Shown piece by piece: positions 1 to 64,000 of a stretch of DNA of 64,000 nt. The DNA comes from an uncultured Desulfatiglans sp. (GTDB lineage: Bacteria; Desulfobacterota; DSM-4660; Desulfatiglandales; Desulfatiglandaceae). Where the stretch lies: NCBI GenBank assembly GCA_900498135.1, contig LR026961.1, positions 2,053,325 through 2,117,324 of the forward strand, written 5' to 3'. The notes below the pieces were generated by a model. That model was not told where the DNA came from. It was given only the letters and a program-made list of their open reading frames with translations, and ran no database searches. The translations under genes and the position numbers were made by a program. Positions within the stretch are counted from its first letter, which is position 1. Each line of letters begins with the position of its first letter.

Positions 1-1
1 G

Positions 2-2236
2 CAGCTGGAAATGATCGTTATCGACGGCGATTCATCCGATGGGAGCCAGGAGATCATCCGGTCCTATGAAGACCGTCTCTCCTACTGGGTGTCCGAGCCG
101 GACGCCGGGCCTGCGCAGGCCATCAACAAAGGGTTCACCCAGGTCACCGGAGAGATTGTCGGCTGGCTGAATTCAGACGATTGCCTGGCTGCCGGTGCCT
201 TGTGGGAGGTTGGAAAGGCCTTCGCGGAGGACCCGGAACTAGACATGATCTACGCGAATGCGCTCTATATCGATGAACAGGATCAGATCTTTCTTGCCGA
301 TCACGGGCACCAGAAGACGGGGGTGTACTACGGCCGGATGCAGCCGCGTGAACTGGTCCCCGCCTACTGGAAGTATGTTCACGCGGTCCCTCAGCCGACG
401 GTCTTTTTCCGGCGGCATCTGTTGGAGCGCTGCGGAGCGCTGGACGAGAGCTACCATTTCATTTTCGACTTCGAGCTTTTCTGGCGTTTTATGCAGGTTG
501 CGAAGATCCGAAAGATCGAAAAGTTCCTGGCCTTCTATCGCATCCATTCGAAGGCGAAGACCAGTGACTGGGGGAATTTCGAGACCGAGCTGTACCGGTT
601 CAGCCGTCCATGGTGGCCGTCCATCGGAACGCCAGAGTACCGTGCCACCCTTCAGGACTTCCTCTCTCATTTCATGCTGCGGAAGTATGCTGGATTGCCC
701 CAGGGCTTCAGATATTCATGGGTGAAGTTTTGGGCGGGGCTCTCGATCAGTATGCACATCGGGAATCCTGAGAAATGGCGTTTTCTGAGGCCGAAGCCGC
801 AGGTGCTGAACGGATTGGGCGCAACAGACGCTGGCAGCACCGCAGGTTCGGGGTGTAGTGTCGCCCCGCCCTGCCCCGGCGAAATGGAGCTTTCGCTGCC
901 CGGGCGCAGCGACGACGCCCGGCCCATGCCTGAACGGGGCGCCATCCGATACCGATCCTTTTTCTGCTCCTTCCAGTTTCCGCGCTACCCGGGTTACTCC
1001 GGCGGTGAAATCAGGGACTTCCATATTCTGAGGCACCTGTTGAGCTTCAGCACGGTCGCGTTTTTTGCTCTCTACGAAGGAGGCGATGACGGGCGTACGC
1101 CTGCTTTGGAGCCTTTTGTGGAGCGGTTGTTCGTCGGGAGTCATGCGGTTGAAGATCAGCGCACGCTTTGGGGCTCCACAGCCAGCTTTCTCCGGGGCAG
1201 GCAGATTCCCGTCTGTGCTATGCGCTACCACTACGATGTCCATGAGCGCTTCCCGCGGGTCCATACGCAGATCGCCCCTGTGCTGCAGGCCGCCCTCGCC
1301 GAAAACCAGCCTGATTTCCTTTTCGTGAGCCCTCAGAGCAACCCTGTGGCGATGGCCTTGGATGCGAGGCCGTTGAGGACCCGGTTGATTATGGCTTCCT
1401 ATGACGTAGAGGCCGTTCGAATGCGCCGGCTGGCAGAATCCCAACGAGGGACCCGGCGTTTGGCCGCCGCCTGGGAGGCGCAGCGCGCGAAGCGCTTCGA
1501 GCAGGAGAACCTGGCCCTGTATGACGGCATCATCGCGGTGAGCGACCTTGACAAAAAGATCTTCATCGAAGAGTATGGGTTCCCCGAAGAGCGCGTCCTT
1601 GTAGTAGACAATGGGGTGGACCCTTCCTATTTCCGGTATCATGAACGAAAGGCTTTGCCGGAACACCCCGAGATCGTCTACACCGGCAGTTTCACCTATC
1701 CACCCAATCGAGAGGCCGCCTGGCGGTTGATCAGGCGGATCATGCCGCTTGTCTGGCAAGAGATTCCAGATGCCCGCCTCTGGGTCGTAGGGCAGTCACC
1801 CGGCCCGGATCTGATGGAAGCCGCCGACGAAAGGCGGGTTCTGGTCACGGGCAGGGTGGAGGATGTACGCCCTTATTTGACGGCTGCGGCGGTCGGATGC
1901 GTTCCTCTTCTTTCAGGGTCCGGCACGAAGTATAAGGTGCTCGAGGCTATGAGCGCGGGGATGCCCCTCGTCTGCTCCCCCATCGCCGCCGAGGCCTTGG
2001 AGGTGGAGAACGGGGTCCATCTGCTGATCAGGGAGAGCGACGAGGACTTGGCTCGAGCCATCGTAAAGTTGGTTCGTAACCCCGAGATCGCCCTCGCCAT
2101 GGCACGAAACGCGAGGCAATGGGTGGAGAGACGCTACGCCTGGGAGGCCGTGCTGCCCCGTTTGGATGGCTGGCTCGATGCGCTTGCCGCCATGCCTCGT
2201 CTGGTGGAAGCGTCTGGCGGGACGAGGCGGATTTGA
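2..2236 (+). CDS. Fused GT2-GT4 glycosyltransferase (5' end missing)
   Basis: The frame is open to the left edge (QLE precedes the first Met at 11), so the true start lies outside the window. About the first 240 visible residues are a GT2 domain that begins inside the nucleotide-binding strand (IDGDSSDGS) and has a DxD-type NSDD near residue 55. From about residue 315 a second, GT4-type domain begins (GG-containing N-terminal loop, YSGGEIRDFH). It ends with the nucleotide-sugar site GSGTKYKVLEAMSAGMPLVC near residues 634-655. The protein would add two sugars, or one sugar each to separate acceptors, on the cytoplasmic face during polysaccharide assembly. Its stop codon lies one base before the TTG start of the next gene, so the two are probably co-transcribed. 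Donor and acceptor sugars cannot be read from sequence. Confidence 0.9.
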   Translation, partial: QLEMIVIDGDSSDGSQEIIRSYEDRLSYWVSEPDAGPAQAINKGFTQVTGEIVGWLNSDDCLAAGALWEVGKAFAEDPELDMIYANALYIDEQDQIFLADHGHQKTGVYYGRMQPRELVPAYWKYVHAVPQPTVFFRRHLLERCGALDESYHFIFDFELFWRFMQVAKIRKIEKFLAFYRIHSKAKTSDWGNFETELYRFSRPWWPSIGTPEYRATLQDFLSHFMLRKYAGLPQGFRYSWVKFWAGLSISMHIGNPEKWRFLRPKPQVLNGLGATDAGSTAGSGCSVAPPCPGEMELSLPGRSDDARPMPERGAIRYRSFFCSFQFPRYPGYSGGEIRDFHILRHLLSFSTVAFFALYEGGDDGRTPALEPFVERLFVGSHAVEDQRTLWGSTASFLRGRQIPVCAMRYHYDVHERFPRVHTQIAPVLQAALAENQPDFLFVSPQSNPVAMALDARPLRTRLIMASYDVEAVRMRRLAESQRGTRRLAAAWEAQRAKRFEQENLALYDGIIAVSDLDKKIFIEEYGFPEERVLVVDNGVDPSYFRYHERKALPEHPEIVYTGSFTYPPNREAAWRLIRRIMPLVWQEIPDARLWVVGQSPGPDLMEAADERRVLVTGRVEDVRPYLTAAAVGCVPLLSGSGTKYKVLEAMSAGMPLVCSPIAAEALEVENGVHLLIRESDEDLARAIVKLVRNPEIALAMARNARQWVERRYAWEAVLPRLDGWLDALAAMPRLVEASGGTRRI

Positions 2237-2237
2237 A

Positions 2238-3206
2238 TTGAAACGAGCACTCATTCTGGGGATAGGTGGGCAGGACGGGTATTATCTGACCCGCCTCCTG
2301 AGAGACAAGGGGTACGATGTCTGGGGGGTGCTTCTGCCTCAGGATTTGACGCAGACGACCCTCGAATCCCTGCACGACGATGTGGTGTTGATGCAGGGGG
2401 ACATCTCGGACGAGGTCTTTATGGCGCGCGTTCTGGAGGAGGTGCGGCCGGCGGAGATTTACAACCTGGCCGGGATCAGCTTCATTCCGCTCTCCTGGGA
2501 GCAGCCCGGCCTGGTCGGCCGTGTGAACGGCGCCGCTCCAGGGCAGATCCTGGAACTGATCCGGACCAATCTGCCTACGGCCCGGTTTTTCCAGGCTGGA
2601 AGCAGTGAAATGTTCGGCCATGATCCTTTCGGTTCCCCTCAGAACGAAAAGACGCCGTTCCGCCCCGACAACCCCTATGCCTCTGCGAAGGTGTTCGCCG
2701 CGCACCTCGTACGCAACTACCGCGAGCACTTCGGGTTGTTCGCCTGCACGGGCATCCTTTACAACCACGAGTCGCCGCGCAGAGACCCCCGGTTTGTGAC
2801 CCGCAAGATCACCCAGGCCGCAGCCTCCATTTCACGCGGAAGGTGTAAAGAGCTCGTGCTGGGCAATATCCATGCCCGGAGGGACTGGAGCTACGCCGGA
2901 GATACGGTCAGGGCCATGTGGTTGATGCTCCAGGCCGAGAGGCCGGCGGACTATGTCATCGGGTCCGGCAAGCTCAAGAGCATCACCGATGTGCTCGAAA
3001 TCGCCTTTGAGGCGGTCGGACTGGATTGGCGCAGACATGTGCGCTCGGATCAGAGCATCTACCGGCCGCTCGAAACGCGGCCCCTTTTGGCTGACCCGTC
3101 GAAGGCCCGCAGGGAGTTGGCCTGGGAAAGAGAGGTGTCCTTTGAGGAGTTGATCCGCATGATGGTCGAGGCGGATCTCGAAAGGGATGCCTTGGAAGAA
3201 GAATAG
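2238..3206 (+). CDS. GDP-mannose 4,6-dehydratase family SDR enzyme (paralogue 1)
   Basis: Extended short-chain dehydrogenase of 322 residues. It has an N-terminal nucleotide-binding loop (GIGGQDG), an SSEMFG strand, the catalytic YxxxK at Tyr147/Lys151, and the GMD hallmark strings NHESPRR and FVTRKIT. The TTG at 2238 is chosen because GAGGCGG lies 7 bases upstream and the fold starts right after it; an upstream ATG at 2166 would lie inside the preceding gene. Compared with the second GMD at 10621 it lacks the [10 protein letters not shown] segment, which in GMDs binds the NADP phosphate and forms the tetramer contact. It may therefore use another cofactor or catalyse a neighbouring step, such as reduction of GDP-4-keto-6-deoxymannose or dehydration of another NDP-sugar. 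Family assignment is firm; the exact reaction is not. Confidence 0.85.
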   Translation: MKRALILGIGGQDGYYLTRLLRDKGYDVWGVLLPQDLTQTTLESLHDDVVLMQGDISDEVFMARVLEEVRPAEIYNLAGISFIPLSWEQPGLVGRVNGAAPGQILELIRTNLPTARFFQAGSSEMFGHDPFGSPQNEKTPFRPDNPYASAKVFAAHLVRNYREHFGLFACTGILYNHESPRRDPRFVTRKITQAAASISRGRCKELVLGNIHARRDWSYAGDTVRAMWLMLQAERPADYVIGSGKLKSITDVLEIAFEAVGLDWRRHVRSDQSIYRPLETRPLLADPSKARRELAWEREVSFEELIRMMVEADLERDALEEE

Positions 3207-3284
3207 ATGACCAAGAAAAGGTTCATTCGAATCGGCGAAAAGCGTTTTCAACGGATTGTCACACGTTGTTCGAAAGGAGCAACC

Positions 3285-3806
3285 ATGTCCCGTGCCCGTG
3301 TCATTTTTATCGTTTTCTTGCTGTCGATCGGTGTTTCCGTGACGGGCTGCAGCGATGGGAAAGAGGAGCCCGCATCTAAAACCCAGCAAACTGCTCCGGC
3401 AGTGGTTCTTCCCCCTGTCATGACAACCTTCGCGCAGGAGCTTGCCGTGGTCGGGGAGGCCCCTAAAAAGACGGCCGCTGGCACGGTTGTCCCCCTGATC
3501 GTCCGAGTAAAAAACACTTCAGAACAGATCTGGCCCGCAAAGGGGGCCTCGCCGGAGGATGTCGAAAACCGCGTCCGTCTGGGCGCTTATTGGATGTCGG
3601 CCCAGGGGAAGCAGCTACCCGAAGAAGGGTACGCTCTCTTGACGGAGGATCTGATGCCTGGCGAATCGGCGGAACTCGCGCTCGAGATCAAGGCACCCGA
3701 TGCGAGGGGTGTGCATGTGCTCCATGTCTCGATGCTGCAGGAGGCGGTGGCCTGGTTTTCCGCCAAGGGAGCAGAAGGTTTGGATATCCCGATGATGATC
3801 GAATAA
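3285..3806 (+). CDS. Putative outer-membrane lipoprotein with Ig-like fold
   Basis: The ATG at 3285 follows an AAAGGAG Shine-Dalgarno; an earlier in-frame ATG at 3207 has no such site and would bury the signal peptide. The first 22 residues are a lipoprotein signal: positive start (SRAR), hydrophobic stretch, lipobox VTGC with Cys22. Ser at +2 favours sorting to the outer membrane. The remaining 150 or so residues look like a single beta-sandwich (alternating strands, VPLIVRVKNTSEQIWPA, APDARGVHVLHVSML), similar in style to domains found in polysaccharide-locus proteins. No catalytic residues are evident. The gene follows the SDR gene and is closed by a strong terminator. Function unknown; binding or presenting the surface glycan is only a guess from context. 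Confidence 0.7.
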   Translation: MSRARVIFIVFLLSIGVSVTGCSDGKEEPASKTQQTAPAVVLPPVMTTFAQELAVVGEAPKKTAAGTVVPLIVRVKNTSEQIWPAKGASPEDVENRVRLGAYWMSAQGKQLPEEGYALLTEDLMPGESAELALEIKAPDARGVHVLHVSMLQEAVAWFSAKGAEGLDIPMMIE

Positions 3807-3821
3807 CCAACGGCAAAAGTC

Positions 3822-3858
3822 GGCCATCCTGACCCTTCTTTCCGGATGGCCTATTTTT
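3822..3858 (+). terminator. Rho-independent terminator after the lipoprotein gene
   Basis: GGCCATCC at 3822-3829 pairs exactly with GGATGGCC at 3844-3851 across a 14-base loop and is followed at once by TATTTTT. It sits 16 bases after the lipoprotein stop codon and should end the transcript that began upstream of the window. Confidence 0.85.
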
Positions 3859-3981
3859 AAGTACCCCGGGCCTGTTCTATCCGTATAAAAGTCAGAGGCG
3901 GACGCTTTCCGCGGCGGCCGTATACATCCTTTTGCCGCTTTGTGGCCAAATAAAGGCGGCACTCCGACGAAAAGGGGCGGC

Positions 3982-4686
3982 ATGATGAAGGTGTCCATTA
4001 TCGTTCCCTGCTACAACGAGTCCTCCACCATTGAAGAGATCCTCAGCGCTGTCGATCATTCACCCGTCCACGATAAAGAAGTGATCGTCGTGGATGATTT
4101 CTCGACCGACGGGACGCGCGAAAAGCTCCAGCGCGGTATTGCAGCGCGGGTCGACAAGGTCATCTATCATGACCGAAATTCAGGCAAAGGAGCGGCTATC
4201 CGGACCGGCATCGCCGCCGCGACCGGAGATGTGATTATCATTCAGGACGCCGATCTGGAGTACGACCCGCAGGAGTACCCGAAGCTGCTTCAACCCATTG
4301 TGGATCTCCGCGCCGATGTGGTCTACGGCTCCCGCTTCGTCTCGGACGGTCCCCACAGGGTGGTCCATTTCTGGCATCGCCTGGGCAATGGTCTCCTGAC
4401 CCTCCTTTCGAACATGCTTACGGGGATGGCTTTGACCGACATGGAGACCTGTTATAAGGTTTTTCGCCGGGAAGTGATTCAGGGCATCCGCATCGAGGAG
4501 GACCGCTTCGGCTTCGAACCGGAGATTACGGCCAAACTCTCCAAAAAATGGAAACGCGAGGGGTTGCGGATTTACGAGGTGGGAATATCCTACTCCGGGC
4601 GAAGCTACCGCGAAGGTAAGAAGATCAATTGGCGCGACGGGGTGCGCACGGTCTACTGCATCCTGAAGTACAATCTTTGGCAATAG
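3982..4686 (+). CDS. GT2 glycosyltransferase, dolichyl-phosphate-mannose-synthase-like
   Basis: Single-domain GT2 of 234 residues starting at the first of two adjacent ATGs after AAAGGGGCGG; an in-frame ATG at 3940 lacks a ribosome site. It begins VSIIVPCYNESSTIEEIL and continues with VDDFSTDGT, the metal-binding DADLEYDP, YGSRFVSDG and a C-terminal half typical of the DPM1/GtrB group. There is no C-terminal membrane segment, so it should act as a peripheral enzyme that loads a sugar onto a polyprenyl phosphate, using a nucleotide sugar in the cytoplasm. It stands alone: a terminator lies upstream and an AT-rich gap downstream. The GT-C type membrane protein encoded next at 5553 would be a natural user of such a lipid-linked sugar, but that link is inference. 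Confidence 0.85.
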   Translation: MMKVSIIVPCYNESSTIEEILSAVDHSPVHDKEVIVVDDFSTDGTREKLQRGIAARVDKVIYHDRNSGKGAAIRTGIAAATGDVIIIQDADLEYDPQEYPKLLQPIVDLRADVVYGSRFVSDGPHRVVHFWHRLGNGLLTLLSNMLTGMALTDMETCYKVFRREVIQGIRIEEDRFGFEPEITAKLSKKWKREGLRIYEVGISYSGRSYREGKKINWRDGVRTVYCILKYNLWQ

Positions 4687-5552
4687 GCTCAGCACGTCGG
4701 AATTTAAACCCGATTATCAGAAATACCTTTCTTCTTTTATTATATCACTGCCCGATCGAACATTTAAACTATGATTTCAAGTTATGAAGAAAGTTCCTGG
4801 TCCTTCATGTCCCTTTCTTTTCCCTCGTGTATTATTCAAAGCGCTCTCTGGCAAAAGATTGAACATAAAATGCGTGATCACCACATGCGATTCAAATCCA
4901 TTTCATAGAATCTGCTATCGATAGAATGTGCTATTAGCATTGCTAACGTTATGCTTAATTCTCGAATTTCTTTGCATCAAAATCAAATAGATTGATTATA
5001 TTCGCTAATATGCTACCGTTTTCCCCTTTAAAATCTCACTTGGTAGGTGAAAGATGGAGTTGCTTACCTTCGCTGGATCCAAGAAATACTTTCACACCCT
5101 ACATTTCGGCTTGGCGCTGATTGGACGTTGTCAGGCTTAATTTATTGGATTCTAGATGTGGATTCTCATGGCTCAGCTGATCAAAGGCAAGATCTGAAAG
5201 ACAAGAGGAGGATACTGTTCTTTCACTTTTTACACAGCATTTTCGATCGTGGTCAGACCTTATTTGTCTCTGACTTCTTGCCGCATTCATAGAGTGTTTT
5301 TCCGTTAATTTAGCATGGCAAACAAGCAAAAACGTTTTCTTGTCTCTGAAGCGGTTATCGCGTAGCAGGATCATATGCAAATCGGGTAGCTGTGACAAAT
5401 TTTAAAATTCGCTATTGAGGCCGATTCATTATTTTGACAAAGGCCTAGAGGTGATTCATAAACGAAATATAAAAATACGTTGCAATTAATCAGACAATTA
5501 CCGATATAAAATAAATAAAAGTGATGTTATCATATTCATAGGCAGGAAAAAA
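4687..5552. other. AT-rich gap of 866 bases without a convincing gene
   Basis: Base composition changes sharply from the GC-rich left side to AT-rich DNA that continues through the next gene. The longest open frame (5047-5292, 81 codons) has no Shine-Dalgarno, no recognisable motif and ordinary stop-codon neighbours, so I do not call it. Simple poly-T and poly-A stretches are present but no clear transposon ends. Confidence 0.6.
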
Positions 5553-7310
5553 ATGAGTTCGAATAAAAATTATCGGTACATCTTTATAAGCACTTGCTTG
5601 CTGATTTTTCTTGTTCAGTACTATCTTTTCAAATCATATGTTTTAAGAGAAGTGTCTTGGGCGTATCCAACTTGGGCAGATCAAGCACAATACTTGGCAT
5701 CAGCATATAGAGTATATAATACAATGCTTAATTCCTCTTTTTTGGACGCGCTAATATCGGAGTTTTTACGACCTAAACCAAATGGTAGCCTAATTGAAAT
5801 TGAAGGGGCAGTTTCATTTGTTCTTGGAGGTCCAACACGGTTAAGTGCCCTGAGTATCAATTTTATTCATCTCATATTTATGCAATTTGTAACAATAATT
5901 ACATTTTATAAATTAACAAAATCGCCGCTTATATCATTAATTTGTATTGGAATTCTTATGAGCATAAGCGCGATATATATAATGCCTGGTGCTATGTATG
6001 ATTATAGAATTGATTTTATGTCTTTTTGTTTATATGCAACCTTAATTTTAATTTTTCTTCATACAGACTTTCTATCAAGCCGAAAATGGTCGATTATTTG
6101 GGGAGCTTTTTGTGCTTTGTGTATCGTAACCCGTCATAATACGGTTGTATATATTATTGGTATTTGGATTGCCCTTTCCTTTTATGTTGGATTTAATTTT
6201 TTTAGTAGTTTTGACACTAGAAAGATTTATAAAAAGAAAGCTTTGTGTTTGATTTTTTCTGTAATAGCATGCTTTGTGCTCCTGTTTCCATTTGCTTTAG
6301 TTAGCTACAAATCATTCTGGCTCTACTATATCCATCAAGCACAAGTACGAGGACCGATAAGATTGCAAGGAGAGCCAATATTTAATTTTATTGATTTTCT
6401 ATTATATTATCCAAAGCAAGTACTGTGCGAAAAAATGGGAATGACTTCGGTGTTGTTGCTTATAGGGATTATGTTGCTATGCGTAATAGCTGTTTCTATT
6501 TCAAAGAAACGTCAGTTTAGTAAAAAAAATGTAGTTGAGCGCATTCAATATAACAATTTTAAAAATAACATTTTTTTTATCGGAGTGACAATTTTTGTAC
6601 CTCTCGTAGTATTAACAGTTAATCCGGCTAAGTCGAGCGTGGTGGGCGGTATTTTAGCTTTTCCCGTAGCAATTATGATTTTTTATATTTTATCTCATGT
6701 GTATTGTTATTATCTAGCAGTATGGCCAGGATATTTGTATCGTATAATATTCGTATTTGTTGCTTGTTTTACAATTGCAGTGGGGACTATTTATAGTTTT
6801 GCTAATTCATGTAAAAAGTCACCGCAATCTATATATAAAAGTGATACAAATTCTTTAATGGATTATTACCAAACATTTTATAAGCTATGCGTTAATTTGA
6901 ATTTGTATAACCCTACAGTTATTTGTGATTATCTTGTGGATCGGCTTGAACCTGTAATCCTTACTGTGACAGCGTATGAAAATTTGCAAATTTATATTCA
7001 TCCGCGGCAGATAGCTAGGACTGAGCAGATTCTTGCCGTTAATAAGGATGCCTTATTATCGGCTGCCGAGAAGACGGATTTTCTTGTTCTGACTGAATCA
7101 GATCACAAGGGGAAATTATATTATCCTTATAATAAATTAATGCATGAGGTTCAGCATGAACTTTTTGCAATTTCAAAAGAGCATCACATGCAAGTTGGTT
7201 GCTGGACAAGTTATGGCGAAAAGGTTAAGTTGTTTGTGAATAAAAAATATAGCCAAAAAATTTGCGAGAGAGGATTAGCAGGGGTTGCGTTGCGAAGTGA
7301 AAGGTTGTGA
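5553..7310 (+). CDS. Polytopic GT-C type glycosyltransferase-like membrane protein
   Basis: Integral membrane protein of 585 residues that starts with an N-terminal transmembrane helix and has about ten hydrophobic segments to residue 430, followed by a soluble C-terminal domain of about 150 residues. The first periplasmic loop carries WADQAQYL, which matches the acidic catalytic loop placement of GT-C enzymes (ArnT/PMT/RgtA-like). YDYRIDF and TRHNTVVY follow. Such enzymes transfer a sugar from a polyprenyl-phosphate donor on the outer face of the inner membrane. Codon use is strongly AT-rich (many ATA, TTA, AAA codons), quite unlike all neighbours except the flanking gaps, which points to recent acquisition. 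The ATG follows GGCAGGAAAAAA. The GT-C assignment rests on topology and loop motifs, so it is moderately certain; a different polytopic function is possible. Confidence 0.65.
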   Translation: MSSNKNYRYIFISTCLLIFLVQYYLFKSYVLREVSWAYPTWADQAQYLASAYRVYNTMLNSSFLDALISEFLRPKPNGSLIEIEGAVSFVLGGPTRLSALSINFIHLIFMQFVTIITFYKLTKSPLISLICIGILMSISAIYIMPGAMYDYRIDFMSFCLYATLILIFLHTDFLSSRKWSIIWGAFCALCIVTRHNTVVYIIGIWIALSFYVGFNFFSSFDTRKIYKKKALCLIFSVIACFVLLFPFALVSYKSFWLYYIHQAQVRGPIRLQGEPIFNFIDFLLYYPKQVLCEKMGMTSVLLLIGIMLLCVIAVSISKKRQFSKKNVVERIQYNNFKNNIFFIGVTIFVPLVVLTVNPAKSSVVGGILAFPVAIMIFYILSHVYCYYLAVWPGYLYRIIFVFVACFTIAVGTIYSFANSCKKSPQSIYKSDTNSLMDYYQTFYKLCVNLNLYNPTVICDYLVDRLEPVILTVTAYENLQIYIHPRQIARTEQILAVNKDALLSAAEKTDFLVLTESDHKGKLYYPYNKLMHEVQHELFAISKEHHMQVGCWTSYGEKVKLFVNKKYSQKICERGLAGVALRSERL

Positions 7311-7531
7311 ATTGCAAACGCACATTTAGGTGCCGGAATAAAATGGGGTTCACGTGGTGATTATTTTGTATAAGCTAAGAAATTTGGCTAGTTGTGGGGG
7401 AGTGAAAAGGATTTGATGATATTGGAAAAAGATGTGTACGCAAAAGTGTCAGTAATTTTTCATTTTTAAATGGTCGTCTTTTGTGACAGCCTTTTGTTCA
7501 GTGCTAATTTATTTTTCGAACCGTCTAGCAG

Positions 7532-8443
7532 TCATGTGTGGATTTTGCGGTAAATAATAATGCCCAGCGCTACTCCTAAGACCTCCATGAGCGTCCATGA
7601 AAAGCGTAGGACGAAGGCGAGGATTAGGGCGTCGGGTCCGGGTAAGAAGGGGGCGAGGAGGGCGACCGTGGCGGTTTCACGGATGCCCAGACCTCCGGGG
7701 GTAAGGATGGAAAGAAAGCCTATGAGCCAGGCTGCGATGAGGGCGCAGGGAAGTGCAAGGGCCAGGTTGTCCAGGTGCAATTCGAGGCTGGATGCGAGGA
7801 CGAGGCCTGAGAGTCCGTAGCTGAGCCAACCGAGCGAATACAGGAGGGTGAGGCGTAGGGTGGGGATTCGAGCAAAGTCCGGGTCCAGAGGAGTGCGCTT
7901 GAGAAGGCGTAGCCCTATGTTTAGTGTGTGGACGATGAGATTCGGGCGGGCCGCCAGAAAAAGGAAGATGAGGGTTGCCGATGCGGATAGGAGCAGGACG
8001 AGTGGGCTTTCCCGCTTAAGGAAGAAGACGGCTGGCATGAGGGCAAAAGGTAAGGTTCCGATGACGGTGATGCACTGTTCAAGCAGAAAATAGGCGAACG
8101 CATGTCCTCTGGTGACTCCATTCCGATAGAGGAGTTCAGTGCGGGCCATAGGAAGAAAAACTCTGCCGGGGATGTATTTGCCGAGGTTGGGGATCAACCA
8201 TATTGCTGCGGCTTTCCAAAAGGTGCATCGGACCTGGCGGTTCGTGAGGAGGAAATGCCATCCAAGGAGAAAAAAGGCATAAGTTCCGAAAAGGAGCAGA
8301 AAATGAACGGACGTTAGAAATGGATGCTGGAAGAGTTTGAGGACAAGAGACCAGTCTGTTTGATCATGAAAGCGATACAGGATCCAGGATAAGAAAGCAA
8401 CAGTTACGGTATAGCCTAATAGATTGAGGAGTTTCTTGCTCAT
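7532..8443 (-). CDS. Flippase-like membrane protein (LPG synthase TM / UPF0104 family)
   Basis: A 303-residue polytopic protein with six to eight transmembrane segments. The string LTPGGLGIRETATVALL near residues 248-264 is the hallmark of the lysylphosphatidylglycerol-synthase transmembrane family (PF03706), and the N-terminal region NLGKYIPGRVF also matches that family. It lacks the soluble aminoacyl-transferase domain of MprF, so it is the membrane part alone. Stand-alone members often sit beside GtrB-like glycosyltransferases and are thought to move or bind polyprenyl-linked sugars; the molecular role is not settled. Its start overlaps the end of the upstream methyltransferase gene by 4 bases (ATGA), so the two are translationally coupled. 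Confidence 0.8.
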   Translation of the reverse strand: MSKKLLNLLGYTVTVAFLSWILYRFHDQTDWSLVLKLFQHPFLTSVHFLLLFGTYAFFLLGWHFLLTNRQVRCTFWKAAAIWLIPNLGKYIPGRVFLPMARTELLYRNGVTRGHAFAYFLLEQCITVIGTLPFALMPAVFFLKRESPLVLLLSASATLIFLFLAARPNLIVHTLNIGLRLLKRTPLDPDFARIPTLRLTLLYSLGWLSYGLSGLVLASSLELHLDNLALALPCALIAAWLIGFLSILTPGGLGIRETATVALLAPFLPGPDALILAFVLRFSWTLMEVLGVALGIIIYRKIHT

Positions 8444-9069
8444 ATATGCGAAGAACGCAATGTAGACTGCTCTTGCGATGCGATGATAATCGTAAAAGGG
8501 AAACTTTTAGTTGCGTGAAGAATCTTCAGATGTTTGCTGATGAAACGGATAAATCCTTTATGTGTCCATGTGTTGACATGTTCTGGGTGGTTGCCCAACC
8601 TCGAAACGTCTCTGCCGCGTAAGAAATTGAGCAGGCGAAACCATGGTTCCCAGGGTACGGTGAGAAGGAAATAGCGGCTCTCAAGTTGTTTCAGCTGCGT
8701 AAGACAGAAGGCAGGTGACGGAATGTGTTCCAGGACCTCAGAAGCAATGACTAAATCGGGACGAAAACTTGTTAGGGGATGAACAAGGATATTGCGGTGC
8801 AGGAACCTATATCCCGGATTGAGTTCGGAGGCGTAGGTTATGGCTTCTTTGCGTATATCCACGCCTAGAAAGGATTGGGGCTGAAAATACGCGGATCGTT
8901 TGCGCATTTCAGCAAGGAAATATCCCTCCCCGCAACCGAATTCCAAAACGCGATCGAACGAAATAAGCGATAGTTCAAAGGTAATTCGATCAAAAAACCT
9001 GTCCAAAAGAAACTTTTGAATAGGATTTTTATTGGTATATTTTTGCAGATTATTTCGTTTTACGTTCAT
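8440..9069 (-). CDS. Class I SAM-dependent methyltransferase
   Basis: Methyltransf_11-type protein of 209 residues. Motif I is VLEFGCGEGYF (about residues 40-50), the acidic end of strand 2 is GVDIRKEA, and motif IV/post-I is DLVIASEVLEHIPSP, the common bacterial EVLEH form. A C-terminal region (LLTVPWEPWF, NHPEHVNTWT) is typical of methyltransferases in polysaccharide loci. Likely substrates are sugars or lipid-linked intermediates, but that is inferred from context. The gene overlaps the flippase-like gene by 4 bases and follows the GtrB-like gene after a gap of 172 bases, on the same strand. Confidence 0.8.
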   Translation of the reverse strand: MNVKRNNLQKYTNKNPIQKFLLDRFFDRITFELSLISFDRVLEFGCGEGYFLAEMRKRSAYFQPQSFLGVDIRKEAITYASELNPGYRFLHRNILVHPLTSFRPDLVIASEVLEHIPSPAFCLTQLKQLESRYFLLTVPWEPWFRLLNFLRGRDVSRLGNHPEHVNTWTHKGFIRFISKHLKILHATKSFPFTIIIASQEQSTLRSSHI

Positions 9070-9241
9070 TGTCTTGATTGGAGATGGATTGGATTACCTC
9101 TGATTACATACTGAGTATGCTTTCTGATCGAATTTGTCCGCCGGGAAAAGATATCAATTTGGAACTACAGGGTATCAATATATAAATCCGTTGTAAAAGC
9201 ATATATAAGGAGAGAGGTATTGCGAGAATCGCAGATACACC

Positions 9242-10177
9242 CTAGGAAACATTGAGAATACGCTCTACTACGTCTGATGAAGAGTGGGATTGATGGCCGA
9301 ACGTGATCATTTCACCAATCAAGCCGATGGAGATGCTTTGGACGCCAAGAATAAGCAGCAGAACGCCAAGATTCAAAAGAGGCCTTCCGCCTATTGGTTC
9401 TCCGGCCGCCCAAAGGAGTGTGAGATAAAGGCAGATAAACATACCTGACATGAAAAGCGTTAGACCAAGGGCGCCGAAAAAGTGCATGGGGCGGCTCAGA
9501 AAGCGTGTCAGGAATACGATGGTGATGAAATCGAAGAGGCCGTGGAAAAAACGCTCGAGGCCGTACTTCGAGCGGCCGTAGGGCCGTGCGTGATGTTCTA
9601 CGGGGATTTCGGCTACTCTGAAGCCCATGGCGTGAGCGATGGCCGGGATGTACCGGTGCAAGTCACCGTAGAGTGTGAGCCGCTTCACCAGGACGGAGCG
9701 GTATGCCTTGAACCCGCAATTGTAATCGTGGAGAGCGAGACCTGAAAATTTCGAGATCATGAAATTGAACAGTTTGGACGGCAGGTTTTTGGATAGAACC
9801 GGGTCCTTGCGTTGCTCCTTCCATCCGGAGACGAGGTCATAGCCTTCGTCGAGCTTGGCCAGAAATCGCGGGATCTCTTTCGGATCGTCCTGCAGGTCGG
9901 CATCCATCGTGAAGACCACTTCACCCCCCGCAATCTTGAAGCCTTCGTGCAGAGCGGTGGATTTGCCGAAATTGCGCCGGAATTTAATCCCTTTGACCCT
10001 TGGATTCTCTTCGCAAAGGGATTGGATAATCGAAAAAGAGCGGTCGTCGCTGCCGTCGTCTATAAAGATAATTTCCCACTCATGGCCCGTTTCCGAAATA
10101 TGGTCAGAGATACGGGTGTACAGTTCACGAAGGCTCTTTTCCTCGTTGAAAACGGGGATGACAAATGAAATCATCAT
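9242..10177 (-). CDS. GtrB/DPM-type polyprenyl-phosphate glycosyltransferase
   Basis: 311 residues. The GT2 domain runs from SFVIPVFNEEKSLRELY through FIDDGSDDRS and the metal-binding MDADLQDDPKEIP, then NCGFKAYR and YGRSKYG. Two transmembrane helices follow near residues 228-255 and 270-295 with the typical GLIGEM end. This is the standard build of enzymes that transfer a sugar from UDP or GDP onto undecaprenyl phosphate at the inner membrane (GtrB, ArnC, DPM classes). It is the first gene of a minus-strand trio with a methyltransferase and a UPF0104 flippase-like protein. This suggests a small pathway that makes, modifies and moves a lipid-linked sugar. Start: ATG at 10177 with a second ATG just inside. 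Confidence 0.88.
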   Translation of the reverse strand: MMISFVIPVFNEEKSLRELYTRISDHISETGHEWEIIFIDDGSDDRSFSIIQSLCEENPRVKGIKFRRNFGKSTALHEGFKIAGGEVVFTMDADLQDDPKEIPRFLAKLDEGYDLVSGWKEQRKDPVLSKNLPSKLFNFMISKFSGLALHDYNCGFKAYRSVLVKRLTLYGDLHRYIPAIAHAMGFRVAEIPVEHHARPYGRSKYGLERFFHGLFDFITIVFLTRFLSRPMHFFGALGLTLFMSGMFICLYLTLLWAAGEPIGGRPLLNLGVLLLILGVQSISIGLIGEMITFGHQSHSSSDVVERILNVS

Positions 10178-10620
10178 GGAAGGTTGTGGGGCACCCAGCT
10201 AAAGGCACCCAAAGGCTGGTCCGGCCTTCGGGCGCAGGTTTCGAAAGCGGAATGCCGGTGCATTTGAAGGGCACCGGTAAGAGGAAAACGCAACACACGC
10301 CCGGGCACGGTTCACAGGCGGTTGAGACATCACTGATTAAGAATGGAGCTTTCTAGCACGTTTCCGAGGTTTTCGCAACAGCTTCCGCCGAGGGGGCATG
10401 GGACGCTGGTTTCGAGAGGGGATTTCCGTGGGGCCATCGCATTGCGGGACCGGTGCTTCTCTCCGGCAAAATGCCTGCAAGATGGATCTTAGTCGTTGCC
10501 AAGCGGCGATTTTCCCCCTATAAATTAGAACGAATGTCGCGAAAGGATCACTTTGTGGCTTGCCGTGAGGTTGAGCCTTGTTTTTTGGTGCAAATTGCAT
10601 GCTGACCAGGTGGGCGAGGG
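10178..10620. other. Divergent intergenic region
   Basis: 443 bases between the leftward GtrB-like gene and the rightward gmd gene. It must hold the promoters for both directions, but I see no pair of boxes close enough to consensus to mark. No open frame has a credible start or composition. No repeat of the families found elsewhere in the window is visible. Confidence 0.5.
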
Positions 10621-11709
10621 ATGATGAAAACAGCGATGATCACAGGGATTACCGGACAGGATGGGATGTACCTGGCGGAGTTTCTGCTGCAGAAGGGATA
10701 TACGGTCCATGGATTGAAAAGACGTTCGTCTTCTTTCAATACGCGCAGGATAGACCATCTTTACCGTGACCTGCATGAGGAGGGGGTCCGTTTTTTTATG
10801 CATCACGGAGATCTGACGGATGCGACGAACCTCATCCGCATCATCCAGGAGGTTCAGCCCGACGAGATATACAACCTCGCGGCCCAGAGCCATGTGCAGG
10901 TTTCATTCGAGACCCCCGAGTATACGGCCAACGGGGACGCGCTCGGGACGCTGAGGCTGCTGGAGGCTATCCGAATCCTTGATCTCGGTGAGAAAACGCG
11001 CTTCTATCAGGCTTCCACCAGCGAGTTGTATGGCAAGGTGCAGGAGACTCCTCAAAGTGAAAAGACGCCTTTCTATCCCCGCAGCCCTTATGCCGTGGCG
11101 AAGCTTTACGCGTACTGGATTACCGTAAACTACAGGGAGGCCTATGGCATGTTCGCCTGTAACGGCATCCTGTTCAATCATGAGTCTCCTGTGAGGGGCG
11201 AAACCTTCGTGACGCGGAAGATCACCCGTGCGGTGGCGAGGATCAAGCTCGGGCTCCAGGAGCAGTTTTACCTGGGCAATCTCGATGCCCGGAGGGATTG
11301 GGGCTACGCGGGCGACTACGTCCGGGCCATGTGGCTGATCCTGCAGCAGGAAAAACCGGATGACTATGTGATCGCGACGGGTGAAAACCACTCGGTGAGG
11401 GAGTTCGTCGAGTGCGCCTTCCGAGAGGTCGGGATGGATCTGGTGTGGGAAGGAAGCGGTATAGACGAGGTCGGGATCGAAAAGGCGACCGGCAAGGTCA
11501 GGGTGATGATCGATGTCCGCTATTTCAGACCTACCGAAGTCGATACGCTGCTCGGCAATGCGGCCAAGGCGCGCGAAGAACTGGGGTGGGTGCCCAGGAT
11601 GCCCTTTGACGAACTTGTGAAGGTCATGGTGCGAGAGGATCTCAAGGAGGCTCAGAGAGATCAACTGTGCGGAAGCGCTGGATTTCGAACCTACAATCGT
11701 TTCGAATAA
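10621..11709 (+). CDS. gmd: GDP-mannose 4,6-dehydratase
   Basis: Canonical GMD of 362 residues. It shows TGITGQDG (8-15), the NADP-phosphate and tetramer segment [19 protein letters not shown] (about 133-139), the catalytic YxxxK at Tyr157/Lys161, NHESP, FVTRKIT, and [14 protein letters not shown]. It converts GDP-D-mannose to GDP-4-keto-6-deoxy-D-mannose in the cytoplasm, the branch point for GDP-rhamnose, GDP-fucose, GDP-perosamine and related sugars. Two ATGs overlap at the start (10621 and 10624); AGGTGG ends 8 to 11 bases upstream. No reductase, epimerase or aminotransferase that would name the final sugar follows directly, although the GMD-like paralogue at 2238 could be one partner. 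Confidence 0.95.
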
Positions 11710-11728
11710 GACGTCTCCATCAGGACAT

Positions 11729-11841
11729 AGCCTTTTTCCAATCCCGACATCAATCTGCGTGTTTCCCTGTGTGGCGACCCGGAGGTCGCCACACAGGCGC
11801 CTGATTTCCTCTATACCGGCTGAAAATCATTCTGGGTGGAA
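11729..11841 (+). repeat. Degenerate copy of the palindromic intergenic repeat (copy A)
   Basis: The stretch from TTTTTCCAATC through ATCAATCTGCG, the perfect hairpin GTGGCGACC/GGTCGCCAC (11771-11793) and CTGATTTCCTCTATACCGGC follows, in order and spacing, the repeat copies at 50151 and 53222. Sequence identity is lower than among the right-hand copies. It fills most of the gap between gmd and the next glycosyltransferase gene; an 85-codon open frame across it is therefore rejected as a gene. Confidence 0.65.
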
Positions 11842-12048
11842 TGGGGGCCTCGTCGTTCCGGAGATTACAGGCCTTTCCCGGAAGCTTGGAGTGGAAGAAG
11901 TTCATGCTTTAGAGAGCAGGCTTGCCGCATCATGGCATGGTTCCCCAATGGCGGTTTTGCGGCTGCGGATTGATCTTGTTGGTTTTATGTGTGAGAAATT
12001 TTGCCGCGAGCGTTGACTGAACCAGAAGAAGCGGATGCTTAATGAGAT

Positions 12049-14229
12049 ATGAGTTTATCTTTCCCTGATACCATAGAGAAGGCTGCCGTCGATGTGGTGA
12101 TCGTCAACTACAAGAGCACCGATCTCTTGATTCAGTGCCTGGATTCTATCCAGATGGTAGCTGGAGACCTGGGATACAAGATAACTGTGGAAGACAACAG
12201 CGAAGATGATGACATCGATCGAATCGCCGAGAAATTTCCAGCAGTCAGCATTGAAAAAAACAGAAAAAACATCGGTTTTGCGAAGGGGGTAAATAAAGGG
12301 CTGGCCTTGTGCACGGCACCCTACGTCCTGGTTTTGAACCCGGATACGGTTGTGCATCCGGGTTTTTTTGAAACGATGCTGAGTTACATGGAGAGCCATC
12401 CCGACATCGGCATCCTGGGCCCGAAGATCCTCGATCATGATGGATCCGTTCAGGGCTCGGCACGCGGTTTCCCCACCCCGTTGACGGCGTTTTTCGGGCG
12501 CCGCTCCGTTTTTTCAAGGCTTTTTCCCAACAATCCGATTACACGCGAAAATGTTCGGACAATGGATTGCGACGGCCAAACGCCCATGGAGGTGGACTGG
12601 GTTTCCGGTGCCTGCATGGTCGTGAGACGGTCGGCCTTCAAGACAGTCGGATATCTCGATGAGCGTTTTTTTATGTACTGGGAGGATACCGACTGGTGCC
12701 GGCGGATGTGGGCGAACGGCTGGAGGGTCGTCTATCTGCCATCGGCTTCCATCACCCATTTTGTGGGGGGGAGCAGCGAAAGGAATGTTTTCGGTTCGGT
12801 GCTCGCGTTTCATCAAAGCAGCTACAAACTCTTTGCGAAGTACTTGAGCCCTTCACAGGCATTCTTCAAACCTCTCGTGTTTATCGGCATCATCATGCGA
12901 TGTCTGTTTGTCTGTACTGTTCAGGCGTTGAGCAGAGGGGAACGGCTCCTCAGGAGAAAAGGAAACGCATGGGGATCGAAACGGGGTGGCAAACTGCAGG
13001 ATGGAAAGATCCGAATCGTGCGGTTCATCGCGCGTCTGAATATCGGCGGCCCGGCGATCCATGTCCATTTGCTGACCCGCGATCTCGATCGGGCACGTTT
13101 TTCGACAACGCTGATCACCGGGAAGATATCGCGTCAAGAGGGTGACATGGGGTATCTGTTTGCGGATTTGCCCGAAAAGGTGATCTTCATTCCTGAACTG
13201 CAGCGGGAAATCAGTCCCCTCATGGACATGTTGGCTTTCCGCAGCGTGCTGAAGGTCCTGCACCTGAAAAAACCGCACATCGTCGACACCCACACCGCGA
13301 AGGCGGGGACTACGGCGCGGCTCGCAGCTATCTTCTATAACCTGTTCAATCGAAGAAAAATCCGGATGGTTCATACCTTCCACGGCCATGTTTTCGAAGG
13401 GTATTTCAGCAAGGCGGCCTCCGGTCTGTATGTCTGGATCGAGAGGCTTCTCGCTCTGCGAACGGATGTCATCATAGCGATCAGCCCCTCGCAGAAAAAG
13501 GATCTGGCGTACAAATTCCGCATAGCGCCCCCTGAAAAGATCAAGAGCATCCCCCTCGGTTTCGACCTGACGCCATTTCTCCGGAGCGGCGAACGGAGAG
13601 GCTGGTTCAAGCGCGGCCTCGGATTTTCAGAGGAGACTGCCCTTGTCGGCATCATCGGACGCTTGGTGCCCATCAAGAACCACCGCCTGTTCCTGGAGGC
13701 GGCAAATCGCTGCATCAAAGAAAAAGGGATGGATCATCTGAGATTCGCTGTCATCGGTGATGGTGAGATGCGCATGGGTCTCGAAACCTATTGCAGAGAA
13801 CTGGGAATTACCCCCTATGTCCGTTTTACGGGATGGCTCAGGGATTTGACCGAGGTCTATGCCGATCTTGACGTTCTGGCGCTGACCTCGGATAATGAAG
13901 GCACCCCGGTTTCCATGATCGAAGCCATGGCTGCATCGGTCCCCGTCATCGCCACGGATGCCGGTGGTGTCGTCGATTTACTGGGGAATCCTGTCAGGAG
14001 CTTCCCAAACGGCGGATTCACCTTGTGTGAACGGGGGGTTCTGTGTGCGAAGGGGGATTCGAGGGGTTTCAGCAACGGTTTGACGCATTTGCTTCAGAAT
14101 GAGGACCATAAGCGGGAAGCACTTGCCCGCGCGGCCAGATGCTTTGTAATACGCCGGTTTTCTGAGGAAAGGCTCTTGCGCGACATGGAAGAGCTTTATC
14201 AGGGCCTGGTGGAGCGTCCGTCCCATTGA
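12049..14229 (+). CDS. Fused GT2-GT4 glycosyltransferase
   Basis: 726 residues in two catalytic halves. Residues 10-305 are a WbbL/rhamnosyltransferase-like GT2 domain: VVIVNYKSTDLL, the DxD-type LNPDT, VSGACMVVRRS and the acceptor motif MYWEDTDWCRR. Residues 325-726 are a GT4 domain: RFIARLNIGGPAIHVHLL, HTFHGHVFEGYF, AISPSQKKDL, GRLVPIKNH and the donor-site region SDNEGTPVSMIEAMAASVPV. The GT4 half looks like the first-transferase type (often GalNAc or rhamnose transfer) used in O-antigen synthesis. Both halves keep their motifs, so the protein is probably bifunctional. A short linker rich in basic residues joins them. It stands between gmd and lptF. Confidence 0.9.
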   Translation: MSLSFPDTIEKAAVDVVIVNYKSTDLLIQCLDSIQMVAGDLGYKITVEDNSEDDDIDRIAEKFPAVSIEKNRKNIGFAKGVNKGLALCTAPYVLVLNPDTVVHPGFFETMLSYMESHPDIGILGPKILDHDGSVQGSARGFPTPLTAFFGRRSVFSRLFPNNPITRENVRTMDCDGQTPMEVDWVSGACMVVRRSAFKTVGYLDERFFMYWEDTDWCRRMWANGWRVVYLPSASITHFVGGSSERNVFGSVLAFHQSSYKLFAKYLSPSQAFFKPLVFIGIIMRCLFVCTVQALSRGERLLRRKGNAWGSKRGGKLQDGKIRIVRFIARLNIGGPAIHVHLLTRDLDRARFSTTLITGKISRQEGDMGYLFADLPEKVIFIPELQREISPLMDMLAFRSVLKVLHLKKPHIVDTHTAKAGTTARLAAIFYNLFNRRKIRMVHTFHGHVFEGYFSKAASGLYVWIERLLALRTDVIIAISPSQKKDLAYKFRIAPPEKIKSIPLGFDLTPFLRSGERRGWFKRGLGFSEETALVGIIGRLVPIKNHRLFLEAANRCIKEKGMDHLRFAVIGDGEMRMGLETYCRELGITPYVRFTGWLRDLTEVYADLDVLALTSDNEGTPVSMIEAMAASVPVIATDAGGVVDLLGNPVRSFPNGGFTLCERGVLCAKGDSRGFSNGLTHLLQNEDHKREALARAARCFVIRRFSEERLLRDMEELYQGLVERPSH

Positions 14230-14435
14230 TGCCGCCAACTGATTTCTGAAAGGGATTCGCGTTCGGTGTTCTCGTGGCGCTGGAAACGTTCCGCCTTGGC
14301 GCCGGGGTTCTTCCGAGAGGGGAGAGGCGTTCGGTGATGACGGGGATTTTCCGCCAAGAGGATGCAGATCGAGAACGGGTGCAGCGGCAGCCCTCGAGTT
14401 GATGCACAGTCAATCCTCCAAATCGGCAAAGGTGC

Positions 14436-15587
14436 ATGAACAAGATACTCGACCGCTATCTGGCCAACGAAATGTGGCCGCCCTTTTTTTCCAGCCTGGT
14501 CGTGGCGGTATTCATCATCATTGCGACCGAACTTCTCCCCATAACGGATCTGATCGTCGGGCAGGGGGTGAAACTCAGCCTGGTTCTCTGGATGATCGCC
14601 TACCTGCTGCCGGATATTCTGACATTCTCGATGCCGGCGGCGGCCCTGATGTCTACGATTGTCGCCTTTCTGAGGCTGTCTTCCGACAGTGAAATCATTG
14701 CCATGCGGGCTTCTGGGATCGGCCTGAAGCAGATGCTGCCGCCCGTGCTTTTCCTCTGTTCGGCCGGCATGCTTGCGACCCTGTTGATAACGGTGTTCGC
14801 TGTCCCCTGGGGGAACAGCTCTTTCAAAGACACCCTTTTCGAGCTGGCTCAGACGAAGGCGGCTACGGCGATCAGGTCGAACGTCTTTTCAGAGCCTTTT
14901 CCAAACGTCACCTTTTACGTGAATCGGTTTTCCAGGGCTACAGGGGTGATGGAGGAGGTCTTCGTCGTCGATCGCAGGGATCCGAGGTCCATCAACACCA
15001 TTGTGGCCAATGAGGGAAAAATCAGCTATCTTCGCGAGAAGCAGATGGTCATGATCCATTTTTCCAAAGGAGCCATCCTGGTTGTCGAAAAAGACATGAG
15101 CACTGCAAGGACCATCAAGTTCGAGGCGTATGATCTGAGTGTCGGATTGCAGGATATGATAAGGGCGTGGAGGATGAGAGAAAAGGCGCCTAAAGAGCTT
15201 TCGGTCCAAGAGTTGGTAATGCAGATCGATGAAACCAAAGAAGGTGTAAGGCACAACGAGATGGTCGTTGAATTGATGGAAAAAATTACTGTGCCTATAG
15301 CTGTCTTTCTTATGGGATTGGTCGGTTTTCCTTTGGGCGCGCAGCTTCAGAGCAGAGGAAGATCAATGGGCATCGGAGTGGGTCTGGTGGTTTTCATGGT
15401 TTACTATTTATGCCTTGCCGGTGTCCGGAGCCTTTCGGAAAGCGCGGCCGTGCCGCCGATGTTTGCCGTCTGGATCCCCAATACCTTTCTTCTCGCATCC
15501 TTTATTTATCTTTTTAGAAGAGTTTCAAGAGAGAAGCATTTGCGCCTGAATCTGCATCGTTTTTTCAGGGATTTTCAAAAAAAATAA
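14436..15587 (+). CDS. lptF: LPS export permease LptF
   Basis: YjgP/YjgQ family protein of 383 residues. It opens with LDRYLANEMWPPFF, three transmembrane helices in the first 120 residues and SEIIAMRASGIG, the coupling-helix motif of LptF/G. A periplasmic beta-jellyroll follows (about 140-265), then three more helices (MGLVGFPLGAQL, GVGLVVFMVYYLC). With LptG and the ATPase LptB it extracts LPS from the inner membrane and passes it to the periplasmic bridge. It is coupled to lptG, which starts 3 bases after its stop codon. Order and family signatures identify it as LptF rather than LptG, with modest uncertainty. No lptB, lptC or lptA is nearby. Confidence 0.88.
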   Translation: MNKILDRYLANEMWPPFFSSLVVAVFIIIATELLPITDLIVGQGVKLSLVLWMIAYLLPDILTFSMPAAALMSTIVAFLRLSSDSEIIAMRASGIGLKQMLPPVLFLCSAGMLATLLITVFAVPWGNSSFKDTLFELAQTKAATAIRSNVFSEPFPNVTFYVNRFSRATGVMEEVFVVDRRDPRSINTIVANEGKISYLREKQMVMIHFSKGAILVVEKDMSTARTIKFEAYDLSVGLQDMIRAWRMREKAPKELSVQELVMQIDETKEGVRHNEMVVELMEKITVPIAVFLMGLVGFPLGAQLQSRGRSMGIGVGLVVFMVYYLCLAGVRSLSESAAVPPMFAVWIPNTFLLASFIYLFRRVSREKHLRLNLHRFFRDFQKK

Positions 15588-15590
15588 TCG

Positions 15591-16667
15591 ATGAGTATTT
15601 TACAGCGATATATCATTAAAGAATTCGCTTACATCTTTTGCTTGTGCCTGATCGGGTTCACAAGTATTTTTCTGATCATTGATTTCATCGGAAAAATCGA
15701 TAATTTTCTTGAGGTGAATGCAGGATTTTCAGATATTCTGAAGTATTTCCTGTATAAGCTACCGTTTCTCGCTGTACAGATGACTCCAGCTGCAACGCTT
15801 ATTTCTGTTGTCATTTTATTTTCTGTTTTGAGAAAGAATAATGAAATGACTGCTTTGAAGGCGAGTGGAATAAGTGTTTTTCAAAGTAGTTTTCCTCTGT
15901 TGATCGCGGCCTTGATCCTATCCTGCTGCGTTTTGGCTTTCTCCGAAACGGTGATACCTATTACAAGCGGTAAAAGCGAAGCGATATGGAATAGTGTTGT
16001 CAAAAGAGTTGATAGTGAGCGGTCTCTTTATAGAAATCATGTGTGGCATCGTGGGACAGACAGGATATGTTATATTCATCGATTTGATGGTAAAAACAAT
16101 GAAATGGATCAACCTATATTGTATATATTTGATGAGTCGTTTGTGATTACAAAGGAAATTCATGCTGAAAAGGCCATGTGGAAAAATGGCGAATGGGTTG
16201 GCCTGAAGGGAATTGAACTGACAAGAAATGAAAACGGATCTTACGATATGGTTCGTTTCAACGCAATCAATATGCCCATAAAACAGTTGCCGGAGGCGTT
16301 TCTGGTTCCAATGAAAGAGCCGGAGGAAATGACCTATGGTCAGCTGAAACGATTTGCGGAGCAGATCGAAGCGGATGGGTATGACGCCAACGAGTACCTG
16401 GTCAACCTTTATCTCAAGGTTGCCTTTCCTTTCATCAATTTCCTGATGGTCCTGTGGGGGATCCCAATTGCCCTCAGTCTTCCCAAAGGCGGGGCGCCCG
16501 CTGCCGTTTCGGTGGGGATAGGGGTCTGTTTTATCTACATCGTCGCCCTCGGCGTCATGCGATCGCTCGGTCTGACCGGTCTGCTGCCACCGTGGCTTGC
16601 CGTCTGGTCGGCCAATATCGGCTTCGGCTTCGGTGGGTGCTATGGGCTTATGAGGGTTCGCACATGA
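15591..16667 (+). CDS. lptG: LPS export permease LptG
   Basis: 358 residues, the partner of LptF. ILQRYIIKEFAYIF at the N-terminus is the LptG consensus (LxRYIxxxFL). NNEMTALKASGIS (about 83-95) is the coupling helix, a periplasmic domain occupies roughly 130-265, and three C-terminal helices follow. It starts 3 bases after the lptF stop. The first two thirds of the gene are clearly less GC-rich than lptF and the last third, which could mean mosaic origin. The gene is followed after 15 bases by the polyprenyl-phosphate transferase fusion, an unusual neighbour for LptFG. Confidence 0.88.
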   Translation: MSILQRYIIKEFAYIFCLCLIGFTSIFLIIDFIGKIDNFLEVNAGFSDILKYFLYKLPFLAVQMTPAATLISVVILFSVLRKNNEMTALKASGISVFQSSFPLLIAALILSCCVLAFSETVIPITSGKSEAIWNSVVKRVDSERSLYRNHVWHRGTDRICYIHRFDGKNNEMDQPILYIFDESFVITKEIHAEKAMWKNGEWVGLKGIELTRNENGSYDMVRFNAINMPIKQLPEAFLVPMKEPEEMTYGQLKRFAEQIEADGYDANEYLVNLYLKVAFPFINFLMVLWGIPIALSLPKGGAPAAVSVGIGVCFIYIVALGVMRSLGLTGLLPPWLAVWSANIGFGFGGCYGLMRVRT

Positions 16668-16682
16668 TCGAGGTTTCATAGA

Positions 16683-18533
16683 GTGATAGCGTCTATCAGG
16701 GAAGACATGATATCGCTCGAATATCCCCTGTCGCTCGGTCTTGCGTTTGGTTTGGCCGTTTTCCTGACTCCGCTCGTCAGATGGTTCGCCGTCAGGCATG
16801 GATACGTGGCGATTCCACGAGAGAATCGCTGGCATCGCCGGAAGACGGCGCTCCTCGGGGGATGTGGGATTTTTGTGGCCTTGAATGGTGCATGGTCGAT
16901 GATGGTCTGCCAGCTTGGGTGGCAGGAATTCGGGGCGCCGATTCTGCCGGTGATGGTTTGCGGGGCGGCCATGTTCGGGCTTGGTCTCGCCGACGACCTT
17001 CGAGCAATGGCCCCGCAGCACAAACTGGCCGGACAGTTGATCATCACCTCCGGACTGGTTTACTTCGGATTTCGACTGGGTTGGACCCAATTCGACACGC
17101 TGAACCTCTTTCTGACGATTCTCTGGGTGGTAGGGATCACGAATGCATTCAACCTCCTCGACAACATGGATGGCCTGGCCGCCGGCATCGCCTTTCTGGC
17201 GGCGGCGTTTCTGGCTCTTTGGCTGTTTCTGGCGCAGCCTTTCGTTCTGAGGGAGCAGACGCTGCTTCTGAGCCTTTGTTACGCCGGTGCCGTCCTTGGT
17301 TTCCTGATTTACAACTTCAATCCCGCCAAGATCTTTATGGGCGATGCCGGGAGCCTCTATATCGGCTTCCTGCTGGCGTGTTTGACGGTTTCAGGCGGGT
17401 CGGCGAGGACTGCGGAACAGGGATTTGTCCATTTGGTGTCCGTGATCGGCGTGCCGGTGATGATCCTGTTCGTGCCGATCCTGGATACGGCCTTTGTGAG
17501 CCTGATGCGGAAGCTGTTCCACCGCAGGATCTCCCAGGGGGGAAAGGATCATTCCTCCCACCGCATGGTGGCTATCGGTCTGAGCGAGCGGAAAGCCGTG
17601 CTGGTGCTTTACGCATTCGCGGCGGTTTCCGGAGGGCTTGCCCTGGCTATCCACTATGTGGGGTTGGGGCCGGGGATCCTGCTGATCGGTTTGTACCTGC
17701 TTCTGGTCGTATTCTTTTGGATCTACCTCGGGAAGGTCAAGGTATATCCCGAGCGGTCGATTCTGGCGGACGTCGAATCAACGAGGCTCACCCCGATATT
17801 GGTGAATTTTACCTACCGCAAAGGCATCCTGGCAGTGCTGTTGGACGCGGGGATGATTACCATCGCTTATTACAGCGCCTATCTGCTGCGTTTCGAAGGG
17901 CAAGTCGGGGCGAATTTCGATATTTTTTTGAAGTCGCTTCCGGTCCTCCTGTCTGCCCAGGTAGCATCCTTTTTTTTGTTTGGTGTATATCAGACCGTCT
18001 GGGAGACTGTGGGGCTTAGAGATCTGATCGTTCTTATTAAAGCGATTACACTCGGATGTGTCGCTACCATACTTTTTCTGCTGTTTGTCTATAGATTCGA
18101 AAGTGTCTCAAGAGCTGTTTTTGTGATTTATTGGGTTATAATATTCGTTATGGTTTCTCTTTCGCGCTTATCATCCCGTATTTTGGATGAAGTCGTAAAG
18201 AAAAGCAATAAGGATGGTGACCCTGTTTTGATATATGGTGCGGGTGTCGGTGGTCAGATGGTTATAAAGGAGATTGAATCCAATCCAAAACTGAATCTAT
18301 CGATTGTTGGATTCATAGATGATAATAAAGTTTTAAAAGGCAAACGTATCAAAGGATATAAAGTAATTGGAACCATAGAAGATTTTGAGTCAATTCTAGA
18401 TAAAAATAATATTAAAGAAATGATCATTGCTTTTAAAGACATTGATTCGGAGAAACGAAAAGCAATCGCTGATACTTGTGAAAGATTGAAATCAAATGTC
18501 AATATACGGCAGATGAAGTTGATCATAGATTGA
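16683..18533 (+). CDS. WecA/MraY-type sugar-phosphate transferase fused to a CapD-like N-terminal and Rossmann module
   Basis: 616 residues. Residues 1-345 form a polytopic polyprenyl-phosphate N-acetylhexosamine-1-phosphate transferase with DD104-105, NLLDNMDG (about 157-164), KIFMGDAGS and the histidine loop GGKDHSSHRM (about 287-296). These enzymes start O-antigen or exopolysaccharide units on undecaprenyl phosphate. Residues 370-490 add a second membrane domain (VLLDAGMITIAYYSAYLLRFEG). Residues 515-616 form a nucleotide-binding domain (YGAGVGGQ, VGFIDDN). This pair is the N-terminal part of CapD/WbpM/PglF dehydratases, but the catalytic SDR domain that normally follows is absent. The C-terminal 150 codons are much AT-richer than the front half. 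GTG at 16683 has GAGG 9 bases upstream; ATG at 16707 is an alternative start. Confidence 0.85.
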   Translation: MIASIREDMISLEYPLSLGLAFGLAVFLTPLVRWFAVRHGYVAIPRENRWHRRKTALLGGCGIFVALNGAWSMMVCQLGWQEFGAPILPVMVCGAAMFGLGLADDLRAMAPQHKLAGQLIITSGLVYFGFRLGWTQFDTLNLFLTILWVVGITNAFNLLDNMDGLAAGIAFLAAAFLALWLFLAQPFVLREQTLLLSLCYAGAVLGFLIYNFNPAKIFMGDAGSLYIGFLLACLTVSGGSARTAEQGFVHLVSVIGVPVMILFVPILDTAFVSLMRKLFHRRISQGGKDHSSHRMVAIGLSERKAVLVLYAFAAVSGGLALAIHYVGLGPGILLIGLYLLLVVFFWIYLGKVKVYPERSILADVESTRLTPILVNFTYRKGILAVLLDAGMITIAYYSAYLLRFEGQVGANFDIFLKSLPVLLSAQVASFFLFGVYQTVWETVGLRDLIVLIKAITLGCVATILFLLFVYRFESVSRAVFVIYWVIIFVMVSLSRLSSRILDEVVKKSNKDGDPVLIYGAGVGGQMVIKEIESNPKLNLSIVGFIDDNKVLKGKRIKGYKVIGTIEDFESILDKNNIKEMIIAFKDIDSEKRKAIADTCERLKSNVNIRQMKLIID

Positions 18534-18930
18534 ATGCCGATTATTGAGAAGTCCTCGACGCCTTTATTTGCATGCCGGAACCGTGTGCTTTCTTGACATA
18601 TTCTTTACATTCCGCTATATTCCTGCTGTCGGCGACGGGCTTGAGGCCAATCTCGAGAGCAGGCCTCGGCTGGGGAAAATGATCTGGTGAGGTCCCGTTT
18701 CTGATTCGTCCCAAGATTCAACACAATCCTATTCTCCTGAACAATTAGATCTTGTTTTTTGCGTGCGTGGTGTCGCTTGGTACCCAGTGGGACCGGCTTC
18801 GCCGTGTTTGCGCGTGGGCGATACGGGAGTTCATGGCCGGTGGCTTGCCTTCGGGACGTCATGCGGTCTGATCTCGTTTCTGATATGGAGATCGGATCGT
18901 CTGCCGGTGGCGATAAGGAGATGCGGGAAT
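18534..18930 (+). other. Promoter-bearing 397-base leader region
   Basis: Gap between the WecA-type fusion gene and the sulfotransferase-like gene. It contains a near-consensus promoter (marked separately) and, inside the presumed leader, a hairpin GAGGCC (18643-18648) with GGCCTC (18662-18667). An in-frame GTG at 18763 would extend the downstream protein by 56 residues of low-complexity, arginine-rich sequence without a ribosome site, so I treat this stretch as untranslated leader. Confidence 0.5.
18593..18621 (+). promoter_or_regulatory. Sigma-70-like promoter
   Basis: TTGACA at 18593-18598, a 17-base spacer and TATATT at 18616-18621. A transcript from here would begin near 18628 and carry a leader of about 300 bases before the TTG start of the sulfotransferase-like gene. 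It could drive the run of plus-strand glycan genes that continues to 33807. Confidence 0.6.
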
Positions 18931-20871
18931 TTGAAAGACCCTTTGGAAAATGGTGTGATTGCCGTCATTGGGATGCATCGCAGCGGCACCTCGATGATCG
19001 CAGGGTTGCTGCATGCTTGCGGTCTGTTCCTCGGCGCCGAGGACAGACTGTTGCCGCCGCATGAAACGAACCGGATGGGCTTTTTCGAGCATGAGGATTT
19101 CGTGAATATCAACGAACGGATCCTGGCTCATTTCGGTGGCTCCTGGCATGCACCGCCGCCTCTCGAAGGGCGGTGGTATGCGGATCCGGCTCTGGCTCCT
19201 CTGGCCGAAGAGGCCCGAGTCCTGATCGCCTCCTTCCCGATGAATGAAGTGTGGGGTTTCAAGGATCCCAGGACGACGATCCTTCTGCCTTTTTGGCGCC
19301 GTCTCATCCCGGATCTGCGATTTGTCGTCTGCATGCGCAACCCTCTGGAAGTGGGGAGATCCCTGCTTCAACGCGATGACATTGCGGTGGAGCGCGGTGC
19401 GTGGCTGTGGGAGCATTATGTCACGGCGGCCCTCCATGGCACGGAAGGCGCGCCGCGCTGCATCGTCTATTTCGACGAGTTCTTCAAGTTCCGAACCTCC
19501 GCTGCCAGGCGGATGGTCGAGTTCTGCGGTCTCGCGTGGCCGGAGGATGCCAAGTGGGTCGAGAAGACCATCCGTTCGGATTTGCATCACCACCAGGTTG
19601 GACTGCAGGAGTTTTTCGAAGAGGATGACCTGCCTGCGAGGGCTAAGATCATCTATCTGATGACGCGGGCCGTCAGCCGAGACGGTTATGCAGCGGTTGG
19701 TGCCGGCGACGATGATATGAAGGCGCTCCGATTGTCCGCGCTCGTTGACTTTGTGCGACAGATGGGTGAGGAAAACGCACTTCTGCGCACTGAGCGACGG
19801 CTGGGTGAGACGATGACGGCCCTGGCAGAGAACGAGCGCGCTTTGGCGGGATCCGTTACCAAGGTTTCTTCCCTTCAGGAGATCATCTCGCAGAAGGATA
19901 GCTTTACAGACGACATCAAAAAATTGAATGGAAAATTCCTGGAGGATAAAGAGCGACAGGTTATTGCGGCCAACGATGCATTGTCACGAAAGCAGATCGA
20001 ATTGGAAGAACTGACCCTGAGGCACAACCGCGTTTTGAATGAAAATGAGCAGCAGTTGGCGCGAATCAAAAAGGAATATGAAAATATTTTTGCAGACAGG
20101 GACAGGCAGTTGTCCGAACTGCGGGAGATTTTAAAGGAAAAGGAAACTCGGTTCAACGCGTTCGAGAGGGAATCGCGCGATCTGATTTTGAAAAAAGATG
20201 CCGAGATTAGGGATAAGACCGCTGCTCTGAACGATTCATATAAGAACATAGAAAAGTCGAAGGTTGAAATCGATAATTTGCTTAAACAAATGGGAAATAA
20301 GGAAAAAGCTATTAAAGATCTCGTAGAGGAATCGAAAAATCACTTTCTGCGCTTTTCAGAACTCGAAAACAGCGTCCTTGAGAAAGAAAAGGAAATAAAA
20401 GAAGCAGAACAAACGATTTTTTTGAAAATCCAGTTGCTGGTCAAGCAGAATAAAGCCATTTTTGCATTATCCGAAAGAACAAGAAATCAGGAAACGGTTT
20501 TGAGGATAAAAGATCAGTACTGTAGGAACATCGAAAAGGAAATCCGCTCAAAGATAGAGATTATTAAAAACCTGGAAAATGCGATTCAGGAAAAAGAGAC
20601 GCAGCACCTTCATGATAACGAGAGGTTGGTGTCTGCGGGACGGGAAATCGCCGAGTCCAAGGTAAAAGAACGGTCTTTTGAAACGCAGATAGAAAATTTG
20701 AATCGATCGATCCGCCTCATGAAAGCGGATATCGATGAGAAAAGCCGAAAAATAACCGAACTCGAAACCCTTTTGACTGAGCACGCCGAAACACTGAGGA
20801 ATATCTTCGACTCCCAGTCGTGGAAAGCGGTTCGCTTCTATGGAAAAATCAAGGGGTTTTTCCTTTCCTGA
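18931..20871 (+). CDS. Sulfotransferase-like protein with long C-terminal coiled coil
   Basis: 646 residues from a TTG at 18931, chosen because AAGGAG ends 10 bases upstream and the P-loop domain begins right after; the ATG at 18921 is out of frame. Residues 8-260 are a P-loop sulfotransferase-like domain: GMHRSGTSMIAG (14-25) is the PAPS-binding loop, WGFKDPRT and CMRNPLEVGRSLL match the 3'-phosphate-binding region. Residues 270-625 are almost uninterrupted heptad-rich helix (many Glu/Lys/Leu), ending in NIFDSQSWKAVRFYGKIKGFFLS. That closing segment is often found at the end of glycosyltransferases and methyltransferases in polysaccharide loci with coiled-coil chain-length regulators. The protein may sulfate a glycan and use the coiled coil as ruler or scaffold; this is inference. 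No PAPS-synthesis genes are in the window. Confidence 0.8.
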   Translation: MKDPLENGVIAVIGMHRSGTSMIAGLLHACGLFLGAEDRLLPPHETNRMGFFEHEDFVNINERILAHFGGSWHAPPPLEGRWYADPALAPLAEEARVLIASFPMNEVWGFKDPRTTILLPFWRRLIPDLRFVVCMRNPLEVGRSLLQRDDIAVERGAWLWEHYVTAALHGTEGAPRCIVYFDEFFKFRTSAARRMVEFCGLAWPEDAKWVEKTIRSDLHHHQVGLQEFFEEDDLPARAKIIYLMTRAVSRDGYAAVGAGDDDMKALRLSALVDFVRQMGEENALLRTERRLGETMTALAENERALAGSVTKVSSLQEIISQKDSFTDDIKKLNGKFLEDKERQVIAANDALSRKQIELEELTLRHNRVLNENEQQLARIKKEYENIFADRDRQLSELREILKEKETRFNAFERESRDLILKKDAEIRDKTAALNDSYKNIEKSKVEIDNLLKQMGNKEKAIKDLVEESKNHFLRFSELENSVLEKEKEIKEAEQTIFLKIQLLVKQNKAIFALSERTRNQETVLRIKDQYCRNIEKEIRSKIEIIKNLENAIQEKETQHLHDNERLVSAGREIAESKVKERSFETQIENLNRSIRLMKADIDEKSRKITELETLLTEHAETLRNIFDSQSWKAVRFYGKIKGFFLS

Positions 20872-20928
20872 GGTTCCCGGAAGGTACCGTCTTAATCGGG
20901 CGAGAAGAGGTGATGCGCAGGGTTGAGT

Positions 20929-22401
20929 ATGCCGCTTGGACGGGAATTTCTTTTCAATGTTTATACGGACCTATCGAAACCCCTGTATGTCGGCAAGGGC
21001 AATGTGCTCTATGTCCAGGGATGGTGCTATCACACGGAGGAACACATCCGCAGGTTGACGGTGATCTTCGACGGCATGGCGCATCCGGTCAGGAACTTCG
21101 GTCTGGCCAGATTGGATGTCTTTCGTGCGCAATTCGGCATTGCCGACACGCAGGGGCACAGCCTGAACAGCGGATTTTGGGTGATGATTCCCCTGCAGGC
21201 GGAGGGTGCCCCGAGAACCGCTGGACTGAAGCTGAGCGCAGTACTGGCGGATGGAACCGTCTGTGAGGTGGATGGGGGGCAGGTTTGCCTCGAGCCGGAC
21301 TTGACGGTGGAGCCTGTAGCGGTGCGGGCAGATGCCACCGAGCCCCTGGTGGCCATCTGTATGGCGACCTACAACCCACCGGCCGGCTTTTTGAAACGGC
21401 AGATCGAGTCCATTAAAAGCCAGACCTATCGGAACTGGGTGTGTATCGTGAACGACGATTGCTCCAGTCCGGAATGTCTTTCCTCGATAGCAGGCTGCAT
21501 CGGCGACGATCCGAGGTTCCTCCTTTTTTCCAATGAACGGAATCTTGGTTATTACCATAATTTCGAGCGGATTTTGACGCGGGTCCCGCAGGAGGCCGCT
21601 TATGTCGCCCTTGCGGATCAGGACGACCTGTGGCACGAATCCAAGATCGAGAGGCTGCTGGGTGAATTCGACGATTCGACGACCCTTGTATATTCCGATA
21701 TGAATATCGTCGACGGCCGGGGCAAGCTGATTTCGGACACCTATTGGACGACGAGAAAAAACAATTATTCCCGGCTCGATTTGCTTCTTCTGGCCAATAC
21801 GGTGACGGGGGCGGCATCGATGTTCCGGCGGGATTTGATCCCTTGCCTGCTGCCTTTTCCTGAAAAGATCGACGATATCTATCACGACCATTTTATCGCC
21901 TGTGTCGCTTTGAGCTGTGGCTGTATACATTATGTTGACGAACCGCTTTATGATTATGTCCAGCATGGTGAAAACGTCATAGGTCATTATGTGAAAACGG
22001 GTAAAAAATCACCGTACGTTCGTATCTCAATGATTGATAAGATAAAGTCTATCAAGCAGACCTTGTGTGCGCTGCCTGGAGCTTTGAAGGGGGTTTTTTT
22101 CTATTATCAATCTCAATATTATAATAATTTCATAAGAAGAATCATTTTTAGCATTATTATAAGAGAGCGATGTGTTGATATAGATAATAAAAAGAAACGT
22201 ATTCTCAATGGTTTTATCTCGACGGAATCGTCCTGTTGGTATCTTGTGTATCAGGTTGTGCGAAATCGGTTGATGCGGCGCGGTCCGATTACAATGCATT
22301 TGGATGGCATTTTGTTGAAGAGTGTCCTGTCCGTCAAATTACTCAAATACTACTACAGGGTTCGCAGATGGTTCATTCCGGCTGGACCTGTTTCCGGTTA
22401 G
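20929..22401 (+). CDS. GT2 glycosyltransferase with N-terminal beta domain
   Basis: About 490 residues. The ATG at 20929 has AGGG six bases upstream; a TTG at 20923 is an alternative. Residues 5-125 form a beta-rich domain of a kind I cannot name (YVQGW, VIFDG, LARLDV, NSGFWVMIP). Residues 135-375 are a GT2 domain: VAICMATYNPPAGFLKRQIE, IVNDDCSSPE, ADQDDLWHESKIE (metal site near 230) and TGAASMFRRD, resembling WbbJ/rhamnosyltransferases of the RfbF-like group. The last 110 residues are basic and AT-rich, perhaps a membrane-contact segment. The beta domain is repeated at the C-terminus of the next protein, so the two probably recognise the same ligand or partner. Confidence 0.85.
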   Translation: MPLGREFLFNVYTDLSKPLYVGKGNVLYVQGWCYHTEEHIRRLTVIFDGMAHPVRNFGLARLDVFRAQFGIADTQGHSLNSGFWVMIPLQAEGAPRTAGLKLSAVLADGTVCEVDGGQVCLEPDLTVEPVAVRADATEPLVAICMATYNPPAGFLKRQIESIKSQTYRNWVCIVNDDCSSPECLSSIAGCIGDDPRFLLFSNERNLGYYHNFERILTRVPQEAAYVALADQDDLWHESKIERLLGEFDDSTTLVYSDMNIVDGRGKLISDTYWTTRKNNYSRLDLLLLANTVTGAASMFRRDLIPCLLPFPEKIDDIYHDHFIACVALSCGCIHYVDEPLYDYVQHGENVIGHYVKTGKKSPYVRISMIDKIKSIKQTLCALPGALKGVFFYYQSQYYNNFIRRIIFSIIIRERCVDIDNKKKRILNGFISTESSCWYLVYQVVRNRLMRRGPITMHLDGILLKSVLSVKLLKYYYRVRRWFIPAGPVSG

Positions 22402-22473
22402 CCTGGGCGTACTGCTTTGACGTCTGCTCTGTTTCGGATGGGCGCGATTCAGTTTTTTTTGAAGGTGATGGGA

Positions 22474-24930
22474 ATGGAAAATGGGAAAGCGGATGAGGAG
22501 AAGAAAGTTCAGGTAGAGGAGCTCCTATTGAATGTGATGGAGGACCGTGCAGCCGAGGAGCATCCGGCTGTGCGGTTCATCCGCCGTAAGATCAGCCCTC
22601 TGAATCTGGATGTACGCGATTCTTTAGTTCCTCGTGTAAACGTGCTCATCGGCATCATCGACTTCAAGTATTTTTTCGGCGGATATATCAGTGTTTTCAG
22701 TCTGGCGAAGCGCCTGGCCCTCGCCGGGTATCCGGTAAGGATCATCGTGACCGAGGAATGCTATTTCGAGCCCATGGAATGGTGCAGGAGGATCCGGGAC
22801 TACGAAGGGCTCGAAGATTTCTTCGATTGCGTCGAAGTGGTGTATGCGCCGGACAGAAAAGACCCGATACCTTGCCATCCGCAGGATGCCATCGTGGCGA
22901 CGAGCTGCTGGAGCGCCCATATCGCTCATTTGACCATGCGTGCCCTGGCGGGTGATCGCTTCATCTATCTGAGCCAGGAGTACGAACCGATCTTTTATGA
23001 ACTGGGCTCCCTCCACGTCCTGTCCCGGATGAGCTATGATCTCCCCCACTATGGTATTTTTTCGACGAAGATCCTGATGGATTATCATCGCCGCAATCGG
23101 ATCGGGCTGTTCCGGGAATCGACGGAGGAGGGTGAGAAGAACTCCGTTGCCTTCGAGAACGCGATCCTTCGGTTCGATGTCAGCGAGGAGATGCTCAGGG
23201 AGCGGCCCGTGAGGCGTCTGGTATTCTATGCAAGGCCTGAGACCCATGCGGCCAGAAACTGCTTCGAACTCGGCATGCTCGCACTATCCGGGGCGATTGC
23301 CGAGGGTGCCTTCCAGGGAAAGTGGGAGTTTTACGGCATCGGGTCGCTTCAGTCCTCTCCCAGCTGTATCCTGATCGACGAGGCGGGTCCCCGCCTCAAT
23401 CTTCTGCCGAAGATGAGTCTGAACGAGTACCGTGATCTTCTGCCGCATTTCGACGTCGGCTTGAGCCTGATGATGAGCCCGCACCCGAGCCTTGTTCCCC
23501 TCGAGATGGCCGCTGCCGGGATTCGGGTGGTGACCAATACCTTCGCCAACAAGACCGTCGATGTCTTGAAGGGCATTTCGACCAATCTTATCCCGGCCGA
23601 TCCCACCGTCGAAGGCATTCGGGAGGGGCTCGTCGAGGCGGTCGCGGGCGTGGAGGATTGGGACGGCCGCATCCAAGGGTCGCAGGTAAGGTGGCCTCAG
23701 GATTGGGGTGTGTCGTTCGATGGGGCCTTTCTGGAAAAGATGAAAGGTTTCATCGGATGGGAGCCCCCGTTGGGGGCGGCGAGGCAGAGGTCGTCCGCGG
23801 CTTCGGCGGGTGATCCGGACCTCGAGCCTCCAGCCGTCGTTCGCTCGCTCGTCAAGCTGATTGCCAGACAACCGGATACCTTCGTCTACCGGGTCAGCCG
23901 CGAGGACGAGATGTACCTCGACAGCCTCGGCCACGTCGGAGAGGACGAGGCGCTGTGGTGGTATTTCAAATCGGGGCTCATGTCGTTTGAAACCATTCAG
24001 AAGATTGTGGCGGCGTCCCAACGGAGATTTGAGGATGTCGGAAGCTTCCTTGATTTCGCTTGCGGCTATGGCCGGGTCTCCCGGTTTCTGGTTCAGGTGA
24101 TGGATACTCAAAAGATTTGGGTGAGCGATATCTATCAGGATGCCGTCAGATTTCAGGAGCGCTGTTTCGGGGTGAACGGGTTTTTTTCGAGGACAGAGCC
24201 TTCAGAGGTTCGGTTTCCAGGGAAGTTCGAGATCGTTTACGTCGGTTCGCTCTTTTCCCATCTGCCCGCCGCCCGCTTCGAAGAATGGCTGATCCGGCTG
24301 TATGGTCTGCTCGAGGATGAAGGTGTCCTGATCCTTTCGACCCACAGCGAGAAGGCCATCCCGCCAGGAGTGCCGTTCGCGGAGGACGGTTTTACCTTTA
24401 TCCCGTTCAGTGAAAGCCGAAGCCTTTCGAAGGAGGAGTATGGCAGCACGTATGTGCGGAAGGACTGGTTCGAGCGTCTCGCCTCCCGGCTGGGCGTGAC
24501 CAATCTTACCTGTATGGCGGAGGAGTTGTGCGAGCAACAGGACATCTATGTCCTTTCGAAACGTTATATTCCCGCACTGAGCACGCTTGTCCCCACCTTC
24601 AGACCGGTCGGGAGCATCGACACGATCACGATTACCGATGATCAAACCTTTTATATGCGGGGCTGGGCGGCTGACCGTCAGACGGGTGCGCCTGTCAAGC
24701 AGGTCATGATCTATTGCGATGGGAGTGAGGTGGGCGAGGCGGCCCTGGGTTATGCCCGGACGGATGTCAGGGATTATTTCCAGAGGGATGAATTCGTCAT
24801 GTCGGGCTGGGAGTTCGAGGGGCGGCCGCCCGTGCTGAACAGCCAGGGGATTTCCCTGCGCGAAGGAATCATCGTGAAGGTGACCGGCTGGGGCGGCGAG
24901 ATTGGCTATCTGAACGGAATGGGTTTCTGA
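22474..24930 (+). CDS. WsaF-like GT4 glycosyltransferase fused to methyltransferase and beta domain
   Basis: 818 residues from the ATG at 22474 (AAGG eight bases upstream); earlier in-frame starts at 22417 and 22468 are possible. Residues 45-425 resemble the rhamnosyltransferase WsaF: NVLIGIIDFKYFFGGYISVF, SQEYEPIFYELGS, FYARPETHAARNCFELG, and a C-terminal donor site PHPSLVPLEMAAAGI. Residues 490-650 are a SAM methyltransferase: FLDFACGYGRVSRFL (motif I, about 524-538) and YVGSLFSHLPA. Residues 710-818 are a beta domain (YMRGWAAD, IYCDG, YARTDV, MSGWEF) shared with the preceding protein. The chain may add a sugar and then methylate it, a combination used elsewhere to cap and stop polysaccharide growth. 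That role is inference. Confidence 0.82.
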   Translation: MENGKADEEKKVQVEELLLNVMEDRAAEEHPAVRFIRRKISPLNLDVRDSLVPRVNVLIGIIDFKYFFGGYISVFSLAKRLALAGYPVRIIVTEECYFEPMEWCRRIRDYEGLEDFFDCVEVVYAPDRKDPIPCHPQDAIVATSCWSAHIAHLTMRALAGDRFIYLSQEYEPIFYELGSLHVLSRMSYDLPHYGIFSTKILMDYHRRNRIGLFRESTEEGEKNSVAFENAILRFDVSEEMLRERPVRRLVFYARPETHAARNCFELGMLALSGAIAEGAFQGKWEFYGIGSLQSSPSCILIDEAGPRLNLLPKMSLNEYRDLLPHFDVGLSLMMSPHPSLVPLEMAAAGIRVVTNTFANKTVDVLKGISTNLIPADPTVEGIREGLVEAVAGVEDWDGRIQGSQVRWPQDWGVSFDGAFLEKMKGFIGWEPPLGAARQRSSAASAGDPDLEPPAVVRSLVKLIARQPDTFVYRVSREDEMYLDSLGHVGEDEALWWYFKSGLMSFETIQKIVAASQRRFEDVGSFLDFACGYGRVSRFLVQVMDTQKIWVSDIYQDAVRFQERCFGVNGFFSRTEPSEVRFPGKFEIVYVGSLFSHLPAARFEEWLIRLYGLLEDEGVLILSTHSEKAIPPGVPFAEDGFTFIPFSESRSLSKEEYGSTYVRKDWFERLASRLGVTNLTCMAEELCEQQDIYVLSKRYIPALSTLVPTFRPVGSIDTITITDDQTFYMRGWAADRQTGAPVKQVMIYCDGSEVGEAALGYARTDVRDYFQRDEFVMSGWEFEGRPPVLNSQGISLREGIIVKVTGWGGEIGYLNGMGF

Positions 24931-24968
24931 CGGGGGATGTGCCCGGGTGCGCGGGGTGAAGGACTGTC

Positions 24969-25892
24969 ATGGATATCGATGAGCGGGACAGGGTGGCCGA
25001 GCTCTGGGACCATTCGCAGGAGCAATACCGGAGGGATGATCGGGTGCTTTATTGGGAGCTCCTGCCGGCGGTTCAACGCTACCAGAACGAGATGATGACC
25101 GGAGATGCCGAGACCGGGTATTTTGATCGGACGCTCGGAGAATTGGAGGCCCGCAAGGGGAATACGGGGCTGCGGGGCCTGTCTATAGGCTGCAATGAAG
25201 GGGATCCGGCCTGCGAGATGATCCTGTTCGAACGGGGGCTTTTCGCGCGGATCGAGGTGGTGGACCTTGCGGAGGGTCTGCTTGAAAGGCAGCAGGGAAT
25301 TGCGCGCTCGAGGGGCATCGAGGGCATTGACTATCTGTGCCGGAACCTGAATGCCGTCGAGATCGAACCGGACGTCTATGATTTCATCTGGGCCGTCGGA
25401 ACGGTTCACCATGTCGAAAGGCTCGATCACCTGTTTGATCAGATCAACAAAGGCCTACGTTCCGGCGGCCTTTTTATGATGCGGGAATACATCGGCCCGC
25501 GCCGTCTCCAATTTACGGACAGGCAGCTGCGCATCGTGAACGAGATTCTGCGCATTTTGCCGGAACCTTATAAGAAGACGGCTGACGGGCGCATCAAGAA
25601 TCATCTTGAACGGTATGATATCGAGGCGATCAAGGCCCATGATCCTTCTGAATCGATCAGATCGGATGAGATCATGCATTTTGCGGCCAAACATCTCGAA
25701 CTGATCGAGGTCGCCGAAACCGGCGGGACGATCCTCCATCCCTTGTTGAGCGACATCGCCTTCAATTTCGACCGTGATGAAACCGGAGCGGGCCTCATCG
25801 AGGGGCTGATTCTGCTGGAGAGGATTCTGCTCGGAGAAAAGGTCCTTCCCAGCGATTATGTCTTTTGCCTTGCAGGAAAAACGATGAAGTAG
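24969..25892 (+). CDS. SAM-dependent methyltransferase
   Basis: 307 residues. The N-terminus is helical (RVAELWDHSQEQYRRDDRVLYW). Motif I is LSIGCNEGDPACEM (about 71-84), a variant with Asn/Glu in the glycine loop. Strand 2 ends EVVDLAEG, strand 4 reads FIWAVGTVHHVERLDHLF, and GLRSGGLFMMREYIGP follows, as in Methyltransf_11/25 proteins. A C-terminal half rich in Glu/Arg is conserved in methyltransferases of polysaccharide loci. Substrate unknown. The gene starts 38 bases after the WsaF-like fusion and ends 12 bases before algI-like, so all three are probably one transcript. Confidence 0.8.
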   Translation: MDIDERDRVAELWDHSQEQYRRDDRVLYWELLPAVQRYQNEMMTGDAETGYFDRTLGELEARKGNTGLRGLSIGCNEGDPACEMILFERGLFARIEVVDLAEGLLERQQGIARSRGIEGIDYLCRNLNAVEIEPDVYDFIWAVGTVHHVERLDHLFDQINKGLRSGGLFMMREYIGPRRLQFTDRQLRIVNEILRILPEPYKKTADGRIKNHLERYDIEAIKAHDPSESIRSDEIMHFAAKHLELIEVAETGGTILHPLLSDIAFNFDRDETGAGLIEGLILLERILLGEKVLPSDYVFCLAGKTMK

Positions 25893-25904
25893 AGCGCCGT
25901 TCTT

Positions 25905-27359
25905 ATGGTATTCAGTTCCATCATATTCCTCTTCTGCTTCCTGCCGGTTACGCTCGGCATCTATTTCCTTCTGGGAAGAAGAGGGCAGAATGCGTGGCTT
26001 CTGTTGGCGAGCCTGGTCTTCTATGCGTGGGGGGAGGTGTTCTATGTCGCCGTCATGCTGGCATCCATTGCCGCCAACTACGCCGTCGGGGTCCTGATCG
26101 CCGCTTTCCGCGGCGGTCGCTGGGCGCGTCTTATCCTGGGGATCGGCATCGCCGCCGATCTGGCGATTCTGGTCTTTTTCAAGTACAGCGCCTTCCTGGC
26201 CGAGAACCTCTCCTTCCTCATGTCCCCCATCCTCGGGCGGACGGCGGCTGGTATAGATCCCGGCCATCTACCCCTCGGCATCTCCTTTTTCACCTTTCAG
26301 TCCATGTCCTACATCATCGATGTCTACCGTGGGGCTGCGCCGGCTCAACGCAATCCCCTGAACATCGGATTGTATATTGCGTTGTTTCCTCAGTTGATTG
26401 CCGGACCGATCGTCCGCTATCACGATCTGGCCAGGCAGATCGTGTCACGGCGCGTGCGTCTCCCTGATTTCGCCGCCGGAGCGGAGCGCTTCGTATTCGG
26501 TCTGGGCAAAAAGGTGTTGATCGCCAACAATGCGGGTGCCATAGCGGATCCCATCTTTGCTGTTTCCAGCGGAGATTTGACCGCTCCAGTGGCGTGGCTC
26601 GGGATCGTCTGTTACACGATCCAGATCTACTTCGATTTTTCCGGATACAGCGATATGGCGATAGGCCTCGGGCGGATGTTCGGCTTCCGTTTTCTCGAAA
26701 ATTTCAACTATCCCTATATCGCCCGATCCATGAGGGGGTTCTGGAGACGCTGGCACATCTCGCTTTCGACCTGGTTTCGTGATTATCTCTACATTCCACT
26801 TGGAGGCAGCCGGAAAGGGCCTCTGCGCACCTATGCGAACCTGGCGACGGTCTTTTTCCTGGTGGGCCTCTGGCACGGCGCGAGCTGGAATTTCGTTGTG
26901 TGGGGGCTCTTTCACGGGACATTCCTGGTGTTGGAGCGCCTGGGGTTGGGCTCCCTGCTCGAGCGTTGCTGGCGGCCGATCCGACATGGATATGTTTTGG
27001 CAGTCGTTATGACCGGCTGGGTGTTTTTCAGGGCCGAGACGCTGTCCGGAGCGCTGGGCTATCTCGAGGCGATGATGGGCCTGACGGCCGGGGATGCACT
27101 CCGCTATCCCCTGGAGACCTACCTGGATCGGCAGGCATGGGGGGTGGTGCTCTGCGGGGCTGTGTTTGCCACGCCTGTATTTCCTGCAGTCCGTGCTTGG
27201 ATGCGGAGGCTTGGTGAGAGTGCGGGCGGAGTGGCCGGGGTGATGAGCCGTTGCGCTGCCGGGGCCATGGAAAACGCGGCCTTCGTGCTGCTGCTCGCGG
27301 GTTCGATCCTCTTTCTTGCGGCAGGGTCTTACAACCCCTTTATTTATTTTCGGTTTTAG
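25905..27359 (+). CDS. MBOAT-family O-acyltransferase, AlgI-like
   Basis: 484 residues with about ten transmembrane segments. LPLGISFFTFQSMSYIIDVY, FDFSGYSDMAIGLGRMFGF, FWRRWHISLSTWFRDYLYIP and LVGLWHGASWNFVVWG are hallmarks of AlgI/DltB-type MBOAT proteins, with the catalytic histidine in LWHG near residue 323. Such proteins take acetyl groups from cytoplasmic acetyl-CoA and pass them across the membrane to a periplasmic acetyltransferase. The ATG at 25905 follows the methyltransferase stop by 12 bases. The AlgJ/AlgX-like gene downstream supplies the periplasmic partner, so the pair should O-acetylate the polysaccharide of this locus. Alginate itself is not implied: no alginate polymerase genes are present. 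Confidence 0.92.
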   Translation: MVFSSIIFLFCFLPVTLGIYFLLGRRGQNAWLLLASLVFYAWGEVFYVAVMLASIAANYAVGVLIAAFRGGRWARLILGIGIAADLAILVFFKYSAFLAENLSFLMSPILGRTAAGIDPGHLPLGISFFTFQSMSYIIDVYRGAAPAQRNPLNIGLYIALFPQLIAGPIVRYHDLARQIVSRRVRLPDFAAGAERFVFGLGKKVLIANNAGAIADPIFAVSSGDLTAPVAWLGIVCYTIQIYFDFSGYSDMAIGLGRMFGFRFLENFNYPYIARSMRGFWRRWHISLSTWFRDYLYIPLGGSRKGPLRTYANLATVFFLVGLWHGASWNFVVWGLFHGTFLVLERLGLGSLLERCWRPIRHGYVLAVVMTGWVFFRAETLSGALGYLEAMMGLTAGDALRYPLETYLDRQAWGVVLCGAVFATPVFPAVRAWMRRLGESAGGVAGVMSRCAAGAMENAAFVLLLAGSILFLAAGSYNPFIYFRF

Positions 27360-27534
27360 GGCAGCAGAAGAGTTCCGCGGCTTTTGCCCCTGCACTCTTT
27401 TGAACGGCGGATTTTTTGGATTCGCTATGTGTGCTGAAATACGGTCGTTCGACTATTTCATTGAAACGAAAGGGTGTCGAGCGTTTTCACAGCCTTTCCC
27501 GGCGGCGGAGCATCGCCGCGCATAACGCTTACAG

Positions 27535-29184
27535 GTGCCTTTGGATTCAGGGATCGTGAATCATGGTGCGGGCGGCCGGTGGCGGCGGCGGGGCAGCGTT
27601 TTCGCGACGCTGCGGATGGTTTGTTTCCTGGCGGTCCTTGTGACGCCTCTGATACGGACTGCGCTGACACCGAAGGCGGCCCTTTCAGACAGCGAGAAGC
27701 GCACGTTGACGGAGATACCCCGCCTCGAGTTGACGGCTCGATCGGTACTGTCATTCCCGGCCCGGTTCGAGGCCTACCTGAACGATCATTTTGGATTCAG
27801 GCGGGAGTGCATCCAGGCCTTCAATTATCTGCAGGTCAGATGGCTGCGGAGGTCGCCGGAGGAACAGGTTGTCCTCGGCAGGGACGGATGGCTTTTCTAC
27901 ACAGGTGATCGGAGCATCGAGGACCATCGAGGGTTCATCTCCCTGACACCGGAGGAATTGACGAAGGCCAGGTTGGTCCTTGAAAACCGCCGCGACTGGC
28001 TTGCTGATCGAGGCATCCGGTATCTCTTTGTCGTCGCTCCGAGCAAGCACTCGATCTACCCGGAATTGCTTCCGGACTTTCTTGCGCGGCGGAGAGGCCG
28101 GACCCGCTTTGACCAGTTTCTGGCGTATATGGGCCGGGAGTCCGATTTTCAGGTGCTCGATCTGCGGCAGATCCTCCGGTCGAAAAAGGGGGATGAACGG
28201 CTGTACCTTTTGTCGGACACGCACTGGAACCCGAGGGGCGCGTATTGGGCCTACACGGAGATCATGCGCGTCGTGAATCAATGGTTTCCGGAAGAGGAGC
28301 CGCTCGAGCGGAGCCGGCTGGTCGAAACCTCGGCTGATGTGCCTGGCGGCGATTTGGCGCAGATGCTGGATCTTCGTGGTCTATTCCGGGAGTCCTATCC
28401 TTTTTTGAGGCCTCAAGAGCCTTGTGCCGAGAAGAAAAAGGAGGCCGTCGACCTCGAGGCGGTCCGGCGGGCCATACCGATCATGCCCGGAGAATCGGCA
28501 GGATTTGCGAGGGGCTGCGACCGATCCCGGCTGCGCGCCGTGGCTTTTCGCGACTCCTTCCTGGTTTCTCTGGAGGATTTCCTGGCGGAGCATTTCGCCC
28601 AGATCGATTTCATTTGGACGCACTTCGACCACAGCCTCGTCGAAAAGTATATCGCGGTGGCGAAGCCGGATGTCATTCTGGAAGAAATCGTCGAACGTTC
28701 CTTCATGGAAGTATTGGTAACGCAGGATCTGGATGTGGATGCTCTTCTCTCCGAGCGTTTTTCGCTGTCGGAACGGTCCGTGTTGAAATACGAGGGTGGA
28801 GTCCTGCCCGGGCTCAGGACCTTCGGAGACGTCCTGATCGCCGGCCGGCCGGAAGGCCTCGATGTGGTCTGCAGGGGCGGTGATCCGCAGCTGTGGCTGC
28901 CGCCTGCGAGCCTGGATGAAGGCCGCTCCTCGATCATGCGCATCATCCTCACGGTGCCGGCGGATACGGTCTTCCAGGTCTTTTACCTCACGGCTGAAAG
29001 GCCTTACCATTGTGAAGAGCAGAGCATCAGGAGGCCGGTCCGGAGCGGCCTCAACGAACTGTACATCGAGATCCCCAGGGCTGCATGCGCCGCCGATGTG
29101 CGCCTGGATCCCGGCGCGGTTCCCGGAACCTATACGTTGCATGAATTCGATTGGCGCACCCGCTCCGACAGCCATCGAATGTGA
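27535..29184 (+). CDS. AlgJ/AlgX-like periplasmic O-acetyltransferase
   Basis: 549 residues from a GTG at 27535; a GTG at 27556 or an internal site is possible because no strong ribosome site is visible. An N-terminal signal anchor (FATLRMVCFLAVLVTPLI) places the rest in the periplasm. ENRRDWLADRGIRYLFVVAP and the Asp-His pair in SDTHWN (about 227-232) belong to the SGNH-like AlgX/AlgJ fold. FRDSF near 335-340 supplies the likely serine nucleophile. Residues 400-549 form a beta-sandwich tail (VFQVFYLTAERPY, VRLDPGAVPGTY) of carbohydrate-binding type. It would transfer acetyl groups delivered by the AlgI-like protein to the glycan. Confidence 0.85.
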   Translation: MPLDSGIVNHGAGGRWRRRGSVFATLRMVCFLAVLVTPLIRTALTPKAALSDSEKRTLTEIPRLELTARSVLSFPARFEAYLNDHFGFRRECIQAFNYLQVRWLRRSPEEQVVLGRDGWLFYTGDRSIEDHRGFISLTPEELTKARLVLENRRDWLADRGIRYLFVVAPSKHSIYPELLPDFLARRRGRTRFDQFLAYMGRESDFQVLDLRQILRSKKGDERLYLLSDTHWNPRGAYWAYTEIMRVVNQWFPEEEPLERSRLVETSADVPGGDLAQMLDLRGLFRESYPFLRPQEPCAEKKKEAVDLEAVRRAIPIMPGESAGFARGCDRSRLRAVAFRDSFLVSLEDFLAEHFAQIDFIWTHFDHSLVEKYIAVAKPDVILEEIVERSFMEVLVTQDLDVDALLSERFSLSERSVLKYEGGVLPGLRTFGDVLIAGRPEGLDVVCRGGDPQLWLPPASLDEGRSSIMRIILTVPADTVFQVFYLTAERPYHCEEQSIRRPVRSGLNELYIEIPRAACAADVRLDPGAVPGTYTLHEFDWRTRSDSHRM

Positions 29185-29213
29185 ACGGAAGACTAGGAGC
29201 ATCCCGGTCGATT

Positions 29214-30518
29214 ATGAAAATCATCGCCTTTTATCTCCCCCAGTTTCACCCTGTGCCGGAAAACGATCTCTGGTGGGGCAAAGGGTTTACGGATTGGCGC
29301 AATGTCGCGAAGGCCAGACCCAATTTCGCCGGGCATTACCAGCCGCACATCCCTTCCGATCTGGGGTTTTATGACTTGAGGGTTTCGGAGACCCGTGAAG
29401 CGCAGGCCGAACTCGCCCGCGCGTACGGGATCGACGGGTTCTGCTATCATCATTACTGGTTCAACGGCAGGCGTCTTCTGGAGCGGCCGTTCGAGGAGGT
29501 CTTGAGGACCGGCCGGCCGGAGATGCCCTTTTGTCTGTGTTGGGCGAACGAGAACTGGACCCGCCGGTGGGACGGTGACGAGCAGGAGATCCTGATCGCG
29601 CAAACCCATTCGGCTCATGATGACAGGGCCTTCATACAGAGTCTCTTTCCAGCGTTCGAAGACCGGCGCTACATCTGTATAGACGGCCGGCCGTTACTGG
29701 TCGTCTATCGCGTCAACTTGTTGCCGGATCCAAAGGCAACCGCAGAGATCTGGCGCGAGGAGTGTCATCGGCGAGGATTTCCGGGGGTTCATCTGTGCGC
29801 GGCGCAGAGTTTCGGCATCACCGATCCCAGGCCGTATGGATTCGATTCGGCGCTCGAATTTCCGCCCCACGGTGTGTTCAGCCGCAAGATGAATCACTGG
29901 CTGCGGATCGTCAACCGCCGCTACGAAGGCAGCGTTTATGACTATCGTGAGGTGATTCTGAACAGTATCCGGTCGAAGGACCCGGATTATTGCCTGTTCA
30001 GGGCGGTGATGCCTGCGTGGGACAACACAGCCCGGCGCCAGAACGACAGCAATTGCTTTGTCAATATTTCCCCCGAGAAATACGAGTTCTGGCTGGCGTC
30101 GGCCATCGCCAGAACCCGTTCGAGGTTTGATGGGGACTTGCAACTGGTCTTTATCAATGCCTGGAACGAGTGGGGTGAAGGATGCCATCTCGAACCCGAT
30201 ATGCGTTACGGACACCAATTCCTGGCCGCCACCGAACGGGCCAGGCGGAACGTGGTGCTGACAGGCGCGTGTTGCGGTCTTCGTTTGCCTATTGAGTGGG
30301 ATGATGGTATGAATGACCCGTCTGTTTCCGAAGTGATGCGTTTTTTGGCTTCCCAGCCGGAAAAGATCTTTCTGGTGGATTATCGGATGATTTCTTTTGC
30401 CGCCTCGCCTCCGACGCTCAGTGAGAGATGGATCATGCGGCTGAAGCGGATGCAGGGGAATGGCGGAGCGGATGGATGGCACAGCCTCTTTAAACAGGTG
30501 CTGCGGCGATGGACCTGA
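29214..30518 (+). CDS. WbsX-like glycan enzyme (GH99-like fold)
   Basis: 434 residues from the ATG at 29214; an in-frame ATG at 29151 would overlap the previous gene and lacks the conserved start. The family hallmarks are all present: IIAFYLPQFHPVPENDLWWG, GFTDWRNV, IDGFCYHHYWFNGRRLLE, FCLCWANENWTRRWDG and FINAWNEWGEGCHLEPD. WbsX-domain proteins (PF14307) share a fold with endo-mannosidase GH99 and are common in O-antigen and rhamnan loci. Whether they are hydrolases or transferases is not settled, although the two acidic residues in WANENW and WNEWGEG fit a GH-like active site. The gene has AGGAG 13 bases before its start and sits between the AlgJ-like gene and a GT2 gene. Confidence 0.88.
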   Translation: MKIIAFYLPQFHPVPENDLWWGKGFTDWRNVAKARPNFAGHYQPHIPSDLGFYDLRVSETREAQAELARAYGIDGFCYHHYWFNGRRLLERPFEEVLRTGRPEMPFCLCWANENWTRRWDGDEQEILIAQTHSAHDDRAFIQSLFPAFEDRRYICIDGRPLLVVYRVNLLPDPKATAEIWREECHRRGFPGVHLCAAQSFGITDPRPYGFDSALEFPPHGVFSRKMNHWLRIVNRRYEGSVYDYREVILNSIRSKDPDYCLFRAVMPAWDNTARRQNDSNCFVNISPEKYEFWLASAIARTRSRFDGDLQLVFINAWNEWGEGCHLEPDMRYGHQFLAATERARRNVVLTGACCGLRLPIEWDDGMNDPSVSEVMRFLASQPEKIFLVDYRMISFAASPPTLSERWIMRLKRMQGNGGADGWHSLFKQVLRRWT

Positions 30519-30544
30519 TCTATAGAATCTGCTGATGTGCGGCG

Positions 30545-31447
30545 ATGTTTTACCCGAAAGTATCGATTGTCATTCCCTCCTATAACCACGCCCGGTTCAT
30601 AGAAGCCGCCCTCCTTTCGGTAGAAGACCAAACCTATGAAAATCTTGAAATCATCGTGGTCGATGACGGTTCCAGCGACGGAAGTTTAGCGGTCATCGAG
30701 AGGACCGCGGGGCGAATCCATCGCGGCTTGCGCGTTGTCAGGCAACGCAATCGCGGTGCGGCGGCGGCGATCAACCGTGGACTGAAGCTCGCCGGCGGCA
30801 AGTATATCAACATCCTAAACAGCGATGATCTGTTCGCGCCTGAGAGAATCGCGTATTTCGTCGAGCGGTTGGAGAAATCGGGTGCGAAGCTGGCCTTTTC
30901 GGGCATTCGCTGCATCGATGAAAACGGGGCTGAAGTGGATGAGTCGAACGAGACTGCCGCCTACGTTTATCGCAAACAGGTTGAGATGGCCCGGTACCCC
31001 TCGGTCGGATTCGCTCTGCTCGATTCGAACGTGGCCATTTCATCCGGGAATATTTTTGCGGCGAAGGAAATCTATGAGACCCTTCACGGCTTCAGACCCT
31101 ATCTTTACTGCCATGACTGGGATTTTCTGCTCCGGGCGCTCTGCTTGACCGAGCCGCTCTATATCCACAGACCCATGTATTATTACAGGCTTCACGGAGG
31201 GAACACCTTCCGAAAACTCGCCCACCGCGCAAAGGCGGAGACCACCGGGACCCTGCGGAAGTACTTCGGAAACGTCCGGGGCGGTCGGCTTTCGAATGCC
31301 GATGCGCCAAGCCCCCGGCGATGGCCTGGATATTTCGAAGAATTCGTGCGGGAGAAGGGGTACCAACCCTATTGGGAGCGATTCCCGCGGCTGCGGTCCT
31401 TGTGGTCCCTATGCAGGCGCTCGCTTCATGGAGCGGTTCATGTCTAG
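30545..31447 (+). CDS. GT2 glycosyltransferase
   Basis: 300 residues, a classic GT-A fold: VSIVIPSYNHARFIEAAL, VEDQTYENLEIIVVDDGSSD, NRGLKLAGGKYINILNSDD (metal site about 92-95). The C-terminal half has NIFAAKEIYETLHGFRPYLY and YYRLHGGN. The last two are typical of enzymes that add hexose or deoxyhexose to a surface glycan. The 3' end overlaps the next GT2 gene by 8 bases, so both are translated from one message. The final 60 residues are basic, in keeping with a membrane-associated tail. Sugar specificity cannot be assigned. Confidence 0.88.
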   Translation: MFYPKVSIVIPSYNHARFIEAALLSVEDQTYENLEIIVVDDGSSDGSLAVIERTAGRIHRGLRVVRQRNRGAAAAINRGLKLAGGKYINILNSDDLFAPERIAYFVERLEKSGAKLAFSGIRCIDENGAEVDESNETAAYVYRKQVEMARYPSVGFALLDSNVAISSGNIFAAKEIYETLHGFRPYLYCHDWDFLLRALCLTEPLYIHRPMYYYRLHGGNTFRKLAHRAKAETTGTLRKYFGNVRGGRLSNADAPSPRRWPGYFEEFVREKGYQPYWERFPRLRSLWSLCRRSLHGAVHV

Positions 31448-32429
31448 CTCTCCTTGCCGGGTGGCGGTCATTATCGTCAACTGGAACGGCAGGACCCTTT
31501 TGCCGGAATGCCTGGATGGACTGAGACAGCAGACGTTCCGCGAATTCGAGACGGTGGTGGTGGACAACGGGTCGACGGATGGATCGGTTCGGTTTCTGGA
31601 GGCCCGGTATCCGTGGGTGAGGCTCATCGCCCTGTCCGAAAATGCCGGCTTCTGCAAGGCCAACAATCTGGCCATGGCTCAAGCGAAAACGCCTTATGTG
31701 GCCCTTTTGAACAACGATGCGGTGGCGAATCCCGACTGGCTCGAAAATCTTGTGGCGGCCCTCGAGCGGAGCCCGGAGGCCGGATCCGCGGCCTCGAAGA
31801 TGGTCTCCTATTGGAATCCGACGGTGATAGACTGCGCCGGCGCCGGATATTCGAAGGCGGGGGCCGGCGTCATCCGCGGCCGCGGCCGCCCGGCGTCGGA
31901 TTTCAGCAGAGAGGAGTGGGTCTTTGGCGCCTGCGCCGGGGCGGCGCTTTATCGAACCGATATGCTGCGCGAGATCGGGTTGTTCCCGGAGCATTTCTTT
32001 CTGCTTTACGAGGATCTGGATTTGAGCTTCAGGGCTCAACTGAGGGGCTGGCGCTGCCTGTTCGTGCCTGACGCCGTGGTTGCCCACAAGATGAGCAGCA
32101 GCATCGTCCACGATTCTCCGACATCCGTCTATTATGGGCACCGTAATCTCGAGTGGGTCTGGGTCCGCAACATGCCCTCCGTTCTTCTGGCGCGGTCATT
32201 CGGCCGGCACCTGGCCTATGGGATAGGCTGCCTGGCATTTTACCTGATGCGGGGCCGGGGCGGGGTCTTTTTACGGTCCAAGAAGGACGCGCTCAAAGGC
32301 ATGGGCAGGGCATTCAGGGCGCGCAAAGAGATTCATCGGCGAAGAGGCATCGCCATTGGCGATCTTTGGGGACTCTTCGACGAAGAAACCTTTCTCCCGA
32401 GGCTGAAACGACGTTTGGGCACGTTATGA
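31440..32429 (+). CDS. GT2 rhamnosyltransferase-like glycosyltransferase
   Basis: 329 residues. The ATG at 31440 has GGAGCGG six bases upstream; a further ATG at 31428 gives four more residues. It belongs to the WbbL-like group: VAVIIVNWNGRTLLPECLDG, VVDNGSTDGSV, the DxD-type LNNDAVANPDW, FGACAGAALYRTDML and the acceptor motif LLYEDLDLSFRAQLRGW. The same motif set is in the GT2 half of the fusion at 12049. Such enzymes often transfer rhamnose, which would fit a GDP- or dTDP-deoxysugar pathway, although no dTDP-rhamnose genes are in view. Its start overlaps the previous gene by 8 bases. Confidence 0.88.
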   Translation: MSSSPCRVAVIIVNWNGRTLLPECLDGLRQQTFREFETVVVDNGSTDGSVRFLEARYPWVRLIALSENAGFCKANNLAMAQAKTPYVALLNNDAVANPDWLENLVAALERSPEAGSAASKMVSYWNPTVIDCAGAGYSKAGAGVIRGRGRPASDFSREEWVFGACAGAALYRTDMLREIGLFPEHFFLLYEDLDLSFRAQLRGWRCLFVPDAVVAHKMSSSIVHDSPTSVYYGHRNLEWVWVRNMPSVLLARSFGRHLAYGIGCLAFYLMRGRGGVFLRSKKDALKGMGRAFRARKEIHRRRGIAIGDLWGLFDEETFLPRLKRRLGTL

Positions 32430-32463
32430 AAACCCCGGTCTGGAAATCTTAGGCGGTCTTCCG

Positions 32464-33807
32464 GTGGCGGCAAACGACACGTCTTTTCGTTCCCTTTCCC
32501 GCCTTGCCAGATTGGGGTCCGAGGCTGGCTGGACGTTCCTTGGGCAGGCCGGGATTGCCGCGGGTGCCATCTTTGCGGTCAAGATCCTGACCCACTACCT
32601 CGAACCGGCACAGTTTGGTCGTTTGATGCTGGCCACCACTCTGATCCAAGCGGTGGCGGCTCAGGTCTATGGTCCTTTGGCGCAGGGGATGATGCGTTTC
32701 TGGTCCCTCTCACAGGAGCGGGGCCAGCAGGAGGAATTTGTGCATTCTTCCCGGAAAATCAGCGCGATCCTGAACCGGGCAATGCTGCTGCTGACGCTCC
32801 TGGCGGTTGGAGGGGTTTTCTTTCTCGAAGGGCGGCAATGGAGCCTGTTGGTGGCCTTGTCTCTTTTGGTGGGGATTTTCACCGGTCAGTCCTGGACACG
32901 CATGTTGGCCCTGATGGCTGCACGAGAGAGAAAAGCCATTGCCATCGTAACAACAGGGATTGCTTTTTTAAAACCTCTTTCTGGAATCGGGTTGATTTTG
33001 CTGTTCTCACCGGATGCGAACTGGGTTCTGTTGGGATATCTGGGTGGAGCCTTTTCTGGTTTACTGGTGATCGACCGCATCTATCAAAAAAGGATCGTTG
33101 GCGGCCTGACGTCAACCAGGCAAATGAGCGGGCTTGAAAAGGGTAATCTCGGAAAAGACCTCCTCTCTTTTTCATGGCCGTTTTTCATTTACGGTGTTTT
33201 CAGTTGGCTGTATGAGTCATGTGACCGCTGGTCTCTCCAGTACCATTTCGGCTCTGAGGTGGTCGGTGCCTTTTCCGTCGCCGGGCAGCTGGCGATGTAC
33301 CCTCTAATTCTCCTCTCGGGCTTTTTGGGAATGCTTTTTTCCCCCATCGCCTACCAACGCGCCGGCTCCCTCGACTCAGAAAAGGCTTTTCGGGCGGGGA
33401 ATCGGCTGCTTTTCTTCATGGTTCTGATCTATGTCGCTTGCTGCGGGTGTCTGGTTGCAGGATATGCCTTGATCCACGAGCAAATCGTGCTGCTGGTGAG
33501 CGGCAGTTCCTATACAGCTTTTTCCTACCTGCTGCCTGGCCTGACGATTGCGTGGTCTCTGTACTACTTCGGACACACACTTACCGGCTTCGGCATGCTG
33601 GCAAATCGTCCAAAACTTTACGTTTTGCCAAAGTTCATCGCGACAGGTCTCGCGGCAGTCTTCGGTATTGTTTTGCCGCTGTGGTATGGTCCGGAGGGGG
33701 TGGTGTGGGCTTTGGGTATAGCGGGCTTCGTCTATGCTACGTGGTGCTTGGTGATCGCCTGCAGGCTTTCCAGGAATAGGCCTCTGCCGCTATCTCCAAG
33801 GGGCTAG
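32464..33807 (+). CDS. Wzx-type polysaccharide flippase
   Basis: 447 residues and twelve or more predicted transmembrane segments. The N-terminus (GWTFLGQAGIAAGAIFAVKILTHYLEPAQFGRLML) is typical of the polysaccharide synthase/MATE-like superfamily of lipid-linked oligosaccharide flippases. The GTG at 32464 follows AGGCGG with a 7-base gap. In Wzx/Wzy-dependent pathways the protein moves undecaprenyl-diphosphate-linked repeat units to the periplasmic face. It ends the plus-strand glycan gene run; the next gene runs in the opposite direction 26 bases away. I see no clear Wzy polymerase in the window, although the GT-C type protein at 5553 could be mistaken for one. Confidence 0.85.
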   Translation: MAANDTSFRSLSRLARLGSEAGWTFLGQAGIAAGAIFAVKILTHYLEPAQFGRLMLATTLIQAVAAQVYGPLAQGMMRFWSLSQERGQQEEFVHSSRKISAILNRAMLLLTLLAVGGVFFLEGRQWSLLVALSLLVGIFTGQSWTRMLALMAARERKAIAIVTTGIAFLKPLSGIGLILLFSPDANWVLLGYLGGAFSGLLVIDRIYQKRIVGGLTSTRQMSGLEKGNLGKDLLSFSWPFFIYGVFSWLYESCDRWSLQYHFGSEVVGAFSVAGQLAMYPLILLSGFLGMLFSPIAYQRAGSLDSEKAFRAGNRLLFFMVLIYVACCGCLVAGYALIHEQIVLLVSGSSYTAFSYLLPGLTIAWSLYYFGHTLTGFGMLANRPKLYVLPKFIATGLAAVFGIVLPLWYGPEGVVWALGIAGFVYATWCLVIACRLSRNRPLPLSPRG

Positions 33808-33833
33808 AAGATTCTCGGTCTTGCGCCAAGGTT

Positions 33834-34547
33834 TCATCCTGGCTGGTGGGCGCTGTCCTGTTCTTTTCTGGCAAAGATGAAGACTTCCAATTCGGATTTT
33901 ACGAGAAGAAGCATTTTTCTTATGAATTTGAACCCGAATTCCCCCATGTGAAAACGCGTGGCCCAAACAGCTGAAAATCGATCGTAGCCGAAGGGGAGAA
34001 CAGTTCCTGACACCACTTCGAAACCGGTTTTTTCGATCAGATTCCCAAGTGTTTGAACATTCCATGAATACAGATGGTGGTTTGGCTCCTGAGGGTCGTA
34101 GCGATGGTATTTTCTGCCTCTTTCGAAGGGAACGAACAGAAGCAGTCTGCCGTTTCTGCGCAGTTTGCGCTGAATATCAAGTAATGTTTGGGGCGGGTTT
34201 CCGGTGTGTTCGAGCACGTGATGGCACAAGACGACATCGAAATGCTCATCTGGAAAGGCGTCCAAATCAGATATGAATTCTATTCCACGCTTTTCCAGAG
34301 GCTCCCGAAGGTGAGCAGATAGGTCGTATCCCACTCGTTTTTTGCACTGCAATTCGGCAATATTCCATCCTATTCCAACACCATATTCAAGAACAACGTC
34401 CTCTTTTTTGACAAAAGAACGGATCTTTTTGACGCGTAATTTTGCTATCCATGGAAATGCATTTTCTGGTATACCGTGTATTGTCCGATGATATTGTTCT
34501 CCCTCGCTTTTCAGGTATTGTTTTTCAACTTTTTCAGTGAATTCCAT
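33834..34547 (-). CDS. SAM-dependent methyltransferase (Methyltransf_23-like)
   Basis: 237 residues. Motif I is VLEYGVGIGWNIAEL (about 43-57), strand 2 is VGYDLSAH, strand 4 is FDVVLCHHVLEHTGNP, and LRRNGRLLLFVPFERGRKYH follows. HHLYSWNVQTLGNLIEKTGFEV is the usual C-terminal arrangement of methyltransferases that act on sugars or lipid-linked glycans in LPS loci. The gene faces the flippase gene tail to tail, with 26 bases between, and closes the polysaccharide locus. Substrate unknown. Confidence 0.82.
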   Translation of the reverse strand: MEFTEKVEKQYLKSEGEQYHRTIHGIPENAFPWIAKLRVKKIRSFVKKEDVVLEYGVGIGWNIAELQCKKRVGYDLSAHLREPLEKRGIEFISDLDAFPDEHFDVVLCHHVLEHTGNPPQTLLDIQRKLRRNGRLLLFVPFERGRKYHRYDPQEPNHHLYSWNVQTLGNLIEKTGFEVVSGTVLPFGYDRFSAVWATRFHMGEFGFKFIRKMLLLVKSELEVFIFARKEQDSAHQPG

Positions 34548-34578
34548 TATTTTAGTGTATCTTCCCTGTTTCGGTTTG

Positions 34579-34610
34579 AATGCGGGGCGGCTTAGTTCAC
34601 ACCCCGCATT
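34579..34610. terminator. Possible hairpin terminator between methyltransferase and DUF35 gene
   Basis: AATGCGGGG (34579-34587) pairs exactly with CCCCGCATT (34602-34610) around a 14-base loop. The T-run is short on both sides (TTTGTT on the plus strand), so ending of the DUF35 transcript from the right is plausible but not certain. Confidence 0.5.
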
Positions 34611-34619
34611 TGTTCAGCA

Positions 34620-35213
34620 TCATTCGAAGGTGAATCCTTTAGGCAGCTTGGAGGAAGGGGTGCCTTCCGGGACCCAGGACAGGTCCGTGATGGTGTAGGT
34701 CGGCTCCAGGGTCTGGAAGATCGGGACGACGCGCATGCCGATCTTCGGGTCGCCGACCGAAAGGTAGCTCATGAGGATCGTCGAGACGCCCTTGAACTCG
34801 ACGTTGATGAACTTGATCGGCTTGTCGAGGGTGTTGAAGGCCCCGGATCGCTCACAGACCATGAAGGTGTGGATGGTGGCGGTCGTCTTGCAGATTTCGG
34901 TCAGATCCACGACCGTGTTGCGCTGCAGACAGTCCGGGCAATGGATCCGGAACGGCAGGTAGACGGTGCCCGGGAACTCGCAGTCCGGGTTGTCGCAGCG
35001 GCTGCCGTGGATCTTGCCTTTGGACAGATTTTCGAAAAAGACGGCCTCGGCGCCGTAAGTGTGGATATAGGTCATGCATCTCGGGTTGGTGACGCCGACG
35101 AGATGCCACTTCTCGTCCTCGCTCCGGATCGGCATGTTGGGGGTGATGGTGTGGAAGTCCCCCTTGATCTTGTATTGCCCCCTTTTGACAACGACGGTTC
35201 CAAATATACTCAT
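34620..35213 (-). CDS. DUF35 OB-fold Zn-ribbon protein, thiolase partner
   Basis: 197 residues. A Zn-ribbon lies near residues 75-100 with four cysteines in CDNPDC and CPDC, followed by an OB-fold half (FINVEFKGVSTILMSYL, IGMRVVPIFQTLEPTYTITD). This is the DUF35 build. Members bind acyl-CoA and form complexes with thiolase-fold proteins: BbsA with BbsB in toluene breakdown, ChsH2 with the aldolase Ltp2 in steroid breakdown, PhlB with PhlC. Here the thiolase-fold gene starts upstream and ends 22 bases before this gene, so a heteromeric complex is likely. The N-terminal 70 residues before the ribbon are longer than in minimal members. Confidence 0.85.
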   Translation of the reverse strand: MSIFGTVVVKRGQYKIKGDFHTITPNMPIRSEDEKWHLVGVTNPRCMTYIHTYGAEAVFFENLSKGKIHGSRCDNPDCEFPGTVYLPFRIHCPDCLQRNTVVDLTEICKTTATIHTFMVCERSGAFNTLDKPIKFINVEFKGVSTILMSYLSVGDPKIGMRVVPIFQTLEPTYTITDLSWVPEGTPSSKLPKGFTFE

Positions 35214-35235
35214 CGAGGTGTCCTCCTCTCATTCA

Positions 35236-36672
35236 TCAGGCATCGGGTTTCAGGAGATGGTCCGGGTCCATCAGGATAGTGGCAGTGACATGCGAACCGA
35301 CCCCGGCGTGGCTGATGGCCATGCCGCGCTTGGCGCCTTTCACCTGGAGATCCTGCCAGTCATCGGGCTTTTTGCGGTTGAAGGCCTTCCAGAGGTCCGG
35401 GTCGCCGTGGAGCTCCGCCCAGCGGTTCCAAAGATGGAGCGCGACCTCGAAGGTCTGCATGATGCCGGTGGCACCCACCGCGTGCATGCAGCCGATCAGG
35501 CCGCCGGAGAGGTTCGACGGCAGACGGCCGGGTTTGCCGGTGTGCGGATTGGTGTGATAGCAGTCGCCGGATTCCACGTAGTCCCGCCCCTCGCCGTAGG
35601 GTCGCAGGCCGACGTCCTCATAGGTCTGGACGTCGCTGATGGTGAAGGCGTCGTGGAGCTCGATCACGTCCAGGTCGTCCATGGGGTTGTGGATGCCGGC
35701 CATCCTGTAGCCATAGTAGGTGCACATGCGGGCGCCCAGAAAGCCGGTGAAGCCCGGATAGCGCTCTCCGCCCGGGAACCGTTCGGCGAGGTCGGCATAC
35801 TGGTCGGCCGACTCGTGCGGAAGGAGCGGGATCTCCATGTGGCGACGACAGGCGGGCCGCAGGGTGTGGCTCCCGGCGGCGACCCAGATCCTGAGGGGCT
35901 TGTTCTTGGTGCCCTTCGTCAGCTCCAGGGCGGTGTCCTCGTCGCAAATGATGGCGCAGGCGGCGCCGACGCTCATGAGGCAGCAGTCCAAGGCCCGCAG
36001 CGGGTAAGCCACCACGGGGGATTTGAGGACGTCCTCGACGGTGATCTTCATCGGCGCCTGGGCGAACGGATTGAACCGGGCGTAGCCGTGGTGCTTGACG
36101 GAGATCTCCGCCAGGGTGCGGCGGAAGGATTCCTCCTCGCGGCCGAAGACCTGCCAGTACTTCTGGGCCATGACGGCGTAATAACCTGTGTAGATGTGAC
36201 CCAGCGGCGTTTCCCAGTCCTTGTCGGCGGCGCAGGAGATCAGGTGGTTCCCCTCGTCCGTCGGGACTTCGTCCATGCGCTCCCAACCCATGGCGAGCGC
36301 ACAGTCCGAATACCCGGAGGCGACGGCCTTCACCGCCTCCCAGAGGGTCGATCCGCCGGTGGCGCCGCCGGTCTTGATGCCGATGTTGCCGAGCGGGTCC
36401 AGGCCGAGGCGGTCATGGATGACGGCCTCGCCGAGGAGCTGGTCGCCGAAGTGGTCCGCAAAATGGCCGTAATAGCAGCTGTGGATGTATCGTTTCAGCT
36501 CGGCAGGGGTTTTGTCGATGAGGCGGGCGGCCATCGCCAAGGCGTCGATGCAGAGCTCTTCGGTCCGCTTTTCGGGGATGGCGCGGTCGAACTTCGACTG
36601 CCCGGCGGTGACGAGGTAAACGGGCCTCATAAGCTTCGGTGTTTTCAATTGTCTGTCGCTGAAGGTAATCAA
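35236..36672 (-). CDS. Thiolase-fold protein lacking the nucleophilic cysteine
   Basis: 478 residues from a TTG at 36672, chosen because AAAGGAGG lies six bases upstream; a TTG at 36696 would put that site inside the gene. The protein matches SCP2-type thiolases along its length: YLVTAGQSKFDRA, VASGYSDCALAMGWERMDEV, ELHDAFTISDVQ and NLSGGLIGCMHAVGATG, the last being the GH-x-GATG region. At the position of the acylated cysteine (normally in EAACASG) the chain reads IKTGGATGGST, so glycine replaces cysteine. Loss of this cysteine is known in the retro-aldolase Ltp2, which also needs a DUF35 partner. A C-C lyase, not a classical thiolase, is therefore the better guess. Substrate unknown; about 80 residues longer than most thiolases. 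Confidence 0.85.
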   Translation of the reverse strand: MITFSDRQLKTPKLMRPVYLVTAGQSKFDRAIPEKRTEELCIDALAMAARLIDKTPAELKRYIHSCYYGHFADHFGDQLLGEAVIHDRLGLDPLGNIGIKTGGATGGSTLWEAVKAVASGYSDCALAMGWERMDEVPTDEGNHLISCAADKDWETPLGHIYTGYYAVMAQKYWQVFGREEESFRRTLAEISVKHHGYARFNPFAQAPMKITVEDVLKSPVVAYPLRALDCCLMSVGAACAIICDEDTALELTKGTKNKPLRIWVAAGSHTLRPACRRHMEIPLLPHESADQYADLAERFPGGERYPGFTGFLGARMCTYYGYRMAGIHNPMDDLDVIELHDAFTISDVQTYEDVGLRPYGEGRDYVESGDCYHTNPHTGKPGRLPSNLSGGLIGCMHAVGATGIMQTFEVALHLWNRWAELHGDPDLWKAFNRKKPDDWQDLQVKGAKRGMAISHAGVGSHVTATILMDPDHLLKPDA

Positions 36673-36850
36673 GTTCCGTCCTCCTTTCTCTCCCAAGGCA
36701 CGGCGGCACTCTCATCGGGCCGCGTGCAGTCCAATAAAGAACGTTTTCACAAGCAAGCGGGCAGGCAAACTTCTCCCCTTCCCCTTGTTCCCTGATATCC
36801 ATCCGGAGATGATTTTCCGGTACAACGCAGTTTCCAAACCGGAAGTGAGG

Positions 36851-36951
36851 ATGTTTTCTTCACACCCTTCGGGTGCTCAGTCCCACCGCTTTGCGGCGGG
36901 TTCCGGTTTCTTCACGCCCTTCGGATGCTCAGTCCCACTCCTGCGAACCGG
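36851..36951 (-). repeat. Hairpin module (type II), two tandem copies in reverse
   Basis: TTCACACCCTTCGGGTG, then CTCAGTCCCACCGC and GCGGCGGG form two short hairpins. A second, shorter copy (TTCACGCCCTTCGGATG, CTCAGTCCCAC) follows at 36911-36938. The same module in the other orientation is found at 50411, 53337 and 62363. It lies between the thiolase-fold gene and a type I repeat. Confidence 0.7.
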
Positions 36952-36988
36952 ATCGTCGCCATCCGGAAAAAACTCCCCTGTAGAACCC

Positions 36989-37125
36989 GGCTTCCAATCC
37001 GGGAATGAGGAGTTTGGGCCAATATCAAAGCGATCTGGCGTTTGCGCGGTGGCGAGTTGTGCGTTGCCACACAAACAGACGTGCGGATTGAGGCCGAGAC
37101 GGGCCGAAAAAACCATTTCCAGGTG
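36989..37125 (+). repeat. Palindromic intergenic repeat, copy B
   Basis: Starts GGCTTCCAATCCGGGAATGA, passes through GGGCCAATATCAA, CGTTTGCGCGGTGGCGA, GTTGCCACACAAACAGACG, CGGATTGAGGCCGAGACGG and ends AACCATTTCCAGG. This follows copy C (47555) segment by segment at lower identity. It abuts the stop codon of the XRE-cupin gene (37128) and could serve as its 3' end structure. Confidence 0.75.
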
Positions 37126-37127
37126 CA

Positions 37128-37670
37128 TTAAATCGTCCCTACCCACAGGGCGACGGCAGCGGCGCCGCTGGTGTTGGCGATGCGCTGACTGCCGCTGTCC
37201 GTCCAGAATTGAACAGAGTCCCCTTCGTAGAGCTGAAGGGTTTGGTCTCCATGCAGGAGTTCCAGCGACCCTTTCAGGATGCAGAGGACTTCCTGCCCGT
37301 TGCGGATGTTTTTCCTTGCCGGAATGGAGGCCTTGGGGTCGAGAATCAGGACGGCGCAGTCGATGACGGTGCGGTTTTCCGGCGCGAAAAAGCGCCTCGT
37401 GACGAAGCCGCTGTGCGGGAGTTCTTGCTCGTCCCACTGGTCTTTGCGGATGACGGTCAGCCTTTCCTGCTCTTCCACCTGGTTCAACAGATCGCCGGCG
37501 TTGACCCCCAACGCCCGGCACAGGCTGACGAGTGTATCGACGGAAGGGGAATGCACGCTGTTTTCGACCTGGCTCAGAAACCCCTCGGAGATGCCGGCTT
37601 TGTGGGCCAAGGCCTTGAGGGTCAGCTTCTGCTCTTTTCGATAGCGGCGGATCAGGGTGCCAAGGTTCAT
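37128..37670 (-). CDS. XRE-family transcription regulator with cupin domain
   Basis: 180 residues. Residues 5-62 are a helix-turn-helix of the XRE/Cro type (LIRRYRKEQKLTLKALAHKA, ISEGFLSQVENSVHSPSVDT). Residues 105-180 are a small cupin barrel (GQEVLCILKGSLELLHGDQ, YEGDSVQFWTDSGSQRI). Such regulators usually sense a small ligand through the cupin. The gene sits between the thiolase-fold/DUF35 pair and the acyl-CoA dehydrogenase and is divergent from the latter, so control of that acyl-CoA pathway is likely. Its own promoter carries a near-perfect palindrome over the -10 box, which fits autorepression. Confidence 0.88.
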   Translation of the reverse strand: MNLGTLIRRYRKEQKLTLKALAHKAGISEGFLSQVENSVHSPSVDTLVSLCRALGVNAGDLLNQVEEQERLTVIRKDQWDEQELPHSGFVTRRFFAPENRTVIDCAVLILDPKASIPARKNIRNGQEVLCILKGSLELLHGDQTLQLYEGDSVQFWTDSGSQRIANTSGAAAVALWVGTI

Positions 37671-37716
37671 AGAGTGCTTCCCGTCCCAACGACAAAAATA
37701 TTTTTAAAATACTTAA

Positions 37717-37751
37717 TATTTAGTATACTGAATAAAAGAGGGGGTTGTCAA
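37717..37751 (-). promoter_or_regulatory. Promoter and probable operator of the XRE-cupin gene
   Basis: On the minus strand TTGACA (37751-37746), an 18-base spacer and TATACT (37727-37722) make a near-consensus sigma-70 promoter about 50 bases before the gene. The 18-base palindrome TATTCAGTATACTAAATA (37734-37717) covers the -10 box; 16 of 18 positions are symmetric. This is where an autorepressing dimer would bind. Confidence 0.7.
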
Positions 37752-37930
37752 GGGAATTCATCAGGTCGAAACGCTTATGAAAGAACAATATTCTGGGTGC
37801 CCATGTCATTTTCCGGTTGGAGCAGGATTTGTTTTACAATATTTGGTTATTTTTCCAATAGAGGGCTAAAAGAAGAAAGGGGATTTCTTTAAATGTGTTT
37901 TGACATAGTTTAGCATAATCTTTTTTCTCA

Positions 37931-37959
37931 TTGACAACCATTGATAGCTATGTCTATAT
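37931..37959 (+). promoter_or_regulatory. Promoter of the acyl-CoA dehydrogenase gene
   Basis: TTGACA at 37931-37936, 17-base spacer, CTATAT at 37954-37959. The transcript would start near 37966 and have a leader of about 175 bases. The intergenic region 37671-38140 holds no gene. I see no second copy of the XRE palindrome here; a weaker dyad ATAGCTAT (37944-37951) lies in the spacer. Confidence 0.6.
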
Positions 37960-38140
37960 GATGCCCAGAATCAGTCCCCTTCTGAGGCTGAGGTGGTAGA
38001 CAGGTCGTTTGAATCCGCAGGCTGGAAGGCCGGGCGCTGCTGCGGGGGAAGACCGTCCAACTCCCGCGATGCCCTGTGTTGATTGGCGACAACGGGTGGT
38101 CGTCCCTCCGGAATGACCCCAATGACTGGAAGGAGGGCTT

Positions 38141-39292
38141 ATGGATTTCAGTCTTTCCATGGACCAGGAGATCCTGCGCAAGTCTGTCAGGGATTTTGCC
38201 GAAAAGGAGATCAAGCCGGTAGCGAGGGAACTGGACGAAAGGGAGGAGTTTTCCTACGAGACCATGTCCAAGATGGCCGAGATCGGACTCTTCGGGATGT
38301 TCGTCTCGGAAGAGTACGGCGGCCAGGGCATGGATTACCTCTCCTATATCATCGCCACCGAAGAGATGGCGCGCGTCGACGGCTCCCATGCGGCCACCGT
38401 GGCAGCCGGGAATTCGCTCGGGATCGGGCCGCTCTATTACTTCGGCAGCGAGGAGCAGAAGCGTAAACACCTCCCCCGGCTCTGTTCGGGCGAGGCCCTG
38501 TGGGGCTTCGGGCTGACGGAGCCGAATGCCGGTTCGGATGCAGGCAACTCTCGGACCAACGCGGTGCTCGACGGCGATTCGTGGGTCATCAACGGCAGCA
38601 AGATCTTCATCACCAATGCGTCGACCCGCATCAGCGCAGGCGCTACGGTCCTCTGCCGCACCGGCACCCGGGAAGACGGCCGGCCCGAGCTCTCCTGCAT
38701 CCTGGTGGAGCAGGGAACCCCGGGCTACGAGGCCCGCGAGATGCATAGGAAGCTCATGTGGCGCGCCTCCAACACGAGCGAGCTCTATTTCGACGACTGT
38801 CGGGTCCCTGAGGAGAACCGGCTGGGACCGCGCGGCCACGGCTTCTATCAAATGATGCAGACCCTCGACGGTGGGAGGCTTTCCATCGGGGCGATGGGGC
38901 TCGGGGGGGCGCAGGGCTGTTTCGAGATGGCCCTGAAATACAGCAAAGAAAGGGTTCAGTTCGGCAAACCGATTGCCAATTTCCAGGTCAATTCCTTCAA
39001 ACTGGCGGACATGGCTCTGGAGATCGAATGCGCACGGCTTCTGCTTTACAAGGCCTGCTGGCTAAGAGACAACAATCAGCCGTTTTCGAAACTGGCGGCG
39101 ATGGCGAAGCTGCATTGCTCCGAAGTCATGTACCGGGCTGCCAACCATGCCGTCCAGCTGCATGGGGGCTACGGGCTGATGAAAGAGTACGATATCGAAC
39201 GCTTTTATCGGGATCAGAAGCTCCTCGAGATCGGGGAGGGGACCTCGGAGGTTCAGCGGATCGTCATCGCGAGGCTGATCGGCGCCCTCTGA
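38141..39292 (+). CDS. Acyl-CoA dehydrogenase
   Basis: 383 residues, full family length. GAAGGAGGG lies 5 bases before the ATG. The FAD and substrate motifs are clear: FGLTEPNAGSDAG (about 123-135), FITNAS, RVQFGKPIANFQ, QLHGGYGLMKEYDIERFYRD. The catalytic base is the Glu of EGTSE near residue 367, at the place of Glu376 in medium-chain enzymes. It would oxidise an acyl-CoA to its 2,3-enoyl-CoA and give electrons to ETF. No etfAB genes are in view. The divergent XRE-cupin regulator and the thiolase-fold/DUF35 genes beyond suggest one catabolic unit. Chain length or ring specificity cannot be read; short- or branched-chain and aryl-alkyl substrates are all possible. Confidence 0.93.
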   Translation: MDFSLSMDQEILRKSVRDFAEKEIKPVARELDEREEFSYETMSKMAEIGLFGMFVSEEYGGQGMDYLSYIIATEEMARVDGSHAATVAAGNSLGIGPLYYFGSEEQKRKHLPRLCSGEALWGFGLTEPNAGSDAGNSRTNAVLDGDSWVINGSKIFITNASTRISAGATVLCRTGTREDGRPELSCILVEQGTPGYEAREMHRKLMWRASNTSELYFDDCRVPEENRLGPRGHGFYQMMQTLDGGRLSIGAMGLGGAQGCFEMALKYSKERVQFGKPIANFQVNSFKLADMALEIECARLLLYKACWLRDNNQPFSKLAAMAKLHCSEVMYRAANHAVQLHGGYGLMKEYDIERFYRDQKLLEIGEGTSEVQRIVIARLIGAL

Positions 39293-39557
39293 CGCGGCGC
39301 GTCCGGGAGATGCCGCCCGCACACGGGCAATCCTGTCGAATCGTGCGACGGCTTTAAGGGGTCAGCCTTCCGGATCGGTGCGGGGCGCAGACCTCTGAGA
39401 AAACCGGGTGTCCAAGCCTTTGCGGGGGAAGCGCGGTGCGCTTCCGGCTGGTTTGGGCGGCCTGCAGGGCGGGGAGCGGCGGCGCCGAGGGTCCGGAAGA
39501 GATCGGTTCCAGTTGGAAGCGGCAAGGCCACCGGCCGGACGAACATTAAAAGACACC

Positions 39558-41378
39558 ATGCTGAATCTTATTTTGGGAAAGGAGATCGCCGGGTACGTTC
39601 GCCGGCATAGGGGCCTTGTTTTCTGCGCCCTGGTTTTGACGGCGGTCTCGGCCGTGTTCGTGATCGTGCCGGCCTACCTCCTTCAGCCTTTCGTCGACGA
39701 AGGGATGAAGAGCGGAACCGATCCGGTCTCGTGGAAGATCCCCTGGATCAGCTTCGAGGGCGGGTCTTGGACCGACTGGCGGAAGACCGAAAAGGTCCTC
39801 GTCGACGGCGTCTCGCCCAATCACCTTCTGGTAATATTGACCCTGGTCGCGTTCGCGGCCGTCTTTTTCAAGTCCATCACCACCTACTTGAGCGGATTGG
39901 CCGCCGCCGCCTTTTCGAACCGGGCGGTGCGTTCTCTCCGGATCGACCTCTTCGAAAAATTCGTCAGCCTGCCCCTGAGCTTTTACAACAAGCGCAAGTC
40001 CGGGGAGCTGATCGCGCGCTCGACCGCCGATCTCACGGTCATGCAGCAGCTGGTCTCGGACATCCTTCTCGGTCTGATCGAGCACCCCATCACGGCCCTG
40101 GTCTTCCTCGGGTATCTCCTCTTCATGAACTACAAGCTCACGCTCCTGGTCTTCGTCGTGGGGCCGGTGATCGTGGGCTTGGTCAGGATGTTCGGGCGCA
40201 AGGTCAAGAAGCACTCCGGCCGGGTCCAGGACGCCACCGCCGAGGTGACCGCCGTCTACCAGGAAAGCCTTGGATGCATGAAGGTGATCCAGGGGTTCTT
40301 CAGAGGAGGGGATGAGACCGACAAGTTCCGACGCCAGGCCGAAGAACTCTACCGCAAGGTGATGCGATGGAACCGCTGGCACCTCGGGCTCGGTCCGATG
40401 ATGGATTCGGTGGTCTTCCTGATCCTGCCCGGGGTTCTGATCGCGGGCAAGATTTACTTCGACCACTCCCTCGGCGAGTTGATGTCCATGGTCTATGCCT
40501 TTTCCCGGGTCTACAGCCCGGTGAAGCGTCTGGCCCTGGTCAGCAACAATCTCCGGACCCTGCAGGGGGCGACGGCGCGCGTCTTCACGATCCTCGAGAC
40601 CGTTCCCGAGATCCAGGACCGGCCCGGGGCGCGGGAACTTCCGCGGCACAAAGAGGCCATCCGATTCGAGGAGGTGCGGTTCGGCTACGATCCGGAGGAG
40701 ATGATCCTGAAGGACCTCAGCTTCGAGGTCAGGGCCGGGGAGATGGTGGCCTTCGTGGGGTCGACGGGCGCCGGCAAGAGCACGCTTCTCGATCTGGTCC
40801 CGCGGTTCTACGATGTGTCCGGGGGGCGCATCACCATCGACGGCTGGGATATCCGCGAGGTGACGCTCGAATCGCTCCGCCGGCAGATCGGGATCGTCAA
40901 CCAGGAAACGCTGCTTTTCCACGACACCATCGCCAACAACATCCGCTTCGGCCGTCCGGATGCACCGGAGGAGGCCATGATCGCGGCGGCCAGGGATGCC
41001 AATGCTCACGAGTTCATCCTGGCGCAGCCGAAAGGGTACGAGACGGTCATCGGCGACCGGGGAACCCTGCTTTCCGGCGGCCAGCGGCAGCGCATCGCGA
41101 TCGCCCGGGCGATCCTGGTCGATCCCGCTATTCTGATCCTGGACGAGGCGGCTTCGGCGCTGGATGCGGAGAGCGAGCGAATGGTGCAGCAGGCGATCGA
41201 CAACCTGCGGGGGACCCGGACGATCCTCGTCGTGGCCCACCGTTTGAGCACCATCCGGAAGGCGGACCGGATCTACGTCATGGAGGGCGGGCGGATTATC
41301 GAGTCCGGCTCGCGGGAGGACCTGATGGCCCGGAAGGGCCGCTTCAGCCAGCTCCACGACATGCAGTTCATCGAGTGA
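39558..41378 (+). CDS. msbA: MsbA-like ABC exporter (lipid A flippase)
   Basis: 606 residues from the ATG at 39558; the frame is open upstream to 39408, but the conserved start and the first membrane helix come after 39558. Six transmembrane helices span residues 15-310 (SGELIARSTADLTVMQQLVS is the typical MsbA coupling region). The nucleotide-binding domain has Walker A GSTGAGKST (about 401-409), signature LSGGQRQRIAIARA (about 504), Walker B ILILDEAAS and the H-loop VAHRLST. Compared with E. coli MsbA it has an insertion after the first helix (SGTDPVSWKIPW). It flips the lipid A core to the periplasmic leaflet before LptF/LptG-mediated extraction. The 3' end overlaps the convergent RNase Z-like gene by 11 bases. 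Confidence 0.88.
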   Translation: MLNLILGKEIAGYVRRHRGLVFCALVLTAVSAVFVIVPAYLLQPFVDEGMKSGTDPVSWKIPWISFEGGSWTDWRKTEKVLVDGVSPNHLLVILTLVAFAAVFFKSITTYLSGLAAAAFSNRAVRSLRIDLFEKFVSLPLSFYNKRKSGELIARSTADLTVMQQLVSDILLGLIEHPITALVFLGYLLFMNYKLTLLVFVVGPVIVGLVRMFGRKVKKHSGRVQDATAEVTAVYQESLGCMKVIQGFFRGGDETDKFRRQAEELYRKVMRWNRWHLGLGPMMDSVVFLILPGVLIAGKIYFDHSLGELMSMVYAFSRVYSPVKRLALVSNNLRTLQGATARVFTILETVPEIQDRPGARELPRHKEAIRFEEVRFGYDPEEMILKDLSFEVRAGEMVAFVGSTGAGKSTLLDLVPRFYDVSGGRITIDGWDIREVTLESLRRQIGIVNQETLLFHDTIANNIRFGRPDAPEEAMIAAARDANAHEFILAQPKGYETVIGDRGTLLSGGQRQRIAIARAILVDPAILILDEAASALDAESERMVQQAIDNLRGTRTILVVAHRLSTIRKADRIYVMEGGRIIESGSREDLMARKGRFSQLHDMQFIE

Positions 41379-42444
41379 CGGAGGTCCCTGCGGGGGCTTC
41401 TGCGTTTGTTGCCTTCTCCTGGTTGATGGAGAGGCTGTCGTCGTGAAAGGCGGCCTGGGCCTCGTCGAGCAGCTCGGTTTCGCGCCCGGCGTAGCGGTGG
41501 GAGAAGTGAAACAGCTGGAGGCTTTTCGCACCGGCCTTCCTCGCCAAAGCCCCGGCCTCCCGCGCTGTCAGGTGGAACGTCTTGTGGGCGATGGAAAGGT
41601 CCTCGTAGAGAAAGGCCCCCTCGATGAAGAGGATGTCGGCATCGGCTGCCAGTGCGGTGATGCGGGAGGCGTTCTCTCGGGAGCCTGCGGCGTCCGTTAC
41701 GTAGGCGATCTTCATTCCCCGACCGGTTCGTGCAATTTTTTGGGACAGCTCACCGATCGGAAAGATCTCTTCTCCCCTTCCCCCCTGCTGATTTTTCCAC
41801 ATGATCCGAAAGGGTTCGCCCGGGTCCGGGCGCTCCTGAATCCTTGTCTTGAACCGGGTGAGCCAGGGGCCGACCGGGAGCCCCAGCGCTTCGACGCCTT
41901 CCTTGATGATCTGCACCTTCAACCGCTCTTCCATCGCAAAGGCGAGGCAGGGGATCCTGTGGTCGAGAACAGCGGCGGAGACCGTGAAAGCGGGCTCCAC
42001 GAGGATCGCGCCGTCTGCGGCTGTGGTCTGCTGCGGGCCGGACATGCGGAAGGCGTTCCGGGAGGAGAAGGTGGTAATGCGCATTTCGCCGGGGTGGATC
42101 TCGTGGACCTCGAAGGCGAGGACGTGCGGGTAGGTGTGAATCAGGTTCCAATGGTAGCCCGCCAGTTTGCCGGCGACATGGCGGCTGAAATCCGGCGGCC
42201 CATAGAGGTGCAGGGTCCTTTCACGGCCGAGCAGGACGCGGAGAAGCGCGTCGAATCCGATGAAGTGGTCGACGTGCGCATGGCTGACGAAGACATGACT
42301 CACCTTGAGGAGGTCGCGAGGCGAGAGGCGTCCGAGATCGCCGAGGTCGAAAAGAAGGGCTCTTCGCTTGAACCGGAAGGAAACGAAGAGCCCCGGGTCC
42401 TCCGTCGGCGGGTTGATGAGCCGTGGTAGAAAGGATGGTTTCAT
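41368..42444 (-). CDS. Ribonuclease Z-like metallo-beta-lactamase hydrolase
   Basis: 358 residues. The metal motif HAHVDH is at residues 55-60, after LLFDLGDLGRLSPRDLLKVS; further metal ligands appear in AYVTDA and the C-terminal FHFSHRYAG. Length and order fit the RNase Z/ElaC group, which trims the 3' end of tRNA precursors, but the metal motif reads SHAHVDHFIGFD instead of the usual THLHGDHIFGLPG. It may be a distinct subgroup with another phosphodiester substrate. The start lacks a clear Shine-Dalgarno. Its 3' end overlaps the msbA-like gene on the other strand by 11 bases. Confidence 0.75.
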   Translation of the reverse strand: MKPSFLPRLINPPTEDPGLFVSFRFKRRALLFDLGDLGRLSPRDLLKVSHVFVSHAHVDHFIGFDALLRVLLGRERTLHLYGPPDFSRHVAGKLAGYHWNLIHTYPHVLAFEVHEIHPGEMRITTFSSRNAFRMSGPQQTTAADGAILVEPAFTVSAAVLDHRIPCLAFAMEERLKVQIIKEGVEALGLPVGPWLTRFKTRIQERPDPGEPFRIMWKNQQGGRGEEIFPIGELSQKIARTGRGMKIAYVTDAAGSRENASRITALAADADILFIEGAFLYEDLSIAHKTFHLTAREAGALARKAGAKSLQLFHFSHRYAGRETELLDEAQAAFHDDSLSINQEKATNAEAPAGTSVTR

Positions 42445-42657
42445 CGAAAGGAGGCCCGGACATCCCTTCCCTTTTCGGTGGAGGGGCGTCCGGGCGCTGC
42501 GGATTCAGCAGGCTGTTGGAAATTGTCCATCTGCTTCGGTTTGCGGATTTCCCGTTCCTGTAGCATACCTCCCTGCACCGCGTTTCTCGGGACTTTAAAG
42601 CTCCGTCATCTTACGATTTCTCCCCGGACTGCCAATTATCCACTTTTCAACACGCTG

Positions 42658-45240
42658 TCAATGGAAAGCGATTTGACCGTCCTGCAGATCGACAGTGACG
42701 TGGTCTCCTTCCTTGACCGACCCTTCCAGGATTTTGACGGCCAGGGGGTCCTGGATCAGATGCTGGATCGTCCGTTTCAGGGGGCGTGCGCCGTAGACAG
42801 GGTCGAACCCGGAGCGGGCGATGAAGGCCTTGGCCGCATCGGTCAGCGAGAGGGTGATCTTGCTCGCCGTCAGTCGTTTGGCCAGCAGGTTCACCTGGAT
42901 TTCGACGATCTTCTTGATTTCCTCGGTGCCGAGGGCATTGAAGATCACGATCTCGTCGATCCGGTTCAGGAACTCCGGCTTGAAGGTGGCCCGCAGGGCC
43001 TCCATGACTCGCTTTTCGGCCTCTTCGGGGTCCCGGCCGCCGAGCTCCTGGATCCACTGGCTTCCGACGTTGCTGGTCATGATCAGCACCGTGTTCTTGA
43101 AGTCGACGGTGCGCCCCTTGCCGTCCGTCATCCGGCCGTCGTCGAGGATCTGCAGCAGGACATTGAAGACGTCCGGGTGGGCCTTTTCGATCTCGTCGAA
43201 GAGAATGACCGAATAAGGGTGCCGGCGGATCGCCTCGGTCAGGTAGCCCCCTTCCTCATAACCGACGTAGCCCGGAGGGGCCCCGATCAGGCGGGCCACC
43301 GAGTGCTTCTCCATGTATTCGGACATGTCGATCCGGACCATGTACTGCTCGTCGTCGAAGAGGAACTCGGCCAGCGCCCGGGCGAGTTCGGTCTTCCCGA
43401 CGCCCGTCGGGCCCATGAAGATGAACGATCCCACTGGTCGGTTGGGGTCCTGGAGCCCGGATCTGGCCCTCCTGACTGCATTGGACACGGCGATTATGCC
43501 CTTTTGCTGGCCTATGACGCGATGGGAAAGCCTCTCCTCCATTTTGAGGAGTTTTTCCTTTTCACCCTCCATCATCCTGGCAACCGGTATTCCGGTCCAT
43601 TTGGCCACCACCTCGGCGATGTCCTCGCTGTCGACCTCTTCCTTGAGCATCTTCTGTCCGGTTTGCAGTTCCTCCAGCTTCCGGTTTTCCTCGGCAAGCT
43701 GCCGCTCGAGTTCGATCAGGGTGCCGTAGCGGAGCTCCGCCGCCTTGGTCAGGTCGCCCTGCCGCTCGGCAAGCTGGGCCTCCGAGCGCGTGGTCTCCAG
43801 CTTTTCCTTGATGGCGCGGATGTTGGCGATCGCCTTCTTCTCCTGCTTCCAGTGGGCGATCATGTCCTCCGTCTCGCCCTTGAGGGCGGCCAGTTCCTGT
43901 TCGAGCTTTTCCAGCCGGTCCCTGGAGGCCGTGTCCTTTTCCTTCTTGAGGGCCTCCCGCTCGATCTCGAGCTGGGTGATCCGGCGCTGGATGTCGTCGA
44001 TCTCGGCCGGCATGCTGTCGATCTCGATCCTCAGGCGCGAGGTGGCCTCGTCGATCAGATCGATGGCCTTGTCCGGCAGGAACCGGTCCGTGATGTAGCG
44101 ATGGCTGAGGGTGGCGGCCGCCACCAGTGCCGAGTCCTTGATCCGCACGCCGTGGTGGACCTCGTATTTCTCCTTCAGGCCGCGCAGGATCGAGATCGTG
44201 TCCTCGACGCTCGGCTCCTCCACCATGACGGGCTGGAAGCGCCGCTCGAGCGCGGCGTCCTTCTCGATGTACTTGCGGTATTCCTTGATGGTGGTGGCGC
44301 CGATGCAATGGAGTTCGCCTCGGGCCAGCGCCGGCTTGAGCATGTTGGAGGCGTCGACGGCGCCTTCGGCGGCGCCCGCGCCGACCATGGTGTGCATCTC
44401 GTCGATGAAAAGGATGATCTCGCCGTGGCTGTCGGTGACCTCCTTCAGCACGGCCTTCAGCCGGTCTTCGAACTCGCCGCGGTATTTGGCACCGGCGATG
44501 AGGGCGCCCATGTCGAGCGCCACGACGCGTTTGTCCTTGAGGGTCTCGGGGACGTCGCCCTGAATGATCCGCTGGGCGAGGCCTTCGACGATGGCGGTCT
44601 TGCCGACGCCTGGTTCGCCGATCAGGACGGGATTGTTCTTCGTGCGGCGGGAGAGGACCTGAACGACGCGGCGGATCTCGTCGTCCCGTCCGATCACCGG
44701 GTCGAGGGTCCCTTTGGCTGCAATTGCGGTCAGGTCCCGGCTGAAACGCTCGAGGGCCTGATACTTGTCCTCCGGGTTCTGGTCCGTGATGCGCTGCCCG
44801 CCCCGGATGTCCACGAGGGATTTGAGGATGGCGTCCCGGATGACGCCCGACCGGGCGAGGATCCGGGCTGCCTCCCCCTGGGATTCTTCAGCGATGGCCA
44901 GAAGCAGGTGCTCGAGGCTGACGAACTCGTCCTTCATCTGCTCGGCTTCGTTGAAGGCTTTGTCCAGGACGGCCTTGGTCCTGGGGGATATGTAGGCCTG
45001 GCCATAGCCGCCGCCGGACACCTTCGGCATTTTGTTCAGGGCCTCTTCGAGGGCCTGGGCGAGCTGCTGCTGATCCGCGCCGATCTTGGCCAGGAGCGGC
45101 GGCACGACGCCTTCCTTCTGTTCGAGGATCGCCCGGGCAAGGTGCTCCGGTTCGATCTGTTGATGTCCGAAACGCTCGGCAAACTGCTGGGCGGCCTGAA
45201 TGACTTCCTGTCCCTTCAGGGTAAATTTATCGAAACGCAT
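42658..45240 (-). CDS. clpB: ATP-dependent disaggregase ClpB
   Basis: 860 residues, full length. It has the N-domain ([20 protein letters not shown]), NBD1 with Walker A GEPGVGKT near 200, a long middle coiled-coil domain (about 400-525), and NBD2 with Walker [10 protein letters not shown] and the sensor region [11 protein letters not shown]. It works with DnaK to pull apart protein aggregates under stress. AGGAGG lies 10 bases before the ATG. The complement strand is open for 928 codons across this gene, a by-product of biased third positions and not a second gene. No heat-shock sigma-32 box or CIRCE element is visible upstream, only a sigma-70-like promoter. Confidence 0.97.
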
Positions 45241-45308
45241 AGATCCGATTCCTCCTGGGAGTGATTCGAAATGGGAAGCGTTATTAGCTTACGCTCAATT
45301 CACTTTAA

Positions 45309-45337
45309 AAAGTAGGAACGATCGGCTCATAAGTCAA
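45309..45337 (-). promoter_or_regulatory. Candidate promoter of clpB
   Basis: On the minus strand TTGACT (45337-45332), 17-base spacer, TACTTT (45314-45309), about 70 bases before the clpB start. The match is fair, not strong. Confidence 0.4.
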
Positions 45338-45350
45338 TAAACTTCCGGGA

Positions 45351-45938
45351 TCAGGATTCCTCTTCGAAGGCCTGTACCTGATAGGTCAGGACCTCCAGGT
45401 CTCCTTTGCGCCAGGCCTCCGCGTCCAGGCCGGCCTTGAGACACAGGTGGGCCAGGAACTCCTCCTTCCGCGGCAACTGCTCCCAGACTTGGGGAAGGAA
45501 GGTCGCCTGGTGGTATCCTTTTTTGATGATGAGCCCGTCCACGCCGGGCCGCAGTTTGGCGAGGAGCTCAGCGGCATCGGCGTAGGCCATGAGCTGGGGC
45601 TCGGTCAGGATGCTGACCTCGATGGCGATCCGGTCGACTTCATCGGCCGAGAGCGGGCGGAACCGCGGGTCTCGGAAGGCGGCGCTGAGGGCGTTTTCAC
45701 GGACGCTTTCGATCAGCGGCGCCTGGGCGGCGATATGTCCGATGCAGCCCCTCAGCTGCCCGTCCCGGGTGAGCGTAACGAATGTCCCTCGCCGCTCCCG
45801 AAAGACGCCGGTGTCCGGACGTCCGCCGGTCGAGCCGGGCTCCACCGGGGTCTTGCGCAGGGCCTTTTCGATCGTTTTGCGGGCGACATCGATCAGATAA
45901 CGCCCCTGTTCGGGGGTGAGTCGATCCTCGCGTTCCAT
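45351..45938 (-). CDS. AMMECR1-domain protein (AmmeMemoRadiSam system protein A)
   Basis: 195 residues covering one AMMECR1 domain. The hallmark LRGCIG is at residues 62-67, with GTFVTLTRDG before it and ENALSAAFRDPRFRPLS after it. KKGYHQATFLPQVWEQLP is the usual C-terminal signature. In many bacteria the gene sits with a MEMO-domain gene and a radical-SAM gene (AmmeMemoRadiSam), but neither is in this window. The reaction is not established; the conserved cysteine in the motif is thought to be catalytic. The ATG follows AAAGGA at 9 bases. It lies upstream of clpB on the same strand, with 110 bases between. Confidence 0.9.
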   Translation of the reverse strand: MEREDRLTPEQGRYLIDVARKTIEKALRKTPVEPGSTGGRPDTGVFRERRGTFVTLTRDGQLRGCIGHIAAQAPLIESVRENALSAAFRDPRFRPLSADEVDRIAIEVSILTEPQLMAYADAAELLAKLRPGVDGLIIKKGYHQATFLPQVWEQLPRKEEFLAHLCLKAGLDAEAWRKGDLEVLTYQVQAFEEES

Positions 45939-46523
45939 GGGCTATGTCCTTTCTCGTGAATGGCACGTCTTGCCGGTTGCACAGTCCTCTCGGTGCCAAA
46001 GACGACATCGGAAAAGAGACCCTCCGCAAGGGATGGAGTCCCTACCTTCCAGAAATCCTCAGCGTCTTCGAAATGCACATCATCATCATAAGATCCTCCC
46101 CCCCTGTGTCAACGTTTCTTTGCCGGCCTTGCAGGCGGTCTCAGGGCACTCCTGAGGCCTGTACCGGACGCTTGACAGGTGTATTGTGGGCTCTTCCCTT
46201 ACCCGCTCGAAACCGGGGATTTCCGTTCCAGGGATTCAGTTCCACCCCTTCGAGGTGGATCCCGGTTTTTCACATGCTGCGCATGCGCACATCCCTTTGG
46301 GACGGTCCCCGGTGTCTTCACTGTTCGTGTGGGGGGGAGGCCGCTCTTGGGGCCAGTCTTTGTCTTGGACAATAGGGTGGAAATCGAACCTTACCCTTCG
46401 GACCATGGGCGCGAGGTTTTTGCTGCCGCATTCGGGCCCAGTGGGGTATGATTGGCGGCATGGATGGTCGGAGAGTAGATCGTCAAGCGAACGAAGCAAT
46501 CCCCTATCGAAAGGACATCGACC
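45939..46523. other. Hairpin-rich intergenic region without a gene
   Basis: 585 bases between the divergent AMMECR1 and nth genes. No open frame has a credible start and motif. From 46211 to 46308 there is a row of dyads: AACCGGGGAT (46211-46220) with ATCCCGGTTT (46259-46268) encloses TCCACC/GGTGGA (46241-46259). It is followed by CATGCTGCGCATG and TCCCTTTGGGA. The arrangement recalls the type II hairpin module seen elsewhere in the window, but the stem sequences differ. Confidence 0.5.
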
Positions 46524-47186
46524 GTGGCAAAGCCAGAGAAAGCAGAAACCCGGGAGGAAAAACGTGAGCGCGCAGCGCGGATCTTCGAGATTCTCGATCC
46601 GCTTTACACCCGGGACAAGACGGCCCTCAAGTTCGAAAACCCGCTCGAACTGCTGATCGCGACGATCCTGTCGGCCCAATGCACCGACAAACAGGTGAAT
46701 CAGGTGACCGAAAAGCTCTTCCTGAAATACCGCAGCGCCGAAGATTATGTGAAGGTCCCCATCGAGGAACTGGAGGAGGACATCCGCCCGACCGGCTTTT
46801 TCCGAAACAAGGCCAAATCCATAAAAGGCGCCTGCAAGGGGCTGGTGGAAGAGTTCGGCGGGCAGGTGCCTGGCACGATGGAGGAGCTTCTCAAACTGCC
46901 CGGTGTAGGCCGGAAGACCGCCAACTGCGTACTGGGGGCCGCCTTCGATGTTCCGGGCGTCGTGGTCGACACCCACGTGAAACGCCTCGCGCAGCGGCTG
47001 GGCCTTACCACGAACACGGACCCCAATAAAATCGAAGCCGATCTCGCCGACCTCCTGCCGAGAGAGCGCTGGAGGCGCTTCTCCGACATCCTCATCTACC
47101 ACGGTCGCGAGGTCTGCAAAGCCCGCAATCCTGCCCATGAACGCTGCCCGGTCGCCCATCTCTGTCCGGCTGCAAAGACGATGTAG
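46524..47186 (+). CDS. nth: Endonuclease III
   Basis: 220 residues from a GTG with AAGGAC eight bases upstream. The helix-hairpin-helix LPGVGRKTANCVLG contains the catalytic Lys131, and VVVDTH holds the catalytic Asp149. These are the bifunctional glycosylase/AP-lyase residues for oxidised pyrimidines. The iron-sulfur loop reads C198-x6-H205-x2-C208-x5-C214: the second ligand, normally cysteine, is His (codon CAT at 47136-47138). The cluster may be His-ligated, altered or missing. The basic, Ala-rich start is typical. The gene borders the repeat-flanked second glycan island. Confidence 0.95.
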   Translation: MAKPEKAETREEKRERAARIFEILDPLYTRDKTALKFENPLELLIATILSAQCTDKQVNQVTEKLFLKYRSAEDYVKVPIEELEEDIRPTGFFRNKAKSIKGACKGLVEEFGGQVPGTMEELLKLPGVGRKTANCVLGAAFDVPGVVVDTHVKRLAQRLGLTTNTDPNKIEADLADLLPRERWRRFSDILIYHGREVCKARNPAHERCPVAHLCPAAKTM

Positions 47187-47554
47187 GCGCTGACGGGGAA
47201 AATGCCGGTTCAGCCGACCTCCGCGTCCAACCGGGCGGTTGTTTCTGGGGCGACTGGAACGTAAACTGCCTGAACGTAAAAGCCTGACTTCCCCGACATC
47301 GGCCGGAGCGGCATCCATGGGGCAGCTTTGCGACCGAGTAAGTGGCGAAGCCGCTGCAAGCAATCCTCATTTCCGAATAGGAAACGGGTTTTGCTCGATG
47401 AAATCTTTCGGGATGCGCGCTATGCCGCGGAATTGGTCCGCCCTTTCGATTTGAAAACAAGCCGATTTCCAAAAGGCAGGCTCAGAACCTACTGGGTTTT
47501 CATCCATGGACGTTACTCAGTTTCCATCCGGAAATGATTTCCACGGAGAACCCG

Positions 47555-47695
47555 GTTTCCAATCCGGAAATGAGGATGTTTGTCCAATATCAAGGAAATC
47601 AAGCGCTTGCGCGGAGGCGACCTGCTGGTCGCCGCACAAGCAAACGTGCAGATTGACGCCGAGATTGGCCAAAAAGACCATTTCCGGATGGAAAC
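47555..47695 (+). repeat. Palindromic intergenic repeat, copy C (best preserved)
   Basis: 141 bases that begin GTTTCCAATCCGGAAATGA and end CATTTCCGGATGGAAAC, nearly exact inverted ends. Inside, TGTCCAATATC faces GAGATTGGCCA, and GCTTGCGCGGAGGCGACC faces GGTCGCCGCACAAGC around the CTGCTG centre. The whole unit is thus one long imperfect palindrome. A further short end copy (TTTCCATCCGGAAATGATTT) lies at 47521-47540. It separates nth from the first gene of the second glycan island. The rest of the gap from 47187 shows no gene. Confidence 0.85.
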
Positions 47696-47707
47696 TCTAA
47701 GAAGGGG

Positions 47708-48628
47708 TCAGTCGCGGTTTTTGACGGGTCCGAGCTGAAAGGGGGGCATCAGACGGTTCCTCAGAGACCGGGTGCGGCCGCTCAGAAACAGGTTTTTAAA
47801 AAGAAGTCTGCGGATATGAGGAGGAACTTTCGGTTTGGACCTGTCGCGCATCCGCCGCCCTTTTCGGATCCCCGTCCAGGCAGGCCGCAGGATTTGCTCG
47901 GAGAGATGGCGGCCCGAAAGGTCGAAGATGGCCGCCGAAACGAACTTGAGAGTGAGGGCGAAGCAGAAGGGCGTGTCCAGATGTCCCCAAGCCGTCCAGA
48001 GCAGATTGCGAATTTCGTATGGGAAGCGCCTTTCTGAAGGAGCCGGCCGGGGCCCGAGATGACAGGCGGTCCAGTCTGGATGAAAAACGACGCGGTATCC
48101 GTTTCGCCACAGGTTGAGAACCAGTTCCAGATCATTGAAGCAGAGAAAAAAATCTTTGTATCCGCCGACGCTGCGGAATGCCTGTGTGTTGGTGAGCATG
48201 CAGGCGCCGATCGCATTGGGCCAATCCGTTGCGGTACGGATGCCGTCAATGGTTGCTCCCCACTCTGATGAGCCGGTTTTCTCGCTGATGACATTGAATG
48301 CTGCCAGCCCGATGGACGGCGTGCGTGCCGCGAATGCACAGGCTTGCTCGAGCGGGGCATCCTGAACAAAACAGTCATCGTCGAGGATCAATGCCCATGG
48401 GGTTCTGACGGCTTCCATGCCCCGGTTCCAGGCGATGCAGCCCTCGTTGGCGGGCGAGGCGATCCAGTGGACATCAGGATAGCGGACCCTGCCTTCTCGA
48501 AGAGTGCCATCTGCGGAGGCGTTGTCTACCACGATCACTTTTCGAATCAGCGAAGAGGATTTCAGTCGATCGAGATTCCGAAAAAGGAGCGGCTTCCGGT
48601 TGTAAGTGACGATGACAACGTCAATCAT
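47708..48628 (-). CDS. GT2 glycosyltransferase
   Basis: 306 residues from the ATG at 48628; TTG codons four and two positions earlier are possible starts and no strong ribosome site settles the matter. VVIVTYNRKPLLFRNLDRL, VVDNASADGTL, ALILDDDCFVQDAPLE (metal site) and FFLCFNDLELVLNLWRNGY mark a GT2 enzyme with an N-terminal order close to galactofuranosyl- or rhamnosyltransferases (GlfT-like). A UDP-galactopyranose-mutase-like gene lies just upstream in the same direction, so addition of galactofuranose is a reasonable guess. The C-terminus is basic. It is the last gene of the island on this strand. Confidence 0.85.
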   Translation of the reverse strand: MIDVVIVTYNRKPLLFRNLDRLKSSSLIRKVIVVDNASADGTLREGRVRYPDVHWIASPANEGCIAWNRGMEAVRTPWALILDDDCFVQDAPLEQACAFAARTPSIGLAAFNVISEKTGSSEWGATIDGIRTATDWPNAIGACMLTNTQAFRSVGGYKDFFLCFNDLELVLNLWRNGYRVVFHPDWTACHLGPRPAPSERRFPYEIRNLLWTAWGHLDTPFCFALTLKFVSAAIFDLSGRHLSEQILRPAWTGIRKGRRMRDRSKPKVPPHIRRLLFKNLFLSGRTRSLRNRLMPPFQLGPVKNRD

Positions 48629-48671
48629 GCGCAAAACCAAAAAGAAACAGGCATCGAGGTTTTTCTCTTCC

Positions 48672-50075
48672 TCAGCGTCTCGAACCGGATGGATGCGGGG
48701 CGTTGACCATCGCCGGATACCATAATGTCAGTTCTTCGCCGACGTCGAAGAGTCCGTTGACGCATTCGACCCCCTGCATCAGGCTGTGATCCATATTTCC
48801 CACCTCATAGCGCCATGCCCCGAAGCGGCCGCGTGAATAGATCCCGTGGTTTTCAAACTGCCGGAGCAGCGGGAAAAGAACCGCGTTGCGTCCGACAGTC
48901 GGGACAGGGTATCCATAAGGGAGGCGTCGGTGCCAGATGTGGTGGATGGATGAACGGTCGTTGATCAAGTGTGTGTTGATTGCCCCCTGGATGACTGAAT
49001 CGGTCATTTTTTCCGGCAGGGGCACATCGCCCGCCGGTTTCGTGTTTTCGCTGACTTCGAGAAGCAGGGACCAGAAGCGGTCGGCATCCGGAATATTGTT
49101 GGGAGAATAATTGCTGAAAACGGTGGCGCGGTAAAAGGGACAGTCGTCTTCAGGAAAGTACATCCAGCACTTGTCCGCAAGCTTCTCAGGCGGATTTCCG
49201 GTCAAAGCGAGTCCTACGACATGCGTGGCGGTGTGGATCAGTTCGTTTCCGCCCGGCAGACCGGAGTTCCCATCGATCATGGCGAGCAATCCATCCAGGG
49301 GAATCGAACTGATCAGCCGGTCATACCCATCCATGGTCCCATCTTCGAAGAGCAGAGTTCGCTTGGCCGGGTCGAGCCTGACGGCCTTTTTCCCGAGGGA
49401 TCGTTGGTTTTCAGGAAGCCTTGCAGCCAGTGCCCGCCATATGGATCCGGTTCCACCGAGCCGGGGGAATCGGAATTGGGCATTGGGACCCCACGAGCGT
49501 TCATCCTTTTCGAAAATCAGGTTCCGAAGAACTGCGGCAAGATTGGTCGGGGCGACGCGCTCACCGATCCAATTCCAGTCCATCTCTTCAAGAGGATGGG
49601 CCCACACTTTGCGGTTGTATGGGCGCATGAAACAATCAGCCAGTCCCCGGCCGAAGTTTGCCTCGATCCACTCGTCAAAATGGCGTGGCGGGGCAGCGGA
49701 GGGGACATGGTGAATATCGAGCAGACCCTGAAGACACGGCCAGAGAACCTCCTTCGGCAGATGGCGGATGTTTTGCTGCAGGGGGTAGGAGACGAAGCGG
49801 TTCTGGATCCAGATCCAGGATTCGCGCCGGTGCAATACCCAACCGTCAGAGTCTCCCAGGAGTTCGGCCATCAGACGATCGAAGTAGGGATAATGGGAGA
49901 AGAGGACATGCCCTCCGTAATCCCACCAGAAACCCTCGTGATCCTGTTCGGAGCCTGCGAGTCCGCCCCAATTTCGGCCTCCCTCGTACAACACCCAATC
50001 CGTGTGCCCGAGTTCATGCAAACGCCAGGCTGCGCCGAGGCCGCAAGGGCCGCCCCCGAGAATGATAACGCGCAT
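48672..50075 (-). CDS. FAD-dependent oxidoreductase, UDP-galactopyranose mutase/protoporphyrinogen-oxidase-like
   Basis: 467 residues. An N-terminal FAD-binding Rossmann motif (VIILGGGPCGLGAAWRLHEL, GxGxxG at 7-12) is followed by YEGGRNWGGLAG and GHVLFSHYPYFDRLM. FMRPYNRKVWAHPLEEMDWNW is found in the NAD(P)-binding amine-oxidase group that includes UDP-galactopyranose-mutase-like proteins of polysaccharide loci. True UGMs are nearer 370-400 residues and carry other signature residues, so the exact reaction is open. Oxidation or isomerisation of a sugar nucleotide fits the GT2 genes around it. It lies 43 bases before the GT2 gene at 48628. Confidence 0.75.
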   Translation of the reverse strand: MRVIILGGGPCGLGAAWRLHELGHTDWVLYEGGRNWGGLAGSEQDHEGFWWDYGGHVLFSHYPYFDRLMAELLGDSDGWVLHRRESWIWIQNRFVSYPLQQNIRHLPKEVLWPCLQGLLDIHHVPSAAPPRHFDEWIEANFGRGLADCFMRPYNRKVWAHPLEEMDWNWIGERVAPTNLAAVLRNLIFEKDERSWGPNAQFRFPRLGGTGSIWRALAARLPENQRSLGKKAVRLDPAKRTLLFEDGTMDGYDRLISSIPLDGLLAMIDGNSGLPGGNELIHTATHVVGLALTGNPPEKLADKCWMYFPEDDCPFYRATVFSNYSPNNIPDADRFWSLLLEVSENTKPAGDVPLPEKMTDSVIQGAINTHLINDRSSIHHIWHRRLPYGYPVPTVGRNAVLFPLLRQFENHGIYSRGRFGAWRYEVGNMDHSLMQGVECVNGLFDVGEELTLWYPAMVNAPHPSGSRR

Positions 50076-50150
50076 AAGCAGATCCGTTACATCTTAGCGT
50101 TTCTGAAGATTCGCTTCATCACAGAAGGAATAAGGCTCGTAAGCTACCTC

Positions 50151-50292
50151 GTTTCCAATCCGGAAATGGTCTTTTTGGCCAATCTCGGCGTCAATCTGCA
50201 CGTTTGCTTGTGCGGCGACCTGCAGGTCGCCTCCGCGCAAACGCTTGATTTCCTTGATATTGGCCAAAAATCCTCATTTCCGGATTGGAAAC
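50151..50292 (-). repeat. Palindromic intergenic repeat, copy D
   Basis: 142 bases, the same unit as copy C in opposite orientation: GTTTCCAATCCGGAAATGG, TTTTTGGCCAATCTCGGCG, ATCTGCACGTTTGC, the perfect inner palindrome GGCGACCTGCAGGTCGCC (50213-50230), AACGCTTGATTTCC, GATATTGGCCAAAAATC and CATTTCCGGATTGGAAAC. End and centre symmetry is almost complete. Confidence 0.85.
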
Positions 50293-50305
50293 TGGATTCT
50301 ACCGG

Positions 50306-50489
50306 GAAATGGTCTTTTTGGCCAATTTCGGCGTCAATCTGCTCCCGTGCTTGGGTGGCGCATGATCCATACGCTTTCGCGCGATCCCTTGAGATTCTCG
50401 ATTTTAGCTGAACTTGGACCCGCTGCGAAGCGGTGGGACAGAGCACGTGCAGCTTGTGAAGAAAAATCCTCACTTCTGGCCTTGAAACT
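50306..50489 (-). repeat. Second, composite repeat copy next to copy D
   Basis: Opens like copy D (GAAATGGTCTTTTTGGCCAA, CGGCGTCAATCTGC), loses the central palindrome, and then carries a type II hairpin module from 50411 (ACCCGCTGCGAAGCGGTGGG, GAGCACGTGCAGCTTGTG). It ends in GAAAAATCCTCA and a worn end GGCCTTGAAAC. Copy E shows the same type I/type II fusion. The remaining bases to 50551 hold nothing I can name. Confidence 0.7.
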
Positions 50490-50551
50490 GTTTCGTCTTC
50501 GAAAACTTCATTTTCGAATGGGCCCTACATATCACAGGCATGCAGTCTATG

Positions 50552-52027
50552 TCACGAGGGATCCGGGTCAATGGCCTCAGAAACGCGCCAAATCCTTTTC
50601 GGTGGTGAGACCAGCGCCCTGAAGACGTCTTGGACCGTATGGAAGGGGCTGCGCAAAAGGTGGGGGACGTTCAGCTGTTGGATAGTTATCGTTTCGCCTT
50701 TTTCAAAATCCACTTTTGCGACAGGGAGTCCGGTCATCGCAAGGAATCGGGGTGTGAGGGGCGGAGTGATCAACACTGGCTTCCCATTCATCCTGCTGCG
50801 GATCGATAAGAGAATCCGGATCTTGTCGATCATGGTGATGCCGCCGGATGCATCCGGCCTGAATGTCAGAAGATTGCTTCTATGAAGAAGAGAAGGCCGT
50901 TCTTTCCACTCGGCGTTGGATACAATAAGGTGCAGGCGGAAGGCGCCTTCGTACAGGAGAAGCTGAGCGAGGAGCGGTTCCGCCATCTGGATCATCGTTT
51001 TTTGGGGCAAAAAAATAAAAATGTCTTCAGACTTCCTGATTTTTAAGAATCTTTCGAGATCGGATTCCGGTAACGACAGGCTTTTCTTTCCGTAACGCCC
51101 CTTGAAAAAATCATCGATGGCTTCAGAGAACGCCCCGGAAACGGCGGTTTCACAACGAAGACAGTTGTTTGCACCGATCAGATGGAAGCGCAGGATCATT
51201 CGTCCCAGGATGAGCCTTCTTTTCAGGCCGCTGGAGTAATGATTGAAAAAACACAGCCCGTTTCGGGCACGGTAGTAGTTCCTCCAGATAACGGACTTGT
51301 CGGAGGTTCTGCCTGCCCAGCTGGGATGATAAACGATCGAATGGTGTGTTGCCAGGACCCTGTACCCGAAGGTCTTGAAGCGTACGCCCCATTCCATATC
51401 ATCCCAATATATGAAGAAATCCTCGTGCCATAGGCCTACGCTTTTCAAGGCAGAGGTCCGGACGAGCAGGGAGCAAGCCGCGACATAGTCGACCTCTTCG
51501 ATGCCGTCTGCCCCCGGTTGCTGATGGGTTGTTCCCCTGTTTTGACGGATGTCTCCGCGCCGGTAATCGATATACGCCCCGACCTCGATCAGCTCTTGGG
51601 GGTTCTGCTGATCGAGAATTTTGGAGCCGCAGACAGCTGCGTCTGGTCGGGACTCAAGAGCACGGACAAGCATGTCAAGAGATTCAGGGGGTACGAGAAC
51701 GTCATTATCCAGGAGCCACAAGTAATCGGAGTTCGGTCTGTTTGCAAGAATCCAACGCATTCCTGCGTTGAATCCACCCGACCCACCAAGATTTTCAGTG
51801 TGCTTCAGGATAGAGACAGCCGGGTATTTCAGGTGGACCTGTTCAGCGGTGCCGTCAGTCGATGCATTGTCGACGAGGACCGTTTCAAGACGATCCACCG
51901 GGTAATCGAGTTTGGAAAGCGCTTCGAGGAGGTTAAGTACATCCTTCTTCTTGTTCCAAGTGACGATGATGATGGAGACGAAAGGCGCCGGTTTTTCTTT
52001 TTCCTGGTGAAGTTCTCTGGTTGCCAA
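50552..52027 (-). CDS. GT2 glycosyltransferase with C-terminal extension
   Basis: 491 residues from a TTG at 52027, which has AGGAGAGG about 6 bases upstream. The GT2 domain covers residues 15-270: VSIIIVTWNKKKDVLNLLEA, VDNASTDGTAEQ, WLLDNDVLVP (metal site), CSLLVRTSALKSVGLW and FIYWDDMEWGVRFKTFGY, similar to rhamnosyl- and galactofuranosyltransferases (GlfT1-like). About 200 further residues (FIFLPQKTMIQMAEPLL, MNGKPVLITPPLTPRFLAM) form an alpha/beta region that I do not recognise. The gene is followed downstream by repeat copies and then the FAD-protein gene; the methyltransferase gene is upstream. Confidence 0.85.
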   Translation of the reverse strand: MATRELHQEKEKPAPFVSIIIVTWNKKKDVLNLLEALSKLDYPVDRLETVLVDNASTDGTAEQVHLKYPAVSILKHTENLGGSGGFNAGMRWILANRPNSDYLWLLDNDVLVPPESLDMLVRALESRPDAAVCGSKILDQQNPQELIEVGAYIDYRRGDIRQNRGTTHQQPGADGIEEVDYVAACSLLVRTSALKSVGLWHEDFFIYWDDMEWGVRFKTFGYRVLATHHSIVYHPSWAGRTSDKSVIWRNYYRARNGLCFFNHYSSGLKRRLILGRMILRFHLIGANNCLRCETAVSGAFSEAIDDFFKGRYGKKSLSLPESDLERFLKIRKSEDIFIFLPQKTMIQMAEPLLAQLLLYEGAFRLHLIVSNAEWKERPSLLHRSNLLTFRPDASGGITMIDKIRILLSIRSRMNGKPVLITPPLTPRFLAMTGLPVAKVDFEKGETITIQQLNVPHLLRSPFHTVQDVFRALVSPPKRIWRVSEAIDPDPS

Positions 52028-52094
52028 AAGATGCCTCTCCTGTCATTTAAATCACGGGGAGATCGTGGAAAAACCGAACCACGACGACCTCCTG

Positions 52095-53162
52095 CTAGAT
52101 CGGTTTCCTTCCGACAAGGATTTTTTCTCTGACCGTCCAATTCAAGAGCTGAAAACGCAGGAGGGGAAAAATCGAAGGAGATGAAAAGATTTTCCAAATC
52201 CTGGTCTTGAGGATGAGCCTGGAGAGAAACCCAACCGGACCCCTGCGCCATTCACGGGCGGAGAGCCCCGACGGAGGAGAATGCCTTGAGTAGACGTTTA
52301 TGCCTGGCTCAATACGAAGACAGCCGTTTTCTTCCCGGACATCCCACGCGGGTTGAATAAACTCGGCTTTCAGCCCGGCTCGATGAAAAAGGCGCCGGTA
52401 ATGAGCTGCAGTGTAGGACTGCTCGTTGATCCCGACAGACAGATTATGCGCCGTGTCTTCGCTCATTTTTATGATTTTCTGACGTCTATAGTAGGGCGGA
52501 TGATAGGCTTCGTGGATGGCGAAAAAGATTCCTCCGGGGCGAAGAACGCGGGATATTTCGCGCACGGCGCATTCCAGATCGGGAAAATGGTGCAGGACAG
52601 AGCAGCAGAATGCTCGATCGAATGATTGATCGGCAAAAGGCAGTTTTTCAGCATCAGCTTGAATCCGAAGGAATTGAACGGGAAGCCTGTCCAGCAATAT
52701 CTGACCGTATACCATACGATGAGGGTCATAATCCAGGGCTACTCCCACCGCCCCGGCTTCCACGAGATGGCGGGTGCCCCAGCATTCGGCTGCCCCAAGT
52801 TCGAGAGTGCGCCGTCCATACCAGGGCCTGCCGCACGCGATGACGATCTGCAGATACCGCAGTGCTGCCTGATAATAGGGGTGTGGGTGATCGGGTAATG
52901 CCAGATAATGTTCAGCCGGATGGCTCCAGCCCCCCTGCTCCGCCGCCTTGGTTTTGTAAAGCCAGCCGCTCTTCTCCCTATCCTTTTCCTGCTTGTGAGA
53001 AACGCGTGTGGGGAGCAGATTCCAGATGCCGTCCTTGGAATCGAACATCCTGCCGCAATTTCGGCAGAAAAGTAATGCCTTATGGTCTGCGTAAAGATGG
53101 GCGCCACAGTCGGGGCATCGAAGGGATTCGAGCCATGGGCTCATGATTTCATTCATTTTCAT
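52095..53162 (-). CDS. SAM methyltransferase with N-terminal zinc ribbon
   Basis: 355 residues. A Trm112-like zinc ribbon opens the chain (CPDCG near 16-20 and CRNCG near 33-37), as in many polysaccharide- and tRNA-methyltransferases of this type. The methyltransferase domain follows at about 110-260: TLELGAAECWGTRHLVEAG (motif I), ALDYDPHR, AFCCSVLHHFPDLE and VLRPGGIFFAIHEAYHP. The last 80 residues are a separate region. Sugar or lipid methylation is inferred from context. It lies upstream of the GT2 gene at 52027 with 67 bases between. Confidence 0.85.
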   Translation of the reverse strand: MKMNEIMSPWLESLRCPDCGAHLYADHKALLFCRNCGRMFDSKDGIWNLLPTRVSHKQEKDREKSGWLYKTKAAEQGGWSHPAEHYLALPDHPHPYYQAALRYLQIVIACGRPWYGRRTLELGAAECWGTRHLVEAGAVGVALDYDPHRMVYGQILLDRLPVQFLRIQADAEKLPFADQSFDRAFCCSVLHHFPDLECAVREISRVLRPGGIFFAIHEAYHPPYYRRQKIIKMSEDTAHNLSVGINEQSYTAAHYRRLFHRAGLKAEFIQPAWDVREENGCLRIEPGINVYSRHSPPSGLSAREWRRGPVGFLSRLILKTRIWKIFSSPSIFPLLRFQLLNWTVREKILVGRKPI

Positions 53163-53221
53163 CCTGAAAATTTCCGTTGGGCCTGCGTTGGTGTATACAG
53201 AATGAAGTCAGACACAAGTCA

Positions 53222-53415
53222 ATTTCCGTCCGAAAAAGGTCTTTTTGCCAAATCTCTGCGTCCATCTGTGCGTTTGCTTGTGCGGCCGACTTACCGGTGG
53301 CCTCGGCGCAAAAAATGGATTTTCTTGATATTGGCTAAACCGGGACCCGCCGCGAAGCGGTGGGGCTGAGCACCCGAAGGGTGTGAAGAAAAATCCTCAT
53401 TCTCAGATTGGAAAC
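53222..53415 (-). repeat. Composite palindromic repeat, copy E
   Basis: Opens ATTTCCGTCCGAAAAAGGTC and follows copy D through TGCGTTTGCTTGTGCGG and TTCTTGATATTGGC. Then it carries the type II module (53337-53392) with two perfect small hairpins, CCGC-CGAA-GCGG and CACCC-GAA-GGGTG. It ends in AAAAATCCTCATTCTCAGATT and GGAAAC. A worn end copy is present at 53425-53457. The gap 53163-53739 (577 bases) contains no convincing gene and becomes AT-rich after 53600. Confidence 0.8.
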
Positions 53416-53739
53416 TGAGACCTACCGCGAAATCATTTCCGGATGGATACAAGTTATATCCCGACAGGGCAGCGACAAATGCATTCCACGCGGCCTTTCC
53501 GGGTTGGCAAATCTTGTTTGTCCATTTGCAAAGAATTACCTGTCAAAACGAGGCTTCCAGTGCAGAAAGGCAGATCATTCCCGCTGGAAACTCAGTAGAG
53601 TAACGTTTCGTGTAGACTGTAAAATCAATCAATATGAAATGACTCGTTTGAATGATATTTCATTTTATGAATCTAAAATTCAACAACGCAAAATTTAATA
53701 TAAAGACTATATTGAATAGGTGGATATACATAGTCAATA

Positions 53740-55497
53740 TTATCCAGGCCAGAAATCCTCATGTAATCGCGAAAGATTTTTGTTGAAATAAGGGTCGTTG
53801 TCAATCACGTGCTGCCATCTTTTTTTAAAAAGTGAAGTGTCTTGGCTGGATATCGCAAAATGTGCAGGCCTGGCAGCGATATGGTGCCTGAAAGTTGCGT
53901 ATGGGGTAGAAGTAATAAGGAAGCGCCGCTCGCGGAGCCGAAGGCAGTAATCAACATCCCAGCAATAGCTGTCATACTGTTCGTCGAAGCCGCCAAGTTC
54001 GAAAAAAAGGGATCGCCGGGTCATCATGCCGAGCCCCATTACGGCACTGTAGTTTGTGATCATACGTTTGATGCCGACGTACCCCACATCATCCGGAGTG
54101 GCTCGATTGGCGTAAGCGAAAAGGCCAAAAGGACCCAGGATGATGCCCGTTTGCTCGAGGAAACCATTTGGGTAAAAGACTTTGCCGCCAACGGCACCGA
54201 CCTCGGGACGCTGACCTTGCTCGAGCAGTGCGAAGTGTGTTTCGGAAGAGAGAAATTCCATGGTGTCGTCGAGGAAAAGGAGGAAATCTCCCCGAGCCTT
54301 TCGGGCCATCGCATTATAATAAGCCGAAACATTATTCGGGGCTTTTTCGGAAGATACAACATAGGTGAAAAGAATATTATGAACCATGCTTGTTTTGTCG
54401 GCTTCGGGGGTGGACGGATCCATACAGATGATTTCTCTCTCAGCACTCGGAATGAGGGCAGCGATGCTCCTGAAAAGTGGTAAGGGTCGAGCAGGATTGC
54501 CGGTTAGAAGAACGAGGATGCTTGTTGTATGGGGGCGCTTGATTTTTCTTCGAACACGGTAAACGCCTTTCCATGCATCGGGAGCGTGTTCGGCGGAGCC
54601 TTGGATCTCTCTACGGTGCAAGGCGTCATTGAGCGCAGCCAACCCTTTCACGAATACATGGGGTTTTGCCTCCGGCCCGCCGGCGATGGACCCTGCGCTG
54701 ATTCTCCAGTGGTAGAGGATTTTTGGAATGTGGTGAATATAACCGGTTCTTTCGACAGCCCGCAGAAGAAGATCATAGTCTTGCGATCCATCAAAACGAG
54801 TCCGGGTGCCTTCGAGGGCCCGAAAAAGACTGGATCGATAGAGCACGAAATGCATGACATAGTTGAAAGAGAGCGCCATATCGGGATTCCAGTCGGATTT
54901 GTACCAAGGCGAGCAGAATCGGCCCCTTTCATCGATTTTATCTTCATCACAATAAATGATATCTACTTCAGGATTGCGCGTTATGACCTGCGCATATTCC
55001 AATAAAGCGCTCGAATGCAGTTCATCATCCTGGTCCAGGACTCCAAAGTATGAACCGTTGGCCAATGTAGCGGCTTTGTTGATTGCGGCGGAGATCCCCT
55101 CGTTCATTTTGGAGAGAAGAACTTTGATGCGCGCATCCCCTTCCAGTTTATGGAACATACGGATGAGGTGTTCATCATTGGATCCATCATCGACAAGGCA
55201 GAGTTCCCAATTGGGGTAGCATTGTCTTTGAACGGACGAAACGGCCTTTTTGAGAAGCCCAAGATCGGGCTTATAGATGGGCATCAATACGCTCAGGAGA
55301 GGAGGATTTGGTATGTCCCAGAGCAGACGTAAAGCGGGGAAAGATCGATGTCCCTGTATGCCTGAAGGGTGAAGGATTCTTCTCAGAAATGGAGCGACCA
55401 CGTGCCGGTTGAAAGTTTCCTTAAAGCGAGAAAACGCGCGACTTCGCCTGAAGCGCCTGATGATACGTTTTTCCAGCAGTGGTCTGAAAGTGGTCAT
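53740..55497 (-). CDS. Tandem-GT2 glycosyltransferase
   Basis: 585 residues with two GT2 domains. The first (about 65-310) has LLSVLMPIYKPDLGLLKKAV, VDDGSNDEHLI, VLDQDDELH (metal site) and YCDEDKIDERG. The second (about 320-560) has LLFLDDTMEF, EVGAVGGKVFYPNGFLEQTG, MGLGMMTRRSLFFELGGFDE and YCWDVDYCLRLRERRF. This double domain order is common in large glycosyltransferases of O-antigen and S-layer glycan loci. The N-terminal half of domain 2 is divergent from the usual pattern, but its aspartates remain. Composition is less GC-rich than the housekeeping genes. The upstream neighbour is another GT2 gene. Confidence 0.88.
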   Translation of the reverse strand: MTTFRPLLEKRIIRRFRRSRAFSRFKETFNRHVVAPFLRRILHPSGIQGHRSFPALRLLWDIPNPPLLSVLMPIYKPDLGLLKKAVSSVQRQCYPNWELCLVDDGSNDEHLIRMFHKLEGDARIKVLLSKMNEGISAAINKAATLANGSYFGVLDQDDELHSSALLEYAQVITRNPEVDIIYCDEDKIDERGRFCSPWYKSDWNPDMALSFNYVMHFVLYRSSLFRALEGTRTRFDGSQDYDLLLRAVERTGYIHHIPKILYHWRISAGSIAGGPEAKPHVFVKGLAALNDALHRREIQGSAEHAPDAWKGVYRVRRKIKRPHTTSILVLLTGNPARPLPLFRSIAALIPSAEREIICMDPSTPEADKTSMVHNILFTYVVSSEKAPNNVSAYYNAMARKARGDFLLFLDDTMEFLSSETHFALLEQGQRPEVGAVGGKVFYPNGFLEQTGIILGPFGLFAYANRATPDDVGYVGIKRMITNYSAVMGLGMMTRRSLFFELGGFDEQYDSYCWDVDYCLRLRERRFLITSTPYATFRHHIAARPAHFAISSQDTSLFKKRWQHVIDNDPYFNKNLSRLHEDFWPG

Positions 55498-55597
55498 GAT
55501 TTCAAAAGGAAATACGGTTGTTTACTCCTTCAAAAGTTGTTTTTATAAAATGAGATCACAAAAAGGCATAAAGCAATCATTAATGGTACTAGATGGC

Positions 55598-56728
55598 TTA
55601 GGCGAGATCGCTAGTCAGAGAGCCAAACCGCCATGGCTTTTCCCCCGTTCTTGAAATTCTTACTTCGTGAGCGTGCCCATTCGATGGGGGTATGGGTTGG
55701 ATAAGGGTGTTATCCTCCAAGGTAGGAGAGTGAAGCTTCCTGCCGTCAATGCTGATATCATAATTGCAATCCAATGGTTCTGCTTTTAATTTGAGATTGC
55801 GCCAAAACTCTTTTTCATACCAAGGGAGATAAATTTTGCACGTTCCTTCAACAATTTGATCCCACCGGTGAAATCCATACAGTAGGCCTTCATAGGAGAC
55901 ATCTTGACGCTGGAAAAGCTTGCAATATGTAGATTTGAAAGGTGCGTAGACCTTATTATAAAACTGCCTGAATGCTTTTGTCGTTTTTGTTCGTTTGTTT
56001 AAAACGATTACATCGTAATCCATAAATTCAATGGTAACAAACGGGATAAAATGGTTATAAAGAAGCTCGATGCGGTATATTTCCCAATAACGCCTCATAC
56101 TGCAGCTTAATGTTTTAGTGCCCTCATAATAGCGCACAGCGGCCAATACTTCTGGTAGATAGAGAAATTTACCTCCCTTTTTAGCAAGCCTGCACCAAAG
56201 ATCCCAATCCATGGTGTATACCAAGGATGTGTTTATCATTCCAACTTCATCGTAGGCCCTACGTCTGACGAAACATGCCGGTTGGCAGATAATGCACGCC
56301 TTGTATATTTCGGAAATATCGCGGCAATGTTTTACAGAAGGATAATATGACAGAAAAAATCCTTCAGGAGTTACAAAGACCGCGTTGCCATAGATGACGT
56401 CTACATCTGGGTTCTTGTCGAAGCAATCAGCTACCTTTTTCAAGGTGTCAGGAAAATAGTAGTCATCTGCGTTGAGCCAGGCTACTATATCTCCGGATAC
56501 TCTATCAAATCCCTCTTTAATGGCGGCGGATTGCCCCCCGTCTTTCCCTGATCGCGAATAATTGATGATATCGGTGTAATGTTCGGCGACATGTGGAAAA
56601 CCGTCAGTGGACCCTCCATCCATCAAGGCGACCTCGAAAGGTGCCGTTTGATGCCGCAGGCTTTCGAGCGCGGTCGTGAGAAAACGGCTTTGGTTAAGGT
56701 TGGGAATGGTGATAGCGAAAGAAGTCAT
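55598..56728 (-). CDS. GT2 glycosyltransferase
   Basis: 376 residues. FAITIPNLNQSRFLTTALES, LMDGGSTDG, GGQSAAIKEGFDRVSGDIVA, WLNADDYYFPDTLKKVADCF (metal site NADD) and MDWDLWCRLAKKGG mark the same GT2 subgroup as the first gene of the window (positions 2-720). The C-terminal 150 residues are specific and unassigned. The gene is AT-richer than nearby housekeeping genes, as expected for the island. It is the first gene of the minus-strand glycan island and is separated from xthA by 206 bases with no gene. Confidence 0.88.
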   Translation of the reverse strand: MTSFAITIPNLNQSRFLTTALESLRHQTAPFEVALMDGGSTDGFPHVAEHYTDIINYSRSGKDGGQSAAIKEGFDRVSGDIVAWLNADDYYFPDTLKKVADCFDKNPDVDVIYGNAVFVTPEGFFLSYYPSVKHCRDISEIYKACIICQPACFVRRRAYDEVGMINTSLVYTMDWDLWCRLAKKGGKFLYLPEVLAAVRYYEGTKTLSCSMRRYWEIYRIELLYNHFIPFVTIEFMDYDVIVLNKRTKTTKAFRQFYNKVYAPFKSTYCKLFQRQDVSYEGLLYGFHRWDQIVEGTCKIYLPWYEKEFWRNLKLKAEPLDCNYDISIDGRKLHSPTLEDNTLIQPIPPSNGHAHEVRISRTGEKPWRFGSLTSDLA

Positions 56729-56934
56729 AGTTTCTTCACACTGTTATCGACTGCCCGCCAATAGAAGGCGCGCATCAGGAGCCTATCGGTATTGAATAGG
56801 GTATACATTTAGGCGGTCGGTGCCATTGAAACGATTTCCCACTTGGAATCGGCCACGCCAAACCATTCCACTAAGGAGAGAGATTCAGCAGTTCTCAGGG
56901 CGGACTCTCTCGAAGCTGTAGCACTTAGACATGC

Positions 56935-57708
56935 TCACCCTTCGAACTCAGCAACAAGGAAGGTGTGGTCCGATGGCTTTTCGGCGCTCCGCGCCTCGCG
57001 GTCGATCCAGACGTTTATGGCACGCTCCGCCATGGGGGGCGTGCCCAGGATATAATCGATGCGCCAGCCGATATTGCGTTTGAACCCGTTGGGCACCCGG
57101 TAATCCCAGAAGGTATACAGGCCGCCGCCCTCGTGAAACCGGCGCAGGAGGTCGGTGAGCCCCCAGTCGAGCAGGGCGCGCAGGCGTTTCTGCTCCTCCG
57201 GGTGAAAGCCGACCTGCCCGGCAAGGTGCTTTGGATCGTGGACATCCCGGTCGTCGAGCGCGACGTTGAAGTCCCCCACGACCAGGAGGGGGTCTGCGGG
57301 AGTGAAGCGCTCCCGGATGTAGGCCAGGAGATCCTCGAGCCATTGGAGTTTGTAGGCGAACTTGTCGCTGTCCGTCGAGAAACCTTGGGGGACATAGACA
57401 TTGACGAGGTGAAAATCACGGTAGCGGCCGCCGACGAAACGGGCCTCTTCGTCATCGGTGCCATAAAGGGCCGTGCGGATATCCTCGCCGGGGAGTTTGC
57501 TCAAGATTGCCACGCCGTTGTAAGTCTTCTGCCCTTTAAAAACCGAACGGTATCCAATTTCCTCGAAGGCCGCGGCTGGAAAATCCTTGTCCTGGACCTT
57601 GATTTCCTGCAGGCAAAGCATGTCCGGTTGCTGGTTTTCCATCCATTGGATGAGTGAGGGCAGCCGGACCCTGACGGAATTGGTGTTGAAGGTCGCGATC
57701 TTCATCAT
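56935..57708 (-). CDS. xthA: Exodeoxyribonuclease III
   Basis: 257 residues of the XthA/APE endonuclease-exonuclease-phosphatase family: IATFNTNSVRVRLP, LCLQEIKVQD (metal-binding Glu), YVPQGFSTDSDKF, LVVGDFNVALDDRDV (catalytic Asp/Asn), WRIDYILGTP and the catalytic His in SDHTFLVAEF. It cuts abasic sites and removes 3'-blocking groups in DNA repair. ATGATG lies on the metG stop codon: the first ATG shares ATGA with metG. It is the last gene of the tmk-holB-ricT-metG-xthA operon. Both AP-site enzymes of the window, nth and xthA, flank the glycan island. Confidence 0.95.
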   Translation of the reverse strand: MMKIATFNTNSVRVRLPSLIQWMENQQPDMLCLQEIKVQDKDFPAAAFEEIGYRSVFKGQKTYNGVAILSKLPGEDIRTALYGTDDEEARFVGGRYRDFHLVNVYVPQGFSTDSDKFAYKLQWLEDLLAYIRERFTPADPLLVVGDFNVALDDRDVHDPKHLAGQVGFHPEEQKRLRALLDWGLTDLLRRFHEGGGLYTFWDYRVPNGFKRNIGWRIDYILGTPPMAERAINVWIDREARSAEKPSDHTFLVAEFEG

Positions 57709-59615
57709 TTGACGCGTGTGCCGGGTTTCTTGGGGCGTTCGGGCAGGAGGATATGGAGGCCGCTTTCATCGGATGCGGCCAGGATCATCCCCTGCGATTC
57801 GACTCCCATCAAGGTGGCCGGCGCAAGGTTGGCGACGATAAGGACCTGTTTTCCAAGCAGGTCCTCGGGGCTGTAATGCTCCTTGATCCCGGCGACGACG
57901 GTGCGCTCCCCTCCGGCATCCACCGTCAGCTTGAGCAGTTTCTTCGACTTCGGGATCACCTCGGCGGTGAGGATAGTTCCAACCCTGAGGTCCACCTTTT
58001 CGAAGTCCTCATAGGAAATGACCGCTTTCTCGGGGAGGGGCCCGTCCTTTTTATCCGGTTTGGGCGCGCCCGCCGGTGTTTCTTTGCGCGCCTCGATTCG
58101 GGGGAAAAGGGCGGGGCCTGTGTGGATGGCCGAAAAGAGGTCCTTTTTGTCCCACCCCTCGAGTTCGGAGAGCGTCAGATCGCGGCCGGAGCGGGGAAGG
58201 CCGAGCTGCGCCTGGATCTTCTCGGCGGATTCGGGCATGAACGGCCAGAGCAGGCCCGAAACGATCCGGAGGGTTTCCAGGATGTGGGCGATGACGGTGC
58301 CGAGGCGCCCGCGGTCGGACTTGGCGAGCACCCAGGGCGCGGTTTCGTCGATGTATTTGTTCACCTGGTTGATGACCTCCCAGACCGCCATCAGGGCCTT
58401 GTGAAAGGAAGGCTCGAGCATGAAGGCGGTATAGCGGCCTACGACCGCAAGGGCATGGCCCTTCAGGGTGTCATCGATCGGCAGTGTCGGCCCCTGCGTG
58501 TCCGGGTACCGCCCGTCGAAGAATTTGTTGACCATCGTTGTGCTGCGGCTGACCAGGTTGCCGAGGTCATTGGCGAGATCCGCATTGACGCGCGCAATGA
58601 AGCCTTCTTCGCTGAAGTCGGAATCCAGCCCGAAAACCATCTCGCGCATCAGAAAATAACGAAAGGCGTCAAGGCCGTAGCGGTCCACCATGTCGAGGGG
58701 TTTCACTACGTTCCCCAAGCTTTTGGACATCTTGCCCTTGTCGATGATCCAGTAGCCGTGGACGTTCAGATGCCGGTAGGGTTCGATTCCGGCCGATTTC
58801 AGCATGCAGGGCCAATAGATGCCGTGCGGCTTCAGGATGTCTTTTGCGATGATGTGCTGAGCTGCGGGCCAGAAGGTCTTGAAGTCCTCCCCGTCGGGGT
58901 AGTCGAGGGCGGAGATGTAGTTGATCAAGGCGTCGAACCAGACATAGGTGACAAAACGGTCGTCGAAGGGCAGGGGGATGCCCCACTCGAGCCTGGATTT
59001 GGGGCGGGAGATGCAGAGATCCTCCAGCGGCTCCTTCAGGAACGAGAGCACCTCGTTTCGGTATCGTTCGGGACGGATGAAGTCAGGGTTCCGCTCGATA
59101 TGATCGATGAGCCAGTCCTGGTACCGGCTCATCCTGAAAAAATAATTGGCCTCCCGGATGACCTCTGGCGGGGTCTGATGATCGGGGCACTTTCCGTCTA
59201 CCAGTTCCCGCTCGGTGTAGAACCGCTCGCAGCCGTAGCAGTACAGGCCTTCGTATTCGCTGAAATAGATGTCTCCCCGATCTTTCACGCGCGTCAGGAT
59301 GCCCTGCACAACGGCTTTGTGCGCGGGGTCGGTGGTCCGAATGAAATGCGAATGAGAGATGTTCAGTTTGGGCCAGAGTAGGCGGAACATCGCGCTGATA
59401 CGGTCGACGTAATCAGCCGGGGATTCGCCCGCGGCCTCTGCGGCCTTCACGATCTTGTCTCCGTGCTCGTCCGTTCCGGTCAGGAAGAAGGTTTTTTCCC
59501 CGCGCAGGAGATGAAAGCGATTGAGCACGTCCGCCACGATCGTCGAGTAGGCGTGGCCGAGATGCGGCTCTGCGTTGACGTAGTAGATCGGTGTGGTGAT
59601 ATAAAAGGTCGACAC
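57705..59615 (-). CDS. metG: Methionyl-tRNA synthetase
   Basis: 636 residues. It has a HIGH motif (HLGH, 18-21), KMSKS (about 297-301), and a zinc knuckle CYGCERFYTE...CPDH in which the last ligand is histidine, as in the Thermus-type enzymes. A C-terminal tRNA-binding OB domain spans about residues 535-636 (FEKVDLRVGTILTAEVIPKS, GIKEHYSPEDLLGKQVLIVA). It charges initiator and elongator tRNA-Met. The gene follows ricT by 11 bases and overlaps xthA by 4 bases, so translation of the three is coupled. Confidence 0.97.
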   Translation of the reverse strand: MSTFYITTPIYYVNAEPHLGHAYSTIVADVLNRFHLLRGEKTFFLTGTDEHGDKIVKAAEAAGESPADYVDRISAMFRLLWPKLNISHSHFIRTTDPAHKAVVQGILTRVKDRGDIYFSEYEGLYCYGCERFYTERELVDGKCPDHQTPPEVIREANYFFRMSRYQDWLIDHIERNPDFIRPERYRNEVLSFLKEPLEDLCISRPKSRLEWGIPLPFDDRFVTYVWFDALINYISALDYPDGEDFKTFWPAAQHIIAKDILKPHGIYWPCMLKSAGIEPYRHLNVHGYWIIDKGKMSKSLGNVVKPLDMVDRYGLDAFRYFLMREMVFGLDSDFSEEGFIARVNADLANDLGNLVSRSTTMVNKFFDGRYPDTQGPTLPIDDTLKGHALAVVGRYTAFMLEPSFHKALMAVWEVINQVNKYIDETAPWVLAKSDRGRLGTVIAHILETLRIVSGLLWPFMPESAEKIQAQLGLPRSGRDLTLSELEGWDKKDLFSAIHTGPALFPRIEARKETPAGAPKPDKKDGPLPEKAVISYEDFEKVDLRVGTILTAEVIPKSKKLLKLTVDAGGERTVVAGIKEHYSPEDLLGKQVLIVANLAPATLMGVESQGMILAASDESGLHILLPERPKKPGTRVK

Positions 59616-59626
59616 GGTTATCCTGG

Positions 59627-60460
59627 TTACTCCTTTGGGGGTTTCTTCTTTTTTCTGAAGAGGCCGTCTTTCGTCAAATCGCCGATGCCCACTTCCATTT
59701 CTTCACCCGATTCGAGGACGACAGTCAGGGTCTCCATCAGCACGTTCTGCCGGACTACCCGCCCTTCGCCCTGGTCCGTAGAGACCTTTTTGCCGATCTT
59801 CGGCAGGTTCTTCTTCATCTTTTCATAGAAGGAGTGTTCGTAGGACAGACAGCACATGAGTCTTCCGCACATGCCCGAGATCTTGGTCGGATTGAGCGAG
59901 AGATTCTGTTCCTTGGCCATCTTGATGGTCACGGGCTCGAAGTTGCTGAGGAAGCTCGCGCAGCACAGCGGGCGGCCGCAGGTGCCGAGGCCGCCGACCA
60001 TCTTGGCCTGATGACGCACACCGATCTGGCGCATCTCGATTCGGGTGCGGAATTTCTTGACGAGGTCCTTGACCAGGGCACGAAAATCCACTCGTCCGTC
60101 CGCCGTGAAAAAAACGATGAATTTGCTGCCATCGAACCTGCGCTCCACGCCGACGAGGCACATGGGGAGTTCCCTGGCTTTTACCCGCTCGAGACAGGCT
60201 TCGTAAACCTCCCGCTCGAGACGCGCGTTCTCCTCGAAACGGCTGATCTCCTCGTCCGTGGCGAGCCGAAAGACCTTCTGCAGCGGCCTTGGAGGAAGCT
60301 GCGGCGGGCGGTTTCGCGGCTCCGTGCAAACGCATCCGACAGCTGGACCCTCTTCGGTCACTACCAGCACCTTGTCGCCCTTGCTCAAAACAAAGTGCCC
60401 CGATTCGAAGTCGTAGATCTTCCCGTCGGGTTTGAATTGGATGCCGACGATTTTGTTCAT
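59627..60460 (-). CDS. ricT: PSP1-domain protein RicT
   Basis: 277 residues from the ATG at 60460, which has AGGAAA 5 bases upstream; the frame is open to 60592 without a better start. The family motifs are clear: GPAVGCVC near the N-terminus, FTADGRVDFRALVKDLVKKF, GVRHQAKMVGGLGTCGRPLC, FEPVTIKMAKEQNLSLNPTK and GMCGRLMCCLSYE. The cysteine pairs bind iron-sulfur clusters in the Bacillus RicAFT (YaaT) complex that acts on mRNA processing. No RicA or RicF homologue is visible here, so the role in this organism is uncertain. The C-terminus is rich in lysine and glutamate. Position between holB and metG is the usual one. Confidence 0.93.
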   Translation of the reverse strand: MNKIVGIQFKPDGKIYDFESGHFVLSKGDKVLVVTEEGPAVGCVCTEPRNRPPQLPPRPLQKVFRLATDEEISRFEENARLEREVYEACLERVKARELPMCLVGVERRFDGSKFIVFFTADGRVDFRALVKDLVKKFRTRIEMRQIGVRHQAKMVGGLGTCGRPLCCASFLSNFEPVTIKMAKEQNLSLNPTKISGMCGRLMCCLSYEHSFYEKMKKNLPKIGKKVSTDQGEGRVVRQNVLMETLTVVLESGEEMEVGIGDLTKDGLFRKKKKPPKE

Positions 60461-60622
60461 CGCGTTTCCTGCCGTGTTATCGATGCTTTCCACATTGCCT
60501 TCGAGCCGCCGTTCAGGCGCCCCCGCGCTGAAGCGGCGTGTCTTCCCCGTGAATCGGCCATCTGCGTTTCCGAATCGGAAAGCCCCGGCCATCGGGCTTG
60601 GTTTCAGCGCGGAAGAAGGATT

Positions 60623-61651
60623 TCAAAGCGCCGTGGAGCATTTTCTCAGCCCGAAGATCAAATGGGTCAACACGAGGCCCGTGTTGCGATTTTTCAAGAT
60701 ATCGCGCCGCGCCCGGTCCAGTCTGAAGATGCTGTCCATCAAACCTGTTATTCTAAACTGTTCGGAGCTGTTTTTCAACTGCCGTAAAAAATCGCGATTG
60801 ATCAGGAGGTCATCGGGCGTATCCGTCCGCAGAAGCATCAAGTCACGGTACCAGGTCTCCCATACAGACAGAAGATCCTGCAGCCCCGGCAGATTGTTTT
60901 CCGAATTCTCGAGGCGCACCTTCGCATCCTCGGCGGCGCAGTCCGCTGCAAGCGAGAAAATGCCATCCACCGGCTTCGATGGGATCTCCATCAACTGGAG
61001 CAGCCAGTTTCTGCGTTTTTCGAGGAAGGGGCCCGCCACCATTTTCAGTGCCATGCCAAGGCTGCCACCGCAGATCGCAGCCGCGGTCCTCGCGGTTTCG
61101 GGTTCGGTTTGGCGATGTTGTGTCAGCCAGATTGCGATCTCCTGCGTATCGAGGGGCTGGAAGGCGATCCGCTGGCAGCGGGAAACGATGGTCGGGAGAA
61201 GGTCTCCTGGTTCGACGGCCTGCAGGATCAGAATATTGCGGGGAGGGGGCTCCTCGAGCGTTTTCAGGAAGGCGTTGGCGGCCTCCTCTGTCATGGCTTG
61301 CGCCTGCTGGACCACGCTGATGCGGTAGGGGGCCGAAACGGGGGCGAAGGCGAGTCTACGGTTCAGGCTGCGGATTTGATCGATCTTGATGTTTGCTCCT
61401 TCCGGCTGCACGAAGAGCAGATCCGGGTGGTTTCCGCCGAGGATCTGCCTGCAGGGTGCGCACCGTCCGCACCCTTTCTCTTCGGCCGGAGCAGCGCAAC
61501 TCAGGTGCATGGCCATGGCGCGTGCGGTAGAGGTCTTGCCGACGCCCCGGATGCCTGTGAAAAGGTAGGCATGGGGCATCTGATCCCGCTCCATGGCTTG
61601 ATGGAGCAAACGGATCGCCCTCGTTTGACCTATGATGTCGGAAAAAGACAT
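60623..61651 (-). CDS. holB: DNA polymerase III delta' subunit
   Basis: 342 residues of the clamp-loader AAA+ family. DIIGQTRAIRLLHQAM, an intact Walker A GIRGVGKTS (about 33-41), a zinc knuckle (CGRCAPCRQ), and EEAANAFLKTLEEPPPRNIL in the DEAD-box/sensor 1 area, with SRCQ as arginine-finger region. The E. coli delta' has lost ATP binding, but this protein keeps the P-loop. It helps load the sliding clamp. Its start overlaps the 3' end of tmk by 22 bases, the common order in many bacteria. Confidence 0.95.
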   Translation of the reverse strand: MSFSDIIGQTRAIRLLHQAMERDQMPHAYLFTGIRGVGKTSTARAMAMHLSCAAPAEEKGCGRCAPCRQILGGNHPDLLFVQPEGANIKIDQIRSLNRRLAFAPVSAPYRISVVQQAQAMTEEAANAFLKTLEEPPPRNILILQAVEPGDLLPTIVSRCQRIAFQPLDTQEIAIWLTQHRQTEPETARTAAAICGGSLGMALKMVAGPFLEKRRNWLLQLMEIPSKPVDGIFSLAADCAAEDAKVRLENSENNLPGLQDLLSVWETWYRDLMLLRTDTPDDLLINRDFLRQLKNSSEQFRITGLMDSIFRLDRARRDILKNRNTGLVLTHLIFGLRKCSTAL

Positions 61652-62313
61652 GGTTCCTTGTCTGGGAGAGCCGGCAACAGAGGAAGGATCATGGACCAGA
61701 TCTCGTTTTCCAGCCGTTCGATCGAAAGCATTCCGTCGAGGACGCGGAACCGCCCACCGAGCCCTTCCGAACGGGCGAGGGCTAGATAGCCCTCGCGGAC
61801 GGACTGGTGGAAGGCTTCGGATTCCTTTTCGAAGCGGTCTTGGCCCGAGAGGCCGGCAGGGTTCCCCTCTGCTTCCCGTTGCCGAGCTCGCGCCAGCGCT
61901 GCGCCGACGGGGCAGTCGAGAAGGAAAGTGATGTCCGGCGTGAGGCCGCGGGCGGCCGTACGATTCAGCGATGCCACGAAAAGGGGGTCCTGCCCCCTGG
62001 CGTACCCCTGGTAAACCGTGGTGGCGTCATAGAAGCGGTCGCAGACGATCCATCGGCCGGCTTCGCGGGCCGGGTCGATGACCTCGAAAACATGCTGCGC
62101 GCGATCGGCCTCGTAAAGAAAAAGCTCCGCCAACGGGGAGAGATCCCGGTTGCGCGCATCCAGCAGGATCCGCCGGATATCGCTGCCGATGCGCGTACCG
62201 CCGGGCTCGATCGTAAACAGGGTCGGAACATTGCGCTCCTCCAGGCGGCGGGCGAGTCGTTTGGCCTGGGTCGATTTGCCGCACCCCTCGATTCCTTCGA
62301 AGGTTATGAACAC
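61630..62313 (-). CDS. tmk: Thymidylate kinase
   Basis: 227 residues if translation starts at the GTG at 62313, which has AAAGGA eight bases upstream and begins directly before the P-loop strand. An ATG at 62349 and one at 62466 would add tails without homology. The P-loop is GIEGCGKST (7-15); GGTRIGSDIRRILLD, CDRFYDATTVYQGYARG and a LID region follow. It phosphorylates dTMP to dTDP. It leads the operon tmk-holB-ricT-metG-xthA, in which neighbouring genes overlap or nearly touch. Confidence 0.93.
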   Translation of the reverse strand: MFITFEGIEGCGKSTQAKRLARRLEERNVPTLFTIEPGGTRIGSDIRRILLDARNRDLSPLAELFLYEADRAQHVFEVIDPAREAGRWIVCDRFYDATTVYQGYARGQDPLFVASLNRTAARGLTPDITFLLDCPVGAALARARQREAEGNPAGLSGQDRFEKESEAFHQSVREGYLALARSEGLGGRFRVLDGMLSIERLENEIWSMILPLLPALPDKEPCLFPTS

Positions 62314-62362
62314 GGCCAAGGTCCTTTGTTTAAAGGTGGAGATTGACATCGAGATCGGCCGA

Positions 62363-62416
62363 ACCGGAATACGGCGTGAAGCGGTGGGCTGACCGGTGAA
62401 GCCGGTGAAGAAAAAG
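62363..62416 (-). repeat. Hairpin module (type II), copy F
   Basis: GAACCGGAATACGGCGTGAAG, then CGGTGGGCTGACCGGTGAAG and CCGGTGAAGAAAAAGCCCTC. It has the layout of the module in copy E, but the second hairpin is ACCGG-TGAAG-CCGGT in place of CACCC-GAA-GGGTG: both arms changed together. It lies just upstream of tmk. Confidence 0.65.
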
Positions 62417-62581
62417 CCCTCTTGATGATGAGAGGGAGTATAGGTCAAAAGGACACCGGCAGGCAAGGGGCAAAAGCAAGGCCTGGGAGGGCGGCCTTCG
62501 CTTGGCCGGCGCTAAAAGTGGGCATCCCGGTCGGTTTTGTAAGAGAAAGAGCCCGGGTTTACCTTCAAGGCATTTTCTCTA

Positions 62582-62609
62582 TTGACAAACTTTCAAAAGT
62601 GGCTACTAT
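62582..62609 (+). promoter_or_regulatory. Promoter of dksA
   Basis: TTGACA at 62582-62587, a 16-base spacer and TACTAT at 62604-62609. Transcription would start near 62617, leaving a leader of about 95 bases before the ATG at 62712. The whole gap 62314-62711 otherwise holds only the hairpin module at 62363. Confidence 0.65.
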
Positions 62610-62711
62610 TCCGACGCTTCGGGAACAACATTTATCATTTTAACATTTTTTACAGAGGTGTGATACTTGGCCGTACTTATCAAAGAGGGAATTTTTCCGG
62701 AGGGGGGCGCC

Positions 62712-63242
62712 ATGCAGGAAAGCAGGAAGGATTTCTTGGATCAACTCGAGCGCCGGAAGCTGGAGTACGAGGAGACCTTGCGGCAGTTGGTTGCCAACCA
62801 GAAGGACTTTTACGATCGCTTTTCGGATGACAACAGCAACGATGAAACCGACCATGCGCAGCGGGAGATTTCGGCCTGCAGCAATTACAGCCTGATCGAG
62901 CGGAAGACAAGGGAGTTGAAAAACATCGAGCGGCTGATCAGGAAGGTCATGAAGGATGAGAGTTTTGGCCTGTGTGAGGAATGCGGCGAGCAGATTCCCA
63001 TGGAAAGGCTTCTGATCGTGCCGGAGACCACACTCTGCGTGGTCTGCCAAAGCGACCTCGAAAAATTCTCCCACATGCGCGATTTGGCTGCCCACCGCTC
63101 CGGGCTTGGTAAAAAGCGTGAGTGGGATGATATCGGCTGGGTCGACGAGGTGGAGGATGATCTTTCCCTTTATGAGATGGATTTGAGCGCAGGAGTGGAT
63201 GGGGATGCAGCGGAGCTCGAGGAATCCACGCCGGACATGTGA
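62712..63242 (+). CDS. dksA: DksA/TraR-family RNA polymerase regulator
   Basis: 176 residues from the ATG at 62712, which has GGAGGGG about 6 bases upstream; a TTG at 62667 would add 15 residues. The long coiled coil (about 5-80) has the tip motif DxxDxA (D44, D47, A49), as in DksA, which enters the RNA polymerase secondary channel. The zinc finger has cysteines at about 88, 91, 109 and 112 (CEECGEQ, CVVCQ). The C-terminal 50 residues (REWDDIGWVDEVEDD and the acidic tail) are longer than in E. coli DksA and may be a species-specific addition. It should act with ppGpp in the stringent response. It faces the carboxylase gene. Confidence 0.9.
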   Translation: MQESRKDFLDQLERRKLEYEETLRQLVANQKDFYDRFSDDNSNDETDHAQREISACSNYSLIERKTRELKNIERLIRKVMKDESFGLCEECGEQIPMERLLIVPETTLCVVCQSDLEKFSHMRDLAAHRSGLGKKREWDDIGWVDEVEDDLSLYEMDLSAGVDGDAAELEESTPDM

Positions 63243-63359
63243 TGAACCGGTCTTTCGGACGCTTTGAAGCGTAGCCGTTTGTGTAGGAATTCTCGAGGGA
63301 GCTTCAGGGGTCGGTAAGGGCGTTTGCTTCCGATGACCTGGAATGCCGAATGAAACAAT

Positions 63360-63393
63360 GGGGGCGCCGGCCGGCGCCCCCAAAACGTTTTGG
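63360..63393. terminator. Bidirectional terminator-like palindromes
   Basis: A 22-base perfect palindrome GGGGGCGCCGG/CCGGCGCCCCC (63360-63381) is directly joined to a second perfect palindrome CCAAAACGTTTTGG (63380-63393). They lie between the convergent dksA and carboxylase genes. The A- and T-run in the second palindrome would serve terminators in both directions. Confidence 0.6.
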
Positions 63394-63440
63394 TCCTTCG
63401 AACCTCCGGCAATGACCCGCGGCGGTTCGACCGGTGCGGT

Positions 63441-64000
63441 TTACATCGCTTTGCAGACCTGTTCGATGGCTGCAGCCATGGCCTCATCCTCTTTGCGGAT
63501 ATCTTCGAGGGTTTTACCCGCAACCTCTTTGGGGCGTTCTTCCAGGCCGTATTTCCATTTGAGAAAGCGCACACCGGTGCTTGGATAGAGGGCGACGATC
63601 AGGAGATCGAAATCGCTTTTCGCGAGGTCCCCGGCATTCTGGCGGGCCTTGTCGAGTTCGGGCTCCAGATAGTCTGCCGCCCGCCCGGTTACGGGTGTCT
63701 CTCCCCGCTTGTACCCTTTCAGGATGTTCTTCTGAACCTGCGGGTCGACCGGGATCGGGGTTTTTCCGTACAGCCCGAAGACGAGATCCTTGACCTCGTT
63801 CGTCACCATTTTGTAGCGTCCGAAAAGCACGTTCAAGACAGCCTGAACGCCCACGATCTGGCTCGTGGGGGTGACGAGCGGCGGCATGCCCAGTTCCTTC
63901 CGCGTTACCGCCACTTCCCGGTAGACTTCCGACAGCCGGTCGAGGGCCTTCGCTTCCTTCAACTGGCTGACCAGATTGGAGATCATTCCACCGGGCACCT
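63441..64000 (-). CDS. Pyruvate carboxylase subunit B / oxaloacetate decarboxylase alpha subunit (partial)
   Basis: The right edge of the window cuts the gene: the visible part is the 186 or so C-terminal residues, and the frame is open beyond 64000. QVPGGMISNLVSQLKEAKAL, MPPLVTPTSQIVGVQAVLNV, VLFGRYKMVTNEVKDLVFGL and YGKTPIPVDPQ belong to the conserved carboxylase/PYC_OADA domain of these proteins, which moves a carboxyl group between biotin and pyruvate/oxaloacetate. No biotin lysine motif (AMKM) appears before the stop, so the biotin carrier must be a separate protein or the protein ends with the PYC_OADA domain. Which of the two enzymes it is cannot be told from this fragment. Confidence 0.88.
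   Translation of the reverse strand, partial: VPGGMISNLVSQLKEAKALDRLSEVYREVAVTRKELGMPPLVTPTSQIVGVQAVLNVLFGRYKMVTNEVKDLVFGLYGKTPIPVDPQVQKNILKGYKRGETPVTGRAADYLEPELDKARQNAGDLAKSDFDLLIVALYPSTGVRFLKWKYGLEERPKEVAGKTLEDIRKEDEAMAAAIEQVCKAM

Follow-up and report, generated by a model that had tools for sequence, protein, structure and literature searches.

Introduction

Miniature inverted-repeat elements (MITEs) are commonly regarded as passive remnants that are held only by their ends. Two described groups from Geobacter resemble the family reported here. In Geobacter metallireducens, the Gmet_R1005 group was presented in 2009 as predicted short RNA elements in 24 copies, with the central palindrome GRCGTAGCGCTGCTACGCC and one site between dapAB and dapL; sulfurreducens, G. 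uraniireducens and Desulfotalea are named alongside them (PMC2700814). The Chunjie MITE of Geobacter uraniireducens (Chen et al. 2008, as cited in PMC10969869) is described as intergenic, with full copies of 178-235 bp and with terminal and direct repeats. Another group, MRSC-65-2, is outlined as a single long covarying stem with a UYCCGG repeat that reaches dozens of copies in a genome, can lie close to a transposase, and has over 20,000 representatives (PMC11109978).

We analysed a stretch of 64,000 nt (the window) from an uncultured Desulfatiglans sp. (genome G000, 4.8 Mb), in which the earlier note had pointed out a family of intergenic imperfect palindromes and read it as either a MITE or a structured regulatory RNA. 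One locus of this family (L245) has the exact reverse complement of the Gmet_R1005 palindrome, GGCGTAGCAGCGCTACGCC, at the same hairpin position, and a complete Geobacter-like genome (G337) carries an element at the published site, between dapB and dapL. These two matches, one in sequence and one in site, place the window family and the Gmet_R1005 group in the same superfamily. The passages on that group in PMC2700814 treat its members as RNAs and leave terminal repeats, duplications and mobility unmentioned, whereas the elements of the window are mobile and have IS-type ends. The Chunjie MITE agrees with our elements in size (176-178 bp here, and 229 bp for a long form), in its terminal and direct repeats and in its intergenic position, a likeness of descriptions that serves as a lead. 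Geotalea toluenoxydans, a close relative, carries the element (locus L123). The predicted RNA elements of G. metallireducens are thus an already published part of the family, and the Chunjie MITE is probably another.

Other systems also resemble the family. The UYCCGG repeat of MRSC-65-2 compares with UUCCGG in the outer stem here, again by description only, and CCGG is not invariant in the window family. ERIC and Correia/NEMIS are likewise intergenic imperfect palindromes of 100-200 bp in many copies, often in transcribed regions; by their general descriptions they differ from the window family in sequences, ends and hosts. Copies that abut a stop codon have a layout (gene, stop, antisense hairpin) similar to that of integron attC sites, but no attC GTTRRRY/RYYYAAC boxes were seen by eye.

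Results

A covariance model was built from 51 sequences of other genomes, one of them from the congener G001 and none from the window. With this model, whose E-values are rough, all six places in the window, that is, the five copies of the earlier note and a composite neighbour, were matched, and they form a real homologous family. One copy has its conserved core hairpin of 141 nt at 47555-47695 (+ strand, 143.4 bits), backed by covariation. The full-length element is longer, covering 176 bp at 47520-47695 (+; profile match over model positions 2-177), since the core is preceded by a left-end module of 35 nt at 47520-47554 (+), which is found in nearly all full copies. The unit size of about 140 bp given earlier had left this module out and must be corrected to 176-178 bp. 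The layout of the full unit is GTTTCCATCCGGAAATGATTTCC...GGTAGAACCC and GTTTCCAATCCGG...core...CATTTCCGGATGGAAAC, in which 35-36 nt stand before the core and begin with the same terminal repeat. The ends are GTTTCCATCCGGAAA, and GTTTCCATCCGGAAATG is present at both termini as inverted terminal repeats. In other genera, the left-end module is a small hairpin, for example GTGTCCATCCGGAAACTCCGGATGGACAC.

A second intact core hairpin lies at 50151-50292 (-, 149.9 bits), and over 158 nt the complementarity of 47537-47694 to 50153-50310 is 93%. Next to it, the composite neighbour at 50298-50523 (-) was resolved by profile matches and alignment into a worn core (50298-50437, 23.4 bits), a left end (50460-50523) and, at about 50411-50465, an additional hairpin module. 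In long forms, the left end is separated from the core by one or two such modules, each about 50 nt in length. The one at 53222-53450 (-) is 229 bp long, with profile matches at 53222-53339 and 53389-53450 and a core match at 53243-53339 (45.9 bits); a direct repeat ACAAGT adjoins it at 53214-53219, with its partner at 53449-53454. The other, at 36796-37126 (+; alignment and profile matches), combines a left-end fragment (36796-36856), two hairpin modules (36855-36886 and 36907-36938) and an element (36957-37126) whose core occupies 36990-37126 (62.5 bits). The module itself (CACCCTTCGGGTG...CCACCGCTTCGCGGCGGG) was seen as an insertion at 36855-36938 (two in tandem), 50411-50465 and 53337-53392. 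Further remains are a worn copy at 11713-11848 (-, 41.3 bits, E=2.9e-7) and worn fragments at 47195-47415 (-; profile matches 47199-47304 and 47358-47415).

The family is abundant outside the window. About 370 elements are expected in the whole genome by extrapolation from 31 in an unbiased 400-kb sample. The covariance model gave at least 150 matches with E<=6e-15, all 150 scored candidates being matched, and blastn of the whole genome yielded 449 candidates, the best 40 of which are 93-97% identical. At several loci, the elements form composites, either tandem or nested. Tandem arrays of cores were noticed on contig C1 of the genome (803136-803530, 3015755-3016180 and 3536541-3536965), and some cores elsewhere are fused through a common GGAAATCAAG; runs of N beside these arrays and fusions suggest assembly trouble. 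A 28-codon reading frame picked out by eye was dropped, as one-base indels break it in several genera.

We then searched for the core among relatives. The covariance model found it in 85/395 genomes and 58/246 genera of Desulfobacterota, and full-length cores in other genera are 75-82% identical. An exact-pattern search located it in named records of Desulfobacterales, Desulfuromonadales, Geobacter/Geotalea and Desulfonatronospira; this search demanded two conserved blocks, so that the conservation of those blocks is partly imposed, and 11 sequences found by blastn without such selection retain both blocks with few exceptions. Rfam gave no match above gathering score, apart from a tRNA, for the window and six related loci.

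Comparison of the 51 sequences demonstrated strong covariation, with two-sided (compensatory) change in 26 of the 45 stem pairs. Paired cells amounted to 96.6%, against 85.6% in shuffled and about 38-47% in slid alignments, and 0/500 shuffles scored as high. The invariant or nearly invariant positions form an internal loop, AAGGA/GACGC, beside AATC/GATT. Tandem G-A pairs are possible in this loop; a K-turn reading was abandoned because the geometry does not fit (extra CGC). Folding of the element against shuffled sequence gave z = -6.9 with RNA and -5.3 with DNA parameters, and both strands lie far beyond the shuffles.

The two strands are not equivalent, however. The earlier view that the strands fold alike, with orientation hardly mattering, is refuted by the copy at 50151-50292, for which the model gives 150 bits in one orientation but 46 in the opposite one, and by the better folding of the + strand. 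On that strand, G-U pairs outnumber A-C mismatches by 131:17, and by 39:14 in a strand-neutral set of 34 pairs that are also predicted from the complement. The consensus energy is -52.3 kcal/mol for the + strand against -14.7 for the complement, and the + strand is the more stable in 156/157 sequences (51/51, 60/61 and 45/45 in three sub-families) with a gap of about 10 kcal/mol. In the Desulfatiglans genome itself, the gap is small, the + strand being more stable in 35/43 copies. Since orientation was set mainly by sequence motifs (150 vs 46 bits), the asymmetry is not simply an artefact of picking the better-folding strand. The sign is unchanged with DNA energy parameters, and folding therefore does not separate RNA from single-stranded DNA. 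Conservation of a 140-nt hairpin body on one strand across a phylum suggests that the fold itself may do something. As side observations on this body, in the copy pairs L332/L308 and L338/L309, common to genomes G122 and G337, the apical hairpin differs as a whole block (GTAGCAGCGCTAC vs GTACTGGAAGTAC), which looks like an exchange of apices inside one genome, and the same larger apical-loop insert (GCGCTGTTTATGCCCGATGTTTGGGTAC) is present in the hairpins at L307 12762-12923 and L323 7958-8119.

Evidence for mobility came from flanks and from empty sites. Exact direct repeats of 6-8 bp, typically 6-7 bp and often of the form TAnnTA, flank many full copies, those in the Desulfatiglans genome including TATTCTA, TATCTT, TAGCCA, TAATTG, CAGATA and TGATTA. 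The same type of duplication occurs in other genera and classes, and many copies have imperfect duplications. Three sites are filled in G001 and empty in the Desulfatiglans genome, one of them in the window: L370 against window positions 62414-62424 (flank alignment with overlapping target), L379 against L045 (about 5713-5719) and L382 against L234 (about 6311-6324). Other sites are common to both congeners. Therefore, we can conclude that the element has moved since two species of one genus split.

A partner IS was located through pairs of terminal repeats 1-3 kb apart. At G000:2892412-2894105, an intact ORF of 455 aa is bounded by the ends GTTTCCATCCGGAAA and a TAAATA duplication, and its product is an ISNCY-family transposase (NCBIfam NF033593, E=1.7e-131; Pfam DDE_Tnp_1). 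The genome has three copies of this IS, at 1.50, 2.16 and 2.89 Mb; an internal stop interrupts one copy, and a clean duplication flanks just one. The earlier statement that the window has no transposase thus holds for this IS, for which alone it was checked. By blastn, the likeness between MITE and IS is confined to the ends, at 17/17 and 15/15 nt (GTTTCCATCCGGAAATG and CATTTCCGGATGGAAAC). A relative in another genus (G016) encodes a protein that is 66% identical and has the ends GTGTCCATC and a TAATTA duplication; the MITEs of other genera, G016 included, start with GTGCCCATCC. Such a protein is encoded in only 7/61 relatives, and none like it was found in G001, which has 148 scored element matches, so mobilisation in trans is something that we only infer. 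Plasmid, phage and viral-contig carriers were searched and gave no match.

Matches in other families are weaker; the inner motif is kept (TCAAGGA.../TGACGC, TTTTTC/GGAAAAG) and the outer stems differ. In G251 (2.75 Mb; 79 hairpins), the elements have ends of the GGCAACC type, GGCAACCTCTAAAAAT, and 4-bp duplications; a duplication of at least 4 bp flanks 16/38 elements, compared with about 1 in shifted controls. No IS with GGCAACC ends was found in 400 kb of this genome. Its hairpins favour the lagging strand by 65:8 after collapsing, a polarity stronger than their gene-relative orientation (16:8 in tandem regions). Replication-coupled insertion, suggested by this figure and by polarity in G134, was rejected, as the Desulfatiglans genome has no polarity (65:71), although in G251 it may still play a part. 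Nor did an orientation bias hold up in the latter, falling from an initial 67:19 to 40:24 (p=0.06) after collapsing per intergenic region and use of model matches, and no significant bias was seen in 37 named loci. Among the named MITEs, the stop of an ORF, by crude ORFs, falls at the boundary of 26/55 elements, 18 antisense and 8 sense.

Discussion

The family is short and non-coding, has many near-identical copies, inverted ends, target duplications and empty sites, and shares its ends with an IS. We consider, with a probability of roughly 0.75, that it is a MITE, most likely moved in trans by the ISNCY-family transposase, and that the element needs its folded + strand. Of the two readings offered by the earlier note, the MITE is borne out by terminal repeats, target-site duplications, filled and empty sites and the partner IS, whereas for the regulatory RNA the evidence consists of covariation and strand asymmetry. 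In the mechanism that we favour, the transposase would bind the common ends and move the MITE, and earlier bursts in other lineages may have used other or since-lost transposases. The body is a conserved hairpin of 140 nt and not filler derived from an IS; its folded + strand, as RNA or single-stranded DNA, would be needed by the element, probably as a protein-binding site. A TAnnTA target joined to the terminal G would recreate a TAG stop, so that insertion at gene ends would be tolerated, and copies with the + strand in an mRNA would be weeded out, leaving old copies antisense and against stop codons.

The main competing explanation is that the element is chiefly a host cis-regulatory or mRNA-processing hairpin, which lies after stop codons in operons and sets mRNA stability or processing, mobility being a mere means of spread. 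Its case comes from G337, where gene names were read by eye from protein sequences; the gene calls of this analysis came from a home-made hexamer caller. Most copies in this genome lack IS-type ends and are placed between co-directional genes, and 27/30 start -15 to +1 nt from the upstream stop codon, antisense, with one in sense orientation. Elements are antisense to genes in 24/26 cases between leading-strand genes and in 2/2 between lagging-strand genes, a pattern better explained by the orientation of flanking genes than by replication. Five elements lie in the arg cluster (argB-argDF-argG-argH), one at dapB/dapL (dapAB-dapL), one after groEL and several among hyp genes, and several of these sites are occupied at orthologous positions in G122. 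Four copies common to G122 and G337 are 97, 93, 95 and 87% identical, where the full alignments reach 87, 88, 91 and 85%; two additional sites align poorly. That old intercistronic copies are slightly better conserved than their surroundings hints at a host role. The label of predicted short RNA elements (PMC2700814) points the same way. However, such mRNAs would contain the strand of lower stability, which has A-C at positions of G-U in its complement, and in the Desulfatiglans genome orientation in tandem regions is unbiased (15:17), few copies stand at stop codons, and sites differ between congeners. We therefore regard a primarily host-serving hairpin as possible but doubtful.

A repeat of the REP/REPIN type, moved through single-stranded DNA by a Y1 (RAYT) transposase, would account for long hairpins with a strand-specific fold in many intergenic copies and for the lagging-strand polarity of G251, and six Y1_Tnp matches are present in the Desulfatiglans genome. 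Yet none of the six Y1 loci is flanked by element ends, only a single weak hairpin was found close to any of them, replication polarity is absent from this genome, and REPs are not known to have 6-bp target duplications. This origin is largely refuted and is very improbable. Chance resemblance among low-complexity palindromes that share no ancestor is refuted, since further copies abound in the genome with 93-97% identity over 140 nt, E-values reach 1e-32, and full-length matches occur in other families. The trans-mobilised MITE with a needed fold remains the reading that we prefer.

When a DDE transposase moves a MITE, the interior of the element should be dispensable, and the strong conservation of that interior is unexplained by the MITE model alone. 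Here the interior, not the ends, is conserved across the phylum, even across different ends, which raises the testable question of why a parasite with a borrowed transposase retains a strand-specific fold. The family also joins two published, unconnected Geobacter observations in one superfamily, namely the short RNAs predicted there and, probably, the Chunjie MITE, and the covariance model can be used to annotate hundreds of unexplained intergenic repeats. More speculatively, and with odds that we place well below even, the core hairpin may be an ancient transferable device carried across Desulfobacterota by two or more unrelated transposon chassis, one having GTTTCC ends and 6-bp duplications and another GGCAACC ends and 4-bp duplications. 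It would act as a one-strand folded RNA or single-stranded DNA, and in genomes of the Geobacter type it would have come to rest against stop codons, between co-directional genes.

Apart from this family, the window contains paralogous stretches at 2637-2968 and 11050-11381 (repeat families D5 and D9), 8.4 kb apart in a glycan cluster; the gene of the second stretch (10621-11706) encodes a GDP-mannose 4,6-dehydratase by Pfam.
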